From: Cyclobacteriaceae bacterium
GTDB taxonomy: Bacteria > Bacteroidota > Bacteroidia > Cytophagales > Cyclobacteriaceae
Assembly (NCBI GenBank): GCA_019638255.1
Contig: JAHBUD010000001.1
Coordinates: 2,728,001-2,792,000 of the forward strand
Length of the DNA stretch: 64,000 bases
Reading direction: 5' to 3'
Part shown: positions 1 through 64,000 of the stretch, piece by piece
How the letters are laid out: every line of letters begins with the position of its first letter
Position numbering within the stretch: position 1 is the first letter of the stretch
Position numbers and translations under genes: made by a program
Notes under the pieces: generated by a model
Told to the model about the DNA's origin: nothing
Seen by the model: only the letters and a program-made list of their open reading frames with translations
Databases searched by the model: none

Positions 1-96
1 GCCATTCCGACTATGCTATCAGGATTCGTACTTGCACCGAAAGTAATGGCCGAGGCCAGGCGCTACTTTGCAGCACTTAAAGAAAAGGAAGGTTAG
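1..96 (+). CDS. C-terminal end of a probable alanine/Na+ symporter (AGCS family), partial
   Basis: An open frame runs in from the window edge and stops at a TAG at 94-96. The 31 residues visible contain a hydrophobic stretch (AIPTMLSGFVLAPKV) followed by a charged tail (MAEARRYFAALKEKEG). This resembles the last membrane helix and cytoplasmic tail of sodium:alanine symporters, which typically read like AIPN...LLLSP.VV.ETKKYF. The identification rests on this short tail only, so the family call is tentative. The end overlaps the convergent gene at 93-1517 by 4 bases. Confidence 0.45.
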   Translation, partial: AIPTMLSGFVLAPKVMAEARRYFAALKEKEG

Positions 97-1517
97 GTAA
101 TTTCTACCTGACGCGGTTGGTGATCAAATAATCCACGCTCCTTGATTGCCTCTGCCACTTTATGTGGAACATATTTTTCCCATCCCAGTTCGCCATTTTT
201 AATCATGGCCAACACATTATCCGAAATAATATGAAGGTTCTTAACATTGGCATCTTTAATGTCCTCCAGCTTATTATTTTCCATCAGGTAACGGAAAAGA
301 CTTTTAAGATTTGCAGGCAGATCAGCTTCAAAACCACTCAGCCTAAATAGTTCTTGCGAATTTTTAACCTGGGCAGGATAGATATAAAGCTTCACATTGG
401 TTCCAAACAACGAAGCAAAGCATTCCAGAATTCCTCCGCGCGTATTCTCATACGTTTTCTCATCAAATACTTTTTGCAAAGCATTTATACCCATAATGAT
501 ACCTATTTTTTTCCCGCGGGTAATGCGTGATAAGTAATCAACAAGGCGGTAGTACTCAAAATAATTTGAAATCAATACGTGTTGCCCAAGCGAACAAATA
601 ATATCAGCCCGGTGAAGAAAGTCCGTTTCATCAATTGCTCCATCAGCGCTCAGGTCGTTTAATGTAAGTTCAGTCAGCACCACTATCTTCGAGCGTTCTA
701 CATCGGGCTCATGCTTAAACTTCCTTCGTGCAGCCAGCAACATGTCAACATTAACATGGGTTGGCGGACGAAACCTTCCACGCAAAACCAAAAGATGCTT
801 CTTATACAATTCATCGGAAGGCTGCATCACCTGGCCATCGGGGCCAAACATGGCCGCTTTAGTTAATCCATTCTTTACCAGCTTAAGCGCCATTAACCGG
901 TTATCGACATGTTTGAAATCAGGACCGGTTATGCGAAACATATCAATTTCAATTCTTCGTCCATGCAATCCATCCAGCAACGACATTAAAATCTGTTCCG
1001 GATCGCTGAAGAATGTACAAGCGTAAATCAAGTTCACACCAACAATACCCAACGCATATTGTTGCTGGAGTGAATCATTGTCGTGCATCTTTACGTGGAT
1101 AACACAATCATTATACTCAGCCTTGGGCTTGAGTTGAAATCGTAATCCAATCCAACCATGCGGTTGATTAGTCCGATCGAAATTCAGGATTTCAACTGTA
1201 TTGGCGAATGCAAAAAAACGTGTTGATTCAACACGGTGAGTAAGCCGTTCCGACAATAGCGGATACTCATGTTCGAGCATCTTCATAAGCCGGGGCTCAC
1301 ATACATAGCGCTCGCAATACCCGTAAATGGCATCACTGAACTTCATATCGTATGCCGACATGGTTTTTGCAATCGTTCCGGAGGCACCACCGGCTTTAAA
1401 AAAATTGGCGGCAACTTCTTGACCGGCTCCTATCTCTGCAAAGGAGCCATAAACTTCCCGGCTCAGGTTAATCCGTAAAGCCTTTTCCTGCGTAGTAAGT
1501 TTTCTGAATTCCTGCAT
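93..1517 (-). CDS. conserved Bacteroidota protein of unknown function (about 474 aa)
   Basis: Soluble-looking protein without signal peptide or membrane helices. The N-terminus (MQEFRKLTTQEKALRINLS, then a Gly-rich AEIGAGQEVAANFFKAGGASG block at about residues 28-48) is a pattern I associate with a conserved Bacteroidota family that public annotation names inconsistently, so I assign no function. The best start is the ATG at 1517; a TTG two codons upstream is less likely. It is transcribed away from the NSS transporter at 1649, and the 130-base gap probably holds divergent promoters. Its 3' end overlaps the preceding convergent gene by 4 bases. Confidence 0.8.
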   Translation of the reverse strand: MQEFRKLTTQEKALRINLSREVYGSFAEIGAGQEVAANFFKAGGASGTIAKTMSAYDMKFSDAIYGYCERYVCEPRLMKMLEHEYPLLSERLTHRVESTRFFAFANTVEILNFDRTNQPHGWIGLRFQLKPKAEYNDCVIHVKMHDNDSLQQQYALGIVGVNLIYACTFFSDPEQILMSLLDGLHGRRIEIDMFRITGPDFKHVDNRLMALKLVKNGLTKAAMFGPDGQVMQPSDELYKKHLLVLRGRFRPPTHVNVDMLLAARRKFKHEPDVERSKIVVLTELTLNDLSADGAIDETDFLHRADIICSLGQHVLISNYFEYYRLVDYLSRITRGKKIGIIMGINALQKVFDEKTYENTRGGILECFASLFGTNVKLYIYPAQVKNSQELFRLSGFEADLPANLKSLFRYLMENNKLEDIKDANVKNLHIISDNVLAMIKNGELGWEKYVPHKVAEAIKERGLFDHQPRQVEIT

Positions 1518-1648
1518 ACCCAACTGTAAAGACTGTTTAAAAAATCATATCAAATGTAGTGAACATCAATTGTTCCGCGCATTCTTTCCTGCTTTTTTGA
1601 TTATTCTCCATTAAGACCTATTTTTCGAGTTTCACAAGAGTATAACAC

Positions 1649-3031
1649 ATGGACTCAAGAGGAGGTTTTACCAGCCGCATTGGATTTATACTTGCTGCTG
1701 CTGGATCAGCAGTCGGACTTGGTAACATTTGGAAGTTTCCGTACGAAACCGGCCAAAATGGAGGTGCCGCATTTCTGGTTATATACCTAGCCCTAACCTT
1801 TCTTTTATGCTATCCGGTAATGGTTGGTGAGATTGCCATTGGCAGAAAAGCCGGATTAGACGCTTATGGTTCATACAACAAGCTGGGCGGAAAGCGATGG
1901 GGATACCTGGGGTTGTACGGCATCATTTGCGGCATCATGATCCTGTCGTTTTACAACGTAGTTGCCGGATGGGCTTTCGGTTATTTCCTGGAAATATCGT
2001 TTAGTGATTTGCTAGAGGAGCAAAACTATGGAGTTTACTTTGGTCGTTACGTAGTCGATTTTTGGGATAACCTGATTTTCTCGCTATGCTTCATGGTGAT
2101 CACGGCTTTCATCGTAATAAAAGGCGTTCAAAAAGGAATTGAGCGGGCTTCTAAAATTATGATGCCCACACTTTTTGTCATTCTCGTTGCACTCATTATT
2201 TATAGTATCACGCTGCCAAATGCCATGGACGGTATCAGGTTTTACCTGTTACCCGATTTCAGTGAGATAACACTCGAAACATTGTACTCCGCCATGGGAC
2301 AAGCGTTTTTTTCGTTATCGTTGGGCATGGGGGCGCTGATTACATACGGATCGTACGTAAGCAAGAATCAAAATGTACTTAAATCAGCTGCTACCATTAC
2401 TCTTCTTGATATTTCCGTTGCTTTCCTGGCTGGTTTGCTGATTTTTCCACTGGTGTTTTCACAAGGCCAATCACCCGAGCAAGGACCAGCGTTAGTGTTC
2501 GTTGTTCTGCCCGGCATATTTCAAACCATGGGTCCTGTATTAGGCAAAATTGTTGGCGGTGGATTTTTTCTTCTGCTCTGCTTTGCGGCACTCACCTCAA
2601 CCATATCGTTGTTGGAGGTACCGGTGGCCTACTTTGTGGATGAAAAGAAGATACCCCGAAAAATAAGCGTATGGACACTGGCAACCTTGGTTTTCATTCT
2701 GGGTTTGCCGAGCATGCTATCGCAAGGTGCAGTGGGTGCATTTTCCTCGCTTTCCTTCTATCAGGAAAAATCAACACTCGACTTTGTAAGCGAAGTATTT
2801 TCGGATATCAGTTTGCCATTAGGCGGTTGCCTGATGACGTTCTTTATCGCTACGCGTTGGGGAACGCACAAAATGAGTGAAGAGTTATCGCAAGGAAATC
2901 CGAATTACAAAGGTTCATTTTACGAAGGCTATATAAACTTTACGATTCGCTATATCTGTCCGGTGTTATTGGGAATCTTTTCACTGCTGATCATTATTGA
3001 TAAATTTTTCGGACTGGAGCAACTTAGGTAA
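1649..3031 (+). CDS. sodium:neurotransmitter symporter (NSS/SNF, LeuT-fold) family transporter
   Basis: Inner-membrane Na+-coupled symporter, probably for an amino acid or related amine. The TM1 signature GSAVGLGNIWKFPYETG lies at about residues 19-35, with Lys where many family members have Arg. Eleven to twelve hydrophobic segments fill the 460 residues, as expected for bacterial NSS proteins. A second family-like block, GQAFFSLSLGMGALITYGSY, lies near residues 218-237 (TM6 region with the unwound SLG motif). The substrate cannot be read from sequence. The next gene (CLC family) starts 21 bases downstream on the same strand, so the two are probably co-transcribed. Confidence 0.92.
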   Translation: MDSRGGFTSRIGFILAAAGSAVGLGNIWKFPYETGQNGGAAFLVIYLALTFLLCYPVMVGEIAIGRKAGLDAYGSYNKLGGKRWGYLGLYGIICGIMILSFYNVVAGWAFGYFLEISFSDLLEEQNYGVYFGRYVVDFWDNLIFSLCFMVITAFIVIKGVQKGIERASKIMMPTLFVILVALIIYSITLPNAMDGIRFYLLPDFSEITLETLYSAMGQAFFSLSLGMGALITYGSYVSKNQNVLKSAATITLLDISVAFLAGLLIFPLVFSQGQSPEQGPALVFVVLPGIFQTMGPVLGKIVGGGFFLLLCFAALTSTISLLEVPVAYFVDEKKIPRKISVWTLATLVFILGLPSMLSQGAVGAFSSLSFYQEKSTLDFVSEVFSDISLPLGGCLMTFFIATRWGTHKMSEELSQGNPNYKGSFYEGYINFTIRYICPVLLGIFSLLIIIDKFFGLEQLR

Positions 3032-3052
3032 CCACTTGTTTAAAATCTTTAC

Positions 3053-4831
3053 ATGGATTCATGGATTGGAAAACATGCGATCATTTTAAATTGGATTCAG
3101 CACCGGCTAAGCGAAAGGCAATTCTTCATTCTTTCCAGTATGCTGGTTGGACTAACGGCAGGCCTGGCAGCCGTTCTGCTTAAAACGCTTGTCCATTTCA
3201 TTTATACCACGGTTACAAACGTTGACGCACTACCGTTTCAGTTTTCCATTTACCTGCTCCTCCCATTTTTCGGATTGTTGCTAACCGTGTTTTATGTACA
3301 GCGATTTCATAAACCCACGTTGGAAAAGGGAACCGTTTTCGTGTTGTACACCATAACCAGGAAATCAAGTTTACTTGCCCCTTTTCACATGATTGCCCAC
3401 ATCATCACCAGTGCCATTACCATTGGCTTTGGTGGATCATCGGGATTGGAGGCTCCTATTGCCACTACAGGCTCAGCCATAGGCTCGAACTATGCCCGCA
3501 CTTATCAACTCAATTATCGGCAACGCACATTGTTACTTTCATGCGGTGCAGCGGCAGGTGTTGCTGCTGCGTTCAATGCCCCCATAGCCGGGGTATTGTT
3601 TGCCATTGAAGTGTTGTTGTTGGATATCAGTGCCACCGCTTTTATTCCGCTCATCATTGCTGCTGCCATGGGTGCATTATGCTCAAACATAATTTTACGC
3701 GATGGTATCCTGCTTTCCTTCACTACGCAAATCCCATTTGATTTTCACAATGTACCCTATTACATTCTGTTAGCTGTGTTTGCGGGATTGCTGTCAACAT
3801 ACTATGCCCATACGTTTTTAAGGATCGATCGCTGGTTCGGTAAACAAAAGAGTCCTTACACAAAAGTGATCATTGGTGGAAGTGTTCTCGCCATACTTAT
3901 CCTGTTATTTCCACCCCTATTTGGTGAAGGCTATGGCAGTGTAATTGCCTTATCTGCTCAAGACACGGACTCGTTGCTAACCACCAGTTTGTTGAAAGAT
4001 TTTATTACTAATGAATGGACGATATTGCTGTTCGTTGGATGCATCATGTTGCTCAAAGCAGTTGCTGTAAGCACCACCATCAGCAGCGGGGGCAATGGCG
4101 GAAACTTTGCACCTTCATTGATGACCGGTGCCTTTCTGGGATTCTTTTTTGCCCGGGCCATTAACTTATTAGGTTTAGGGAAATTGCCCGAAAGCAATTT
4201 TACACTGGTTGCGATGGCCGGAGTAATGAGTGGAATACTTCATGCACCACTAACGGCCATATTCCTTATTGCTGAAATTACTGGCGGTTATGGATTGATG
4301 ATACCGCTCATGCTGGTGGCTTCTATTAGCTACACGGTTGCCCGGTACATACAGCCCGAGTCGATTGAAAGCAGGAAATTAGCGGAGAAGGGTACGGTGA
4401 TTTTTCATGATCGGGATAAAAAAATCCTGTCTGACCTTTCACTTAAAAATCTGATTGAAACAAACTTCCTGACCGTTGCGGAGAACGCCCGCTTGCGCGA
4501 CCTGGTGCATACTATTGAAAAAACTACACGGAACATCTTCCCGGTCGTAAGCGATGACAACCGATTAGTTGGTGTGGTTGAGTTGAACGGTGTAAGGGAA
4601 ATAATGTTCACCACTGAAATGTACGACCGGATATTGGTGAAAGAACTGATGAGCAAACCACCTGCCGTTATCGAAACTACAGAGACCATGGACGATGCCA
4701 TGAAAAAATTCGACTCAACCGGATCATGGAATCTGCCGGTTACAGAAAAAGGGAAATACCTCGGCTTTATTTCAAAGTCAAATATCTTTAATAAATACCG
4801 AAGCGAATTGATTGAAAAATCAATGCATTAA
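3053..4831 (+). CDS. CLC-family chloride channel/antiporter with C-terminal CBS domains
   Basis: Inner-membrane anion transport protein of 592 aa. The membrane part (residues 20-430) carries the CLC signatures: GSSGLEAPIA (gating Glu at about residue 133, aligned with the GREGP motif), FNAPIAGVLFAIEV (about 174-187) and GGNFAPSLMTGA (equivalent of GxFxP). A CBS-domain pair follows (about 455-590). At the position of the internal 'proton glutamate' of E. coli ClC (second E of FIIEE) this protein has Val (AIEV). That is the state found in channels and some other CLC clades, so H+ coupling may be absent or altered. It follows the NSS transporter and its stop overlaps the convergent TerB-like gene. 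Confidence 0.93.
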   Translation: MDSWIGKHAIILNWIQHRLSERQFFILSSMLVGLTAGLAAVLLKTLVHFIYTTVTNVDALPFQFSIYLLLPFFGLLLTVFYVQRFHKPTLEKGTVFVLYTITRKSSLLAPFHMIAHIITSAITIGFGGSSGLEAPIATTGSAIGSNYARTYQLNYRQRTLLLSCGAAAGVAAAFNAPIAGVLFAIEVLLLDISATAFIPLIIAAAMGALCSNIILRDGILLSFTTQIPFDFHNVPYYILLAVFAGLLSTYYAHTFLRIDRWFGKQKSPYTKVIIGGSVLAILILLFPPLFGEGYGSVIALSAQDTDSLLTTSLLKDFITNEWTILLFVGCIMLLKAVAVSTTISSGGNGGNFAPSLMTGAFLGFFFARAINLLGLGKLPESNFTLVAMAGVMSGILHAPLTAIFLIAEITGGYGLMIPLMLVASISYTVARYIQPESIESRKLAEKGTVIFHDRDKKILSDLSLKNLIETNFLTVAENARLRDLVHTIEKTTRNIFPVVSDDNRLVGVVELNGVREIMFTTEMYDRILVKELMSKPPAVIETTETMDDAMKKFDSTGSWNLPVTEKGKYLGFISKSNIFNKYRSELIEKSMH

Positions 4832-5262
4832 GCCTCAGAATACTTTTCCCTCGCGTGTTCCTTCATCTCCTCCCACAGATCAGGCGGTGGCGGGAGTCCC
4901 TTATCAAAGTTTTCGAGCAGCCATTTAACAATGGCTTTTTTCATATTAAAACGTCTGGCTACCTCTTCACAAAAATCAATCTCGCGTTTCTCCACTTTAC
5001 CATCCGCATAAACCATCAGCATCAAATCGTAGAGCAAGTTCATTCGATCATGAAAGTTGTCGGGGATGTTCAATTCAAAAGTTTCCTTTGAATCCACCAG
5101 GTTTTGAATCTGCCAGTCTTTTAAGCCGTACTTATGACCAATCTTGAATAAAAGCTCAATTTCCTTTTTGTGTATGTTTCCATCGGCATTGGCCAGTGCC
5201 AACAGGTTTTTGAGGTGATTCTTTTTGTAAGACAGGTACTGGTGTTCAAAAAAACCCTTCAT
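4828..5262 (-). CDS. TerB-like (tellurite-resistance-B fold) helical protein
   Basis: Cytoplasmic all-helical protein of 144 aa with two internally similar halves, each containing an Asp-rich turn: LANADGNIHKKEIELL (about 22-37) and MVYADGKVEKREIDF (about 69-83). Paired acidic (A)DGxVxxxE turns followed by a helix are typical of TerB-like domains, which are thought to bind metal ions. No operon partner is evident. The gene converges on the CLC gene with a 4-base overlap. Its actual role is unknown; tellurite resistance should not be assumed from the fold. Confidence 0.75.
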   Translation of the reverse strand: MKGFFEHQYLSYKKNHLKNLLALANADGNIHKKEIELLFKIGHKYGLKDWQIQNLVDSKETFELNIPDNFHDRMNLLYDLMLMVYADGKVEKREIDFCEEVARRFNMKKAIVKWLLENFDKGLPPPPDLWEEMKEHAREKYSEA

Positions 5263-5298
5263 ACGAATTGCTTCTTAATGTTGTTCGGCAAATTAAAC

Positions 5299-5328
5299 AA
5301 ACGGGGCTTTTCATCAAAAGCCCCGTTT
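5299..5328 (-). terminator. strong hairpin terminator after the PD40 lipoprotein gene
   Basis: A perfect 13-bp stem (AAACGGGGCTTTT / AAAAGCCCCGTTT) with a 4-base loop lies 24 bases past the stop of the minus-strand gene at 5353-6456. On the minus strand it is followed by GTTTAATTT. Confidence 0.8.
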
Positions 5329-5352
5329 GATTGGTTCAGCACACATGTAAGG

Positions 5353-6456
5353 TTAGTTCACCCATTCGGCAACGAATAAATTTGTATCGCGCGTGCCTCC
5401 ATTATTCCGGTTGGAAGAAAACACCAGGTATTTCCCATCGTACGAGAACATGGGGAATGAATCGAATACCTCATCCTGGGTAATGCGCTCCAACCCTGTT
5501 CCATCTTCGTTGATCATAAACAAGTTAAACTGAAAACCACGCTGACCATGATGATTGGAAGAGAATAGAATCTTCTTTCCGGAAGGATGGTAAAAGGGAG
5601 CCCAGTTTGCTTTCCCAAGATTAGTAACCTGCCGTAGATCGGAACCATCAGCATTGCATATGTATATCTCCATGTTGGTAGGCGCTACCAATCCTTGTGC
5701 GAGGTAATCTTTATACTCCTTTATCTCTTCTTCCGTTTCAGGCCGTGAGGCACGAAAAACAATTTTGGTTCCATCGGGTGAGAAGAATGCACCACCATCA
5801 TACCCTAAATCAAACGTAATTTGCTTGACGTCTGTACCGTCAGTGTTCATGGTATACAGATCAAGATCGCCATTGCGTGTTGAAGTGAATACAATTTTAT
5901 CACCGTTGGGTGATACCGTAGCTTCGGCATCGTATCCAACCTCGTTGGTTAATTGTTTCAAAATATTACCCTTCAGGTCAGCAATGAAAATGTCATATGT
6001 TGGAAAGATTGGCCACAGGTATTTGCCACCCGGAACCCTTTCAGGATCCGGAGGACACAAATCACCGCCAAGGTGCGTTGAAGCGTAAACAATAGTGGTG
6101 TCGCCCGGTAGAAAATAAGAACACGTAGTGCGTCCTTTACCCGTGCTTAGCATAACAGGCTGATTACTCTTTAAATCATCTTTCCCAACCGTGGTGTAAA
6201 AAATCTGATCACACTCAACACCCCAGGTTTTGTAATTCGATTGAAACACGAGCATTGAGTTATCAAAGCTCCAATAGGCTTCTGCATTATCGCCACCAAA
6301 AGTTAATTGCCGAAGGTTGCGTATGTATTTTTCTCCTTGATACTTTAGCGTGTCAGCAGTTTCATCATAAACCACTTCTGCTGTTTCAGTATTCTTTACA
6401 GAACATGAAACTGCAAACCACAGAACAAAGAATGAACAGATTGAGCGTACGAACAT
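5353..6456 (-). CDS. lipoprotein with TolB-type PD40 beta-propeller repeats
   Basis: The 367-residue product starts with a lipoprotein signal (MFVRSICSFFVLWFAVSC, lipobox Cys about 18), so it is probably lipid-anchored. The body has repeated PD40/TolB-type units of the pattern SPDGTKIVF-S-R-G-DLY-MN-DGT; examples are near residues 180-215 (SPNGDKIVFTSTRNGDLDLYT), 225-235, 290-300 and 340-352 (FSYDGKYLVFSSNRNN). Such propellers bind proteins or ligands. There are no tol or pal genes nearby, so this is not TolB of the Tol-Pal system. It is a single-gene unit ended by a strong hairpin. Confidence 0.85.
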   Translation of the reverse strand: MFVRSICSFFVLWFAVSCSVKNTETAEVVYDETADTLKYQGEKYIRNLRQLTFGGDNAEAYWSFDNSMLVFQSNYKTWGVECDQIFYTTVGKDDLKSNQPVMLSTGKGRTTCSYFLPGDTTIVYASTHLGGDLCPPDPERVPGGKYLWPIFPTYDIFIADLKGNILKQLTNEVGYDAEATVSPNGDKIVFTSTRNGDLDLYTMNTDGTDVKQITFDLGYDGGAFFSPDGTKIVFRASRPETEEEIKEYKDYLAQGLVAPTNMEIYICNADGSDLRQVTNLGKANWAPFYHPSGKKILFSSNHHGQRGFQFNLFMINEDGTGLERITQDEVFDSFPMFSYDGKYLVFSSNRNNGGTRDTNLFVAEWVN

Positions 6457-6550
6457 GATTTAGATTGGTTTTAGAAGCCGCAAAGATATAAGGCTGCAGG
6501 TAAGTAAAATACCTTAACCGGAAAAGAAAGTGCCATAATTCAAGCTGCGC

Positions 6551-8227
6551 TTACGAAACAGCTGCTTCCTCTTTCAACGCTCTGCGAAGAATTTTTCCGA
6601 CATTGGTTTTAGGCAACTCGGTGCGAAACTCAATATGCCGAGGCACCTTATAATTGGTGAGATTTTCCCGCGCATAAGCATTTACTTCCTCGGCCGTAAG
6701 TGATTGATCACGCTTGACGACAAAAGCTTTGATGGCCTCACCTGATTTTTCATCCGGCACACCAATGGCTGCTATTTCAAGAATTTTAGGATGATTGGCC
6801 AGTACATTTTCAATTTCACTCGGGAATACGTTAAAACCGGAAACCTTAATCATATCTTTCTTACGATCCACAATTCTGAAAAATCCCTGCTCGTTCATCA
6901 ATCCAATATCACCGGTTCTGAACCAACCGCCTGGAAAGAAAACACCAGTATTGTCTTTCTGCCAGTAACCCGACATGACCTGAGGACCCCGCGCGCAAAT
7001 TTCTCCCGTCTCCCCTTGTGGAAGTTGATTACCCTCTTCATCGAAAATAGCAACTTCAGTACTCGGCATCGGTAAACCAATGGTGCCCATTTGGTGTGTT
7101 CCATCCAACGGATTGCAACACAACACGGGCGATGTTTCACTAAGGCCATAACCTTCTACAAGTGGCTTTCCGGTAACTTTTGCCCAACGCGTTGCCACCA
7201 CATCCTGTACGGCCATACCACCTCCTACGGCACCCTTAAGGGATGAAAAGTCGAGGTTGGCAAAATCAGGGTTATTCAAAAGGCCATTAAACAAAGTGTT
7301 AACCCCTGTTATGATAGTGAACTTATGCTTGCGCAATTCCTTCACAAATCCGGGAATATCCCTTGGGTTGGTAATCAACACACTCTTTGCCCCTTCACTG
7401 AACATCAGGATACCGTTAACCGATAAAGCAAAAATGTGATACATGGGAATGGCTGTGATAATGATGTCCTGTTTATCTGCAGCTTGTTTGAGAAAAGGTA
7501 AAAACCATTTCATTACCATGGAATTATGTGCAACCAGATTTCCATGCGATAGTTGAGCACCTTTGGATATGCCTGTAGTTCCACCGGTATACTGAAGCAC
7601 GGCCGTATCATCGTTGGTAATTGTAGGTTTAGAAAAACTCAGCGAGGCACCCTTCTTCAATACATCTTTAAACGAAACAGCGGTGGGTAAACTAAAAGCG
7701 GGCACCATTTTCTTGATGTGCTTTACCACAAAATTTACCAATATACCCTTAAGTCCACCGACCATATCCCCTAATTCGGTCACGATAATGTGCTTGATGG
7801 AGGTACTCGCCAGAATCTTTTCCAAACTGTGGGCAAAATTGACAACAATAACGATGGCTTTAGCCTCTGCATCCTTAAACTGATGTTCCATTTCGCGGGG
7901 TGTGTAAAGTGGATTGGTGTTCACCACAATTAGCCCTGCGCGCAAGGCTCCAAAAAACGCGACCGGAAACTGAATTACATTCGGCATTTGAATGGCAATA
8001 CGGTCACCTTTTTGTAAACCAAGACTTTGCAGGTAAGCTGCAAAATCCTTCGAAAGTCTATCTACCTGACCATAGGTAAGCTGGGCCCCCATGTTTTCAA
8101 ATGCTACCCGGTCGTGGTACTTTTTACATGACTTTTCAAATAAGTCTACCAGTGAATGATATTCGTATAAGTGAATTTCTGCCGGAATACCTTCCGGGTA
8201 GTTTTTGATCCAGGGAAAAGTGACCAT
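6551..8227 (-). CDS. fadD: long-chain fatty acid-CoA ligase (acyl-CoA synthetase)
   Basis: ATP-dependent activation of fatty acids to acyl-CoA for beta-oxidation or lipid synthesis. The 558-residue protein has the AMP-binding loop YTGGTTGISKGAQLSH (about 212-227), the adenylate-forming motif GYGLSETSP (about 360), the GWFRTGDIG hinge region (about 430) and the C-terminal PKTNVGKILRR with the catalytic Lys (about 540). Length and N-terminus (FPWIKNYPEGIP) match bacterial FadD. The start at 8227 is an ATG and a TATATTTG promoter element sits about 45 bases upstream. No other beta-oxidation genes are adjacent. Confidence 0.93.
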   Translation of the reverse strand: MVTFPWIKNYPEGIPAEIHLYEYHSLVDLFEKSCKKYHDRVAFENMGAQLTYGQVDRLSKDFAAYLQSLGLQKGDRIAIQMPNVIQFPVAFFGALRAGLIVVNTNPLYTPREMEHQFKDAEAKAIVIVVNFAHSLEKILASTSIKHIIVTELGDMVGGLKGILVNFVVKHIKKMVPAFSLPTAVSFKDVLKKGASLSFSKPTITNDDTAVLQYTGGTTGISKGAQLSHGNLVAHNSMVMKWFLPFLKQAADKQDIIITAIPMYHIFALSVNGILMFSEGAKSVLITNPRDIPGFVKELRKHKFTIITGVNTLFNGLLNNPDFANLDFSSLKGAVGGGMAVQDVVATRWAKVTGKPLVEGYGLSETSPVLCCNPLDGTHQMGTIGLPMPSTEVAIFDEEGNQLPQGETGEICARGPQVMSGYWQKDNTGVFFPGGWFRTGDIGLMNEQGFFRIVDRKKDMIKVSGFNVFPSEIENVLANHPKILEIAAIGVPDEKSGEAIKAFVVKRDQSLTAEEVNAYARENLTNYKVPRHIEFRTELPKTNVGKILRRALKEEAAVS

Positions 8228-8270
8228 GAAGAAATTAAGATTTAATAGGTTAACAATCGTTTGTTTGAAC

Positions 8271-8278
8271 CAAATATA
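8271..8278 (-). promoter_or_regulatory. TATATTTG -7-type promoter element for the acyl-CoA ligase
   Basis: On the minus strand the octamer TATATTTG fits the Bacteroidota -7 consensus TAnnTTTG and lies 43 bases before the start codon of the ligase gene. A matching -33 TTTG at the usual spacing is not clear, so this is a suggestion from pattern only. Confidence 0.4.
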
Positions 8279-8320
8279 AAGTACAATCTCAAAAATTGAA
8301 CACCACTGGAATCAAAAACA

Positions 8321-8357
8321 AAAGTCCTGATCCCGATGAACATCGAGCCAGGACTTT
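8321..8357 (-). terminator. intrinsic terminator of the tRNA-like RNA gene
   Basis: A 9-bp stem AAAGTCCTG / CAGGACTTT encloses an inner 5-bp stem CGATG / CATCG. On the minus strand it is followed by the T-rich run TGTTTTTG. It lies about 30 bases after the 3' end of the minus-strand tRNA-like element and well before the start of the acyl-CoA ligase gene. It therefore most likely ends a short independent transcript. Confidence 0.75.
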
Positions 8358-8386
8358 AACAAACTTAACTAACCATGAAGAGCAGC

Positions 8387-8534
8387 TGTAGAGGGAGGGT
8401 TCGAACCTCCACGGGGAAGTTAGCTACAGGACATACAGAGAGAACATTTAGTGGTCAACCCATTATCCTGCGTTTATCCTTGACTCCCCACCCCCGAGAC
8501 AGGAGGGCTTGTCTGCCAGTTTCAACACCCTACA
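8387..8534 (-). ncRNA. 148-nt tRNA-like RNA with class II cloverleaf and enlarged variable region
   Basis: Read on the minus strand: acceptor strand TGTAGGG pairs with CTCTACA (one G-U). TG then leads to a class II D-arm TTG-AAACTGGCAGA-CAA closely like tRNA-Leu, with G18G19. Next come G26, an anticodon arm CCCTC-CTGTCTC-GGGGG and, at the 3' end, a canonical T-arm GGAGG-TTCGAAC-CCTCC. Between the anticodon and T arms lie about 80 nt instead of the usual 13-20, closed by a GGGGA/TCCCC variable stem. The formal anticodon would be GUC with an unusual pyrimidine at position 37, and CCA is not encoded. It has its own terminator downstream. It could be a tRNA pseudogene with an insertion or a regulatory tRNA mimic; I cannot call it a functional tRNA. 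Confidence 0.55.
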
Positions 8535-8656
8535 GTGTAATTGATACAACAAAACAATAATTTATTTGAATTCATGACAACAGATCAATGATAATTTTAC
8601 AATATTTTTAAATTTTTATATATTTACTAAAAATTATTCAAAATCATCTACTAATC

Positions 8657-9121
8657 ATGACTGAAAATTATCAAGTTGACAATACCGACCTGAAGATTCT
8701 GGAAATACTTATGCAGGATGCTAAAAGACCCTTTACTGAGGTTGCCAAGAAGGTTTTTGTATCCGGTGGAACAATACACGTGCGCATGAATAAAATGGAA
8801 GAAGCAGGAATAGTGGAGAAGACTACCCTAAAGGTGAACTATGCCAAACTTGGATACGACATCACGGCCTTTCTCGGTATCTTCCTGGAAAAGAGCGCTT
8901 TATACGAAAAAGTTTTAGCCAGACTTAAATCTATTCCCGAAATCACTAACATCCACTATACCACGGGCAACTACAGCATGTTCTGTAAAATCCATTGCCG
9001 CGATACCAATCACCTTAAAGAGGTTCTTCACGACAAGATTCAGCAGGTAGATGGAATAGAGCGGACCGAGACCATGATCAGTCTGGAAGAGAGCCTGGAT
9101 CGTAATCTGGACTTGGTATAA
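8657..9121 (+). CDS. Lrp/AsnC-family transcriptional regulator
   Basis: The 154-residue protein has an N-terminal winged HTH (DLKILEILMQDAKRPFTEVAKKVFVSGGTIHVRMNKMEEAGIV, about residues 10-52) and a C-terminal RAM ligand-binding domain (about 65-150, with YDITAFLGIFLE and ITNIHYTTGNYSMFCKI). Members sense amino acids and form dimers to octamers. It stands alone upstream of the suf operon with 86 bases between. The strongly AT-rich 100 bases before its ATG probably hold its promoter. Whether it regulates suf is not shown by the sequence. Confidence 0.92.
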   Translation: MTENYQVDNTDLKILEILMQDAKRPFTEVAKKVFVSGGTIHVRMNKMEEAGIVEKTTLKVNYAKLGYDITAFLGIFLEKSALYEKVLARLKSIPEITNIHYTTGNYSMFCKIHCRDTNHLKEVLHDKIQQVDGIERTETMISLEESLDRNLDLV

Positions 9122-9167
9122 GTACAAACTTATTGGGATTTTGAACCAAAAACTGGGTTCTCTGTTA

Positions 9168-9175
9168 TATCTTTG
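9168..9175 (+). promoter_or_regulatory. TATCTTTG -7 promoter element of the suf operon
   Basis: TATCTTTG matches the Bacteroidota -7 consensus TAnnTTTG exactly and ends 32 bases before the sufB start. A TTTTG at 9139-9143 could be the -33 element, although the 24-base spacing is slightly long. Confidence 0.55.
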
Positions 9176-9181
9176 CGGATA

Positions 9182-9200
9182 TTTAAAATTAGTCTAAATA
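9182..9200 (+). promoter_or_regulatory. operator-like palindrome in the suf promoter, shared with the TonB-receptor promoter
   Basis: TTTAAAATTAGTCTAAATA lies 6 bases after the -7 element, where a repressor would block initiation. It is nearly the same as two sites before the TonB receptor gene (TTTAGAATTAGTATAAATA and TTTAGAATTAGTACAAATA). The ideal form TTTAGA-N5-TCTAAA is an inverted repeat. Shared placement before an Fe-S assembly operon and a TonB receptor suggests an iron-responsive repressor of the Fur or DtxR type. That last step is inference. Confidence 0.6.
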
Positions 9201-9207
9201 GACTGAG

Positions 9208-10653
9208 ATGAGTAAAGACAATCAGCTTCTTGAAGAATTAACCTCAAAAGAGTATGAGCACGGTTGGACATCCAACATTGAAATGGAGTCAGCCCCGAAG
9301 GGCTTAAATGAGGATATTGTCCGGTTTATTTCAGCTAAAAAGAACGAACCAGAATGGTTGCTGGAATGGCGCCTGAAAGCATACCGTCAATGGGCTAAGA
9401 TGGTTGATCCTAAATGGCCTAACGTCACCTACCCGGAAATCAACTACCAGGATGTAATTTATTATGCGGCTCCCAAGCAAAAGGTGAAGCCGAAAAGCCT
9501 GGAGGAGGTAGATCCTGAATTACTAAAAACATTCGAAAAACTTGGCATATCGCTAACCGAGCAAAAGCGTCTTACCGGTATTGCTGTCGATGCTGTACTG
9601 GATAGTGTTTCCGTGGCGACAACGTTCAAAGAAAAACTCGGAGAATTAGGTATCATCTTCTGCTCGTTCAGCGAAGCTGTTCAGGAACATCCGGAACTGA
9701 TCAAAAAATACCTCGGCTCTGTTGTGCCGATGAATGATAATTACTTCGCAGCCCTGAACTCCGCTGTATTCAGTGATGGATCGTTCTGCTACATTCCAAA
9801 AGACGTTCGTTGCCCAATGGAGCTTTCTACCTACTTCCGAATAAACGCAGCCAACACCGGCCAGTTTGAGCGAACGCTTATCGTAGCCGATGAAGGTTCA
9901 TATGTTAGCTACCTCGAAGGTTGCACGGCTCCACAACGCGATGAAAATCAATTACACGCAGCCGTAGTGGAAATCTATGCCATGAAAGGTGCACAAGTGA
10001 AGTATTCAACCGTGCAAAACTGGTATCCGGGCGACAAAGAAGGTAAAGGAGGTATTTACAATTTTGTAACGAAGCGTGCACTTTGTGCGGGAGATCATTC
10101 CAAAGTATCGTGGACGCAGGTTGAAACCGGATCAGCCATCACGTGGAAGTATCCATCCTGTATACTCAAGGGCGATCATTCATCTGGTGAATTCTACTCT
10201 GTTGCGGTAACCAACAATTACCAGCAAGCCGATACCGGAACCAAAATGATCCACATCGGCAAGCACACCAAATCCAGAATTGTATCGAAAGGTATATCTG
10301 CCGGTCATTCGCAAAACAGCTACCGCGGACAAGTACACATTATGAAACGCGCGGAAGGCGCAAGAAACTTTTCCCAGTGCGATTCACTGCTAATGGGTGA
10401 CAAGTGTGGCGCCCACACATTTCCATACATCGATGTTGAAAATAATTCTGCCAAAGTGGAGCATGAAGCCACCACTTCAAAAATTGGGGAAGATCAGATC
10501 TTTTACTGTTTGCAACGCGGCATTGATGAAGAGTCGGCAGTAGCCCTAATTGTAAATGGTTATGCCAAGGAAGTATTAAATCAACTACCGATGGAATTTG
10601 CTGTAGAGGCTCAAAAGCTTTTAGCACTTACATTGGAAGGCAGCGTTGGGTAA
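9208..10653 (+). CDS. sufB: Fe-S cluster assembly scaffold SufB
   Basis: Core scaffold of the SUF Fe-S assembly machine, acting with SufC and SufD in the cytoplasm. The 481 residues match SufB in length. Recognisable blocks are [22 protein letters not shown] (about 210-231), [23 protein letters not shown] (about 234-256) and the C-terminal beta-helix end [24 protein letters not shown]. The ATG at 9208 follows the operator-like site closely. It is the first gene of a tightly packed operon sufB-C-D-S-E, DUF59 gene and bacilliredoxin gene. Confidence 0.97.
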
Positions 10654-10700
10654 TCATTTCGTTTTTAGTTGATCGTTGTTAGTTTTTAGAAATTAAAAGT

Positions 10701-11456
10701 ATGTTATCGATAAAGAATTTACACGCTAAGATTGAAGATAATCAAATCTTGAATGGTTTAAACCTTGAAGTAAAGCCAGGAGAAGTACACGCCATCATGG
10801 GCCCTAATGGTTCAGGAAAAAGTACTTTGGCATCGGTCTTGGCTGGTCGTGAAGAGTTTGAAGTTACCGAAGGAACAGTTGAATACCAAGGCAAGGATTT
10901 ACTTGATCTTGCACCAGAAGAGCGTGCGCGTGAAGGTGTATTTCTCGCCTTTCAATATCCGGTGGAAATACCTGGAGTGAGCACAATCAACTTCATGAAG
11001 ACTGCCGTAAACCAGGTGCGTGAGGCTCGCGGACAGCAACCGTTGGATGCTGTTTCTTTTCTAGGCCTGATGAAGGAGAAAATGAAACTGGTAGAGATTG
11101 ATCAGTCATTATTAAACCGCTCGTTGAACGAAGGCTTTTCCGGTGGCGAGAAAAAGCGCAATGAAATTTTTCAGATGGCTATGCTTGAACCTAAGTTGGC
11201 TATACTAGATGAAACCGACTCTGGACTTGACATAGATGCCTTGCGGATCGTGGCTAATGGTGTAAACAAACTTCGCGATAAGAATAAAGGCATTATTGTG
11301 GTAACACACTATCAGCGTTTATTGGAATATATCGTGCCTGATTTTGTGCACGTATTGTATAAAGGCAAGATTGTTAAGTCGGGCACGAAAGAACTTGCGC
11401 TGGAACTTGAAGCCAAAGGATACGACTGGATTAAGGATGAAGTAGCCGTTGTGTAA
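10701..11456 (+). CDS. sufC: Fe-S cluster assembly ATPase SufC
   Basis: ABC-type ATPase that drives conformational change in the SufBC2D complex. The 251-residue protein has Walker A GPNGSGKST (about residues 34-42), Q-loop AFQYPVEIPG, the SufC-type signature FSGGEKKRNEI (about 147-157), Walker B LAILDETDSGLDIDAL (about 168-183) and switch His in VVTHYQRLL. SufC proteins characteristically have ETDSGLD rather than the usual EPTSGLD, as seen here. It lies 47 bases after sufB and 2 bases before sufD. Confidence 0.97.
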   Translation: MLSIKNLHAKIEDNQILNGLNLEVKPGEVHAIMGPNGSGKSTLASVLAGREEFEVTEGTVEYQGKDLLDLAPEERAREGVFLAFQYPVEIPGVSTINFMKTAVNQVREARGQQPLDAVSFLGLMKEKMKLVEIDQSLLNRSLNEGFSGGEKKRNEIFQMAMLEPKLAILDETDSGLDIDALRIVANGVNKLRDKNKGIIVVTHYQRLLEYIVPDFVHVLYKGKIVKSGTKELALELEAKGYDWIKDEVAVV

Positions 11457-11458
11457 TC

Positions 11459-12724
11459 ATGAGTGTAGTAACTGAAACAACTCCCCTCCTTTCTGATATT
11501 CTTGCTGATTTAAAGTCTGAAGCAGGACTAAGAACTGCTGCACACGAAGCACTGGAACAACTTGGTTTGCCGGGTAACAAAAGTGAAGAATACAAATTCA
11601 CCCCCATCACCCGGGCACTTGAAAAGAATTTCCAGTTAGCTAAAAAAAATCCATCAAGCGAAATAGAAAGCATTGATTCCTTTTCAATACCGGGTATTGA
11701 TGCTAATTCAATTGTTTTTGTAAACGGAGTTTTCGCTGAGAAACTTTCGCATTACGAACAAACCGATGTTTTTATAAAATCAATTTCCGGAACAGAAAAC
11801 GGATTTGGCACATTAGCTGATTTCAAAACCGATCCGTTTGTAGCCTGGAATACTGCAGCTTGGAGCACAGGTATTTCCATTGAAGTTAAAGCCAATACTT
11901 CCGTTAGCAAGCCAATTGTGTTGCATTATGTTCATGATTCTGCTGCAGGTGAGGTTAAATCCTTTATACGGAATATTATACGTATTGGAAAAAGCAGCAG
12001 TGTTACCGTTATTGAAAAGCAAGATACCCTTGGTGATCAAGCTGGCTTTTCAAATATTGTTACAGAAGGATTTGTAGAAGAAAATGCAGAACTGAGTTTA
12101 TTCAGCCTACAAGCCGATAAGGGGAAGCGTTTTCATTTTGGTCAGACCACTATATGGCAGGCTCGCGATAGTCGTGTGAATTCCTTTACGCTTACGCTCG
12201 ATGGAAAACTCATTCGAAACAATTTCCTGCTAGTCCTTGATGGAGAAGGTATCGAATCGCATATGGATGGATTGTATATCCTCCAGGGCGATACGCTGGC
12301 TGATAATCATACCGTTGTGGATCACCGCAAACCGCACTCAAACAGTAACGAATTGTACAAAGGCATTATTGATGATAATGCTAAAGGCGTTTTCAATGGT
12401 AAAATCTATGTACGGCCGGATGCACAAAAGACAAATGCCTTTCAGTCGAACCGGAATATTCTTCTTTCAGATAAATCCACGGTAAATACAAAGCCTCAAC
12501 TTGAAATCTGGGCGGATGATGTAAAGTGTTCACACGGATGCACCACCGGTCAGTTGGATGACGAGGCGATGTTCTATTTGCAAGCGCGAGGAATTGATAA
12601 AGTAACCGCCCGTGCCATGATGCTCTATGCCTTTGCCGGAGAAGTTCTGGATAAGATTAATTCAGAGCCGCTCAAAAAATATTTTGACACATTGATAAGT
12701 GAACGCCTGCACAAAAACTTTTAA
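11459..12724 (+). CDS. sufD: Fe-S cluster assembly protein SufD
   Basis: Paralogue of SufB that pairs with it and with SufC; needed for iron entry into the SUF scaffold. The 421-residue protein has a helical N-terminus (ALEQLGLPGNKSEEYKFTPI, about 29-48) and a right-handed beta-helix core. The C-terminal block KCSHGCTTGQLDDEAMFYLQARGI (about 359-382) is a hallmark of SufD. The start lies 2 bases after the sufC stop and sufS follows after 3 bases, so translation is probably coupled. Confidence 0.96.
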   Translation: MSVVTETTPLLSDILADLKSEAGLRTAAHEALEQLGLPGNKSEEYKFTPITRALEKNFQLAKKNPSSEIESIDSFSIPGIDANSIVFVNGVFAEKLSHYEQTDVFIKSISGTENGFGTLADFKTDPFVAWNTAAWSTGISIEVKANTSVSKPIVLHYVHDSAAGEVKSFIRNIIRIGKSSSVTVIEKQDTLGDQAGFSNIVTEGFVEENAELSLFSLQADKGKRFHFGQTTIWQARDSRVNSFTLTLDGKLIRNNFLLVLDGEGIESHMDGLYILQGDTLADNHTVVDHRKPHSNSNELYKGIIDDNAKGVFNGKIYVRPDAQKTNAFQSNRNILLSDKSTVNTKPQLEIWADDVKCSHGCTTGQLDDEAMFYLQARGIDKVTARAMMLYAFAGEVLDKINSEPLKKYFDTLISERLHKNF

Positions 12725-12727
12725 CCG

Positions 12728-13969
12728 ATGAATGCTCCTGTTACCGGTGTGCTGAATATTTCCCAAATACGGGAGCAATTTCCGGTACTTCACCGGCAGG
12801 TTAGTGGCAGGCCTTTAGTTTATTTTGATAATGCTGCCACCAGTCAAAAGCCGCTCAGTGTTATCAATGCACTTGTGGATTATTACACCGGCTATAACGC
12901 CAATATCCATCGGGGCATCCATACGTTAGCTGAAAAAGCAACGAAAGCCTTTGAAGATACCCGTTATTCAGCAAAAACCTTTATCAATGCAGCTTCCGAG
13001 CAAGAGATCATCTTTGTTCGAGGCGTTACTGAAGCCATCAACCTTGTTGCATCTACCTACGGCAGAGCTTTTATAAAAGCTGGAGATGAAATAATTATCT
13101 CCGGACTTGAACATCACTCAAACATTGTGCCCTGGCAAATGCTTTGTGAAGAAAAGCAAGCCGTGTTAAAAGTGATTCCGGTTTTGGAAAATGGAGAACT
13201 GGATTTAGATGCTTATAAAAAACTACTGACCAATAGAACTAAAATTGTTTCAATTAACCATGCCTCCAATAGTCTGGGTACGATAAACCCCATCAAGGAA
13301 ATAATTGATGCTGCCCATGAAGTGGGTGCTGTTGTATTAATCGATGGTGCACAAGCTGGAGCGCACCTGGAGATTGACGTAAAATCACTGAACTGCGATT
13401 TCTATTGCCTCTCTGCGCATAAAATGTACGGGCCAACGGGTGCGGGTATTTTGTACGGTAAAAGAGAGTTGCTCGAAAAAATGCCCCCCTATCAGGGTGG
13501 TGGGGAGATGATTAAAGAAGTAACGTTCGAAAAAACTACCTATAACGACTTACCTTATAAGTTTGAAGCCGGCACGCCCAATATTGCAGATGTAGTGGCA
13601 CTGAATTTCGCAATACAGTTCATCAATCAGCTTGGAAAAGAAAACATCGCTGTACATGAACATGAACTTCTCTCCTACGGTACAGAGAAAGTTCGTGCAC
13701 TGAAAGATGTAAAACTAATCGGCACAGCAAAAAATAAAGTAAGTGTACTTTCCTTTACAGTCGATGGTATTCATCCATTTGACATTGGTCAGATGTTGGA
13801 TACCCGTGGCATTGCCGTACGCACAGGCCACCATTGTACGCAACCGCTTATGGATCACTTTGGTATTGAAGGAACGGTGCGCGCTTCATTTGCTGTGTAC
13901 AATACAAAATCAGAGATTGATAGTTTGGTGGAAGGACTGGAAAGAATTATCCGTTTCATGAAACAATGA
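12728..13969 (+). CDS. sufS: group II cysteine desulfurase SufS
   Basis: PLP enzyme that takes sulfur from L-cysteine and passes it as persulfide to SufE. The 413-residue protein starts with the usual SufS pattern (IREQFPVLHRQVSGRPLVYFDNAATSQKP). The PLP Lys lies in SAHKMYGPTG (about 228) and the catalytic Cys in RTGHHCTQPLMDHF (about 367). Other matches are GLEHHSNIVPWQ and the C-terminal RASFAVYNT. The last bases overlap the sufE start by 4 (ATGA), a sign of coupled translation. Confidence 0.97.
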   Translation: MNAPVTGVLNISQIREQFPVLHRQVSGRPLVYFDNAATSQKPLSVINALVDYYTGYNANIHRGIHTLAEKATKAFEDTRYSAKTFINAASEQEIIFVRGVTEAINLVASTYGRAFIKAGDEIIISGLEHHSNIVPWQMLCEEKQAVLKVIPVLENGELDLDAYKKLLTNRTKIVSINHASNSLGTINPIKEIIDAAHEVGAVVLIDGAQAGAHLEIDVKSLNCDFYCLSAHKMYGPTGAGILYGKRELLEKMPPYQGGGEMIKEVTFEKTTYNDLPYKFEAGTPNIADVVALNFAIQFINQLGKENIAVHEHELLSYGTEKVRALKDVKLIGTAKNKVSVLSFTVDGIHPFDIGQMLDTRGIAVRTGHHCTQPLMDHFGIEGTVRASFAVYNTKSEIDSLVEGLERIIRFMKQ

Positions 13970-14397
13970 ATACCCTTAACACCATACAAGACGAAATCAT
14001 AAGCGAGTTTTCCTTGCTGGATGGGGATATGGAAATGACCGTATTCTATATTATGGAACTTGGCCAAAAACTCCCGGACATGAAGGAGGAAGACAAGACA
14101 GAAGACAATATTGTAAAGGGTTGCCAATCGAAAGTATGGCTCACCGCAAAACTTGAGGGTGACAAAATCTATTTTTCGGCCGATAGCAACACCGCTATTA
14201 CGAAAGGACTGGTAAGTTTGCTGGTGAGGATTTTCAATGGTCAGACACCTGAGACCATTTTGAATGGGGATTTATATTTCATGAACAAAATCGGGATGGA
14301 ACGGTTTATTGGAACGCAGCGTTCCAATGGCTTTGCGGCCATGATCAAACAAATGAAATTGTATGCGCTGGCCTATAAAACAAAACAGGAAGCATGA
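13966..14397 (+). CDS. sufE: sulfur acceptor SufE
   Basis: Accepts persulfide from SufS and stimulates its desulfurase activity. The 143-residue protein shows the SufE pattern with the acceptor Cys in VKGCQSKVWLTA (about residue 52) and the later NGFAAMIKQMK end. Its ATG overlaps the end of sufS, and its own stop overlaps the following DUF59 gene by 4 bases. Confidence 0.95.
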   Translation: MNTLNTIQDEIISEFSLLDGDMEMTVFYIMELGQKLPDMKEEDKTEDNIVKGCQSKVWLTAKLEGDKIYFSADSNTAITKGLVSLLVRIFNGQTPETILNGDLYFMNKIGMERFIGTQRSNGFAAMIKQMKLYALAYKTKQEA

Positions 14398-14744
14398 GCG
14401 AAACTACGAACGATAGTAAACCAAAAAACGAGATCGATATACCCAACCTGAAGGAGAAAATTGTTCAGGCCATTAAAGGCGTATACGATCCCGAAATTCC
14501 GGTAGACGTCTACGAGTTGGGGTTAATTTATGAGATCAACGTTTACCCCATTAATAATGTATACATTATGATGACGCTTACTTCACCTTCTTGTCCATCA
14601 GCAGAAGTTATTCCTGGCGAAGTAGAACAAAAAGTTAAAGCCATTGAAGGCATAAATGATGTAAAGGTGGAGATCACTTTTGATCCACCCTACTCACAGG
14701 ATATGATGAGCGAAGCGGCTAAATTGGAACTTGGCTTCATGTAA
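14394..14744 (+). CDS. DUF59/MIP18-family SUF-associated protein
   Basis: The 116-residue protein is a DUF59 domain: IVQAIKGVYDPEIPVDVYELGLIY (about 22-45) and the conserved Cys block LTSPSCPSAEVIPGEVEQKV (about 62-81). Such proteins, often placed within suf operons, help Fe-S delivery or maturation (SufT/PaaD-like group). It overlaps sufE by 4 bases and sits in the same operon, which supports an Fe-S role. The exact biochemical step is not established by the sequence. Confidence 0.9.
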   Translation: MSETTNDSKPKNEIDIPNLKEKIVQAIKGVYDPEIPVDVYELGLIYEINVYPINNVYIMMTLTSPSCPSAEVIPGEVEQKVKAIEGINDVKVEITFDPPYSQDMMSEAAKLELGFM

Positions 14745-14796
14745 CTTTGTTTAATCAACAAATCACAAAATAAACACATCAACAAATTATAAAAAT

Positions 14797-15213
14797 ATGT
14801 ATCCCGAACCACTTGTAGCCCCCATGCGGGCTGATTTAACCACAGCAGGGTTTACCGAATTAAAAACCGCTGCCGATGTAGATAACCATTTAAAAGAACA
14901 TAAAGGCACAACACTATTAGTAATCAATAGTGTTTGTGGCTGCGCAGCCGGTGCTGCCCGCCCGGGTGTTCGTTGGGCCATTGAACAAACTACCAAAAAG
15001 CCCGATCACCTGGCTACCGTATTTGCCGGTGTAGATAAAGAAGCTGTAGCAAAGGCACGTGAATATACACTGCCCTATCCGCCATCTTCTCCTTCCATTG
15101 CTTTATTCAAAGATGGTGAGTTGGTTCACTTTGTTGAACGCCACCACATTGAAGGAAGAAATGCCCAGATGATTGGCAACCACTTACTGGAAGTTTTTGA
15201 GGAATATTGCTAA
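14797..15213 (+). CDS. bacilliredoxin (BrxA/BrxB, YphP/YqiW family)
   Basis: Thioredoxin-fold disulfide isomerase or de-bacillithiolase. The active-site motif CGC sits in SVCGCAAGAARPGVRWA (about residues 47-63), as in bacilliredoxins, and the 138-residue length fits. These remove bacillithiol from protein thiols; its position at the end of the suf operon suggests repair of thiols used in Fe-S assembly. It is 52 bases after the DUF59 gene and is followed by an intrinsic terminator. The bacillithiol link is family knowledge, not shown here. Confidence 0.9.
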   Translation: MYPEPLVAPMRADLTTAGFTELKTAADVDNHLKEHKGTTLLVINSVCGCAAGAARPGVRWAIEQTTKKPDHLATVFAGVDKEAVAKAREYTLPYPPSSPSIALFKDGELVHFVERHHIEGRNAQMIGNHLLEVFEEYC

Positions 15214-15237
15214 TATCAAGCTTGCCAAAGAATCCAT

Positions 15238-15267
15238 AAAAGGTGATCTAACCATCACCTTTTTTTA
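15238..15267 (+). terminator. terminator of the suf operon, overlapping the end of the glycerate kinase gene
   Basis: Stem AAAAGGTGAT / ATCACCTTTT with a 6-base loop and a T7 run, about 25 bases after the bacilliredoxin stop. The loop contains the stop codon of the convergent glycerate kinase gene, whose last codons form one arm of the stem. Confidence 0.85.
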
Positions 15268-16384
15268 TTGACTTTGCCAACGGCAATTCAGCTAATTTGG
15301 ACAGGGCATCACCAGTTTGCGTCATTGCCGCTTCCTTTCCTACACTGTTTACCAGTGAGAATACCGCTGTAGCCTTTAGCGTCCGAAACTGATCTTCGGT
15401 AAACTGACACTCTCCACAAATCACATAAACCGGTTTCTTAAATTTTTGCGCAACTGCAACAACACCTTGAACAAGTTTTCCCTTCATCGTTTGGCTATCC
15501 AGTTTACCTTCTCCGGTAATCACTACATCGGCCCAGGCAACAGCTTGTTTAAAATTGGTGATGTCAAAGACAACATCAGTGCCTCGCTTTAACGCTGCAC
15601 CCATAAGCGCATGAATACCACCGGCAAATCCACCGCCTGCACCGGATCCAGAAACTTGTTGCAGATCAATTTTGAAATCACGAAGTAGCAGATCAGCCAA
15701 GTGATGTAAGCCAATATCAAGCAACTGCACTTCACCTTCATCAGCACCCTTTTGTGGGGCATAGGTGAATGCAGCACCTGCACTCCCATAAAAGGGGTTA
15801 TCAACATCACAAATAGCTGTTATTCGCCTGCTCTCAATCAAATTCAATACCGGTTGAAGCTCAATTTTAACGATGTACTTTAATGATTCACCTACCGGAA
15901 AAATCAAGTCACCGGATTGATCCGTTATTTTAGCACCCAGTGCCACCAACGCACCCAATGCAGCATCGTTTGTTGCACTTCCACCAACACCAAGGATAAT
16001 TTGCTGAGCACCTTTCTCCAAAGCATCCTTTATCATTTGCCCAGTGCCAAAAGTTGTAGTTCGTAACGGTTTTCGTTCTTTGGGCTTTAGCAAAGCAAGT
16101 CCACTTGCACTTGCCATCTCAATAAAAGCTGTTGTGCCATCTTCCGACAAGACATAGCCTGCTTTTATTTCTCGCATCAGCGGATCATAAACTTCAATCT
16201 CAATCAGCTTACCATTTTTGTGCTGAAGAAAAATATCGAGTGTACCTTCACCCCCGTCAGCCAATGGAAATTTCCAAATTGTTGCATTCAATCCACTGCG
16301 TAATAAACCCTGTTCAATTGCATTGCAGACCTGCGCAGCTGTTAGTGTGCCTTTAAACTTATCTGGAGCAATGAGAATTTTCAT
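15248..16384 (-). CDS. glycerate kinase (GlxK/GarK family)
   Basis: Phosphorylates D-glycerate (usually to 2-phosphoglycerate). The 378-residue protein starts with the family signature MKILIAPDKFKGTLTAAQVCNAI and has FPLADGGEGTLDIF (about 41-54), LGVGGSATNDAALGALVALG (about 131-150), GSGAGGGFAGGIHAL and VITGEGKLDSQTMKGK (about 290-305). It lies 13 bases downstream of a Na+/H+ antiporter gene on the same strand, probably one operon. Its final codons are built into the suf terminator hairpin. Confidence 0.94.
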   Translation of the reverse strand: MKILIAPDKFKGTLTAAQVCNAIEQGLLRSGLNATIWKFPLADGGEGTLDIFLQHKNGKLIEIEVYDPLMREIKAGYVLSEDGTTAFIEMASASGLALLKPKERKPLRTTTFGTGQMIKDALEKGAQQIILGVGGSATNDAALGALVALGAKITDQSGDLIFPVGESLKYIVKIELQPVLNLIESRRITAICDVDNPFYGSAGAAFTYAPQKGADEGEVQLLDIGLHHLADLLLRDFKIDLQQVSGSGAGGGFAGGIHALMGAALKRGTDVVFDITNFKQAVAWADVVITGEGKLDSQTMKGKLVQGVVAVAQKFKKPVYVICGECQFTEDQFRTLKATAVFSLVNSVGKEAAMTQTGDALSKLAELPLAKSIKKGDG

Positions 16385-16397
16385 TACCTGTTGCCTT

Positions 16398-17978
16398 TTA
16401 ACCGAGTTCCATTATTAACCGGGTTTCCTCCAGGTCGAGTTCATAATCAATCCTGCGAAGCACCTCTTCACTGATTCTACCTTCCCTCCGTAAAGCCACA
16501 ACCATTTTTCGCTCCGCCTCAATCAATTCCCGTTGAATGCGCAAAAACACCTGCAACGTTTCATCATCAAGCTTTTGTTTTGATTGATCTTTGCGCATAC
16601 GCTGTATCCTGATCTCATACTTGCTTTTAATAATAGGTAATAAGTCATCGCCAATGAGCGAATAATTTTCTTCAATATGTTCAATTAGTCCTGAAGCAAT
16701 ACGTAACCTGGCCTGTTCTTCATCCTGCTGTACCTGGTCATCGGGCTTTAAGCCAAGCCATTTGATCAATGGCCTGAGGGTTAATCCCTGCAACACCAGC
16801 GTAGCGAAGATTACACTGAAGGTTAAAAAGATTATCAACTCACGGTTCGGGAAAGGATTATCATTTTCAATGGTGAGGGGCAACGCCATGGCTGCTGCCA
16901 GTGAAACCACTCCCCTTATACCCGACCACGCCACAATGGTTACTGTTTTAATGTTAGTACTTGTTTCACGTTCGCGAATTTTTTTGCTAAGCCACCGGGG
17001 AATGTATGCACCGGGGTACACCCATATAATCCTAACAACAATTACGGCAGCACTTATGAGTACCCCATACCCTAGCAACGTTACCAACGAAAAATTGCGA
17101 ATGGCATCCAACACATATGGAAGCTGAAGTCCGATGAGTATAAAAATGATACCGTTCATGATGAACACCACGGTATCCCATGTTGCTGTTGCCTGAATCC
17201 TGGCCTTTTGTGAAAGAAACTCATTTGCCTTGCGACTGAGCAGAAGGCCGCACGCAACAACGGCCAGCACAGCCGATAAACCGAGGTGATCTGCAACCAG
17301 ATAACAAACAAAAGGTGTAATGAAGGTGAGCGTGGTGTCGGTAGTGGCATTATCGGGGGTAATCTGATGAATCCACTTAAATACATACCCAATCCCTAAA
17401 CCAATCAGGATACCACCTCCGGCTACAACAAAAAATTGAAGTGTTGCTTCGCCCAGACTGAATGCTCCCGTGACCACTGCTGCAACAGCAAAACGATACG
17501 CTATCAAGCCGGTCGAATCATTCACTAAACTCTCGCCTTGAATAACCGTGACCACGCGCTTGGGCACATTGAGCCCTTGTGTGGCCGCTGTTGACGCAAT
17601 GGTATCGGTAGGCGAAATGATGGCGCCCAGTACAAATGCTTCCGGCCAACCAACCCCTGGTATGAGGGCTTGCGCTATCCACGCTATAGCGCAAGTAGTA
17701 AAAATCACACAGCCAATGGCCAATAAAGAAATAGGCCGCCTTGCCGCTTTGAAATCTATCCAGGAAGTATACCATGCATCGGCATATAGCATGGGCGGAA
17801 GAAAAAGGAGAAAAATGATGTCCGGATCAAGATCGAGCCTGGGCAAACCGGGCACAAAACCGATTAATAGACCAGCCAAGACCAGTAAAATCGGGTATGG
17901 AATCCTAACCTTATCGGTTATTTCAGCCAGGGCAGTAACAACCGCCAGCAGGAGTATGATTATCTCTATCACATGCAT
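16398..17978 (-). CDS. Na+/H+ antiporter, CPA1 (NhaP-like bacterial) family
   Basis: Inner-membrane cation/proton antiporter of 526 aa with about 12 hydrophobic segments in residues 1-410. The CPA1 ion-binding motif appears as QGESLVNDSTGLIAYR (Asn-Asp pair at about residues 151-152). ISPTDTIASTAA (about 120) and SGIRGVVSLAAAMALPL (about 345) are further CPA1 marks. The C-terminal 110 residues are hydrophilic and helical, rich in Arg/Lys/Glu, as in bacterial Na+/H+ exchangers with a cytoplasmic tail. It is the first gene of a probable pair with glycerate kinase. Confidence 0.93.
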   Translation of the reverse strand: MHVIEIIILLLAVVTALAEITDKVRIPYPILLVLAGLLIGFVPGLPRLDLDPDIIFLLFLPPMLYADAWYTSWIDFKAARRPISLLAIGCVIFTTCAIAWIAQALIPGVGWPEAFVLGAIISPTDTIASTAATQGLNVPKRVVTVIQGESLVNDSTGLIAYRFAVAAVVTGAFSLGEATLQFFVVAGGGILIGLGIGYVFKWIHQITPDNATTDTTLTFITPFVCYLVADHLGLSAVLAVVACGLLLSRKANEFLSQKARIQATATWDTVVFIMNGIIFILIGLQLPYVLDAIRNFSLVTLLGYGVLISAAVIVVRIIWVYPGAYIPRWLSKKIRERETSTNIKTVTIVAWSGIRGVVSLAAAMALPLTIENDNPFPNRELIIFLTFSVIFATLVLQGLTLRPLIKWLGLKPDDQVQQDEEQARLRIASGLIEHIEENYSLIGDDLLPIIKSKYEIRIQRMRKDQSKQKLDDETLQVFLRIQRELIEAERKMVVALRREGRISEEVLRRIDYELDLEETRLIMELG

Positions 17979-18073
17979 ATGTGATCTTTAAATTTTAAAC
18001 TTATTTCCACCATATCGTCCGGAAGTGTATCTTTAATGTAATTAATGCAAAAAGACCCTAACCCCAAACCTAC

Positions 18074-18991
18074 ATGCGAATAGTATTTACCGTGATAGCA
18101 GCCTGCATGTGTATGCTGATGTTCAATTCAGCGTCCGCCCAGGTTGATCCCCTCTATGCCCAGTACTTGAATAACCCTTTTCTGATCAACCCCGCGTATA
18201 CCGGCATGAATAAATCCCTGAATATGATGGTGGGATACCGGAAACAATGGGCTGGTTTTGACGGAAGCCCGACCACAATTTCAGCTACCGGCCATACCAG
18301 TTTGCTAGACAATCGAATGGGCGTTGGTCTATTGATTTCACAGGATAAAATCGCTGAAAACACCAACACCTTTGTTCAGGGCACTTATTCATATAAGGTT
18401 AGTTTTGATGATTATCGTTACCTGTCGTTCGGCCTTCAGGCAGGCTTCATGAATTTCAGAAGTGATAACAGCATGCTGAACATTGCAGACCCAACCGATC
18501 CTTTGTTCAGTGAAGACATTAACACCTTCGCGCCTTCTTTTGGCGCTGGTGTTATCTACCGTACCGATAATCTTTTTCTGGGGCTATCCGTTCCACGCAT
18601 GCTGAGTGCAAAGGAAAACTTTGAAAGCGCTACTGCATCGATCTACTCACAGCACTTTTATGGTTTTGCTTCTTACCTGTTTCTGCTTTCCAACCGCGTT
18701 AAGTTTAAGCCCTCCGTTTTGCTCAGAGGGGTTGGTGGCTCCCCACTGTCAGTAGACGTGAATGCCCAGTTTAATATTGACGAGCGCTATGCTGCAGGGC
18801 TATTTACCCGTAATTTAAATACCTATGGTTTGCTGGCGCAGGTTAAGTTTAACCAGTTCAGGTTTGGTTATGTTTTTGAAATGCCAACCAACAAGTCGGT
18901 GGGAACAAATTTTACCACACATGAAATTACGCTTGGTATTAACCTGGGTATTTTCAACTTCCACGATGTAAATCAAATCAGCGATTTCTGA
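18074..18991 (+). CDS. PorP/SprF-family type IX secretion outer-membrane protein
   Basis: The 305-residue protein has a Sec signal peptide (MRIVFTVIAACMCMLMFNSASAQ) and then the PorP/SprF pattern VDPLYAQYLNNPFLINPAYTGMNKSLNMMVGYRKQWAGFDGSPTT (about 23-68) followed by beta-strands to the end (ITLGINLGIF). PorP/SprF proteins are outer-membrane parts of T9SS and motility machinery, and many Bacteroidota carry extra copies near adhesin-like genes. Here none of porK, porL, porM or porN is adjacent, so it is an orphan copy and a role in secreting one particular partner is possible. The secreted T9SS protein in this window is 36 kb away. Confidence 0.92.
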   Translation: MRIVFTVIAACMCMLMFNSASAQVDPLYAQYLNNPFLINPAYTGMNKSLNMMVGYRKQWAGFDGSPTTISATGHTSLLDNRMGVGLLISQDKIAENTNTFVQGTYSYKVSFDDYRYLSFGLQAGFMNFRSDNSMLNIADPTDPLFSEDINTFAPSFGAGVIYRTDNLFLGLSVPRMLSAKENFESATASIYSQHFYGFASYLFLLSNRVKFKPSVLLRGVGGSPLSVDVNAQFNIDERYAAGLFTRNLNTYGLLAQVKFNQFRFGYVFEMPTNKSVGTNFTTHEITLGINLGIFNFHDVNQISDF

Positions 18992-19912
18992 TTAGAAGCT
19001 TAAGCGCGACAGAAACTCCTGAAGTTCTTCATGAAGTGTACGTTTATTGTCGATTCCAAGGAGTTGATTTACCGGGTTGTTCTCCTTGATGATCAACTGA
19101 TTTACTTTCATTTGCTGGTTGATCAGGATAAACTCAAGATCAGGGATAAGTTGTTTGAGCTCATCCACAATATCCATAACAGAAAGTGTGCGCTCCACCA
19201 GGTTGTAAGTTCCATTGCTGAGCGAAACCTTTAACACGTTAGCCAACGCTTTGGAAATTAAGTCGATGTGGACAAACGTTCGTGCCTGGTCGCCATTGCC
19301 ATGAATGGTAATTCGTTTTTCAAAATTAGCTTCAAACACAAACTTGTTAATCACAGCATCGAAACGCATGCTCGGACTGTACCCATACACATTACCGCAG
19401 CGGAAGATGTAGGTATCCATTTTATCTGACAGCCTTACAACATGCTCCTCCCCACGTAATTTGGAAATGGCATAAAATGTTTTCGGATTGGGTTGCACCG
19501 ATTCGTCAAGCGCATAATCGGAAGAACCATAAACTCCGGCACTGCTGGCATAAATGAATTTTTTAACTGCACTTGACTCGACCGCATACACCAGTTCGGC
19601 TGTACCCCAATGATTGATCTGTTCATACAAGTGAGCATCCGAATGGGCAAAGGGTGTGGTTACCCGTGCCGCAAGGTGATATACCACATCAATTCCATCC
19701 AATGCTTTTTTAAGGCCGCGTGAGTCGAGCAACTCGCCTTTAATTAATTTTACCTTGGCATGCCCGCTCAGCTTGTTGCCTAAAAACAGGTTGAAGTTTT
19801 GCCGGCTGAGGTTATCGTAAATAATTACCTTGTCGACTGAATTATCGTTGGCCAGTAGTCGAACCAACTCCGTGCCTATATATCCCGTTCCACCGGTGAT
19901 CAGTACATTCAT
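18992..19912 (-). CDS. NAD-dependent epimerase/dehydratase (extended SDR)
   Basis: The 306-residue Rossmann protein begins MNVLITGGTGYIGTELVRLL (GxxGxxG NAD motif). It has the active-site YxxxK in TFYAISKLRG (about 145-154) and a substrate-domain motif HGNGDQARTFVHIDLISKAL (about 202-221) typical of sugar-nucleotide epimerases such as UDP-glucose 4-epimerase relatives. The ATG at 19912 is preferred over a TTG two codons upstream. Its stop abuts the convergent PorP-like gene. It probably modifies a sugar nucleotide for surface polysaccharide; the substrate is unknown. Confidence 0.9.
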   Translation of the reverse strand: MNVLITGGTGYIGTELVRLLANDNSVDKVIIYDNLSRQNFNLFLGNKLSGHAKVKLIKGELLDSRGLKKALDGIDVVYHLAARVTTPFAHSDAHLYEQINHWGTAELVYAVESSAVKKFIYASSAGVYGSSDYALDESVQPNPKTFYAISKLRGEEHVVRLSDKMDTYIFRCGNVYGYSPSMRFDAVINKFVFEANFEKRITIHGNGDQARTFVHIDLISKALANVLKVSLSNGTYNLVERTLSVMDIVDELKQLIPDLEFILINQQMKVNQLIIKENNPVNQLLGIDNKRTLHEELQEFLSRLSF

Positions 19913-19940
19913 AACCAACAGCTGCTGTAAAGATTAAACA

Positions 19941-20597
19941 TTATTTAGAGATCAACTCGGTGTGCAATCCACACTCAACCTTATTCAATCCATACCAACG
20001 CGCTTCACGTTCCTGCATGGCCGGATCAAGTTTGCGTGTGCAGGGTTCACAACCAATGCTCACATACCCCTTTGCTTCCAATGGATGTCGTGGCAGGTTA
20101 TATTCCTTCTGATATTCCCAGATCATCTTTGCCGACCAATCCAGCATCGGATGAAAACGAACTGTTCCATACGGAGCCGCCTGCTCAGTTTGCATGGCTG
20201 CACGCACCGCGCTTTGATCGGCCCGCACGCCATTGATCCACACATCAAACGTCCTGAGTACGCTGTCCATCGGCTGGGTCTTGTTCAGGTAACAACAATG
20301 ATCGGGATCGGATGCAAACAACAGCTTACCTTCCCCATCGCGTTGCATAAACTTGGGCACTTCTGATTTCAGATCGATGGTGTTCAGGCCAAAAAGAGCT
20401 GTAATATGATCCCGAAACTGTATGGTCTCAGGAAAATGGTATCCGGTATTAATAAAGTATACCGGAATTGACTTATCCACCCGACTTAGTATATGAAGCA
20501 ACACCAGACTGTGCGATTGAAACGATGAACTGGTGAACAAGCGCTTGCCTGCTTGCTTATAAGCTTCGATTTTAGCTTGAATACCATTGAAATCCAT
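19941..20597 (-). CDS. cysH: assimilatory (phospho)adenylylsulfate reductase, APS-type
   Basis: Reduces activated sulfate to sulfite. The 218-residue protein from the ATG at 20597 has the substrate region FTSSSFQSHSLVLLHILS and the PAPS-reductase-type WINGVRADQSAVRAAM. Both Cys pairs, CCYLNKTQPM and GCEPCTRKLDP, are the [4Fe-4S] ligands of APS-type enzymes, and the C-terminal catalytic Cys is in VECGLHTE. The two Cys pairs argue for APS rather than PAPS as substrate. An upstream TTG would add about 23 hydrophobic residues and is unlikely to be the start. No cysD, cysN or cysI lies nearby. Confidence 0.92.
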   Translation of the reverse strand: MDFNGIQAKIEAYKQAGKRLFTSSSFQSHSLVLLHILSRVDKSIPVYFINTGYHFPETIQFRDHITALFGLNTIDLKSEVPKFMQRDGEGKLLFASDPDHCCYLNKTQPMDSVLRTFDVWINGVRADQSAVRAAMQTEQAAPYGTVRFHPMLDWSAKMIWEYQKEYNLPRHPLEAKGYVSIGCEPCTRKLDPAMQEREARWYGLNKVECGLHTELISK

Positions 20598-20688
20598 ACG
20601 CCAAAGAAAACAAAAACATATCACAAAACCCCATTTTTCTGCCAAACAGGGTGTTTTAGGTAACAATATGATAAGTACCCTTTATCCT

Positions 20689-20696
20689 TAACTTTG
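20689..20696 (+). promoter_or_regulatory. TAACTTTG -7-type promoter element for the pterin genes
   Basis: TAACTTTG matches TAnnTTTG and lies 55 bases before the PTPS start. No clear -33 TTTG was seen at the usual distance. Confidence 0.4.
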
Positions 20697-20751
20697 AGAA
20701 TTAATTATCCGGAGAAGAACCTTTTCCAAAGGCTACTGTTTAAAGTATCAC

Positions 20752-21162
20752 ATGAAAGTCAAAGTTTCCCGAAAAGAGCATTTTAATGCTGCGCACCGAT
20801 TGTTTAATCCTTCATGGTCGGATGAAAAGAACAGCCAGGTATTCGGCAAATGCAATAACCCAAACTATCACGGGCATAATTACGAACTTATTGTTACCTT
20901 AACCGGAGAACCAAATCCAGAAACAGGTTACGTTTATGATATGAAGATATTGAGTGACCTTATCCGGGAGCATGTTATCCGAAAGTTTGATCACAAAAAC
21001 TTAAACCTCGATACACCATTCTTTAAAACCCTCAATCCAACAGCCGAAAACATTGCCATTGTTATCTGGAAAATTTTGCGGGACAAAATCGATGTATCAC
21101 TTGATATAAAAGTTACACTTTATGAGACAGAAAGAAATTATGTTGAATATCCGGCCGCTTAA
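20752..21162 (+). CDS. 6-pyruvoyl-tetrahydropterin synthase family protein (PTPS-II-like)
   Basis: Converts dihydroneopterin triphosphate to 6-pyruvoyl-tetrahydropterin or a related product. The 136-residue protein has the zinc His HFNAAHRLF (about 9-17) and the zinc/catalytic block GKCNNPNYHGHNYEL. The spacing is Cys-x5-HGH, as in tetrahydrobiopterin PTPS, rather than Cys-x3-HGH of the queuosine enzyme QueD. The pair with folE directly downstream (overlapping 41 bases or 23 bases, depending on the start) supports a pterin pathway. A QueD role cannot be excluded without testing. Confidence 0.88.
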   Translation: MKVKVSRKEHFNAAHRLFNPSWSDEKNSQVFGKCNNPNYHGHNYELIVTLTGEPNPETGYVYDMKILSDLIREHVIRKFDHKNLNLDTPFFKTLNPTAENIAIVIWKILRDKIDVSLDIKVTLYETERNYVEYPAA

Positions 21163-21808
21163 CAACCCTGATGATTCCGGTGATGATCATGTAGCATCAT
21201 CCTACAATACCCCCCTTCGGCCTGATGCTTTTAAACTGAGCGATGACGAAAAGGTAGAGAAAATCGAACAGCACTTTCGCGAAATCATGACTATTCTCGG
21301 ATTGGATCTTACCGATGATAGTCTGAACGGTACACCCAAGCGTGTAGCCAAAATGTATGTGAAAGAAGTTTTCAGCGGATTGAATCCTAAAAACCGACCG
21401 CATGCACGCCTGTTTGAGAACAAATACAAGTACGATCAGATGCTGGTTGAAAAAGAAATTACCTTCTATTCACACTGTGAGCATCACTTCGTACCCATTT
21501 TCGGAAAGGCTCACGTAGCCTATTTCTCCAGTGGCAAAGTAATTGGCCTCTCCAAGATCAACCGCATTGTTCAATATTTCTCCAAGCGGCCACAAGTACA
21601 GGAGCGGTTAACCGTTCAAATTGCAAAGGAGCTACAACGTGTATTGCATACGGATGATGTAGCCGTGGTGGTAGATGCCACTCATTTGTGCGTTGCTTCA
21701 CGCGGTGTTGGCGATACCAACAGCAAAACCGGCACAGCACATTTCTCTGGTAAGTTCAATGATGAAAACATCAAACGGGAGTTTTTGAATTATATCAATT
21801 CGAAATAA
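21122..21808 (+). CDS. folE: GTP cyclohydrolase I
   Basis: Makes 7,8-dihydroneopterin triphosphate from GTP, the first step to folate, tetrahydrobiopterin and queuosine. The 228-residue protein has the catalytic and zinc motifs FYSHCEHHFVPIFGKAHVAY (about 117-136), SGKVIGLSKINRIVQYFSKR and DATHLCVASRGV (about 182-193), with both Cys zinc ligands present. The frame opens at ATG 21122 inside the PTPS gene; the ATG at 21140 is an equally good start. Overlap with the PTPS gene indicates one transcript. Confidence 0.94.
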   Translation: MRQKEIMLNIRPLNNPDDSGDDHVASSYNTPLRPDAFKLSDDEKVEKIEQHFREIMTILGLDLTDDSLNGTPKRVAKMYVKEVFSGLNPKNRPHARLFENKYKYDQMLVEKEITFYSHCEHHFVPIFGKAHVAYFSSGKVIGLSKINRIVQYFSKRPQVQERLTVQIAKELQRVLHTDDVAVVVDATHLCVASRGVGDTNSKTGTAHFSGKFNDENIKREFLNYINSK

Positions 21809-21931
21809 TTTCAGCCAGTCAAGGGGTTGCACTACCATTCAGTCAACCCGACATTTTCCATTCTTAATACCGCCCAAAGACGTGCTTAAAATCAAATAAT
21901 TCGTAGTTTAGCAGTCCTAAAAACAACGGTT

Positions 21932-24508
21932 ATGGTTTTTGATTTAGACATGATAAAAGCGGCCTACAAAGCCTTGCCCGGGCGTATTGCCAAGGCACGT
22001 AAAGTGGTTGGAAAACCCCTTACCCTTTCTGAAAAAATACTTTACTCCCACCTGCACGAAGATCAGCCCGCACAGAATTTCGGGCGTGGAAAATCCTATG
22101 TGAATTTCTCACCCGACCGTGTGGCCATGCAGGACGCTACGGCACAAATGGCCCTGCTTCAATTCATGTCTGCCGGTATACCCAAGGTACGGGTTCCTTC
22201 CACCGTACATTGCGATCACCTGATCTTAGCCAAAAATGGCGCCTCACAGGATCTGAAAGAATCACTAACCGCCAGTGGTGAGGTGTTCAATTTTCTTGAA
22301 TCTGTATCCAACAAATATGGCATTGGTTTCTGGAAACCCGGTGCCGGTATTATTCACCAGGTAGTATTGGAAAATTATGCGTTCCCTGGTGGTATGATGA
22401 TCGGAACGGATTCGCATACGGTTAATGCGGGCGGACTAGGCATGGTAGCGATTGGTGTTGGTGGTGCCGATGCTGTTGATGTAATGGCCGGTATGGCGTG
22501 GGAGTTAAAATTCCCTAAGCTTATCGGTGTAAAACTTACCGGAAAACTAAGCGGGTGGACATCCGCGAAAGACGTGATTTTGAAAGTAGCGGGAATACTC
22601 ACCGTAAAAGGTGGTACCGGTGCTATTGTTGAATACTTTGGACCAGGTGCATTAACCTTGTCATGTACAGGCAAAGGAACGATTTGTAATATGGGTGCCG
22701 AAATAGGCGCGACAACCTCTACGTTTGGTTACGATGAAAAAATGGCCGAATACCTTCGCGGAACAAACCGCAAAGAAGTAGCTGATCTTGCTGATCAGGT
22801 AAAAGAACACCTTACCGGTGACCCTGAAGTTTATGCCAACCCTGAAAAATATTTCGATCAGGTAATTGAAATCGATCTGTCAACACTTGAGCCTCATGTG
22901 AATGGTCCCTTCACACCAGACAGGGCTATTCCCATTTCGCAATTTGCGGATGAAGTACGCAAGAATGGCTGGCCAAAAGAGCTTGAAGTAGGTTTGATCG
23001 GGTCATGCACCAACTCTTCGTATGAAGACATTACCCGTTCCGCATCGTTGGCGAAACAGGCTGTTGATAAAAAATTAAAAACCAAGGCAGAGTTTACCAT
23101 CACCCCGGGATCGGAATTGGTTCGCTATACGGTTGAACGCGATGGATACCTTGGAACTTTTGAAAAGATGGGCGGTGTAGTGCTGGCAAATGCTTGTGGA
23201 CCTTGCATTGGTCAGTGGGCGAGGCATACCAACGATCCGAACCGGAAGAATTCGATCATCACTTCATTCAATAGAAATTTTGCCAAGCGAAACGATGGCA
23301 ATCCAAATACACACGCCTTTGTGGCTTCTCCGGAAATCACAACAGCGTTTGCCATTGCTGGCGACCTGACTTTCAATCCATTGAAAGATACACTCATCAA
23401 CGAAGATGGACAGCACGTAAGACTTGATGAGCCTACCGGTCATGAATTTCCGCCAAGGGGATTTGATGTTGAAGATGCCGGCTACCTTGCCCCTGCAAAA
23501 GACGGCAGTAAAGTACAGGTAAAAATTGCACCTGATTCCAATCGCCTGCAGGCCTTGAGTCCGTTCCAGCCATGGGATGGTAAAAACCTTACCGGTATGC
23601 GATTGATTATCAAAGCCAAGGGTAAATGTACAACCGACCATATTTCCATGGCAGGTCCGTGGCTTCGTTTCCGTGGGCATTTGGATAACATTGCCAACAA
23701 TACATTAACCGGTGCTGTCAATTACTTCAACGACAAGACCGATAATGTTAAAAATCAATTAACAGGTGAGTATGGACCTGTGCCTGCAACACAACGCGCT
23801 TACAAAGCGGCAGGAATTCCTACCATTGTTGTAGGCGATCATAACTACGGTGAAGGATCATCGCGTGAGCATGCGGCCATGCAACCACGCCACCTCGGAA
23901 TGCGGGTGATTTTAGTGAAATCATTTGCCCGTATTCACGAAACCAATTTGAAGAAGCAAGGCATGTTGGCCGTAACGTTTGCCAATGAGGCCGACTACGC
24001 TAAGATTCAGGAAGATGACATTATTGATATTATAGACTTGACTTCTTTTGCTCCGGATAAGCAACTAACGCTGGTGTTGAAGCATAAAGATGGAACAAGC
24101 GATACCATCAAGGTTAATCATACCTACAATGCCGGACAGATTGAATGGTTTAAAGCGGGTTCTGCCCTGAACCTGATGGCCGGAAAAACCAAACCATCAA
24201 AGCCTGCAGTAAAAGCCGTAAAGAAGTCCTCAAAAAAGAAAGTTGTTAAGAAGGCAGCTAAGAAGAAAGTTGTTAACAAAGCTAAGAAAGCGGCTTCCAA
24301 AAAGGCTTCTGTGAAAAAGAAGGTATCGACCAAAGCAACTAAGAAAAAAGCTGCTAAGAAGGTGGTGAAAAAAGTGTCGAAGAAGGCGGCTAAAAAAACG
24401 GTGGCAAAGAAAAAGGTAGTAGCGAAGAAGAAGGCAACTTCCAAAGCAAAGAAGGTAAACCGAAAAGTGGTTAAAAAGAAAGCCTCCCCTAAGAAGAGAA
24501 GACGTTGA
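21932..24508 (+). CDS. aconitate hydratase with a histone-H1-like Lys/Ala-rich C-terminal tail
   Basis: TCA-cycle enzyme (citrate to isocitrate) of the mitochondrial-type aconitase group. The first 750 residues carry the Fe-S ligand blocks [14 protein letters not shown] and [10 protein letters not shown], the domain-4 motif [17 protein letters not shown] and DHISMAGPW. After the normal end of aconitase, the same frame continues for about 105 residues made almost only of Lys, Ala, Val, Ser and Thr (repeats such as KKAAKKV, ending PKKRRR). This resembles bacterial histone-H1-like tails. No frame break or second start separates the two parts. The tail may bind nucleic acid, but this is inference. 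Confidence 0.95.
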
Positions 24509-24529
24509 TTTTTCTGGTCACTGATATAT

Positions 24530-24563
24530 AACAGCAGGTCAAAACATGCCTGCTGTTTTTTTA
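24530..24563 (+). terminator. intrinsic terminator after aconitase
   Basis: Stem AACAGCAGG / CCTGCTGTT with a 10-base loop and a following T-run, 22 bases after the aconitase stop. The T-run touches the stop codon of the convergent gene at 24561. Confidence 0.85.
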
Positions 24564-24956
24564 TGCCTGTTCCGCTTTATACCATTTCCAGGAAGCAATA
24601 TTCAACACCAGGCAGTAAACAATCAATAAAGTTAACAACACCCATTGTACCCAATCTTTCATCTTGCCCAGTTCGTCAATGAAATGCCAGGAATGAAAAC
24701 CCGTGTAAAACAAACTCGCCAAAAAATTCAATAGCCTGACGGTGCGGGTTTGCACAAACATAATCCCAACAATATAAAGTGTAGGCAACAAGTACAATCC
24801 AAGTCGTTTCAACATTTCCATATCAGGAACGGCATCGTAGCCACCCTTTACCACGTTAATGCCAAAACGAAGGTTATGCAAACCAAAAAACTGATGGAAC
24901 AACATTCCCAGTATCACCAGTAACCAAAGTACAACAATTTTAGTCTGGAGTTTCAT
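24561..24956 (-). CDS. small four-helix membrane protein of unknown function
   Basis: The 131-residue protein has about four hydrophobic segments (about 5-24, 50-68, 72-92, 102-122) and charged loops (FGINVVKGGYDAVPDMEMLKRLG). I do not recognise a named family. It lies 21 bases downstream of the TonB receptor gene on the same strand, so the two are probably co-transcribed. Helper membrane proteins encoded after iron-type TonB receptors are common in Bacteroidota, which suggests but does not prove a transport-linked role. Confidence 0.75.
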   Translation of the reverse strand: MKLQTKIVVLWLLVILGMLFHQFFGLHNLRFGINVVKGGYDAVPDMEMLKRLGLYLLPTLYIVGIMFVQTRTVRLLNFLASLFYTGFHSWHFIDELGKMKDWVQWVLLTLLIVYCLVLNIASWKWYKAEQA

Positions 24957-24977
24957 AGCGTTTAGTAAGGATTAGTG

Positions 24978-27389
24978 TTAGAATTTTATTTCGAATCCGG
25001 CTGTAATAAATCGGGGCAATCCAACCCTAATACCTTCTGGTCTACGGGTTGAAATGTAGCGCACATCGGTAAGGTTCTTCACGGAGAGATTAACCTGGGC
25101 ATTCCATTTCGGAATGCGGTGGTAGGCCGTGGCATCCAACACATTGTAATGCGGCATTTTACCTATGCGACCATTGTTCGAGGGGGTAATGCTATTCAAT
25201 TCATCGGTAAACTGATTACCAACATATGTATAGGTAAACCGTAAACCGGTTCCAAAAGTTGACTCAATATTAAATGCTGTGGACAAGGTTAATTCAGGGG
25301 CATAGGGCAACCGATTTCCATTTACGTTAGTGGTTTCTCCACCCGATGAAATCAAGCGATCAGAATTATAGGTTGCGTGGGTGTAGGTCCCGTTAAAATC
25401 AAGTATAAACAACCATGAAGTATTCAACATCTCACGACTATTCCAAACCAAAGCAGTTTCAATACCCTTGTGCAACGTTTTACCTGCATTGGTAACACCA
25501 AACCCAGCGCCACCAATGGATTGGGATGAAGGAATAATCTGGTTATCGAAATCCATGTGGAAGTAGGTGATCTCGGCAAAGAATCCGGCTACAACCTGGG
25601 TACGCAATCCTAACTCAAAATTCCAGCTGGTTTCGGCTTCCAGATCAAGTACGGGGTTGGCAGCACTAAAATCAATAGCGTCTTTAATGCGCGGTGGTGC
25701 ATAGCCCCGATGAATGCCGGTGAAAAGGTTGAGTTGATTGTTAGGCCGATAGTTTAACCCAACACCGGGGATTAATTCTGCAATTTTATTTTCTGCAACG
25801 TTGTGCACATCGGTGCTGGCTTCCCTCAAGATTTCGCGTTCATAGTTGTAAAACTCTGCACGCAAGCCTGGCGATACATCCAGCTTAGGGAGAAGCGAAA
25901 TTTTATCCAGGAAATAGAGCGCGATAGCATTGCCCGTTCGAACTTCATCGCTCACCAAAGCACCGGATTGAGCGGTTGCCGATGTACCATTGATGCGTTG
26001 TTCATAAGCACGTTCGTACAAATAACGGTAGCCTGCCGTAAGTTGATTCGTGATTGAACCGAGTTTAAGGTTATAGTTTATCTTCTGCTCCCACCCCATT
26101 ACTTCAAACTGTCGATCGCGATTACCGGTGCGGTTGCGCAAATAAATAGCGCCTCCAGGTACACTTTCATCGCCCCACACCACGCCTGTCCAATCGGCTG
26201 GCGGAGGATTGGGGATACCATTTGAAAATGTATTGTAAGCATAATCCTGTCTCCTCCAGTTTCGGGTAGTGGTGTATCCGAACAGGGTTGAGTTTAGCGA
26301 AAGATTATCGCTTAGTTTGGTTTGATGTGAAAAACTCATCAAGTACCGGTTTACATCCAACTCATCGTTTGGCATCAGCACGGTAAAATCATTCCCACCT
26401 TGATCGAACATGGGTTGGGTAATACCGATGTAGGTAGAATTTGAAACCTCATTGTATGCAGCAAGTTTAACCCCCAGGGTTGATTTATCTGACAACGGAA
26501 TCCTAAGCTTTGCTGAAAAATCATTGACCGTAAATCCAGTTGGGCCCATATTTTCTGCCTGCTTGCGTAAATAAGTAAACTGAACCCCGGTTTTATTAAA
26601 GGTATTTCCATAACTACCCAACGCGCTTAAATAACTACCACTACCACCCTGAATTCGAAAACGTATCTGCTCTTCTTCTGGCGGATCAGCCGTGATGTAG
26701 TTGATCACTCCGCCAACCGTTTGTGGTCCGTATAAAATTTGTCCGCTGCCTTTCAACACTTCAACACCACTCATCCTGTCCATGGCTGGGGTATAATACA
26801 TTTCGGGTTCGCCATAGGGATTTAAGGCTACGGGAATACCGTCTTCCATCATCAGCACACTGCGGCTGCGGTCCGGGTCAAGTCCACGAATGCCAATATT
26901 TACACGAAGACCAGCACCTTCTTCATCGACAACATTTAACCCGGGTACCCTGCGAAATACTTCATTGCCCGTTACCGGCTTGAGTAATATCAACTCATTC
27001 TGATCGAGATAACTTACTGAGCCCGGTACTTTGCTAAACAGTTGGTCACGATTGCTAATAACATAAACCTGAGATAAAAGATGCGGATCTTCCTGAAGGG
27101 TAATAGTCAATTCTTTCGCATTCTGCGTATCGACTTTAACATGTTGAGCAACATAGGCCAAGTGAGTAATGGTTAGGGTGTATTCACCGGGCAATAAACC
27201 CTTGATTTGAAATTTGCCTTCGGCATCGGTGGCGTATCCTAAAACCGTGCCCACCACCTGTACATGAGCACCTTCAATCGGGGTACCACTTTCTGACTTA
27301 ATAATCCCCGAAAGGGCAACTCTTTGCTGAGCATGTGCCCCAAAGGTGAAGAGAAAGACGATACCAAAAATGTGCAGGAATCGAGCCAT
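24978..27389 (-). CDS. TonB-dependent receptor (FecA-like) with carboxypeptidase-like N-domain
   Basis: Outer-membrane active transporter of 803 aa. In order: signal peptide (MARFLHIFGIVFLFTFGAHAQ), a carboxypeptidase-D-regulatory-like beta domain (about 22-105, GIIKSESGTPIEGAHVQVVG), a plug domain (about 115-230, with GLRVNIGIRGLDPDRSRSVL and VEVLKGSGQILYGPQTVGG) and a 22-strand barrel ending in the C-terminal Phe (FITAGFEIKF). The plug resembles ferric-dicitrate-type receptors. Two operator-like palindromes, shared with the suf promoter, flank its putative promoter. Iron (siderophore or citrate) uptake is therefore the leading guess; the substrate is not proven. Confidence 0.93.
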   Translation of the reverse strand: MARFLHIFGIVFLFTFGAHAQQRVALSGIIKSESGTPIEGAHVQVVGTVLGYATDAEGKFQIKGLLPGEYTLTITHLAYVAQHVKVDTQNAKELTITLQEDPHLLSQVYVISNRDQLFSKVPGSVSYLDQNELILLKPVTGNEVFRRVPGLNVVDEEGAGLRVNIGIRGLDPDRSRSVLMMEDGIPVALNPYGEPEMYYTPAMDRMSGVEVLKGSGQILYGPQTVGGVINYITADPPEEEQIRFRIQGGSGSYLSALGSYGNTFNKTGVQFTYLRKQAENMGPTGFTVNDFSAKLRIPLSDKSTLGVKLAAYNEVSNSTYIGITQPMFDQGGNDFTVLMPNDELDVNRYLMSFSHQTKLSDNLSLNSTLFGYTTTRNWRRQDYAYNTFSNGIPNPPPADWTGVVWGDESVPGGAIYLRNRTGNRDRQFEVMGWEQKINYNLKLGSITNQLTAGYRYLYERAYEQRINGTSATAQSGALVSDEVRTGNAIALYFLDKISLLPKLDVSPGLRAEFYNYEREILREASTDVHNVAENKIAELIPGVGLNYRPNNQLNLFTGIHRGYAPPRIKDAIDFSAANPVLDLEAETSWNFELGLRTQVVAGFFAEITYFHMDFDNQIIPSSQSIGGAGFGVTNAGKTLHKGIETALVWNSREMLNTSWLFILDFNGTYTHATYNSDRLISSGGETTNVNGNRLPYAPELTLSTAFNIESTFGTGLRFTYTYVGNQFTDELNSITPSNNGRIGKMPHYNVLDATAYHRIPKWNAQVNLSVKNLTDVRYISTRRPEGIRVGLPRFITAGFEIKF

Positions 27390-27406
27390 GGCTGTGGTTT
27401 AGCTTG

Positions 27407-27425
27407 TTTAGAATTAGTATAAATA
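27407..27425 (-). promoter_or_regulatory. operator-like palindrome 1 before the TonB receptor
   Basis: On the plus strand TTTAGAATTAGTATAAATA, differing at two positions from the suf site. It lies 5 bases after the putative -7 element and 17 bases before the receptor start codon, the same place relative to the -7 as in the suf promoter. Confidence 0.6.
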
Positions 27426-27430
27426 AAGCA

Positions 27431-27462
27431 CAATGGTATAACTTGTTTAGAATTAGTACAAA
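27431..27462 (-). promoter_or_regulatory. putative TonB-receptor promoter (-33 TTTG, -7 TACCATTG)
   Basis: On the minus strand TTTG (27462-27459) and TACCATTG (27438-27431) are 20 bases apart, close to the Bacteroidota spacing. The -7 has one mismatch to TAnnTTTG. Palindrome 2 covers the -33 region and palindrome 1 the start region. Confidence 0.45.
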
Positions 27463-27464
27463 TA
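27446..27464 (-). promoter_or_regulatory. operator-like palindrome 2 before the TonB receptor
   Basis: Plus-strand TTTAGAATTAGTACAAATA. It is a direct repeat of palindrome 1, 39 bases away start to start, and overlaps the putative -33 element. Both copies sit in longer matching stretches (CTTGTTTAGAATTAGTA). Confidence 0.6.
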
Positions 27465-27556
27465 ATAATCATTGATTTTTATCATGATTTGAACATTTCT
27501 CGTAAAATTGACCTTATATTTTATAAAAGTCCGCAAAGCTACCTCAATGTCAGGCC

Positions 27557-27633
27557 GGCCCTGCCAACCGTAAGGCAGGCCACGAGTCAGCATCTCAGTG
27601 ATAGTTTGGGATCGCGGGTCAAATGCCCGCGAT
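27557..27633. repeat. two GC-rich hairpins between TonB receptor and ferritin genes
   Basis: In the 323-base gap before ferritin, CCTGCC/GGCAGG (27560-27565 with 27574-27579) forms one hairpin. ATCGCGGG/CCCGCGAT (27611-27618 with 27626-27633) forms a perfect 8-bp stem with a 7-base loop. Neither has a T-run, so they are not clear terminators. They may be remnants of a small repeat element or leader structure of the ferritin mRNA. The rest of the gap holds the receptor promoter and an AT-rich stretch. Confidence 0.5.
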
Positions 27634-27712
27634 GATTATGAATGTAGTTATAGGTATGTTTGCGGAGCATCAGTTCATCTTTCAGAAAGAAGTTTAAATT
27701 CAACAATCGACT

Positions 27713-28252
27713 ATGAAGCAACAGATTGTAACACCGGCACGCTCCCTTTCCAAGGAAACCGAAGAACTATTGAATAAGCAAATCGTTATGGAAGGCAAGT
27801 CATCGGCAGCCTATTTATCGATGGCCTCTTGGTGCGAGACTAAAGGGTACGAAACGTCCGCTCAATTTTTATATAAGCATTCCGAAGAGGAACGCATGCA
27901 CATGCTCAAGCTTATTCACTATGTAAACACAGCTGGTGGTCATGCCTTGCAGCCCGAAATCACCGGCATTAAACATACCTTTAAATCGCTACGCGAAGTA
28001 TTTGAAACGGTGCTCCATCATGAACTGGACGTAACACGCTCCATCAACAGTATTGTCGACCACTGCTTTCAATCCAAGGACTTTGCCACATTCAACTTCT
28101 TACAATGGTATGTAATGGAGCAACGCGAAGAAGAAACCATTGCACGCAGGGCTGTTGAATTATTTGATCTTATCGGTGAAGAAGGTGTAGGCTTGTGGAT
28201 GATTGATCAGGAGATCGGAAAACTGGAAGCGTTTGCTACAAAGGTTGGGTGA
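27713..28252 (+). CDS. ftnA: ferritin
   Basis: Iron-storage protein forming a 24-subunit shell. The 179-residue protein shows the ferritin four-helix pattern with ferroxidase residues: Glu in NKQIVMEGKSSAAYLSMASWCE (helix A), E and H in YKHSEEERMHMLKL (ExxH, helix B), Glu in HHELDVTRSINSI (helix C) and QWYVMEQREEET (helix D). It is non-haem type (no obvious haem-binding Met). It faces away from the TonB receptor, linking uptake and storage. Its 3' end overlaps the convergent NUDIX gene by 17 bases. Confidence 0.93.
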   Translation: MKQQIVTPARSLSKETEELLNKQIVMEGKSSAAYLSMASWCETKGYETSAQFLYKHSEEERMHMLKLIHYVNTAGGHALQPEITGIKHTFKSLREVFETVLHHELDVTRSINSIVDHCFQSKDFATFNFLQWYVMEQREEETIARRAVELFDLIGEEGVGLWMIDQEIGKLEAFATKVG

Positions 28253-28880
28253 GTTCGTTAACCACCCACCTAAACTCATTCAACATCATAGCCGTAGCGC
28301 CCCAAACAATCTCCCCTTCTACTTCAAAGTGTGGTGCGAGCATGCGGTAACGTCCTGCAGCCATAATCTCCTGTGTGCGAATGGCATTTTCATTTAAGAT
28401 ATTTTCCAACCTGCCCTGAAGTACGCGTGCTACTTCGTGTTGATCGGGAACCCACTGAGGTTTTCCTTCTGCCACACCAATAACGGGCGTAACCAAAAAG
28501 TTGCTGGGGATTACAAAAAACTCACTGAGTGTTCCCAACACCTTCACCCGTGAAGGATGAATACCAATCTCTTCCTGAGCTTCGCGTAAAGCAGTGTCGA
28601 ATACGGTCTCTCCGGCTTCGGCTTTTCCGCCCGGCAGACTAACCTGACCACTGTGTGTTCCCAAATAATCAGGGCGTTTGATCAACGGGAAATAAATCTC
28701 ATTCGATTCGGGGTAAAGCAGAATTAACACACTGCCGGGTTTGGGCGGCATTTTGTGTTCAAACCTGGGTAGTGTTGTATCAACCGGTGTAGCGCGAAGC
28801 AACTCGTGCGCCTTTGCGCCTGGCAATTCACCTTTTAGTCGCTCCTGCAACTTCTCCATCAATTCAACCAAACCAACCAT
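28236..28880 (-). CDS. NUDIX hydrolase, CoA pyrophosphatase-like
   Basis: The 214-residue protein has the Nudix box GGKAEAGETVFDTALREAQEEIG (about 77-99) preceded by SLPG, the UPF0035-type arrangement of CoA diphosphatases (NudL group), which cut CoA to phosphopantetheine and ADP. It begins 2 bases after the SDR gene stop on the same strand, so they are probably one operon. Substrate is inferred from family only. Confidence 0.85.
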   Translation of the reverse strand: MVGLVELMEKLQERLKGELPGAKAHELLRATPVDTTLPRFEHKMPPKPGSVLILLYPESNEIYFPLIKRPDYLGTHSGQVSLPGGKAEAGETVFDTALREAQEEIGIHPSRVKVLGTLSEFFVIPSNFLVTPVIGVAEGKPQWVPDQHEVARVLQGRLENILNENAIRTQEIMAAGRYRMLAPHFEVEGEIVWGATAMMLNEFRWVVNELTQPL

Positions 28881-28882
28881 AA

Positions 28883-29680
28883 CTACAGTAGTTTTCGCTT
28901 ACGCATCATCTGGGCGAATAACGAAGGAAATAAACGTTTTAACAAGATACCGGTACGTTCCGGTCGGCCGGCTATGATGATTTCATCCTTGCTCTTTTCA
29001 ATCGCGTTTAAAATTTCATTTGCCACATCATCCGGATCGAGTCCTTTTTGAATTTTATTGTTATCCTGGTTGATCGCTACACCATCCTTATTGAGCGAAT
29101 TCTTCGCTACGTTGGTGCGCACAAAACCCGGACAAACCAACAACACGTTTACACCCTCCGGAGCAACTTCTAATCGCAGGGTATCATAAAATCCCTGCAA
29201 CGCATGCTTGCTCGCATTGTAGGCAGCTTGTTTTTGAACCACCATCTTACCCAACACACTGGAGATGACTACGATATGGCCGCTTTTATTTTCCAACATC
29301 TGCGGAAGCACGGCTTTGGTTAGTGCAATACCTCCAAAAAAGTTTACGTTGAAAATTTTCTGAATCACTTCAAGCGTGAGGTCTTTCACTTTTGTCCAGT
29401 GGCTTACGCCTGCATTGTTGATGAGGATATCAACGTGTTTAAAACGATCATATACCTGTTTGGCTTGTGCTGGAATGGATTCCGTATCAGAAACATCAAG
29501 CGGCAGAATCAATACGTTTTCATCGGCTACGTTGCAGGCAGCCTTTACGCGTTGCAACTCCTCTACCCTTCTGGCCGATAAAATAAGTTTAGCGCCTTGC
29601 CGGGCAAACGCGTACGCCAACGATTCCCCTATGCCCGATGATGCACCGGTTATCCAAACAACTTTACCGTTAAAGAACAT
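28883..29680 (-). CDS. short-chain dehydrogenase/reductase (SDR)
   Basis: NAD(P)-dependent oxidoreductase of 265 aa. It has the cofactor motif TGASSGIGESLAYAFA (about 11-26), NNAGVSHW (about 88-95), catalytic Ser (VISSVLGKM), YNASKHAL (YxxxK, about 154-161) and the CPGFVRTNV block. The C-terminal basic tail (KRLFPSLFAQMMRKRKLL) resembles membrane-near SDRs of the DHRS7-like type. The substrate is unknown. It leads a two-gene unit with the NUDIX gene. Confidence 0.9.
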   Translation of the reverse strand: MFFNGKVVWITGASSGIGESLAYAFARQGAKLILSARRVEELQRVKAACNVADENVLILPLDVSDTESIPAQAKQVYDRFKHVDILINNAGVSHWTKVKDLTLEVIQKIFNVNFFGGIALTKAVLPQMLENKSGHIVVISSVLGKMVVQKQAAYNASKHALQGFYDTLRLEVAPEGVNVLLVCPGFVRTNVAKNSLNKDGVAINQDNNKIQKGLDPDDVANEILNAIEKSKDEIIIAGRPERTGILLKRLFPSLFAQMMRKRKLL

Positions 29681-29726
29681 TTTTTAAATTATAATTTATA
29701 AAGTGAGTATCAGTTTACAGTTCAAA

Positions 29727-29923
29727 ATATAATTTGACCGTCATTGCGAGGGAGCCTGCAGGCAGGCAGGGTACGACCGAAGCAATCCCAAACTTTACGT
29801 TTTGTTTTCACTATATAATCAGAGATTGCTTCGTCACAAATCGATTTTTTTAGTTGATTAGTCTTGTCAATGTTCCTCGTAATGAACGGACTAAGTTTAG
29901 GACTACAAGCGGATACCCACAAT
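29727..29923. repeat. dispersed intergenic repeat, copy 1
   Basis: This non-coding stretch shares blocks in the same order with 42546-42697: TTGACCGTCATTGC, TTTCACTAT, ATTGCTTCGT, GATCTTGTCAATGTTCCTCG-like text (here TAGTCTTGTCAATGTTCCTCG), TAATGA and CGGATAC. Inside, AGATTGCTTCG and its partner CGAAGCAATC form an inverted repeat. This is the kind of 'TCATTGCGAGG...' repeat common between Bacteroidota genes. The copy here carries an extra GCCTGCAGGCAGGC palindrome. Confidence 0.75.
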
Positions 29924-31363
29924 TTATAATTTCCAGCCGGCACGATACTCCCGCTTCACAAACTGGTTGGCTTCGTCAAAGTTGGTGATTTTCATGTTCC
30001 CGCCATCCCACAACAACTTGATGTCTCTGCCTGGGTAATCGAATTGGTTTGGATTATCCTTTCGCGGAAAGCGTATGTCGTGGCTGCGAATGGCGAGGTT
30101 GCCCATCAGCACCATTTCGGTAAGCGGCCCGGCAATTTCGAATGGAGAGCTCAGCTCTGTTTTACCATACCCGGCCAAACAACCTTCTACCCAGTTGGCA
30201 TAATGTCCTCTATCACCATTTGGCACACGCTTAATTGTTTGAGGCACTTTCGCTTCTTCTGTTCTTGACGTGGGTAAAAGTTTTGGAAGTATGCCGTACG
30301 TTCCGCACATCATTTTACCTTTTGTTCCGATAAACAATGCGCCATTACCACCATCACCAAATTGTTCGTTGGGGCCCAATTCTTCCGGGCGCTCAGGCTG
30401 AATGCCACCATCCATCCAATGCACTTTTACTTTCGGTTTGGTGCCACGCTCGGGGAACGTCATAATAATGTGTGACGATGGCGGACAGCTATCAGGGAAG
30501 TACCCTCTTCTGAATTCACCAACATATACACTGCCAACACTGGCCTGCACATCAATCGGGTAACCTAATTCAAGCACACGAAAGGGTGGCTCAACAATGT
30601 GGCAGGCCATATCGCCCAAGGCACCGGTTCCATAATCCCACCAGCCGCGCCAGTTAAACGGAACCAGGTTATCGATGTAGTCTTTATAAGGAGCCGTGCC
30701 CAACCACAAGTCCCAATCAAGTTCTTTTGGCACGTCAGCCTTTTGTGCCGGCCAGGGAATTCCCTGTGGCCACACCGGTCGGTTGGTCCAGCAATACACA
30801 GTATGCACGTCACCGATAAGTCCGGCCTGATACCATTCCATAAGCTGCCGCACACCATCACCGGAAGACCCCTGGTTGCCCATTTGTGTTACAACCTTGT
30901 ATTTTTTTGCAGCTTCGGTAAGCATACGTGCTTCATAGATATCATGCGTTAAAGGCTTTTGCACATACACATGCTTGCCCAGCTGCATGGCGGCCATGGC
31001 CTGCACAGCATGGTTATGGTCGGGTGTTGAGACTGAAACGGCATCAATGCTCTTGTGTTCTTTCTCCAGCATTACCCGGAAGTCTTTATAATACTTTGCC
31101 TTAGGAAATTTCGTGACCGCATTGGCGGCCCTTCTATCATCCACATCGCACAAAAAGGAAATAACAGCCTTGTTCGTGCCTGCTATTCCGTTGATATCGC
31201 CATTGCCCATGCCGCCTACCCCAATACCGGCTACCGACAAGGTATCACTGGGAGCCAGAAATCCTTTGCCGCCCAATACGTGGCGGGGCACTATGGTAAA
31301 GGCAGCGGCCGCGAGGCCGGCCTGCTGAATAAACTTTCTGCGTGAGCTTTTAATCGAAGTCAT
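29924..31363 (-). CDS. Gfo/Idh/MocA-family oxidoreductase with Tat signal
   Basis: The 479-residue protein has a twin-arginine signal (SSRRKFIQQAGLAAAAFTIV, RR at residues 8-9) and a Rossmann motif SVAGIGVGGMGNGDING (about 44-60). The family lysine sits in VYVQKPLTHDIYEA (EKP motif with Gln for Glu, about residue 136). The C-terminal domain is the long type seen in periplasmic Bacteroidota enzymes acting on glycans or sugar derivatives, with ATDHNH-type text as STPDHNHAVQAM. It is exported folded with bound NAD(P). No sugar-degradation genes are adjacent, so the substrate is open. Confidence 0.9.
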   Translation of the reverse strand: MTSIKSSRRKFIQQAGLAAAAFTIVPRHVLGGKGFLAPSDTLSVAGIGVGGMGNGDINGIAGTNKAVISFLCDVDDRRAANAVTKFPKAKYYKDFRVMLEKEHKSIDAVSVSTPDHNHAVQAMAAMQLGKHVYVQKPLTHDIYEARMLTEAAKKYKVVTQMGNQGSSGDGVRQLMEWYQAGLIGDVHTVYCWTNRPVWPQGIPWPAQKADVPKELDWDLWLGTAPYKDYIDNLVPFNWRGWWDYGTGALGDMACHIVEPPFRVLELGYPIDVQASVGSVYVGEFRRGYFPDSCPPSSHIIMTFPERGTKPKVKVHWMDGGIQPERPEELGPNEQFGDGGNGALFIGTKGKMMCGTYGILPKLLPTSRTEEAKVPQTIKRVPNGDRGHYANWVEGCLAGYGKTELSSPFEIAGPLTEMVLMGNLAIRSHDIRFPRKDNPNQFDYPGRDIKLLWDGGNMKITNFDEANQFVKREYRAGWKL

Positions 31364-31460
31364 GTGGTAGTAATTATGGTTAGCGCTTTAAAGTACAGTT
31401 TTCTGCGAAAAGAAAAAAGGAAGGTTTGATGGGCACACCAGAGCACGTGAATGCTAAACG

Positions 31461-31700
31461 TTTGATGCCCGTAGCCTGCAATTGGTGCTGAAGCAAGCCT
31501 TAGCCAAAACAAAGATTAAAAAACAGGTAACACTGCATTGGCTGCGCCACAGTTACGCCACTCACCTATTGGAAGCCGGAACTGACCTTCGGTATATTCA
31601 GGAGATTTTAGGTCACAAAAGCAGCAAAACGACTGAATTATATACCCATGTGAGTACAAAAAGCATTCAAAAGATAAACTCACCCTTTGATACATTATAA
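31461..31700 (+). pseudogene. C-terminal remnant of an integron-like tyrosine recombinase
   Basis: Only the last 79 codons remain in frame (from a preceding in-frame stop). The fragment contains QLVLKQALAKTKI, the catalytic block LHWLRHSYATHLLEAGTDLR (HxxR), LGHKSSKTTELYTHV (H and the nucleophile Tyr) and ends in SPFDTL. The SPxD ending is like integron integrases rather than XerC/XerD. The core-binding domain and first catalytic Arg are missing and there is no upstream start. It lies directly before the attC-like cassette series and on the same strand, as in integrons where intI and cassettes share direction. Confidence 0.75.
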
Positions 31701-31714
31701 GGCTTACTTACTTT

Positions 31715-31801
31715 TAGAAATATCCGTTTACCCACCTTCGCATAGCGAACCAACAGCGGTTGTATAGGCGAAGGTTTGTTTCGGGTATAAGAGAGTTAGC
31801 T
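31715..31801 (+). repeat. attI- or attC-like site at the left end of the cassette series
   Basis: An imperfect inverted repeat (CCACCTTCGCATA near 31731-31743 against TATAGGCGAAGG at 31763-31774) is followed by GTTAGCT (31795-31801), the GTTRRRY-type crossover seen at later sites. No RYYYAAC partner is clear on the left. It lies just after the recombinase remnant and before the first cassette gene. Confidence 0.45.
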
Positions 31802-31830
31802 GTGATTTTAGAACGACCCCAAATTAAAGA

Positions 31831-32397
31831 ATGGAACGACACGAGTACTTTAAACTTTTTCACGACATCGGCACGGCTGACTATAACTTGCTGACCAAAA
31901 ATCTAAAAACAAAAATCTTTAAAAAGGGCGACTTCATAACTGTTGTAGGACAAACACAACAAGAACTTTACTTTGTAAAAAAAGGTGTGCAAATGTCTTT
32001 CTTTGACACAGACAACAAAACACACGTAATTGCTTTTACTTATCCGCCAAACTTGTGTGCCATTCCCGAATCGTTTTCGTTTCAAATTCCGTCAAAATAC
32101 TTTCTGACTTGTCTTACAGACAGCGAATTGGAATACATCACTTTTGACGAATTGCAAAAACTATTTGACCAATCCCAACAAATTGAACGACTTTTCAGAC
32201 GAATGACAGAAGCGGTTTTAGCAGGTATGATTAACCGACACATTGAATTGCACAGTATGACGATTGAAGAACGTTACAAAACATTTTACCAACGCAGTCC
32301 ACAATTGCTTCAACTTGTTCCTCACAAATACATTGCTTCTTATTTGGGCATTGACCCGACCAATTTCAGCAAATTGTTTAATACAGTGAAATTCTAA
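31831..32397 (+). CDS. Crp/Fnr-family regulator (cassette gene 1a)
   Basis: The 188-residue protein has an N-terminal cyclic-nucleotide-binding-type beta-barrel (FKKGDFITVVGQTQQELYFVKKGVQMSFF, about 29-57) and a C-terminal HTH (LVPHKYIASYLGIDPTNFSKLFN, about 163-185). It lacks the usual cAMP-binding RAE residues, like many Bacteroidota Crp homologues. It starts 30 bases after the GTTAGCT crossover and is followed after 66 bases by an alpha/beta hydrolase, so regulator and enzyme probably share one cassette. Base composition is AT-rich compared with flanking chromosome. Confidence 0.88.
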   Translation: MERHEYFKLFHDIGTADYNLLTKNLKTKIFKKGDFITVVGQTQQELYFVKKGVQMSFFDTDNKTHVIAFTYPPNLCAIPESFSFQIPSKYFLTCLTDSELEYITFDELQKLFDQSQQIERLFRRMTEAVLAGMINRHIELHSMTIEERYKTFYQRSPQLLQLVPHKYIASYLGIDPTNFSKLFNTVKF

Positions 32398-32463
32398 TCT
32401 TGGTATAAACCAACTTTTATTTCCTAAGTAATAAGGAACTTTGCTGTAACAATTTAAAACAAT

Positions 32464-33339
32464 ATGACAAATCATTGGCTTGACAAATCAGAGTATCCGT
32501 TTACATCAAACTATTTTGACATCAACGGACAAAAGTTACATTACATTGACGAGGGAAAAGGCGAAACAACTTTGTTTGTTCACGGAACGCCTTCGTGGAG
32601 TTTTGATTATCGCAACGTCATCAAAAAATTAAAAACAGATTTTCGTTGTTTAGCTATTGACCACATTGGTTTCGGACTTTCGGACAAACCCGAACATTAC
32701 GACTACTCAACTCAAAATCACAGTAAGACGCTTGAAAAATTTGTGCTTGAAAAAAACTTAGAAAATATCACTCTTGTAGTTCACGATTTTGGCGGTGCAA
32801 TCGGATTGAATTTTGCCATTCAACACCCCGAAAAAGTAAAGAATTTGATCATTCTCAATTCTTGGTTATGGAGCAGTAAAACCGACCCTGATTTTATTAA
32901 GTTAAGCAGGATTTTGAAAAGTCCTTTACTTCCGTTTTTGTATCGCTATCTCAATTTTTCGCCAAAGTTTATTTTGCCTAAATCGTTTGGCGACAGTAAA
33001 ATTTCAAAGCAACTATTAAAGCAATACACTAAACCTTTTGCCGACAAGACGCAACGAAACGGAGCATTGGCATTTGCTAAATCGTTGCTTAACGACCAAG
33101 ATTGGTTTGAACAGCTTTGGAGCAAACGACAAACAATTTCCGACAAGCCGACATTGTTCATTTGGGGAATGAAAGACCCCGTGATTAAACCGCATTACCT
33201 TGACAAATTTCAAATCGGGTTTACTAATTCAACAACAGTAAAGTTAGAAACAAGCGGACATTTTCCACAGGAAGAGCAGGCGAAAACCGTAACGAACGCA
33301 ATGTTTGACTTCTTGACTGACAAGAAAAACCACAGCTAA
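32464..33339 (+). CDS. alpha/beta hydrolase, haloalkane dehalogenase/epoxide hydrolase-like (cassette gene 1b)
   Basis: The 291-residue protein has the oxyanion region LFVHGTPSWSFDYRN (about 38-52), nucleophile Asp in LVVHDFGGAIGL (about residue 109), a cap domain, the acid in FIWGMKDPV and the catalytic His in LETSGHFPQEE (about 272). An Asp nucleophile means halide- or epoxide-type chemistry rather than an esterase Ser. True dehalogenases usually have Trp after that Asp (DWGG); here it is Phe, so the reaction is uncertain. The stop codon TAA lies inside the left end (AGCTAAC) of the attC-like site. Confidence 0.88.
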   Translation: MTNHWLDKSEYPFTSNYFDINGQKLHYIDEGKGETTLFVHGTPSWSFDYRNVIKKLKTDFRCLAIDHIGFGLSDKPEHYDYSTQNHSKTLEKFVLEKNLENITLVVHDFGGAIGLNFAIQHPEKVKNLIILNSWLWSSKTDPDFIKLSRILKSPLLPFLYRYLNFSPKFILPKSFGDSKISKQLLKQYTKPFADKTQRNGALAFAKSLLNDQDWFEQLWSKRQTISDKPTLFIWGMKDPVIKPHYLDKFQIGFTNSTTVKLETSGHFPQEEQAKTVTNAMFDFLTDKKNHS

Positions 33340-33465
33340 CATCGTATTGGCGTAATGCGGGGCGAAGTTCTTCGTATAAACATTTGTGCTATGTTTGAAG
33401 TGTCCGCTTCGTATCAATGTTAGTGCTGTAAATCCCGCACTACGCCAATACGCGGCACGTTTAGC
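33334..33465 (+). repeat. attC-like site A
   Basis: Left end AGCTAAC (33334-33340), right end GTTTAGC (33459-33465, with one extra T against GTTAGC). Arms CGTATTGGCGTA-TGCGGG and CCCGCA-TACGCCAATACG are almost perfect inverted repeats with one unpaired base each side. The middle contains CTTCGTAT motifs shared with sites B and D. Size about 132 bp. Confidence 0.75.
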
Positions 33466-33483
33466 TGCAATTATCTCAAAACG

Positions 33484-33949
33484 CATGAAGACACTATACT
33501 ATATATTATTTTTTATTTTGACAAGTAATGATGTTTGGTGATAAATCGGGTAAAGCAGTAATTATAGAATGGGTTAATGGCGAAAAAAAATGCATTGGAT
33601 AAATGACAACAAACTAATAATGACCAACTACTTACTTTCAGACACGAGTGCTGGAAATTATCCCTGTTATCGTTACGAATCCATTGAGCAAAATTTAGAG
33701 AAACTACAATCCTCTGGAGAAGAAATCAACCTTTTAAAAGTTGGTAATGCAATTGGGCAAGCCATTCAACCCCCAAAAGCAGACGAAAATAATCGAGTTG
33801 GAGGTACAGTTTATACTTCATTCATTAATCTAACAGATATGGAGTTTGTACTTTCTTATAAACTCAGTAATAAAAATGTGGTAAAGCTAGATTTAAACGA
33901 AGAATTCTTAAAAGACAAAGGACAGAAAATCAAATTGACTGAAAAATAA
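33484..33949 (+). pseudogene. broken Ntn-hydrolase (linear amide C-N hydrolase-like) gene (cassette 2)
   Basis: A start with a hydrophobic leader (MKTLYYILFFILTSNDVW, ATG 33484) stops early. A second frame gives FGDKSGKAVIIEWVNGEKK and, after a frame change at an A8 run (33583-33590), continues as MHWINDNKLIMTNYLLSD..GNYPCYRYESIEQ to the stop at 33949. DKSG-VIIEW and MTNY-L-D..G..PC.RY match the end part of choloylglycine/linear amide C-N hydrolases. The middle of the gene, with most of the active site, is missing. It is thus a deleted and frameshifted remnant, lying exactly between attC-like sites A and B. Confidence 0.7.
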
Positions 33950-33954
33950 TGAAC

Positions 33955-34088
33955 CGCCAACATCACCTATACGCAAGCAGGGGTTTCGTGCTTCGTAGGA
34001 CAGAAAAGTGCTATATTTGAAGTTCAGTTCTTCGTAGGAAGTTCAGTAGTTAAAAGCCCTGCCTGCGTGTAGCTGCAAACCGTTATAG
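33955..34088 (+). repeat. attC-like site B
   Basis: Left end CGCCAAC (33955-33961), right end GTTATAG (34082-34088). Arms CTATACGCAAGCAGGG and CCCTGCCTGCGTGTAG form an imperfect inverted repeat. It is about 80% identical to site D, 4.1 kb away, including GGGGTTTCGTGCTTCGTAGG. Size 134 bp. Confidence 0.75.
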
Positions 34089-34126
34089 GGCATTTTAAAG
34101 ATGTCTCACCTTTATATAAATGACCA

Positions 34127-34657
34127 ATGACAGAACAGATAACAATAAGACGAGAAATGCAGGATGATTTTAACGAAGTTTTTGAACTTAATCATATTGC
34201 TTTCGGAAAAGACAGCGAAGCGAAGTTGGTTGACGCTTTAAGAAAAAATCAGGAGGTATTTATTCCAGAACTTTCAATTGTTGCGACCGACAATAAAAAA
34301 ATAGTTGGCCATATTTTGTTTACAAAAATCATTATAAAAGACGATAATGGAAACATGATTGAAAGTTTAGGGCTTGCACCAATGGCAGTTAGACCTGAAC
34401 TTCAGAAAAAAGGTATTGGTGGACAACTAATTAGAAAGGGATTTGAATTAGCAATAAAATTAGGATTTAAATCGGTAATCGTTTTGGGACATGAACATTA
34501 CTACCCAAGATTCGGATTTCAACCTGCCGACAAATGGAATATCAAAACACCATTTAACGTTCCTTCAAATTTATTTATGGCAATTGAATTAGTAAGTGAC
34601 GGACTTAAAAATATATCAGGAACAGTAGTTTATCCGCAAGAATTTGAAACTATATGA
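34127..34657 (+). CDS. GNAT-family N-acetyltransferase (cassette gene 3)
   Basis: The 176-residue protein has the acetyl-CoA-binding motif A LAPMAVRPELQKKGIGGQLIRKG (about 84-106, with QxxGIG) and the YhbS-like tail VLGHEHYYPRFGFQPADKW (about 123-141). It transfers acetyl from acetyl-CoA to an unknown amine. GNAT genes are classic integron-cassette cargo. It starts 44 bases after the crossover of site B and is followed by a truncated attC-like end. Confidence 0.9.
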   Translation: MTEQITIRREMQDDFNEVFELNHIAFGKDSEAKLVDALRKNQEVFIPELSIVATDNKKIVGHILFTKIIIKDDNGNMIESLGLAPMAVRPELQKKGIGGQLIRKGFELAIKLGFKSVIVLGHEHYYPRFGFQPADKWNIKTPFNVPSNLFMAIELVSDGLKNISGTVVYPQEFETI

Positions 34658-34689
34658 TAGAGCAAAACGAAACTTAAAAGGAAGAGTGA

Positions 34690-34724
34690 AGGGCATAGCT
34701 GCTGCGACACAAAAACCGTTTAAG
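34690..34724 (+). repeat. truncated attC-like end between GNAT and DinB genes
   Basis: GTTTAAG (34718-34724) follows AAAAACC, like AAACCGTTATAGGG at the end of site B. The sequence after it (GGGTATTCTAAAGACGACTCCACC) closely follows the start of the GNAT cassette (GGGCATTTTAAAGATGTCTCACC). Only the right end is left; the arms and left end are missing. Confidence 0.5.
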
Positions 34725-34767
34725 GGTATTCTAAAGACGACTCCACCATCGAACAATAATTAGAAGT

Positions 34768-35331
34768 ATGATAGACCAAAACTTTATTGAAGAAAGGATA
34801 AAACGAGGCGAACAGGCTATCGAAAAGGCAAAAGCCGCCCTTGAACAACTGACCTTTGAACAATTCAATTGGAAACCATCCAATGAAAGATGGAGTGTTG
34901 CCGAATGTTTACAACATCTGTTGATGGCAGACAAGTGTTATTTTAAAGATTTAACTGAAATTGGTAACGGTTCGTATAAAATGACCACTTGGGAAAAATA
35001 TAGCCCTCTTACCGCCCTGCTTGGTAAAGCACTAAAAGGACAGATGAAAGAGAAGGTAAAAAAGAAGATGGTAACACATAAAATACTGACCCCATCAACT
35101 TCAACATATAATTTAGAGCTACTAAACGAATATCTGGACAACCTTTCTAAGTTCATCGAATTGGTTTGCAAGTGCAGAAATGCTGACATGGATAAAACAA
35201 TTATTAACTCCCCGACTATCACGTGGATCACATATTCTCTAAGGGATGCCTTAGAATTTTTATTTGAACACGAACATCGACATATTAATCAAGCAATAAA
35301 CGTAATTAAGGAGGACAAATTTCCCCAATAG
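34768..35331 (+). CDS. DinB/YfiT-like metal-dependent protein (cassette gene 4)
   Basis: The 187-residue protein is a DinB-type four-helix bundle: QLTFEQFNWKPSNERWSVAECLQHLLMADKCYF (about 26-58, first metal His in LQHL) and the C-terminal pair in FEHEHRHINQAINVI (about 168-182). DinB/bacillithiol-transferase-like proteins often bind Ni or Zn and can act as thiol transferases. Its precise activity is unknown. The attC-like site C starts 15 bases after its stop, as expected for a cassette gene. Confidence 0.85.
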   Translation: MIDQNFIEERIKRGEQAIEKAKAALEQLTFEQFNWKPSNERWSVAECLQHLLMADKCYFKDLTEIGNGSYKMTTWEKYSPLTALLGKALKGQMKEKVKKKMVTHKILTPSTSTYNLELLNEYLDNLSKFIELVCKCRNADMDKTIINSPTITWITYSLRDALEFLFEHEHRHINQAINVIKEDKFPQ

Positions 35332-35345
35332 AATAGAAAAACGCC

Positions 35346-35477
35346 CTATAACAGACGTTTGGCTCAATGGCGGGTGATGTGGTTAATTGAACATTCTGCC
35401 CCGTATCAACTTTTGTGGTATATTCCCAGTTTTGTGTTCCGAAATCCGCCACTGCGCCAAGCGCCAAAACGTTAGCG
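35346..35477 (+). repeat. attC-like site C
   Basis: Left end CTATAAC (35346-35352), right end GTTAGCG (35471-35477). Arms start CGTTTGGC...TGGCGG and end CCGCCA...GCGCCAAAACG. The middle shares TTCTGCCCCGTATCAACTTTTG with site E. Size 132 bp. Confidence 0.75.
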
Positions 35478-35503
35478 GTCAGGCTAAAACGACATATAGG
35501 TAA

Positions 35504-35643
35504 ATGAACGAGAAGAGGAGAATGAAAGAAGCAATTTAGTCGGGACTTGGAAACTTTTGAGTTTTGAACTCATTAATAAAACAACTAACAAACCTTTGTA
35601 TCCGTATGGCAAATCGCTAATTGGTACTCCGGTTTTCATTTGA
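35504..35643 (+). pseudogene. truncated lipocalin-like gene remnant (cassette 5)
   Basis: After a short start (MNEKRRMKEAI) the frame shifts and gives NLVGTWKLLSFELINKTTNK followed by PYGKSLIGTPVFI before a stop at 35641. LVGTWKL-SFE plus PYG-.-.G match the first strand region of lipocalin-like (DUF) proteins. The remaining barrel is not readable in one frame. The 140 bases after it, up to the Crp/Fnr gene at 35786, hold only short broken frames and no attC-like site that I can see. Confidence 0.6.
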
Positions 35644-35785
35644 TAGCCTGACTTTTCAAACACCTACAATGAAACAGAGAGATAATGAATTTTATATTGC
35701 ACTTGCTTGGGCAAGACCTTAAATAAAAACATCTTTTACTGCCTATTGCCACGTTCTTTTGCATACAGGCTAACAGATAACTAAA

Positions 35786-36379
35786 ATGACGAACAATTTC
35801 TCAAGTGAAATACTGATAAAATATTTTGACGATATAGAGCGGTTGAGTGAATTTGACAAGACTTTACTTCGGCAACACATAAAAGCTACAAGCATCAAAA
35901 AAGGACGCTATTTTTTAGAAAACGGTCAGAAGTCGAACAAAATTGGGTTCGTAGTGCAGGGCGTACTACGACTATTTGAGTACAATGAATATGGCAATGA
36001 AATTTCTCATTGCTACATCAAAGAAAATGGCTTTATTACTGACCCGACAAGTTTCTTTAATCAAACCATTACTTCAAAATATATTATAACGGAAACCAAT
36101 TGCGATATTCTAACATTTGATTACAGTGCTTACTTGTTATTCGGAAAGCAAATTTCTAAATGGCATCAAATCATACAAAAAGCAACCGAACAATCTTTAA
36201 GTTCTAAAATCACAGAGAAAACCAATATCATAATGAATGATGGAACACTTCGGTACATTAACTTTGTAAAAAAACATCCTGACATTGTAAGTAGAGTGTC
36301 TTTAAAAAGTATTGCAAACTATTTGGGACTTACCAAATACTCTGTTAGCAGAATTAGAAAAAAAAATCGCCAAGAATGA
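35786..36379 (+). CDS. Crp/Fnr-family regulator (second cassette-region copy)
   Basis: The 197-residue protein has the barrel part SIKKGRYFLENGQKSNKIGFVVQGVLRLFEYNEYG (about 37-71) and a C-terminal HTH VSLKSIANYLGLTKYSVSRIRKK (about 171-193). It has the size of Bacteroidota Crp-like regulators without an evident cAMP pocket. An SRPBCC gene follows 84 bases later on the same strand, repeating the regulator-plus-enzyme arrangement of cassette 1. It shares only modest similarity with the first copy at 31831. Confidence 0.88.
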   Translation: MTNNFSSEILIKYFDDIERLSEFDKTLLRQHIKATSIKKGRYFLENGQKSNKIGFVVQGVLRLFEYNEYGNEISHCYIKENGFITDPTSFFNQTITSKYIITETNCDILTFDYSAYLLFGKQISKWHQIIQKATEQSLSSKITEKTNIIMNDGTLRYINFVKKHPDIVSRVSLKSIANYLGLTKYSVSRIRKKNRQE

Positions 36380-36463
36380 TTTGTTGTCTTTGGGCAACTC
36401 AAAAGAGTAAATAACGGTCTTATTTTGCGTCAATTTAATTTTATCAGAAAATATGATGAAAAT

Positions 36464-36937
36464 ATGGACGTGAAAAAAACGATAACAAAACATTCGGCTA
36501 CCTTTTGGAGCATTTATACCGAAATAGTCATTGATGCACCCAAAGAGCGAGTATGGACGGTACTTACAGACTTTAATAATATAGCTCAATGGAGCACGAC
36601 TTTGCAAAATTTAGAAGGCAATTTATCTAACGGAAGCAAGACCATCGTAGATTACATTTTCAAAGGGAAGTTAAGAAAAATCAAACACACTATGGTCGAG
36701 TTTGAGAACGGAACGCAGTTCGGTTGGTCAGACACCATAATTCCATTTGTAAAAGACTATCACTTGTTTCGGGTCGAAGACCTTAAAGATGGACGAACTA
36801 AATTCATTCAAAAAGATGAAGTGAAAGGTTTCTTTGCGTTTCTCGTTGCTAATATGCTGATGAATGAAATGAGCAAAACCTATCCAGAGTTTAACCAATT
36901 GCTGAAATATACAGTTGAAAACAAATACAATTATTAG
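36464..36937 (+). CDS. SRPBCC-family (START/Bet v1-like) protein
   Basis: The protein of about 157 residues from ATG 36464 has the typical start of polyketide-cyclase-like proteins (YTEIVIDAPKERVWTVLTDFNNIAQWSTTLQNLEG). The strands and a long C-terminal helix (FLVANMLMNEMSKTYPEFNQLLKY) match too. Such proteins bind small hydrophobic ligands. An upstream TTG start (36425) is less likely. Its stop TAG is made from the bases TTAGCT that begin the next cassette, as if a deletion fused the gene to that junction. Confidence 0.82.
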   Translation: MDVKKTITKHSATFWSIYTEIVIDAPKERVWTVLTDFNNIAQWSTTLQNLEGNLSNGSKTIVDYIFKGKLRKIKHTMVEFENGTQFGWSDTIIPFVKDYHLFRVEDLKDGRTKFIQKDEVKGFFAFLVANMLMNEMSKTYPEFNQLLKYTVENKYNY

Positions 36938-36986
36938 CTGTCAGGCTAAAAAAGACTGCAAGACATAACATCAAAGAATAATAGAA

Positions 36987-37523
36987 ATGAGAAAAATAGT
37001 TTATTACATTGCAAGTTCAATTGATGGGTTTATTACAGGTCATAATGATGACGTAAGCGAATTTGTTGGAACAGGAGATGGGGTAGATAGATATTTGACA
37101 GACTTGTCAAATTTTGACACCGTCATTATGGGAAGGAATACATATGAGTTTGGATATAAGTATGGATTGAAGCCAGGACAACCTGCTTACCCACATATGA
37201 AGCATTATATTTTTTCTAACAGCTTAAAACTTGAAAATGCAAATCCACAGGTTCAAGTAAAAAAAATGAACTTAGTTGAAATTGACAAATTACAAAAGGA
37301 GCAAGGAACGGATATATACCTTTGTGGTGGTGGACAATTTGCAGGTTGGCTTTTGGATAACCAAAAGATTAATACCCTGAAATTAAAACTTAACCCTTTG
37401 ATTTTGGGGGAAGGAGTTAAACTATTTGGAAATTCAACTTCAAAGTACAAGTTAGAATTAGCCGATACGGCAAACTATGAAAACGGATTACAAATTATGA
37501 CCTTTAATGTAATCTACTTATAA
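36987..37523 (+). CDS. dihydrofolate reductase-family protein (RibD C-terminal type)
   Basis: The 178-residue protein shows the fold marks MRKIVYYIASSIDGFI (about 1-16), FDTVIMGRNTYEFG (about 48-61) and DIYLCGGGQFAGWLL (about 108-122), which is the NADPH Gly-rich loop. This is the YyaP/RibD-C-type group, often called DHFR-like but rarely true folate enzymes. DHFR-family genes are well-known integron cargo. The text before it (TTAGCTGTCAGGCTAAAAAAGAC) copies the start of cassette 5 (TTAGCGGTCAGGCTAAAACGAC), marking an old cassette boundary. Confidence 0.88.
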   Translation: MRKIVYYIASSIDGFITGHNDDVSEFVGTGDGVDRYLTDLSNFDTVIMGRNTYEFGYKYGLKPGQPAYPHMKHYIFSNSLKLENANPQVQVKKMNLVEIDKLQKEQGTDIYLCGGGQFAGWLLDNQKINTLKLKLNPLILGEGVKLFGNSTSKYKLELADTANYENGLQIMTFNVIYL

Positions 37524-37607
37524 TGATTGTAAAAAAGCTCGAATCTCTAACAACAGTTGGGCTATGGAAATTTTCAATTGACCTAATGAAATCAATAGAA
37601 ACTGAAT

Positions 37608-37997
37608 GTGCAATACATTGGATACGTTTTACTAATTGTTCACGGATTATTGTTGCTTTGGTCAACAGGTGGATTTCTTGAAATGATTTTGCCCAAAGTA
37701 CCGTGGAAACCTTTTACCAATCCCGAATTTCCAACTTGGGTATTGATTATTCATTGGAGTTCCGTTTTGTTTGCTTCGGTAAGTTTTCTGTATGGGTATT
37801 TTTTCCAATGGAGTAAAACACCCGAGATAATGACAGTCGCTTACGGGCTGATGGTTTTGGTTTGTATCATCGAAACATTTGGCTATATGACAAGCAAAAC
37901 TAAATATATGGCAATGAGTGCAGAGTTTTTGGCATATACAGCAATCCTGCTCTTACTGTTTAAAAGTAAATACTTTATTGATTACTTCAACCAGTAA
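37608..37997 (+). CDS. four-helix integral membrane protein of unknown function (GTG start)
   Basis: The 129-residue protein has four hydrophobic segments (about 2-22, 43-65, 74-92, 100-120) separated by short loops (GGFLEMILPKVPWKPFTNPEFPTW; FQWSKTPEI; MTSKTKY). I do not recognise the family. The only in-frame start is a GTG at 37608. The next ATG in the same frame is well inside the first loop, and there is a stop 12 bases upstream of the GTG. It lies before attC-like site D and could be the cargo of that cassette. Confidence 0.7.
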   Translation: MQYIGYVLLIVHGLLLLWSTGGFLEMILPKVPWKPFTNPEFPTWVLIIHWSSVLFASVSFLYGYFFQWSKTPEIMTVAYGLMVLVCIIETFGYMTSKTKYMAMSAEFLAYTAILLLLFKSKYFIDYFNQ

Positions 37998-38046
37998 AGA
38001 TGACAAATAATAAAGCAAATGACTGCTAACAGCAAAAAGCCCGAAC

Positions 38047-38179
38047 CGCTAACATCACCTACACGCAAGCAGGGGTTTCGTGCTTCGTAGGTCAAGAAAG
38101 TGGTAAATTTAATATTCAGTTCTTCGAAGGATGTTCAGTGGTAAAATCCCTGCCTGCATATAGCTGAGAACCGTTAGCA
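38047..38179 (+). repeat. attC-like site D
   Basis: Left end CGCTAAC (38047-38053), right end GTTAGCA (38173-38179). Arms CTACACGCAAGCAGGG and CCCTGCCTGCATATAG are an imperfect inverted repeat. Close copy of site B. A further TGCTAAC lies 15 bases upstream. Size 133 bp. Confidence 0.75.
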
Positions 38180-38200
38180 ATAATTTTAAAAACATACAGC

Positions 38201-39820
38201 ATGAGAACAAAGAAAATAGCAAATATTCTATTTGTACTAATCCTACAAATACAACACGGATTTACACAAAACAATATTCCACACATGAAAAAAGTGGGAG
38301 ATAAAACCCATTTGGTTGTTGAAGGAAAACCATTTATTGTTTTAGGTGGAGAGTTAGGAAACTCATCTTTTACTTCTGTAGAATATATGAAACCACATTG
38401 GGACAAATTCAAAAACATGAACCTTAATACAATTCTCGCACCTGTTTACTGGGAATTGATTGAGCCCAAACAAGGGCAATTTGATTTTAAACTATTGGAC
38501 GAACTCATATCCGAAACAAGAAAAAACGATATGAAATTAATTATCCTTTGGTTTGGTTCATGGAAAAACAGCATGTCGAGCCATGTGCCATCTTGGGTAA
38601 AACAAAACCAAGCCAAATATCCAAGAGCAGTAGATGAAAGAGGAGTCTGCCAAGAAATTTTAACCCCGTTTAGTGAAAACAATCTTCAAGCTGATTTAAA
38701 TGCTTTCAAAGCATTAATGAGCCATATTAAAAGTATAGACAGCAAACAACAAACAGTAATTATGGTACAGCCCGAAAATGAAATCGGAATGTTGCCATCG
38801 GCAAGAGATTATCACCCTTTAGCCAATAAACTTTTCAAAGAACAAGTTCCAACCGAATTAATGGATTACTTGCAAAATAACAAAGATAATTTAGTCCCTG
38901 AATTTTTAACTGTCTGGAGAAAAAACGGATATAAAGCACAAGGAACTTGGGAAGAAATTTTTGGTCAGGGGTATGGAACAGATGAATTGTTCATGGCTTG
39001 GTATTTTGCAAAATTTACAGAGCAGATTATAAAAGCAGGAAAAGAAATCTATCCATTACCGATGTTTGTGAATGCTGCATTAATAAGACCAGGGAAAATA
39101 CCCGGAGAATATCCAAGTGCCGGACCACTGCCACATTTAATGGATATTTGGAAAGCAGGTGCACCTTCAGTTGATATGCTTTCCCCTGATTTCTATACCC
39201 CTGATTTTGAACATTGGAACGATCTATATGTGAGACAAAACAATCCGTTATTCATTCCAGAGCACCGGTTTGATAATACGGTAAGCACTAAAGCACTCTT
39301 TGCAATAGGACGTTACGAAGCAATTGGATTTTCACCGTTCAGCATTGAAAATTACGAAAATATGGAGTTGGCAAATGCCTACGGTCTTATCAAACAACTA
39401 AACAATTTGATAACAAAAAACTTTGGTAAAAATAAATTGGAAGGTGTTCTACTGGATAAAGATAAAATACAAGCGACAGTTGTTTTAGGAGATTATGAGT
39501 TCTCATTTAAAAACAGTTACACATTAGGTTGGGAAGCAGGAGCAACAAAGGATGATTGGGATTCAGGCGGAGCCATAATTATTCAAGCCGATAATAATGA
39601 ATTTTATATTGCTGGTTCAGGAGTTGTAGTTACTTTTAAAAATTGGAAAAACAGAAACAAAATAGTCGGTATTTTAAAGTGCGAAGAAGGTGTTTTTAAA
39701 AACGACAAATGGGAAGTATTACGACACCTTAATGGAGACCAAACACACCAAGGAAGACATATACGAATAAGTCATGGAAATTATTCTATTCAAAGAATTC
39801 AATTGTATGAATATGAATAA
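38201..39820 (+). CDS. secreted beta-galactosidase-like glycoside hydrolase (GH35-type with DUF5597-like end)
   Basis: The 539-residue protein has a signal peptide (MRTKKIANILFVLILQIQHGFTQ) and a TIM-barrel start typical of GH35/GH42 relatives: FIVLGGELGNSSFTS, NLNTILAPVYWELIEPKQGQFDF (about 77-99), the acid/base Glu in MVQPENEIGML (about 194) and the likely nucleophile Glu in NPLFIPEHRF (about 350). It probably cuts a beta-linked sugar in the periplasm. At 1.6 kb it is far larger than usual cassette genes, yet it is framed closely by attC-like sites D (21 bases before) and E (8 bases after). Confidence 0.88.
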   Translation: MRTKKIANILFVLILQIQHGFTQNNIPHMKKVGDKTHLVVEGKPFIVLGGELGNSSFTSVEYMKPHWDKFKNMNLNTILAPVYWELIEPKQGQFDFKLLDELISETRKNDMKLIILWFGSWKNSMSSHVPSWVKQNQAKYPRAVDERGVCQEILTPFSENNLQADLNAFKALMSHIKSIDSKQQTVIMVQPENEIGMLPSARDYHPLANKLFKEQVPTELMDYLQNNKDNLVPEFLTVWRKNGYKAQGTWEEIFGQGYGTDELFMAWYFAKFTEQIIKAGKEIYPLPMFVNAALIRPGKIPGEYPSAGPLPHLMDIWKAGAPSVDMLSPDFYTPDFEHWNDLYVRQNNPLFIPEHRFDNTVSTKALFAIGRYEAIGFSPFSIENYENMELANAYGLIKQLNNLITKNFGKNKLEGVLLDKDKIQATVVLGDYEFSFKNSYTLGWEAGATKDDWDSGGAIIIQADNNEFYIAGSGVVVTFKNWKNRNKIVGILKCEEGVFKNDKWEVLRHLNGDQTHQGRHIRISHGNYSIQRIQLYEYE

Positions 39821-39828
39821 AAAACTAT

Positions 39829-39959
39829 TGCTAACATCATGTATAAAACATTGGGGTTTAAGTGGTTATGCGAATTGTTCTGCCCCGCATCAGCTTTTGC
39901 AACGGCAGCCAGGGACGAAGCCCGCAATCCCCAACGGTTCATACATGTGACCGTTAGCG
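39829..39959 (+). repeat. attC-like site E
   Basis: Left end TGCTAAC (39829-39835), right end GTTAGCG (39953-39959). Arms CATGTATAAAACATTGGGG and CCCCAACGGTTCATACATG are an imperfect inverted repeat. The middle TTCTGCCCCGCATCAGCTTTTG is shared with site C. Size 131 bp. Confidence 0.75.
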
Positions 39960-40008
39960 GTCATTGTAACGGACGACAGCCACGATAATCAAAAACATAA
40001 AAAATAAA

Positions 40009-40341
40009 ATGAACGAACAAGTAACAAAATATATTTCTGAAGCCACAAAAGAGCAAATGGAAATTATGGAAGCGATTAGGACTATAATTCATAAAGAAGT
40101 GCCTTCGGTAACAGAAAACTTCAAATGGAGTCGACCTGTTTTTTCGACAGATACTGATTTTGCATATTTTAAAACGGCAAAATCATATTTGACATTTGGT
40201 ATTTTTAAATTTGATAAAATAACAGACAATAAAAATCTTTTAGAAGGAACTGGGAAAGATATGCGTCATATTAAAATCAAAAAGATAGACGATCTACAAC
40301 CATCAGTTATTAAAAAATGGATTCATCAAATAACAAAATAA
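40009..40341 (+). CDS. DUF1801 (YdhG-like) protein
   Basis: The 110-residue protein matches DUF1801 proteins: an N-terminal helix (VTKYISEATKEQMEIMEAIRTIIHKEVPSVTENFKWSRPVF), then AYFKTAKSYLTFGIFKFD and a final helix with VIKKWIHQITK. It is a small cytoplasmic protein of unknown biochemical role. It starts 55 bases after the crossover of site E, as a first cassette gene, and the VOC gene follows within 6 bases. Confidence 0.85.
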   Translation: MNEQVTKYISEATKEQMEIMEAIRTIIHKEVPSVTENFKWSRPVFSTDTDFAYFKTAKSYLTFGIFKFDKITDNKNLLEGTGKDMRHIKIKKIDDLQPSVIKKWIHQITK

Positions 40342-40346
40342 ATACT

Positions 40347-40793
40347 ATGCGATATTTTTTGCTTCTTACTGTATTACTTCCATTTATCAGTTTTGCACAA
40401 GAACAGTCAATTAAAACCGACATAAATGTCGTTTGCTTGCTAGTAAAAGATTATGACGAAACAATTCAATTTTACACGAAAAAATTAGGCTTTGAAGTGT
40501 CAATGGACAGAAAATTTGGAGAAAGTCAAAGGTGGGTTTCTATTAAACTTTCAAATTCTCCCTTGGAATTATCTTTAGGATTAGTGAACAAGAAAGAAGA
40601 CGCTATTTTGGTAGGCAAACAAGGCGGGGAATTCCCATTCTTTGTAATAACAACATCAAATTTTGACGAAACATATCAAAATTTAGTTTCAAATGGTGTT
40701 TTGTTTATAGATAAGCCGAAAAAAAATCCTTGGGGAACAACAGCAATTTTTACAGACTTATACGGAAATCAAATATTGCTTAGGGGAAGTTGA
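40347..40793 (+). CDS. exported VOC (glyoxalase/bleomycin-resistance fold) protein
   Basis: The protein of about 148 residues from ATG 40347 has a signal peptide (MRYFLLLTVLLPFISFAQ) and a single VOC module: INVVCLLVKDYDETIQFYTKKLGFEVSMDRKFG and NPWGTTAIFTDLYGNQILL (metal Glu/Asp pattern partly present). An exported VOC protein is unusual because most are cytoplasmic. A longer frame from 40317 would overlap the DUF1801 gene and hide the signal peptide. After its stop, AACCGCTGCTGAG at 40803-40815 looks like a cut attC-like left end. Confidence 0.82.
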   Translation: MRYFLLLTVLLPFISFAQEQSIKTDINVVCLLVKDYDETIQFYTKKLGFEVSMDRKFGESQRWVSIKLSNSPLELSLGLVNKKEDAILVGKQGGEFPFFVITTSNFDETYQNLVSNGVLFIDKPKKNPWGTTAIFTDLYGNQILLRGS

Positions 40794-40806
40794 AAAACAA
40801 CGAACC

Positions 40807-41061
40807 GCTGCTGAGTATTTAAGGGATTGCCAGGTCAGGTTAGTGGGCATAGACTCGCACAATATTGATGATACAAACAAAAAATCAAGACCCGTACACA
40901 CGATACTTTTAGGAGCAGAAATATTAATTGTTGAACATCTTTGTAACCTTTATTTATTACCAAACGATGGCTTTACTTTTAGTGCGATTCCACCAAAGTT
41001 TAAAGGCGTTGGAACATTTCCAGTAAGAGCTATGGCTAAACTAACTAAATCAACTACCTAA
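40807..41061 (+). pseudogene. C-terminal remnant of a cyclase-family (kynurenine formamidase-like) gene
   Basis: The open frame gives AAEYLRDCQVRLVGIDSHNI followed by a run ending RPVHTILLGAEILIVEHLCN and AIPPKFKGVGTFPVRAMAKL. VGIDSxN, RPVHTxLLG and FPVRAxA are the C-terminal signatures of PF04199 cyclase proteins. The N-terminal two-thirds with the metal site (HxxTHxD) is missing and no start precedes it. The break lies at AACCGCT, the text that begins attC-like sites B and D, so an attC-related deletion may have cut it. Confidence 0.7.
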
Positions 41062-41161
41062 AAAAAAGGCGACACGAATCGCAAGAAATTGGTACAGACA
41101 AAACCGTAATGAAAACATCAACCTGAAAATCCTTAGCTATAAAAACTAAAACTTAATGTAA

Positions 41162-41601
41162 ATGACAACCAAAATGAATTTTTTCCTGGCAGTATTCACA
41201 CTAATAGGCCTGATAAGCTGTGAAACCAGTCAAGTAAAGCACTCACACTCTTCAACAGCAGAAGTCGGAATGTTCAAAGTAGCCATTCTATATCCAACCG
41301 GGGAAGACAAAAACTTTGATATGGACTACGATGAGGAAAAACACATGCCCATGGTGACCGGACTTTTAGGCGAGAATTTGGAATTCTATAAAATTGATAA
41401 GGGCATATCGGGAAGAACACCAAATGACAATACCCCATTCGCAACGATAGGCTATTTTTATATTCATGATGTCGCTGAATACAACAAAGCTATAGCACAG
41501 AACCGGGAGCTATTGTTAACGACTTTAAAAATTATACGAATATTCAGCCCGTTGTTCAGATCAGTGAAATTAAACACATGGGGTACAACACCGTAAGATA
41601 A
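41162..41601 (+). pseudogene. EthD-like lipoprotein gene with a one-base frameshift near its end
   Basis: A 144-residue frame starts with a lipoprotein signal (MTTKMNFFLAVFTLIGLISC). The EthD-type body FKVAILYPTGEDKNFDMDYDEEKHMPMV and TIGYFYIHDVAEYNKAIAQN matches small EthD-family proteins. Near 41505-41511 the frame changes: the neighbouring frame gives the expected family end AIVNDFKNYTNIQPVVQIS and stops at 41601. A one-base loss explains both. As written, the product has a wrong C-terminus (ELLLTTLKIIRIFSPLFRSV). Confidence 0.75.
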
Positions 41602-41657
41602 AGCAAGCACATCGGTGTTCGGGGCGGTACACCAAAACGAAGCTTCTATAATAAGCA

Positions 41658-42479
41658 ATGAACTATCAAACATTTCAACCCAACAGCGACTTAAATTCAT
41701 TGATTAAGTGCCACTGGACGTTGGAGATTCCGGCTGAATATCAATCCGAAAAGCAAAGAATTGTTCCTGATGGCTGCATGGAATTGATATTTATATTAGG
41801 TGATGATATAAAGCGATTCACTTCTGAAAACGAGTTTATAATTCAGCCCAGGGCAATAGTGGTAGGCCAAATCACCGATGCGTTTACCATCCAACCTGTC
41901 GGCTATGTTCATTGTTTTGCCACTCGTTTCTATCCGTATGGCATTGCTAACTTTATAAAAACGCCTCTGAAGAATTTAGAAAACAAGGAGACTCCTATCG
42001 ATGAACTTTTTGGACAATCAGTAGCCCATGAACTGGAGCAAAAAATCATTCATGCAACCGGCACGCAACAACGAATTGAGATCATCGAAGCTTTTCTGTT
42101 AAACAAACTCAACGAAGAAGCCACGATTGACAACATTGTAAAATCAACTGTTGATACGCTCCTGTTAACAAAAGGAAGCTCTCCAATCAAAGCCATTTTA
42201 AAGGAAGATTTATCGAAACGCAGGCAGCTTGAAAGAAAGTTCATAAAACAAATCGGCCTTAGCCCAAAGCAGTTGGGTAAAGTTGTGCGCATGCAAGCCG
42301 CATTAAAACTATTGCTCAACCAAAAAACAGAAACGTTCACTGAAATTGCTTACGAAAGTGAGTATTACGATCAAACCCACTTCAATAAAGATTTCAAAGA
42401 ATTTACTGGAACAACACCAAAAGAATTCTTATCAGACGAACAAATGACGTTGTCTTCTCTTTTCTACACGAAAGATTAG
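41658..42479 (+). CDS. AraC-family transcriptional regulator
   Basis: The 273-residue protein has an N-terminal sensory region of the DUF6597 type (NSLIKCHWTLEIP, IVPDGCMELIFILGDD) and a C-terminal double HTH of AraC type (about 185-265; SKRRQLERKFIKQIGLSPKQL and FTEIAYESEYYDQTHFNKDFKEFTGTTPKEFL). The sensed ligand is unknown. It is probably linked to the EthD-like gene 56 bases before it, as such pairs recur in Bacteroidota. Base composition is closer to the chromosome than the preceding cassettes. Confidence 0.92.
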   Translation: MNYQTFQPNSDLNSLIKCHWTLEIPAEYQSEKQRIVPDGCMELIFILGDDIKRFTSENEFIIQPRAIVVGQITDAFTIQPVGYVHCFATRFYPYGIANFIKTPLKNLENKETPIDELFGQSVAHELEQKIIHATGTQQRIEIIEAFLLNKLNEEATIDNIVKSTVDTLLLTKGSSPIKAILKEDLSKRRQLERKFIKQIGLSPKQLGKVVRMQAALKLLLNQKTETFTEIAYESEYYDQTHFNKDFKEFTGTTPKEFLSDEQMTLSSLFYTKD

Positions 42480-42545
42480 CCTGTCGCATTTTTACTATTT
42501 CAGGAATTCCAGGCATTGGACATTTGTTATAGAATTTACATTCTT

Positions 42546-42697
42546 GAATATAACTTGACCGTCATTGCTTCGTGTTTAGGCTTTCACTATGCAATCAAGG
42601 ATTGCTTCGTACAAAGCGATTTATGTAGTTGAGTGATCTTGTCAATGTTCCTCGTAATGACGATAGACATTTAAGAACACAGCGGATACTCACATTG
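42546..42697. repeat. dispersed intergenic repeat, copy 2
   Basis: Shorter relative of 29727-29923: shares TTGACCGTCATTGC, CTTTCACTAT, GGATTGCTTCGTA, GATCTTGTCAATGTTCCTCG, TAATGACGATAG and CGGATACTCAC in the same order. The gap 42480-42720 between the AraC and VOC genes is otherwise empty. Confidence 0.75.
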
Positions 42698-42720
42698 TTT
42701 AACCTTAAAAAACAATTTCT

Positions 42721-43089
42721 ATGAACAATCTAATTTCAATTGTAGAAATCCCGGTAACAGATTTTTCCAGGGCTGTAAAATTTTATCAGCTAATTTTAGG
42801 TATTGCTATTGAGGAAATGGAAATGGATGGGAGTCAAATGGGGATTTTGCCAAGCGAGAACGGAACAGTAAATGTAGTTTTAGTAAGAGGTAACGGCTAC
42901 AAACCTATAACGGATGGTGCGGTGATTTATCTAAACGCAGGTAACGACCTACAACCCATGCTTGACAAAATAAAACAAAACGGTGGACAAGTAATAGTTC
43001 CTAAAACCAAAATCAGCCCTGAAATAGGATACTTCGGAATATTTATGGACACCGAAGGAAACAAAATGGGGGTTCATTCAACTCATTAA
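42721..43089 (+). CDS. VOC-family (glyoxalase-like) protein
   Basis: The 122-residue cytoplasmic protein is one VOC module: ISIVEIPVTDFSRAVKFYQLILGI (about 4-27), GAVIYLNAGNDLQPMLDKIKQNGGQVIVPKTKI (about 61-93) and GYFGIFMDTEGNKMGVHS (about 102-119, with metal-site Glu in the last strand). It resembles YnzA/YaeR-type VOC enzymes of unknown substrate. The DUF6265 gene begins 4 bases after it, so the pair is co-transcribed. Confidence 0.88.
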   Translation: MNNLISIVEIPVTDFSRAVKFYQLILGIAIEEMEMDGSQMGILPSENGTVNVVLVRGNGYKPITDGAVIYLNAGNDLQPMLDKIKQNGGQVIVPKTKISPEIGYFGIFMDTEGNKMGVHSTH

Positions 43090-43093
43090 GATT

Positions 43094-43573
43094 ATGAAAA
43101 CAAGTGTTAGAATTTTCATTGCCGCTATTGGTCTAATTAGTCTTTGTGCATGGGTAACCTTTCAAAATAAGGACATAAAGAAAGTCGAATGGCTGATCGG
43201 AACATGGGAGAACAAAACTCCGAGAGGAAGCATTTACGAGACATGGCGCAGGAAAAACGACACTGAATTTTCAGGAAAAAGCTATACCCTGAAGGAAAAA
43301 GACACGGTTGTTTTTGAAACCATACAGTTAGTACAGGAGAAAACCGGACTGGTTTATATCCCAACTGTAAAAAATCAAAATGATGGACTGCCTGTTCGTT
43401 TTACGATCAAAACAATTACAGACACACAATTGATCTTCGAGAATTCGCAGCATGATTTTCCACAAGTTATCTCCTATACTAAAATCAGTGCCGACTCATT
43501 AGTAGCTGAGATTTCAGGGTTGAGAAACGGCCAGGAACGAAAGCAGAAATTTCCAATGAAACGGGTAGAATAA
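43094..43573 (+). CDS. DUF6265-like exported protein
   Basis: The 159-residue protein has an N-terminal signal or anchor (MKTSVRIFIAAIGLISLCAWVTF) and then WLIGTWENKTPRGSIYETWRR (about 34-54), FENSQHDFPQVISYTKISADSLVAEISG (about 116-143) and a final KFPMKRV. The WLIGTW-..YE.W and N..HDFPQ.I.Y motifs define DUF6265-type lipocalin-like domains. It is probably periplasmic with unknown ligand. It shares a transcript with the VOC gene. Confidence 0.82.
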   Translation: MKTSVRIFIAAIGLISLCAWVTFQNKDIKKVEWLIGTWENKTPRGSIYETWRRKNDTEFSGKSYTLKEKDTVVFETIQLVQEKTGLVYIPTVKNQNDGLPVRFTIKTITDTQLIFENSQHDFPQVISYTKISADSLVAEISGLRNGQERKQKFPMKRVE

Positions 43574-43587
43574 AGGTGAACACACCT

Positions 43588-46038
43588 TTATTCATACCGC
43601 AACGACTTCACCGGATCGTTGGTAGCCGCTTTTATGGATTGGTAACTCACCGTAATCCACGCAATTAAAATGGCTACAATGCCTGCTCCACCAAATATCC
43701 AAACACCCATTTGAATGCGGTAGGCAAAATTTTGCAGCCACCAATGTTCCATTACATACCAGGCCACCGGTACGGCCAGCACAAAAGCCAGGGCCACCAT
43801 TTTGGTGAAATCCTTCGAGAGTAAGATAACAATGCCGCTTACGGATGCGCCCAACACTTTGCGCACGCCTATTTCCTTTATGCGCAACGTAGTGATGTAG
43901 GCGGATAACGCAAATAGCCCGATGCATGCTACAAATATGGCCAGGCCTGAAAAAACTGCAAACAGCCTGCCCGTGCGTTGCTCGGCTGTGTACAACTGGT
44001 TCAGGCTTTCATCAAGAAACAAATACTTGAACGGCTCCTGTGGCGCAATTTCCTTCCACTTGGTCTCAACAGCCTGAATAGCCGATGCTAACTGATTTGG
44101 CTTTATTCGCGCGATGTAATACTGATTTCCGCCATTGAAAAACTCGTTGCTTTGAATAACCAAAGGCGTAACCTGGTCGCGCAGGGAGTTGAAATTAAAA
44201 TCCTTTATCACGCCTATCACCCGAAACGGAACGGCCACCATACTATCCTGCCGTTGCTGCATGTCTACCAGCTTCCTTCCAATCGGATCTTCCAGGCCCA
44301 TGGTTTTAACGGCCGTCTCATTTAGTATTACCGAAAGGGAATCGTTGGTGTCTTCAGAGAACAATCGGCCTTCCACCAACTCAAAACCCAACGTTTCACT
44401 CAAGCCATCCGATACTACCATGGATTTGGTTGTAAGAATTTCCGATGAGCCTTCTGGTTGAAACTGAACGCCAAAGAAGTTATCCTCCCGGCCGGGTATG
44501 GCGAAGGCTCCGGCTGCTGCCTGTATTTCGGGTAATCTTCGCAGCTCGTCAATCAGGGTTTTACCCTGCTGGGGTTGCAGGCTAAAGCCGCGCTCTACCA
44601 CCAGCAGTTGTTCTTTATCAAAGCCGAGTGATTTCTCCTGCATAAACTTCATCTGGTCGCCAATTACCCAGGTGCCGATCATGAGTACGATCGAAATCCA
44701 GAATTGAAAAACCACCAATCCGTTTCGTATCCATTTGCCCTTCTGGCTTCCGGTAAACTTACCCTTCATCACCACAACAGGATTGAACGATGACAAAACA
44801 AAAGCCGGGTACAATCCGGCCAATAGTCCTACAACGGTAGTCAGCAGCAACAATACCCCAACTGATGTTAAATCGAAGGGAAAATTAAGTTCTTTGTCAA
44901 TCAGGTTGTTGAAAAATGGAAGAAAGAAAGTCATTAACACAATGGCCAACAACACACCGGTGGCGCTCAACACGAATGCTTCCGTTAAAAACTGCGACAT
45001 CAGTTGTTGGCGTAACGATCCCATTACCTTTCTTACTCCCACTTCTCGCGAGCGCTCGGCAGATCGGGCCGTTGATAGGTTCATAAAATTAATGCAGGCG
45101 ATAACCAGGATGAGTATGGCCACCGCAATCATGATGTACACCGAGTTGATGTTGCCACTGGGTTTCATTTGTGCCTCCAGGTAAACGGGATCGAGGTGAA
45201 TGGAGGAAAGTGGCTGTAAATAATAGCGGTATCCATTGCCTTCGCGTTTGTAATCTTCCCACGATTTGCCCAACTCGCGTTCAATCTGTGCGGCCGCGTA
45301 GGTATCGACCAACCCGGAAAATTTTTCTTCAAAAGCCCGGGTATCGGTACCTGCTCTTAATTTAAAATACGTGTAGTTCGAAAAGCTGACAAAATTTTCT
45401 TGTCGTGTAAACGGAAACGTAGAAGCCGACAAGATTGCACTGAATTTGAAGTGTGTATTTTCAGGAGTATCCGCAATCACCCCTACCACTTTAAACTCAC
45501 CCTGTGGGCCTGGACCGCGGATGGTTTTATTAATGGGATCAACTTCACCGAAATAACGCTTGGCCAATTCTTCGGTAATTACTACTTCGTTTGGCGATAG
45601 TAACGCACGCTCAGGATTACCCTTTACAAAAGAAAAACTGAACACATCAAAAAAAGAACTATCTACCACCAGCACACTTTCTTCATCAAATTGAATGAGC
45701 TCTTCCTTTTCATTGATGAATGAGAAAGCAACATCGGTAAACCGGAAGGCTTGCGTGGACGCTTCCACTTCGGCAAACTCGCGGCTGGCTACATCTTCAT
45801 ACGAAGCCGGGATGATGGCATAGAACGTAGAGTGGTTCGGATACTTGCGCTCCAATACCATGCGGTAAATGCGATCCTGATCCTGAAATAATTTATCGTA
45901 CGAAAATTCGTGACGGATAAACAACACAATAAGCAGGCAGCTGGCTACGCCTACGGCCAATCCCATTACGTTGATGAAGGAATAAATCTTCTGCCTCAAC
46001 AAATTACGCAAGGCAATTTTCAGGTTATTTTTAAACAT
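43588..46038 (-). CDS. ABC transporter permease, MacB/FtsX type (copy 2 of tandem pair)
   Basis: The 816-residue protein has an N-terminal helix (IYSFINVMGLAVGVASCLLIVLFI, about 17-40), a large periplasmic MacB-PCD domain (about 45-280), three helices with the FtsX signature TARSAERSREVGVRKVMGSLR (about 318-338), and a second PCD plus FtsX unit ending with IKEIGVRKVLGASVSGIV (about 721-738). Such double-FtsX proteins work with a separate ATPase in export or signalling with a histidine kinase. No ATPase gene is adjacent. It lies 11 bases after its paralogue. Confidence 0.92.
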   Translation of the reverse strand: MFKNNLKIALRNLLRQKIYSFINVMGLAVGVASCLLIVLFIRHEFSYDKLFQDQDRIYRMVLERKYPNHSTFYAIIPASYEDVASREFAEVEASTQAFRFTDVAFSFINEKEELIQFDEESVLVVDSSFFDVFSFSFVKGNPERALLSPNEVVITEELAKRYFGEVDPINKTIRGPGPQGEFKVVGVIADTPENTHFKFSAILSASTFPFTRQENFVSFSNYTYFKLRAGTDTRAFEEKFSGLVDTYAAAQIERELGKSWEDYKREGNGYRYYLQPLSSIHLDPVYLEAQMKPSGNINSVYIMIAVAILILVIACINFMNLSTARSAERSREVGVRKVMGSLRQQLMSQFLTEAFVLSATGVLLAIVLMTFFLPFFNNLIDKELNFPFDLTSVGVLLLLTTVVGLLAGLYPAFVLSSFNPVVVMKGKFTGSQKGKWIRNGLVVFQFWISIVLMIGTWVIGDQMKFMQEKSLGFDKEQLLVVERGFSLQPQQGKTLIDELRRLPEIQAAAGAFAIPGREDNFFGVQFQPEGSSEILTTKSMVVSDGLSETLGFELVEGRLFSEDTNDSLSVILNETAVKTMGLEDPIGRKLVDMQQRQDSMVAVPFRVIGVIKDFNFNSLRDQVTPLVIQSNEFFNGGNQYYIARIKPNQLASAIQAVETKWKEIAPQEPFKYLFLDESLNQLYTAEQRTGRLFAVFSGLAIFVACIGLFALSAYITTLRIKEIGVRKVLGASVSGIVILLSKDFTKMVALAFVLAVPVAWYVMEHWWLQNFAYRIQMGVWIFGGAGIVAILIAWITVSYQSIKAATNDPVKSLRYE

Positions 46039-46049
46039 AATTTCAACTT

Positions 46050-48464
46050 TTATTCATAACGAAGTGACTGAACCGGATTTACCAGGGCCGCCTTAATTAT
46101 CTGAGCACTTATAGTGGCAAAAGCAACCAGCATCACCACTAAACTCGGTAGCGCAAATATCCACCAACTTAATGCAATTCTACTGGCAAATTCTTGCAGC
46201 CATTCGCTCATAACCCACCACGCCAGCGGAACAGCCAGTACAACCGCTATTGTCATCAGCATAAGGTAATCTTTGCTTACCAGGCGCAGAATACCGGGTA
46301 CCGAAGCGCCAAGCACTTTGCGAATGCCAATTTCTTTTGTCCGTTGAATAGCCGTTAACGATGATAACCCGAACAAGCCAAGACAGGCGATAAAAATGGC
46401 AAGTCCGCTAAAAAGACCGAACACACGACCAAATTGTTGATCGGCCTGGTATTGCTGATTGTAATGTTCATCGAGGAAAAAGAAACTAAACGGATTACCC
46501 GGAAAAAATTCCTTCCAAAGTGATTCAACACGTACCATTGATTCATTCACGGTTTGTGTATTTAGCTTAATGGAATAAAAACCTCCGGGCGCTGACGAAT
46601 ACCGGAACACCAATGGCTCATACGATTTTTTTAGTGACTCCTGTGCGTAATCGCGCACCACCCCCACTATGCGGAAAGTATCTCCCCAAAAATTAATCCG
46701 GTCATTGATGGCTTCTTCAAGATTGGTGAAGCCCATTAACTTTGCTCCTGATTCGTTCAACATCACGGTTTGCTCATCACCGGCCACTTCATCGGAGAAA
46801 GAACGGCCTGCAACTACTTCAAGACCGTACGACTGAACGAAATCATGATCCATCATAATTACCCTATACTGATTGGCTTCATCTTCACGCTGACTCAGTC
46901 GCCTTACGCCACCGGCATTCCAGTCGGGTGAGCGACCAGGAACAGAACTTGAGGCCGACATGGCACTTACCTCTGGGTATTGCAGCACCTGTTGCTTGAA
47001 GGCCATAAACTTGTTTTGATAGGTTGAATCAACAATGTTGGGTGAGCGCAACACAAGCGTCTGATCGATGTTAACGCCTAACCGTTGTGTGCGCATAAAA
47101 TTTATTTGCTGGTACACCGTAAACGTGCCCACAATCAATGCAATGGAAGCCATGAACTGTACCACCACCATTCCTTTTCTGAACAGCACACCCTGACCTG
47201 TATTTTTAAACCGGCCCTTCAGAACTTCTACCGGCCGAAAGCCTGACAAAACAAACGCAGGATAGATACCCGCCAGCAAGGAGCCTCCAAGTACCATCAA
47301 CATTGTCCAGAACCAGAACATGGGCCCTTTAAGCAACGTAAGATCAATGGGACGTGCAGTCAGTTGACTAAACCAGGGTGTAAGTAAGGCGACCAACACA
47401 ATGGACAGTGCAACAGCAACGCCATTCAAAAGCAACGATTCAAACAAAAACTGTTGCACAAGCTGAAAGCGAAATCCACCCATCACTTTCCTAACCCCTA
47501 CCTCACGTGCCCGTTCAATAGACTTTGCCGTAGACAGGTTGATGTAGTTGATCCATGCAATTAAAATAATGAGTATAGCTACCACCGAAAGGAATTTTAC
47601 AGTGCTACGGTCTCCGTTGGGTTTAAACTCGCCAATAAAATTTGAATCAAGGTGGATGTCGGAAATGGGTTGTAAGTGAAATACCATACCGGATTCTGAT
47701 CGCTTTAAGTCTTCGCCTGCACGTTGCTCGACAAATGCAGGAAGTTTCGATTCCAACGCTATTGCATTTGCATTGCTATTCAATAATATATAAGTCAAAA
47801 AGCCATCCCATTGCCATTGATTAAGTTCAGCTTCACTGGTACGGCCGGTTAGTATAGCATACGTTGCAAACGACAGCAAGGCATCAATCTTCATGTGCGA
47901 TGTTTCAGGAATATCCTCAAACATACCGGTGATTACATACGCTACCCTGCCATTATTTCTCATGGATTTACCTACCGGGTTTTCATCGCCAAAATATTTC
48001 TTAGCCAATGAACGCGAAACCACCATGGTGTATGGTTCCTTTAGTACGGTGGAATCCTCTCCTTCAACAAGCGGAATAGAGAAAATCCGAAAGAAATCAG
48101 CGCTGGCATAAAATACATTTTCTTCTTTAAAGAAAACATCGCCATGAGCGAGCAATGCATTACTCTTCGCGAGACGAACGTACCGGTCAACTTCAGGGAA
48201 GTTTGCCTTTATATCGGGACCAATACCCAAACAACCGGAAGCCCACCGGGTAGACAACTCGCCTTTGTTGTAGCGATCAAGCTGAATCCGAAATATCCGG
48301 TTATTATTATCCAGAAACTTATCATAGCTATACTCATGCGCAACAAATTGTGCAATGAGCAAACAGGCGGTAATGCCAATGGCCAGGCCCAGTACATTTA
48401 TGATTGTAAAAGTTTTGTTTCGCGATATGTAGCGCCAAACGGAAGTCAGGTAATTTTTGAGCAT
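46050..48464 (-). CDS. ABC transporter permease, MacB/FtsX type (copy 1 of tandem pair)
   Basis: The 804-residue protein has the same plan as the downstream gene: helix FTIINVLGLAIGITACLLIAQFV (about 20-42), MacB-PCD domain, FtsX block TAKSIERAREVGVRKVMGGFR and second block RTKEIGIRKVLGASVPGIL. The two are clear tandem paralogues, with overlapping function or a heterodimer as possibilities. The ATPase partner must be elsewhere. The upstream start at 48464 is an ATG, and 81 bases separate it from the NTF2-like gene on the same strand. Confidence 0.92.
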   Translation of the reverse strand: MLKNYLTSVWRYISRNKTFTIINVLGLAIGITACLLIAQFVAHEYSYDKFLDNNNRIFRIQLDRYNKGELSTRWASGCLGIGPDIKANFPEVDRYVRLAKSNALLAHGDVFFKEENVFYASADFFRIFSIPLVEGEDSTVLKEPYTMVVSRSLAKKYFGDENPVGKSMRNNGRVAYVITGMFEDIPETSHMKIDALLSFATYAILTGRTSEAELNQWQWDGFLTYILLNSNANAIALESKLPAFVEQRAGEDLKRSESGMVFHLQPISDIHLDSNFIGEFKPNGDRSTVKFLSVVAILIILIAWINYINLSTAKSIERAREVGVRKVMGGFRFQLVQQFLFESLLLNGVAVALSIVLVALLTPWFSQLTARPIDLTLLKGPMFWFWTMLMVLGGSLLAGIYPAFVLSGFRPVEVLKGRFKNTGQGVLFRKGMVVVQFMASIALIVGTFTVYQQINFMRTQRLGVNIDQTLVLRSPNIVDSTYQNKFMAFKQQVLQYPEVSAMSASSSVPGRSPDWNAGGVRRLSQREDEANQYRVIMMDHDFVQSYGLEVVAGRSFSDEVAGDEQTVMLNESGAKLMGFTNLEEAINDRINFWGDTFRIVGVVRDYAQESLKKSYEPLVFRYSSAPGGFYSIKLNTQTVNESMVRVESLWKEFFPGNPFSFFFLDEHYNQQYQADQQFGRVFGLFSGLAIFIACLGLFGLSSLTAIQRTKEIGIRKVLGASVPGILRLVSKDYLMLMTIAVVLAVPLAWWVMSEWLQEFASRIALSWWIFALPSLVVMLVAFATISAQIIKAALVNPVQSLRYE

Positions 48465-48545
48465 ATAATAGGTTTACAAATCAATACTCCGGCCATCGGA
48501 AATAGTTACAAACTCACCACTAACAAGCGCCATACAAAAGCTGAC

Positions 48546-48989
48546 CTAAGATCCCTTAGGCGGATGCGCCTGCCAGATAATGTTTACTATCAGCCATTTG
48601 CCCTCATACTTCGCCAATTGAAAATAATCAATGCCCCATTGAGCGGTTAACTTGGCAGTAGCGGTTTGATCCAACACATCAAAGACCTCAATTATCCGTG
48701 GTGCATCTTTCGGAAGTGTTCCCTTGGCATTCCACCTTCCGGCCAGGTCCACAAGTTGATCAAACGTCATGATGGATTCTTTCTCGTAAGCGGTTTTTTC
48801 CGGCTGTCGCCAGAATCCCTTCTTGGTTAAATTCGGATGCACACTTTTCTTAATCCGATCGGGTTGCACAAGGTACAGGCCATCTACATAATCTTCGATG
48901 GCCGTATACACCATCTCCTGATCTGTTGCTTGCTGAGCACGTGTACAGAACGCACTCACTGACAGAATAAACACAATTATTGCTCTCAT
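48546..48989 (-). CDS. exported NTF2-like (lumazine-binding-type) protein
   Basis: The 147-residue protein has a signal peptide (MRAIIVFILSVSAFCTRAQ) and an NTF2-like cone fold: MVYTAIEDYVDGLYLVQPDRIKKSVHPNLTKKGF (about 26-59) and TAKLTAQWGIDYFQLAKYEGKWLIVNIIWQAHP (about 110-142). This is the Lumazine_bd_2-like group common in Bacteroidota, with unknown role. The gap 48990-49233 downstream of metF contains no gene or clear signal. Confidence 0.87.
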   Translation of the reverse strand: MRAIIVFILSVSAFCTRAQQATDQEMVYTAIEDYVDGLYLVQPDRIKKSVHPNLTKKGFWRQPEKTAYEKESIMTFDQLVDLAGRWNAKGTLPKDAPRIIEVFDVLDQTATAKLTAQWGIDYFQLAKYEGKWLIVNIIWQAHPPKGS

Positions 48990-49233
48990 TATTGCAGGGG
49001 GTTTATATTCAAAATCCAGGGAATCAAGACCAGTTGAAATATTAACATGGGTGATCGATCGCCATGAAATGAAATAGTAGGCAGAGCACAGGCTTTTTTA
49101 AGCATGTCGACTACGGGTTTTCACCCAGATTACAATGAAGGTGCCATTTAAAATACCCTTGATTTAAAGCTTATGCCGTGGTTTTCAAAATAAGCTCGTC
49201 CTTTTATGAACTTTTCCGTCCGCCAGCGAACAC

Positions 49234-50190
49234 TTAGAAAAGCTCTTTTGCAATCTTATATATAGGGTCAGACTTACCCATGGAATAAAAATGGAGTGTG
49301 GGTGCACCGGCTTTGATCAATTCTTTCGATTGTTTAACTGCCCATTCAACCCCTACCTGACGCACGGCCGCGTTGTCTTTGCACTTCTCTACTTCATCGG
49401 CCAGCGCTTCCGGTAAGTCGATATGAAAAATGGTTGGCAGCACACTCACCTGGTTTTTCGTGGTGATAGGCTTTATACCCGGAATGATCGGCACGTTTAT
49501 GCCAACCTCACGGCACTTGGCTACAAAGTCAAAGTATTTCTGATTATCGAAAAACATTTGCGTAACGATGTACTCGGCTCCAAGATCTACTTTGAGTTTT
49601 AGATATTTCAAATCAGTTTTCAGGTTAGGCGCAGCAAAATGCTTTTCCGGATAACCCGCCACCCCGATACAGAAATTCGTGGGTGTGGTGTTCAGCAATT
49701 CTTCGTCCAGGTAAATACCCTTGTTCATATCGGCTACCTGCTGCAACAACTCCGAAGCGAACTTATGTCCATCCGGCTCTGGTACAAACCGGCCTTCATT
49801 CTTGATGCCATCGCCTTGCAGCACTAACACATTTTCTATTCCGAGAAAGTGTAGGTCGATCAATGCATTTTCGGTTTCATCTTTTGAGAATCCTCCACAG
49901 ATGATGTGCGGCACAGTATCAACCTTATAATGGTTTTGGATTGCAGCACATAAAGCTACCGTACCGGGGCGCTTACGGGTTGATTTTTTCTCTAATAATC
50001 CGTTCTCCCGCTTCTTATAAACATATTCCTCACGATGATAAGTCACGTCCACAAAACAAGGTTTGAACTCCATCAACGGATCCATGTGATCGAACAAGGA
50101 ACGAATGTTCTCACCCTTTAATGGAGGGAGCACTTCAATAGTGAATAAGGTTTTTCCGTTTGCTTTTGCTAAGTGTTCTGTTACTTTCAT
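49234..50190 (-). CDS. metF: methylenetetrahydrofolate reductase
   Basis: Reduces 5,10-methylene-THF to 5-methyl-THF, the methyl donor of MetH. The 318-residue FAD protein has the TIM-barrel blocks FTIEVLPPLKGENIRSLFDHM (Glu for catalysis, about 16-36), VDVTYHREE, VLVLQGDG (about 120-127), CIGVAGYPEKH and QMFFDNQKYFDFV (about 212-224). The order metH-N, metH-C, metF with 73 bases before metF suggests one methionine operon under the upstream riboswitch. Confidence 0.95.
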   Translation of the reverse strand: MKVTEHLAKANGKTLFTIEVLPPLKGENIRSLFDHMDPLMEFKPCFVDVTYHREEYVYKKRENGLLEKKSTRKRPGTVALCAAIQNHYKVDTVPHIICGGFSKDETENALIDLHFLGIENVLVLQGDGIKNEGRFVPEPDGHKFASELLQQVADMNKGIYLDEELLNTTPTNFCIGVAGYPEKHFAAPNLKTDLKYLKLKVDLGAEYIVTQMFFDNQKYFDFVAKCREVGINVPIIPGIKPITTKNQVSVLPTIFHIDLPEALADEVEKCKDNAAVRQVGVEWAVKQSKELIKAGAPTLHFYSMGKSDPIYKIAKELF

Positions 50191-50263
50191 TTTTAGAGGT
50201 ACTTAAGTGCTTTTGTGTTTATGTGTTTTAGTATCTATGTATTGAAACTACCTTTGCCACGAT

Positions 50264-52957
50264 TTACAAGGTATCGTAGGACAAATTCGGTGACAACCAC
50301 TTCTCCACCTCCTCCACTTTCATCCCTTTACGTTCAGCATAATCTTCAACCTGATCCTTTTCAATTTTACCAAGTCCGAAGTATTTTGATTCGGGGTTGG
50401 AAAAATAATATCCGCTGACAGCGGCTGCCGGGTACATGGCACAGGATTCTGTTAATTTTATTCCTGCTTCTTTCTCAGCTTCCAGTATTTCAAAAATAGT
50501 TCGCTTCTCCGTATGATCCGGACAAGCAGGATAACCCGGTGCCGGACGAATGCCCTGATATTTTTCAGCAATCAATTGGTCATTGGCAAGATTTTCTTCC
50601 TTGTTGTAACCCCAAAATTCTTTCCGCACACGTTCGTGTAGGCACTCTGCAAAAGCTTCAGCAAGTCTGTCGGCCAAGGCTTTTGCCATAATTTCAGAAT
50701 AGTCATCGTGTGCTGCCTTGAATTTTTCAACCAACTTTTCGAGACCAATGCCTGCTGTAACAGCAAACATGCCGATGCAATCATCTTTACCGGAATCAAT
50801 GGGTGCTATAAAATCTGCCAATGAAAAATTAGGCAGGTTTTGAGCCTTCTTATTTTGCTGTCGTAAAAAGTGGAGCGTAGCAAAAGGCGTATCATCACCC
50901 TCTTTACTGTATAATTTAACATCTTCTTTACTTGTTCGGTTAGCACGATAGAAGGCCACCACACCATTTGCCTGAAGGCTTTTGTCTTTAATTATAGTGT
51001 CAAGCATTTGCTGGGCATCATTGTAAAGTTTTTGTGCTTCAACGCCAACAACAGCATCCTTCAAAATTCCCGGATAACGTCCGGCTAACATCCAGGTCTG
51101 AAAGAATGGAGTCCAGTCGATGTAATTCCGCAACTCCTCCAAGGGGTAATTCAGCAGAACCTTCTTTCCGTAAAACGCAGGCTTAACCGGAACAAATGCA
51201 TCCCAGTTGATTGCTGTTTTATTCTTACGTGCCTCTGCTAGCGGGATATAATTCTTGAGCTCCCTCCTGTTTTCATGATCAACCCGAAGCTTTTGATACT
51301 CTTCTTTGGTTTTTGATTTAAAAATTTTTCTTGAAGTTTCACTGATCAATTCGCTGGCTACTGGTACACTTCGCGAAGCATCCAGCACATACACAACAGG
51401 TCCATCATATACCGGATCAATTTTTACGGCTGTATGAATGCGTGAAGTTGTGGCGCCACCAATCAGCAACGGAAGATCGAACTTCTCGCGTTGCATTTCT
51501 TTGGCTACGTATACCATTTCATCCAATGAAGGTGTAATCAATCCGCTTAACCCGATGATGTCCACCTTTTCTCTACGGGCAGCTTCGAGAATTTTATCAG
51601 CGGGTACCATCACGCCCAAGTCCACTACATCGTAATTGTTACAGGCCAGCACCACACCAACAATGTTCTTCCCGATGTCATGTACATCGCCTTTTACGGT
51701 GGCCATCAAAATCTTTGCTGCCGGTTTACCTACCTGGCCACTCTTTATTTTCTCTTCCTGAAGATAAGGCTCAAGGTAAGCAACAGCCTTTTTCATTACA
51801 CGGGCGCTCTTAACCACCTGCGGCAAAAACATTTTACCTGAGCCAAACAAATCCCCCACCACATTCATCCCATCCATCAGTGGCCCTTCAATTACTTCAA
51901 GTGGCTTTTCGTAATTCTGGCGGGCCTCTTCGGTATCCCGATCGATAAAATCAATTATACCTTTTACCAGTGCATGTGTGATCCGTTCTTGAACCGTACC
52001 TTTTCGCCACGAGTCATCTGCTTCCTTTTTCTTTGCGGAACCTTTTACTGTTTCTGCAAACTCAAGCAGTCGTTCCGTTGAATCATCCCGTCTATTCAAC
52101 AGCACATCTTCAACTCGCTCAAGCAACTCCTTATCAATCTCGTCATATACTTCCAGCATGGTTGGGTTTACAATACCCATATCCATACCGTGCTGTATTC
52201 CATGATAGAGAAAAGCAGCGTGCATAGCTTCGCGTACCTTCTGGTTTCCGCGAAAGCTGAACGATACGTTGCTTACACCTCCACTGACATGCGCATGTGG
52301 AAGATTCTCCCGAATCCATTTAGCTGCACGAAAGAAATCGAGTGCATAATTTCTATGTTCGTCAATGCCGGTAGCTACCGGGAAAATATTCGGATCAAAA
52401 ATGATATCCTGTGGCGGAAACTTTACATCGTTAACCAGGATATCGTAAGCACGTTTACAAATTGAAATCCTGCGCTCAAAGGTATCGGCCTGGCCTTGTT
52501 CATCAAACGCCATCACCACAACAGCCGCCCCGTAACGCCTCACCAATTTTGCCTGACGAACAAATTCTTCTTCTCCAGCTTTCATGCTGATGGAATTCAC
52601 GATACCCTTACCTTGAAGACATTTCAGTCCCGCTTCAATAACTTCCCATTTAGAAGAATCGATCATTACCGGCACACGCGCAATTTCCGGCTCGGCTGCC
52701 ATCAGGTTAAGAAAGCGAACCATGGCAGCTTGTGAGTCAAGCATACCTTCATCCATATTCACGTCAATCACCTGGGCACCACCACGTACCTGGTCAAGCG
52801 CCACTTCAAGCGCTTCATCAAATTTGTCTTCTTTGATGAGTTTTAAAAATTTGGCTGAGCCGGTAACGTTAGTGCGCTCACCAATGTTTACAAAGTTTGA
52901 ACTCGGAGTTATAACAACAGACTCAAGTCCACTGAGTTTAAGTGGCTTGTTACTCAT
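50264..52957 (-). CDS. metH: cobalamin-dependent methionine synthase, C-terminal part
   Basis: Carries all MetH modules after the homocysteine domain. In order: pterin-binding barrel (about 10-280, [29 protein letters not shown]), cobalamin cap (about 330-420), B12-binding Rossmann domain with [20 protein letters not shown] (axial His, about 427) and SAM-binding activation domain (about 600-890, with [17 protein letters not shown] and [17 protein letters not shown]). At 897 residues it is full length for this part. The start codon overlaps the stop of the upstream homocysteine-domain gene (ATGA), so the two chains are made together. Confidence 0.95.
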
Positions 52958-53958
52958 AGTAGCACTTCGCTGTTAATTCTACGGGGTGAATACTTTTTCG
53001 CTATTTCCGCAATCCTCCGGATATGATCCGGTGTTGATCCGCAACACCCGCCAAGAATATTGATCAGTCCCTCTTTTAAATAATCTTCAACCTCAGCGGC
53101 CATTTCATTTGCTGTTTGATCGTATTGTCCGAATTCATTGGGCAAGCCGGCATTTGGATAAGCGCTTATAAAAAATGGTGCTTTATCGCTCAGCTCTTTT
53201 AAATACGGCCGTAATGCAGATGCACCCATAGCACAATTAAAACCAATACTAAGCAATGGAACGTGCGATACGGAAATCAAAAATGCTTCAGCAGTCTGTC
53301 CAGATAAAATTCTGCCACTGGCATCTGTAATTGTTCCGGAAATCATCACCGGCACAGTTGTTCCTCTTTCTTCAAATAGTTCCTGAATAGCAAAAAGTGC
53401 TGCTTTTACATTCAATGTATCGGTAATCGTTTCTGGCAGCAGCAAATCAACTCCACCATCCAATAAACCCTTTGCTTGTTCTTTAAATGCAACCACAAGT
53501 TGATCGAAAGTGATGGCGCGATAGCCAGGGTTATTTACATCTGGAGACATGGATGCAAGTTTTGTGGTAGGCCCCATTGAACCTGCAACAAAACGTGGCT
53601 TATTTGGCTCTCGCGCAGTAAACTCAGCTGCTACTTCTTTTGCAATCTTAGCCGACTGATAATTAATTTCATAGACCAGATGCTCAAGGTGATAATCGGC
53701 CTGCGCCACGCTGGTACTTCCAAACGTATTGGTTTCTATTATATCCGAACCCGCTTCAAAGTACTCACGGTGGATATCCTTAATAATGTCGGGACGTGTA
53801 AGGCTTAACAAATCATTGTTACCCTTTAGCGGATGCTGGTGATCTTTCAAGATTTCGCCTCTGAAATCTGCTTCCTCAAGTTTATACCGCTGGATCATCG
53901 TGCCCATGGCACCATCCAGAATGAGTATCCGCTCTTTTAATATGTCTTCAATTTTCAT
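52954..53958 (-). CDS. metH: homocysteine S-methyltransferase domain protein, N-terminal half of split MetH
   Basis: The 334-residue protein is the zinc-binding homocysteine domain: start [19 protein letters not shown] (about 11-29), [28 protein letters not shown] (first zinc Cys, about 237) and [17 protein letters not shown] (Cys pair, about 303-304). All three zinc Cys are present. In E. coli this is fused to the rest of MetH. Here it is a separate gene with a 4-base overlap to the next one. A SAM-I riboswitch lies just upstream. Confidence 0.95.
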
Positions 53959-54006
53959 AGCTCTGCAGCATCACATTGTTATCCAGAGAGCCCGGTAAGG
54001 TGGGTT

Positions 54007-54121
54007 ACTTATCTTCGGCTGATGTCGCGATCAACCTGGGATTTAGCACAACGTTAAACAATCGTTTGAACAGGATGCTAAGACGTCAAAGGGCCCAATC
54101 CCTCGGTCTTTCTGGATAAGT
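54007..54121 (-). promoter_or_regulatory. SAM-I riboswitch (S-box) of the methionine operon
   Basis: On the minus strand CTTATCCAGAAAGACCGAGG begins the aptamer, followed by GGATTGGGCCCTTTGACGTC, TTAGCATCCTG, a variable arm, TGCTAAATCCCAGGTTGA and the closing GAAGATAAGTAAC. P1 is CTTATC (54120-54115) with GATAAG (54013-54008). Conserved S-box parts (CCAGA, GAGGGA, GGGCCC, GCATCC, GCTAA) are in order. It lies about 50 bases before the start of the homocysteine-domain gene, so high SAM should lower metH and probably metF expression. Confidence 0.9.
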
Positions 54122-54183
54122 GATTGCAAAGAAACACAATAAGTGCTTAAAAAGAAAAAGGCAAAGACGTATTTTTACAGCAC

Positions 54184-55122
54184 ATGAAATTAGCCGCAGT
54201 TGATATTGGCTCCAACGCCATCCGCTTTCAAGTCTCCTCCGTCCTCGATAAAGAAAACAGGGTCATCTTCAAAAAAATGGAATACGTTCGCTTCCCCCTT
54301 CGGTTGGGTCACGATGTATTCACGATGAACCGTATCAGCGATAGGAGTAAGGAAAAATTTAAAAAGCTGATGCGCGTATTTAAAATGCTCACTGAGCTTT
54401 ACGAAGTAGATGATTACATGGTATGCGCAACTTCAGCTATGCGTGAAGCTGAAAACGGGCATGAACTTGCACGGGAGGTAGAAGATGAAATCGGGTTATC
54501 AATTAACATCATTGATGGTAAGCAGGAGGCAGAGTATATCAATCAGGCCATTATATCCTATCTCTCGGATGCCACATATTTGCATATTGATGTGGGAGGT
54601 GGTAGTACAGAATTAAACCTGTATGTACATGGAAAAAAAATCAATACCCGGTCATTCAAAATAGGTTCTGTAAGAATTTTGGAGCACCATGATTCACCCG
54701 AAATGTGGGTAGATATGGAAAAATGGGTAAAGACTCATGTAAAAAGTGTTTACGGAAAAGTAACAGCTGTAGGAACAGGTGGTAACATCAGCAAAATTTT
54801 TGACCTTGCCCAACTCAAACCACACCGGTTGATGTCGCTAAAAAAAGTGCGTGAGATAAAAGAGATGGTTGAAAAGCATACCTTGGAAGAACGTGTGTAT
54901 AAACTTCAAATGAACCCCGACCGTGCGGATGTTATAATTCCCGCAAGTGATATATATATTAAAGTAATGGATTGGGCAAATGCAAAATACATTCAGGTGC
55001 CGGAGGTTGGTTTGAAAGATGGCATCATGCTTCACCTGTTCAGGAAGAATTCAAATCAAAAGAAAATCGAGTTTACAAACATCGAAGATCAATCGAAAGG
55101 AAAAAAGGTGATTAAATTTTAA
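54184..55122 (+). CDS. ppx: exopolyphosphatase (Ppx/GppA family)
   Basis: Removes phosphate from polyphosphate or pppGpp. The 312-residue protein has the ASKHA phosphate-1 loop KLAAVDIGSNAIRFQVSS (about 2-19), phosphate-2 block YLHIDVGGGSTELNLY (about 136-151), GKQEAEYINQAI and AVGTGGNISKIFDL (about 198-211). It lacks the C-terminal domain of the 513-residue E. coli enzyme, as is common in Bacteroidota. Together with ppk1 (convergent, 4.7 kb away) it points to polyphosphate turnover. Confidence 0.9.
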   Translation: MKLAAVDIGSNAIRFQVSSVLDKENRVIFKKMEYVRFPLRLGHDVFTMNRISDRSKEKFKKLMRVFKMLTELYEVDDYMVCATSAMREAENGHELAREVEDEIGLSINIIDGKQEAEYINQAIISYLSDATYLHIDVGGGSTELNLYVHGKKINTRSFKIGSVRILEHHDSPEMWVDMEKWVKTHVKSVYGKVTAVGTGGNISKIFDLAQLKPHRLMSLKKVREIKEMVEKHTLEERVYKLQMNPDRADVIIPASDIYIKVMDWANAKYIQVPEVGLKDGIMLHLFRKNSNQKKIEFTNIEDQSKGKKVIKF

Positions 55123-55194
55123 TCCTTCTCCTTACGACCAATAATCTTTAAATTTACTTATTCATAAACTCATTAACACCAGGATCAAAAAATC

Positions 55195-58100
55195 ATGATG
55201 TTACACTCTAACTATTTTTACGCTCGTCTCATCTTGCTATTATTGCTTTGTTCTTTGCTTGGGCAAGTGCAAGCCCAATCCATTCGTATCAATGAAGTTG
55301 TGGCTTCAAATGCCTCCATCATTACCGATGAAGATGGCGAGTTTAGCGATTGGATTGAGTTATACAACACCAGTCCCTCTCCGGTTAACCTGGCCGGTTA
55401 TGGCCTCTCCGATAATCTGAGCCAACCTTTTAAATGGACCTTTCCTGAAGTAACAATCGAACCCGGTGAATTTCTTGTTGTTTGGGCATCCAGCAAAAAT
55501 CGCAAACCTGTACCAGGCGAATGGAGTAACGGACTGATGCGAGAAGTATTTCTCGACATTCCGGGCACAAGTGTATCCAATCTGATTTCTCATCCCAGTT
55601 TTCCCGACAATCCCTCATCGCAAAACCTGGTCAGAAGATCATTCGAAGCGCCTACCAATATTGCCGATAATTACGGTCAGCGTATGCACGGCTTTATAAA
55701 GCCTCCATTAACAGGCAGTTATACTTTCTGGATATCCAGTGACGACAACGGCCAACTTTTTCTGAGTAGCAATGATGACCCGGAGAATGTTGTAAAAATT
55801 GCTGAGGTGCCCGGCTGGGCAAACCCAAGGGAATGGGAAAAGTATCCTGCTCAGAAATCCACTACTATTCCATTACAAGCCGGGCAATACTACTATATAG
55901 CAGCATTAATGAAAGAAGGGCAAGGTGGTGACAACCTTGCGGTGCGGTGGCAATTGCCTGATGGAACAATTAACCAACCCATAGCAGGTGAATATATCTT
56001 CTGGAACGGGCCTGGTGAATTACATACCAATTTTGGTATCAGTTCAACGGGCGAAGCAATCATTCTCACTCATCCAGACGGAACGCTTATTGATCAGGCT
56101 GAAGCAGTCGTAATACCAACAAATACTTCGTATGGTCGCAAGCCGGATGGGACCGGAAACTGGTATTTTTTTAATCAACCCACACCGGGAAGCACCAATT
56201 CAACATCAACCGGGTACGAAGCGATTCTGAGTGCTCCGGTATTTTCACATGGCGGAGGGTTTTACAATACCACGTTTGATCTTAGCATCACCGCAGATCC
56301 TGAAGTAACAATTTTATATACACTTGATGGCTCCGAGCCGGATGAAGCGAACCTTGCCGGCACAACATATACGTACAAAAATCAATATCCGCATTTTCCC
56401 GGCAATCCATTCGGGCCGCTATTGGTTGCGCCTATCAATTCGTACTCCTATTCATCACCGATTAGCATTACCGATCGCTCGCCACTCGCTAACCGCATTG
56501 CTGGCCGTTCATCTACCTACGATCAGTCACCTTGGTACGCACCCTCATTTCCGATATTCAAAGGCACAGTCGTTCGGGCCAAAGCTATTAAAGATGGCAA
56601 CATTGCCAGTGAAACGATAACCCACACCTATTTTATCTCACCGCTTGGACAAGCACGTTATTCGTTACCCGTTGTTTCGTTAACCCTTCCGGAAAATCAG
56701 TTGTTCGGCTATGAAGAAGGGATATATACTCCCGGAAAAGCATTTGATGATTGGCGTACGCAAAACCCGGGCGGTGAAGCCAATGGTGGTGTGCCTGCCA
56801 ACTATCAGTTCAGTGGTGATGCATTTGAATATTTGGGACATGTTCAGGTATTCGATTCACAACATGGAACCATCCTTGACCAACGCATGGGCATGCGGAT
56901 ACACGGAGGATACAGTCGTTCGTTTCCGACAAAAAGTTTGCGACTGTATGCCCGGGGGGAATATGGGAATTCACATTTTGAGTATCCGCTCTTCGCTGAA
57001 CGATCATCAACCGCTTACAAAAGGATTCTATTACGTAATTCGGGCAACGATTGGGACCATACCTATTTTAGAGACGCAGCAATTCAGGCTATTGCACAGC
57101 CATTAAAAATTGACCGACAAGCATATCGTCCGACAGTGTTGTTCCTTAATGGCGAGTACTGGGGTTTAATCAACGCACGCGAACGCTACGACAAACATTA
57201 CCTGAACCGAATGTATGGAGTAGATGCAGAGAACCTGGATATACTTGAAGCAAATGCAGTTGTTGATGAAGGAGATGCCGACCATTACAACGAAACAATA
57301 AATTACATCCTGGATAACAACGTGGTGCAAGATGCACACTACGAATACATCAAGACCCGAATCGATATTGAAAACTATATCGACTATCAAATCATTCAAA
57401 TATTTGCCCGCAATACCGACTGGCCGGGAAATAACATTAAATACTGGCGATTAAAGACCAATAGTTTTCAACCCAATGCACCCCACGGTCATGATGGACG
57501 CTGGAGATGGTTGTTGTACGATACTGACTTTGGTTTTGGTATATGGAGCAACACCTTTACCCATAATACGTTGGCCTTTGCCGCACAGGCAAACGGACCC
57601 AGTTGGCCCAACCCACCCTGGTCGACTCTTCTTTTTCGCGAACTGTTGCGCAATGAACAGTTCAAGAATGCATTCATTTCACGATTTAATGACATGCTTA
57701 ACTCGGCTTTTCTCCCATCAAGAACAACTGCGATTGTAAATGAGATGAAAAAAGCTTACGAACCTGAAATCGCAGAACATATTGCTCGTTGGAAAGTGCC
57801 CTCAAGTACAAGTGCATGGAACAACAATGTAAATGTAATGGTCAATTTTGCACAGGAACGTCCTGCACACCAACGCCAACACATACGAAGCTTTTTCAGT
57901 CTTGGCACTGATATAAACCTGACCGTTGACGTATCCAACCCGCAACATGGACATGTAAGAATCAACACCATAGAAATAAAGAGCACTACTGCCGGGATAA
58001 GTCAAAACCCATATCCATTTTCTGGAATGTATTTTCGCAGCATCCCGATTGAGTTAGAGGCAATACCCGCTCCTGGGTATAAGTTTGCCGGTTGGCAGGG

Positions 58101-59877
58101 CATTGCCAATGGCAATACCCAAAAAATTCAATTAACACCGGAAGGAAACATCTCACTCATTGCAAATTTTGTTGCAGGCGAAACCACACAGCTTTTGCAC
58201 TACTGGAATTTCAACAACGCTTCAGAGTTGCTCACACCAACCTACACCATGGGAGATGGATCGATTACAGTTGCCGTAGCCTCTGGTACCGAAGTGCTTG
58301 AAGGAAGTGGGCAAGGTTTCGCTAGCGAAAATGCACGGCTGGGTGATAACACAGGAACACACTTGCGCATAAATAACCCAATCGGAACCAGTGTACTTTT
58401 TGCGTTGCCTACAACCGGCTATAAAGAAGTCATTCTCCAATATGAAACAAGACGATCAGGGCAAGGAGCCGGAATACAAAATATTGAATACACTACCGAT
58501 GGCCATACATTCAGCCATTTTGAAACGATCACTGTTGTTGATGGCAATCCGGTACTTTATTCATTTGATTTCAGTGATATTGAACCCGTAGCCAATAACC
58601 CTGATTTTGCCGTTCGTATTTCCTTTGAACAAGGATTGGGCGGAATAGCCGGTAATAATCGTTTTGATAATATCACTGTAGATGGGACTGCACTCGAAGG
58701 AACCAACATTCCTCCTATCGTAGCGCAGCCAATAGGATTAGTAACACTTATTGAAGGTGGAGCTGAGCATAGGATTGACTTAAGTGCAATTTTTACTGAT
58801 GTTGACAATGATCTACTGACTATTACGGCATCCACTAACCTTACTGATTTCCTAAGTTTACAACACACTGGAAATAATCTTACGCTAGTTCCAACAAAAA
58901 GAGGTGATGCGATTGTAACCCTAATAGCAGACGATGGTCATTCAGTACCCGTTGCTCACGAATTCAGGGTATTGATCTATCCAAAGCCTATTGTATTGAA
59001 AGATGAGGGTTTCACCTTTGCTAACTGGGATAGCGAACTTCCGGAAAGAACCTATCCGGAACATTCACTTTTCTTGCAAAGTGATACTAATGATCCAACA
59101 GTAGATACTCCATTACAGTACCCTTACTTCGTTGCACATGATGATTATCATGCTGATGATGCGGGCACGATTGGCTTTCCTTACAAAAGCACTGGCAGAA
59201 CCAGAATTAACGGGCTAGACAACAACGGTATTTCATTTATCAATACAGGCAGGGGAAGAGATGTAGGCGGACTATTGGTAGCTATTAATACCGAGGGTTT
59301 AAGTGCCGTAAAGGCCGACTGGCTATGTGGAACTATCCTTCAAAATTCAAGGGTCTATGGTATCAGTCTGCAGTATAGGATTGGCATACAGGACAACTTT
59401 ACCACACTTGCCAGTCAAAATTATGTTACCGGGGTTGATGGTCACACACATTCATTCACTGATGTTCAGTTACCTGAAACGCTTTTAGGACAACCCTACG
59501 TACAATTACTATGGCGATACCATCACATGAGTGTTACCAGCGGCTCACGAGCTCAACTCAGATTGGATGATGTAGTTATTGAAGGCACAGCAGCAATAGT
59601 TTCGGTAGATAACCTTGTCGCTGCAGAGCAAAGGAGTATTTTCCCTAATCCAGTATCTGGTGAAGCAACTATAGAATTTACCTTGTTAAGAGAGAGCGAT
59701 GTAAAAGTTACGTTGACTGACATGATGGGTCATTCGAGCGTGATTCTGGCAGATGGATTTTTAACACAAGGAAAACATGAAAGAATACTTGATACATCCT
59801 TACTGTCACCGGGAAATTATATTATCACAATACAAACTCATTCCGGGGTATCGCACCATAAGGTTGCAAAGTATTAA
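55195..59877 (+). CDS. giant secreted CotH/lamin-tail/PA14 protein with T9SS sorting domain
   Basis: The 1560-residue surface or secreted protein has, in order: signal peptide (LILLLLLCSLLGQVQAQ), a lamin-tail domain (IRINEVVASNASIITDEDGE; about 31-105), a PA14-like domain (about 140-270; GSYTFWISSDDNGQLFLSS), a chitobiase-like beta domain (TILYTLDGSEPDEA) and a CotH-kinase-like domain (about 495-880; MRIHGGYSRSFPTKSLRLYA, LLRNSGNDWDHTYFRDA). Later come an InlB/B-repeat-like stretch, a cadherin-like region and a C-terminal sorting domain (SIFPNPVSGEATIEF to YIITIQT). Export is by T9SS. CotH-type proteins can phosphorylate partner proteins; activity here is unproven. Confidence 0.9.
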   Translation: MMLHSNYFYARLILLLLLCSLLGQVQAQSIRINEVVASNASIITDEDGEFSDWIELYNTSPSPVNLAGYGLSDNLSQPFKWTFPEVTIEPGEFLVVWASSKNRKPVPGEWSNGLMREVFLDIPGTSVSNLISHPSFPDNPSSQNLVRRSFEAPTNIADNYGQRMHGFIKPPLTGSYTFWISSDDNGQLFLSSNDDPENVVKIAEVPGWANPREWEKYPAQKSTTIPLQAGQYYYIAALMKEGQGGDNLAVRWQLPDGTINQPIAGEYIFWNGPGELHTNFGISSTGEAIILTHPDGTLIDQAEAVVIPTNTSYGRKPDGTGNWYFFNQPTPGSTNSTSTGYEAILSAPVFSHGGGFYNTTFDLSITADPEVTILYTLDGSEPDEANLAGTTYTYKNQYPHFPGNPFGPLLVAPINSYSYSSPISITDRSPLANRIAGRSSTYDQSPWYAPSFPIFKGTVVRAKAIKDGNIASETITHTYFISPLGQARYSLPVVSLTLPENQLFGYEEGIYTPGKAFDDWRTQNPGGEANGGVPANYQFSGDAFEYLGHVQVFDSQHGTILDQRMGMRIHGGYSRSFPTKSLRLYARGEYGNSHFEYPLFAERSSTAYKRILLRNSGNDWDHTYFRDAAIQAIAQPLKIDRQAYRPTVLFLNGEYWGLINARERYDKHYLNRMYGVDAENLDILEANAVVDEGDADHYNETINYILDNNVVQDAHYEYIKTRIDIENYIDYQIIQIFARNTDWPGNNIKYWRLKTNSFQPNAPHGHDGRWRWLLYDTDFGFGIWSNTFTHNTLAFAAQANGPSWPNPPWSTLLFRELLRNEQFKNAFISRFNDMLNSAFLPSRTTAIVNEMKKAYEPEIAEHIARWKVPSSTSAWNNNVNVMVNFAQERPAHQRQHIRSFFSLGTDINLTVDVSNPQHGHVRINTIEIKSTTAGISQNPYPFSGMYFRSIPIELEAIPAPGYKFAGWQGIANGNTQKIQLTPEGNISLIANFVAGETTQLLHYWNFNNASELLTPTYTMGDGSITVAVASGTEVLEGSGQGFASENARLGDNTGTHLRINNPIGTSVLFALPTTGYKEVILQYETRRSGQGAGIQNIEYTTDGHTFSHFETITVVDGNPVLYSFDFSDIEPVANNPDFAVRISFEQGLGGIAGNNRFDNITVDGTALEGTNIPPIVAQPIGLVTLIEGGAEHRIDLSAIFTDVDNDLLTITASTNLTDFLSLQHTGNNLTLVPTKRGDAIVTLIADDGHSVPVAHEFRVLIYPKPIVLKDEGFTFANWDSELPERTYPEHSLFLQSDTNDPTVDTPLQYPYFVAHDDYHADDAGTIGFPYKSTGRTRINGLDNNGISFINTGRGRDVGGLLVAINTEGLSAVKADWLCGTILQNSRVYGISLQYRIGIQDNFTTLASQNYVTGVDGHTHSFTDVQLPETLLGQPYVQLLWRYHHMSVTSGSRAQLRLDDVVIEGTAAIVSVDNLVAAEQRSIFPNPVSGEATIEFTLLRESDVKVTLTDMMGHSSVILADGFLTQGKHERILDTSLLSPGNYIITIQTHSGVSHHKVAKY

Positions 59878-59893
59878 CGATCAGCCAAGTGTA

Positions 59894-62020
59894 TTAAAAT
59901 AGCGTTACATCCTTCACCATCTCTTTCGAGACTGAGTAAAACTCCTTGTGCACATTAAATGGCTGGTGCTGATCGAGGCTCTTCAGTTCATACGTTCCGT
60001 CTTCGCGCATAACGTACGTATTCACGTTGTCCTTCAGGTTGAATCGAAGAATGTTCATGGCTTGCTTTTTTAAGATAGCCTCCTCGAGCATAAATAGTGA
60101 TTCAATCCGCCTGTCGAAGCTTCTTACCATAGCATCGGCACTTCCGATGTATACTTTTGGGTCACCGGAGTTGTGGAAATAATATATCCTGGAATGTTCA
60201 AGGTACTCCCCAACAATAGAAATAACCTCAATGCTTTCACTTAATCCAACACGTCCGGGACGTAAACAACACATTCCTCGAACAATCAATTTAATCGGAA
60301 CACCAGCTTGAGAAGCATTGTATAATTCATCAATAAGTTCCTTATCCTGTAGTGAATTGATTTTAATAACAATACCGGAAGGCAATCCTTGTCTCGCGTT
60401 ATCCGCTTCCCGCTTAACCAGGTTACACAACTGAATGCGCATATCGCGGGGTGAAGTTATCAGATTGCGATAGGTTGTTGGATAAGAATGCCCGGTGATA
60501 ACATTGAAAAATTCTGAGACATCAATAGCGTAAGCCTCTTTAGTGGTAAGCAAACCAATATCGGTATACAATCGTGATGTTGATTCGTTATAGTTTCCGC
60601 TAGAGAGGTGAACATAGCGGAAAACCCGATCGTCCTTTTCCTTTCTGACAATCAACATCAATTTGGTATGGGTCTTTAAGTTACCTACACCGTATATCAC
60701 AAAACAACCTGCTTTTTGAAGTCGTTGTGCCTCACGCATGTTGTTTTCTTCATCAAAGCGTGCCTTTACTTCAAACAATACCGCCACGTGCTTTCCGTTT
60801 TCCGCAGCCCGCAACAAGGCACGGGTAACCCGCGACTCTTTTGCTACACGATAAATGGTAATCTTTATGGATAACACATCCGGATCATCAGCTGCTTTCT
60901 CAAGAAGTTCAAGCACCAGTTCCATGGAGTTGTACGGATGATGCAACAGAATATCACGGGATTTTAGAATTTCAAAAATATCCTGCTCGCCTTCTTCCGG
61001 ATAGTTTAGTGGTGGTATGGGTTGAGGCGGATAAGATCTTCTTCCTTTAAATTCTGAATGACCGATGATTTGAGATAAGCTCCCCAAGTCCAGAAGACTA
61101 AGCGTTGGTATTGCGAAAATGTTATGATCATCAATATCCCATTGGATTTTAAGCAAGCGTAACATCCAGGGATCAGCTTCGCCATGAATTTCCATGCGCA
61201 CTACCCTACCACTGCGTCTGGTCTTTAGTTTCTGCTTTAAATCTTCCAGGAAATTCGATTCAATGTCATCACTTTCATCAAGCGTGAAATCACCATTACG
61301 ATTGATTCGAAACAGATTGATGCTTTGAATCTGGACATTTCGAAATAACTGATGAATGTTGTACCGTATGATTTCTTCCAACGGAACAAACCGAACCAGG
61401 TTATCGCTTTGCAATTCGTAAAACCTTGGAATATTGCTAGGCACCTGAATGAATGAAACCCTGTTTTGCTCCTGCCCCTCACCGAATACTTTGGTTACCA
61501 CACCAAAAAGCAATCGGTTGTTTTTTAACACCGGAAACGTATGATAGGAATCAAACGCCATGGGCGTAAGCATCGGAAAAATAGTGCGGTTAAAATAATC
61601 GTTTACCTGCTTGGTGTGCTCCACCGATAAATCAGCATACGGGCAAATCATAAAGCCATTGCTTTCGAACAATGGTTTTAGTTTGTATAGAAAATACTCA
61701 TGCTGATCTTGTACAAAATTCCGCAACGCGTTTAACAGTAATTTTCGGAAAGGCTCTTCGCGTAATCCACTGTAGTCAAATCGTTCCTTGCCATAGTCGA
61801 GGTAATTGTACAAACTCCCCAAACGAATGGTGCAGAACTCATCGAGATTGGATGAGGTGATGGATAAAAATTTGAGCCGGTCGAAAATATTGCGGTTAAT
61901 GTGCTTGGCCTGATCAAGCACCCGGTAGTTAAATTGCATCCAGCTCAGGTCACGACTGATGTACCGGCTTTCATCAATACGGTTAGAAATCTGATCCTTA
62001 ATGGCTACAGGCTCACTCAT
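59894..62020 (-). CDS. ppk1: polyphosphate kinase 1
   Basis: Makes inorganic polyphosphate from ATP. The 708-residue protein has the N-terminal SRDLSWMQFNYRVLDQA (about 21-37), phosphohistidine in NLKTHTKLMLIVRKEKD (about 441-457), HLSSGNYNESTSRLYTDIGL and the second catalytic His in YLEHSRIYYFHNSGDPKVYIGSAD (about 593-616). Length and order match Ppk1. It converges on the CotH-type gene with a 16-base gap, and ppx lies on the far side of that gene. Confidence 0.96.
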   Translation of the reverse strand: MSEPVAIKDQISNRIDESRYISRDLSWMQFNYRVLDQAKHINRNIFDRLKFLSITSSNLDEFCTIRLGSLYNYLDYGKERFDYSGLREEPFRKLLLNALRNFVQDQHEYFLYKLKPLFESNGFMICPYADLSVEHTKQVNDYFNRTIFPMLTPMAFDSYHTFPVLKNNRLLFGVVTKVFGEGQEQNRVSFIQVPSNIPRFYELQSDNLVRFVPLEEIIRYNIHQLFRNVQIQSINLFRINRNGDFTLDESDDIESNFLEDLKQKLKTRRSGRVVRMEIHGEADPWMLRLLKIQWDIDDHNIFAIPTLSLLDLGSLSQIIGHSEFKGRRSYPPQPIPPLNYPEEGEQDIFEILKSRDILLHHPYNSMELVLELLEKAADDPDVLSIKITIYRVAKESRVTRALLRAAENGKHVAVLFEVKARFDEENNMREAQRLQKAGCFVIYGVGNLKTHTKLMLIVRKEKDDRVFRYVHLSSGNYNESTSRLYTDIGLLTTKEAYAIDVSEFFNVITGHSYPTTYRNLITSPRDMRIQLCNLVKREADNARQGLPSGIVIKINSLQDKELIDELYNASQAGVPIKLIVRGMCCLRPGRVGLSESIEVISIVGEYLEHSRIYYFHNSGDPKVYIGSADAMVRSFDRRIESLFMLEEAILKKQAMNILRFNLKDNVNTYVMREDGTYELKSLDQHQPFNVHKEFYSVSKEMVKDVTLF

Positions 62021-62086
62021 AGTTTGATATCATGCAAAATGGAATTATGTTACTCCAATTGCAGCATTTAAACCATTAAAAAATTA

Positions 62087-64000
<1,914 letters not shown>

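Follow-up and report, generated by a model that had tools for sequence, protein, structure and literature searches.

A conserved tRNA-like RNA of the Cytophagales, linked to an AsnC-type regulator and to GatCAB, may serve asparagine metabolism

Most of the Cytophagales that we examined, together with members of related families, carry a tRNA-like RNA (TLS RNA), and we regard its existence as a conserved RNA as virtually certain. Sequence comparison establishes this RNA as a family and defines its fold, identity nucleotides, promoter motif and terminator; it also shows that the RNA co-occurs with GatB and is linked to a gene for an AsnC-type regulator. We consider it rather probable that the TLS RNA is a non-decoding tRNA under the control of AsnC, which AspRS would load with aspartate and on which GatCAB would then make asparagine, in the service of asparagine metabolism. 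A bolder reading, to which we give slightly less than an even chance, is that it represents a new class of functional RNA, a tRNA-shaped cofactor used solely for amino-acid biosynthesis: asparagine would be made via AspRS and GatCAB, the asparagine-sensing regulator would have the TLS RNA as its target where other bacteria have a gene for asparagine synthetase, and the retention of GatCAB in this clade despite the presence of AsnRS and GlnRS would be explained. If this is true, RNA-bound amino-acid synthesis has a dedicated RNA and is more than a by-product of translation, and the old puzzle of GatCAB beside AsnRS and GlnRS is answered for that clade. The family appears to be undescribed and is missed by standard tRNA and Rfam searches; we found no description of it in the searchable literature, the coverage of which was incomplete.

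The window, a stretch of 64,000 nucleotides from a Cyclobacteriaceae genome, encodes the TLS RNA on the minus strand at 8386..8534, with the mature 5' end at 8534 and the discriminator base G73 at 8386. The first-pass annotation had placed a class II tRNA-like RNA of 148 nt at 8387-8534; the locus was right, while G73 lies one base beyond that end and the mature form is 149 nt long. The minus strand, the canonical T-arm, the GG of the D-arm, U37 and the formal anticodon GUC that it described are all seen in the sequence, as is the oversized variable region of about 80 nt. The acceptor stem has seven base pairs, formed by the 5' strand UGUAGGG (8528..8534) and the 3' strand CUCUACA (8387..8393), and U1 partners A72 at 8387. 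The D-arm UUG-AAACUGGCAGA-CAA (8509..8525) has a stem of three base pairs, the 10-25 pair of which covaries between U-A, A-U and G-C. The anticodon arm CCCUC-CUGUCUC-GGGGG (8491..8507) presents G34, U35, C36 and C38, which are AspRS identity bases, and the T-arm GGAGG-UUCGAAC-CCUCC (8394..8410) is canonical. Between these two arms lies the extended variable arm (8413..8489). It starts with stem V1 (8486-8489 with 8413-8416), continues with a conserved internal loop in which AGUCAAGGAUAAA (8473-8485) faces CUAAC (8419-8423), and ends in a variable apical hairpin, V2, that holds GGGUUGACCAC. Thermodynamic folding of the single window sequence was no better than that of shuffles (z -0.21); a single-sequence fold therefore proves nothing here, and the evidence beyond chance is comparative.

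The first-pass annotation had also suspected a dedicated transcript with a strong terminator within about 30 bases, and both points find support. A Rho-independent terminator hairpin, AAAGUCCUGGCUCGAUGUUCAUCGGGAUCAGGACUUU (8321..8357), lies about 28 nt downstream on the same strand (-20.4 kcal/mol, z -4.4) and is followed by a U-rich tail with a U-run. Upstream, a probable promoter (8550..8580, minus strand) consists of a -33-like TTG (8580-8578) and a -7-like ATTGTTTTG ending at 8550, as judged from a conserved motif, TAnnTTTG, that is repeated at the -7 position upstream of most TLS RNA copies in other lineages. Copies that do not lie beside an AsnC gene (e.g. L127, L147, L019) share a conserved leader, AACAAAGACAAAAGGTCT, which spans from the -7 box to the mature 5' end and can form a small hairpin. 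CCA is not encoded in the gene, and the same holds for nearly all ordinary tRNAs of that genome. The base following G73 is C74 in the window copy and in 230 of 233 TLS RNA copies, again as in nearly all ordinary tRNAs of the genome.

The conservation of the family rests on several comparisons. BLAST detected the RNA in 40 of 59 relatives. When 20 trimmed cores were aligned no gap was needed, and all 500 of 500 pair cells are standard, with both sides changed in 7 of 25 pairs; sliding the partner columns as a control left 55-65% paired cells, versus 100% in the true alignment. Among 277 distinct copies nearly all pairs of the acceptor, D, anticodon and T stems are kept through several pair types. 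The anticodon stem alone occurs as CCCUC/GGGGG, CCCUC/GAGGG, CCCGC/GCGGG, CCGUC/GACGG, CCGCC/GGCGG and CCCCC/GGGGG. A covariance model (R1) sets the members, which score at least 80 bits in the genome searches and measure about 108-195 nt, apart from ordinary Leu and Ser tRNAs, which reach at most about 66 bits at 82-87 nt; nearly all full-length members reach at least 70 bits. Of the 146 genomes of the order, 119 carry the TLS RNA by this model. The fold is kept in relatives across the Cytophagales, and no Rfam 15 family matches it at the curated threshold. Beyond the order we find it in three families of the same class (f22, f23 and f26) and, in another class, in f66. Hosts among the matches listed from a pattern scan include Algoriphagus, Cyclobacterium, Dyadobacter, Spirosoma, Aquirufa, Fulvivirga, Chryseolinea and Chitinophaga, among others.

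These data bear directly on the suggestion of the first-pass annotation that the locus might be a tRNA gene decayed through an insertion. In favour of this, the TLS RNA is overlooked by ARAGORN and by the Rfam tRNA model, and its insert varies widely in length. The order-wide conservation, the spread beyond the order and the compensatory changes in several arms, along with the promoter motif, the terminator and the linkage to AsnC and GatB, refute this idea, and we leave it next to no chance. We also rejected a group I or other intron, since there is no Rfam match and the variable region is, across copies, a hairpin free to differ in length while the core that bears it hardly does. A mobile element or phage RNA was discarded as well, given that no match was found in plasmids or phages and that synteny with AsnC is kept. 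ARAGORN reported no tmRNA at the locus, and the conserved anticodon arm speaks against a tmRNA, in which that arm is missing and an mRNA-like domain encodes a tag.

Tandem arrays of the TLS RNA are frequent within the order, with up to six copies. Arrays of four to seven copies were seen at L291:368-1398 (G545), L288 (G466), L249 (G499) and L241 (G557), and the formal anticodons inside the G545 array are CUC and UUC, which are Glu-type. One genome (G048) holds a 76-nt class I version that has no variable arm (L268:2839-2914, minus strand), with the loop CUAUCUC; it keeps U1-A72 and G73 and has a terminator-like sequence of its own, and no TLS RNA copy was detected beside the AsnC gene of that genome.

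The TLS RNA is probably not a decoding tRNA, as far as its sequence can tell. Elongator tRNAs have U at base 33. In the TLS RNA copies this base is U in 225, G in 37, A in 10 and C in 9 (U in 80%), position 37 holds a pyrimidine (U or C) in 98%, and at base 34 we find G in 88% and another base (A, U or C) in the remaining 12%, including the Glu-type anticodons CUC and UUC. Variation at base 34 would alter the codon that is read, and it is because U33 is not conserved, position 37 is nearly always a pyrimidine and position 34 varies that decoding seems improbable. The alternative, a functional elongator tRNA-Asp (or tRNA-Glu) of unusual class II form, is very unlikely. It could draw on the Asp anticodon GUC, on G73, on the canonical T-arm and on a cloverleaf with GG in the D-loop and UUCRA in the T-loop, which the family shares with decoding tRNAs. 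Against it, the combination of U33 and a purine at 37 is not kept in the family: U33 is replaced in about 20% of copies and 37 is a pyrimidine in 98%. In addition base 34 drifts between Asp and Glu meanings, and the window's genome has a normal tRNA-Asp (GUC). The family also departs from bacterial tRNA-Asp in lacking G1-C72, with U1-A72 in its place throughout, and in having A or U at position 10 in most copies.

Which enzymes might act on such an RNA? The bacterial Asp identity set comprises G73, G10, G34, U35, C36 and C38 (PMC9976931). In all parsed TLS RNA copies U35, C36, C38 and G73 are kept, with G34 in 88%, while G10 is missing from most copies, which argues against Asp charging. The U1-A72 pair is present in 277 of 277 distinct copies and G2-C71 in 276. 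U1-A72 of tRNA-Asn is recognised by bacterial GatCAB (PMC4206432), and amidotransferases use the same pair on tRNA-Gln (PMC9976931). We compared the RNA with 30 ordinary tRNAs read from the window's genome, seven further ones being left out, and among these 30 only tRNA-Asn and tRNA-Gln have U1-A72. The genome's own tRNA-Asp has G1-C72 and the loop CUGUCAC, from which the TLS RNA loop CUGUCUC differs only at position 37. Judged by these nucleotides, the TLS RNA looks like a substrate of both AspRS and GatCAB. As bacterial tRNA-Asp has G1-C72, AspRS would have to tolerate the U1-A72 of the TLS RNA. A non-discriminating AspRS tolerates U1-A72 on tRNA-Asn in organisms having that enzyme. Charging with aspartate is uncertain for those lineages that have A, U or C at position 34, the Glu-type anticodons included.

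The first-pass annotation had called the formal anticodon GUC with U37 unlike any normal tRNA-Leu or tRNA-Ser, and the comparison supports that the TLS RNA is neither. The SerRS rule for tRNA-Ser asks for G73, C72, G2-C71, R4-Y69, C11-G24 and a long variable arm (PMC9976931); all TLS RNA copies have A72 instead of C72, and 11-24 is U-A in most. For tRNA-Leu, A73 and a Leu anticodon would be expected, and the family has G73 and the GUC-type loop. The TLS RNA shares with the class II tRNAs a Leu-like D-arm and a long variable arm, but it differs from them in U1-A72, G73, the GUC-type loop and the size of its variable region (about 80 nt), which includes a conserved internal loop.

The distribution of GatB follows that of the TLS RNA. 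The presence of GatCAB in the hosts was scored via GatB; only the best candidates were scored in the genome scans, and the co-occurrence counts ignore kinship. All 48 TLS RNA-positive genomes tested have GatB (22/22 and 26/26). Among them is G147, which at first gave a weak partial match and carries a full 195-nt copy. In the same class outside the order only 1 of 28 TLS RNA-negative genomes has GatB; this exception, G099, has no GlnRS and therefore needs GatCAB for Gln-tRNA. When the GlnRS-positive genomes of the class are considered, 26 have both the RNA and GatB, none has the RNA without GatB, one has GatB without the RNA and 14 have neither (Fisher p 4e-10, ignoring kinship). The one with GatB and GlnRS and no TLS RNA is G474. 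Adding three genomes of other classes (G092, G202, G234), which were scored for GatB and GlnRS and have both without the TLS RNA, changes these counts to 26, 0, 4 and 14 (p 3e-8, again ignoring kinship). The RNA and GatB are jointly missing in members of f22 (G060, G178, G410) and f23 (G075, G171), within f15, and in G488, which yielded no more than two gatB fragments. The window's genome encodes AspRS, AsnRS, GlnRS and GatB; with these AsnRS and GlnRS, the charging of its tRNA-Asn and tRNA-Gln does not depend on GatCAB. It has three genes of the AspRS/AsnRS synthetase class, including one AspRS and one AsnRS, which led us to drop a dedicated second AspRS. The hosts match a situation, GatCAB kept despite AsnRS and GlnRS, that has been surveyed and is partly unexplained (PMC4206432).

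Genes for asparagine synthesis separate the two groups of genomes less clearly. AsnA is only weakly anticorrelated with the TLS RNA (5/45 versus 7/23, p 0.09), and none of the 14 Bacteroidota asnA loci that were read has an AsnC gene next to it; a simple replacement of asnA was set aside on both grounds. Proteins with an Asn_synthase domain (PF00733) are also found in most TLS RNA-positive genomes tested, and their presence fails as a discriminator because paralogues are common. One genome, G485, has the TLS RNA, GatB and GlnRS, and neither AsnA nor Asn_synthase was matched in it.

The recurrent neighbour of the TLS RNA is a divergent gene for an Lrp/AsnC regulator (98 loci). In the window this gene lies at 8657..9121 on the plus strand, 122 bp from the TLS RNA, and the best solved relative of its product is E. 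coli AsnC (46% identical). Within the order the AsnC regulator is present in 117 of 119 TLS RNA-positive genomes and in 8 of the 27 negative ones, the other 19 being without it (p 1e-15, ignoring kinship); two of these eight (G050, G524) have a copy of the RNA beside AsnC that is cut by the contig end. The two genes are divergent in 57 of the 90 genomes with listed coordinates, with a gap of 122-193 bp in 54, and AsnC is not adjacent to the RNA in about a third of the order. This arrangement recalls E. coli asnC-asnA, which is likewise divergent with a gap of 151 bp, and in which AsnC acts as an activator of asnA as long as asparagine is absent (PMC4482635). The difference is that AsnC's neighbour here is the TLS RNA and not the gene for asparagine synthetase A. 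Upstream of the promoter lies the element ATTTAAAAATATTGTAAA (8596..8613, minus strand), tentatively a candidate AsnC operator or, alternatively, an A-tract UP element. When learned on copies that are not adjacent to AsnC, the element was enriched in held-out AsnC-adjacent copies, 49% of which exceeded the 95th percentile of shuffles, and it was not seen upstream of the 30 ordinary tRNAs of the genome. It is AT-rich, and only some of the remote AsnC promoters carry it; that AsnC binds there is a guess.

In the mechanism that we favour, a promoter of its own would drive the TLS RNA, and the transcript would undergo tRNA-type processing and CCA addition, as C74 and the intact T-arm suggest. AspRS would read G34, U35, C36, C38 and G73 and charge it with aspartate, and GatCAB would read U1-A72 and amidate the product to Asn-RNA. 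The charged RNA would be kept out of decoding, given that the family conserves neither U33 nor a purine at 37 and varies at position 34. Asparagine would then be released or passed to another acceptor, and the divergent AsnC may control both the TLS RNA and its own gene by the asparagine level, as E. coli AsnC does with asnA. We are least sure of what becomes of the asparagine, and free asparagine as the product is less likely than the mechanism as a whole. Weak points are the Glu-type anticodons of some lineages, the exceptional genome G474 and the Asn_synthase proteins that most hosts have; the mechanism also leaves the large variable arm with its AUAAA/CUAAC loop unaccounted for.

The fate of the amino acid also gives room for an unlikely alternative, in which the TLS RNA would donate Asp or Asn outside the ribosome, for instance to lipids, the cell wall or a peptide, free asparagine not being the product. 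The evidence from the identity nucleotides and from GatCAB would be identical, and non-translational tRNAs in peptidoglycan synthesis are known (PMC3399842). However, among the minority of neighbour clusters that were annotated no transferase was recognised as recurrent, and the neighbour that does recur is AsnC, a regulator of asparagine synthesis in E. coli.

The first-pass annotation had thought of a tRNA mimic used for regulation. That the RNA is a mimic and no normal Leu or Ser tRNA has held up, while its conserved features speak for charging and GatCAB amidation in asparagine metabolism rather than for a regulatory role. Such a role, whether as a charging sensor, as a decoy for AspRS or GatCAB or as a larger sRNA with a tRNA-like domain, seems to us improbable. 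The enlarged variable arm, the conserved internal loop and the apical motif GGGUUGACCAC do resemble a protein- or RNA-binding element, and B. cereus tRNAOther offers a precedent (PMC3399842). Yet it is exactly U1-A72, G73, U35, C36, C38 and C74 that are conserved, which fits a substrate, even if a decoy would be compatible with the same pattern, and the multi-copy tandem arrays fit a bulk product better than a regulator. Like tRNAOther, the TLS RNA is a tRNA-like RNA that would stand outside decoding. Unlike it, tRNAOther carries a Trp anticodon, is a poor substrate for aminoacylation and in some Bacilli forms part of a larger regulatory RNA (PMC3399842), whereas the TLS RNA is order-wide, covarying and linked to AsnC and GatCAB; the two are not related by any feature tested.

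The closest parallel to the favoured mechanism is the GatCAB transamidation of Asp-tRNA-Asn to Asn-tRNA-Asn, with which the TLS RNA shares U1-A72, G73 and the proposed succession of AspRS and GatCAB. The known substrates are decoding tRNA-Asn and tRNA-Gln, whereas the TLS RNA combines the anticodon bases of the Asp set with an enlarged variable arm and, having neither a conserved U33 nor a purine at 37, looks like a dedicated, non-decoding RNA.

In loci of the same genus (L005-L012 and L016, about 1501-1678) palindromes (CCTGCCG...CGGCAGACAGG and CCCCGAC..GTCGGGG) are inserted in the apical hairpin of the variable arm; they are missing from the window copy (compared with 8424-8472). These inserts look like dispersed palindromic repeats placed into a tolerant site. 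At L118 and L113 partial relics of the TLS RNA (TGTAGGGTGTTGAATCCCGATAGC...GGCAGACAAGC and TGTAGGGTGATGAAACCTGCCTACGGCAGGC), broken by palindromes, stand directly before an intact copy. Elsewhere in the window a SAM (S-box) riboswitch lies at 54006-54122 on the minus strand (63 bits), and nothing else in the window reaches the curated threshold of an Rfam family.
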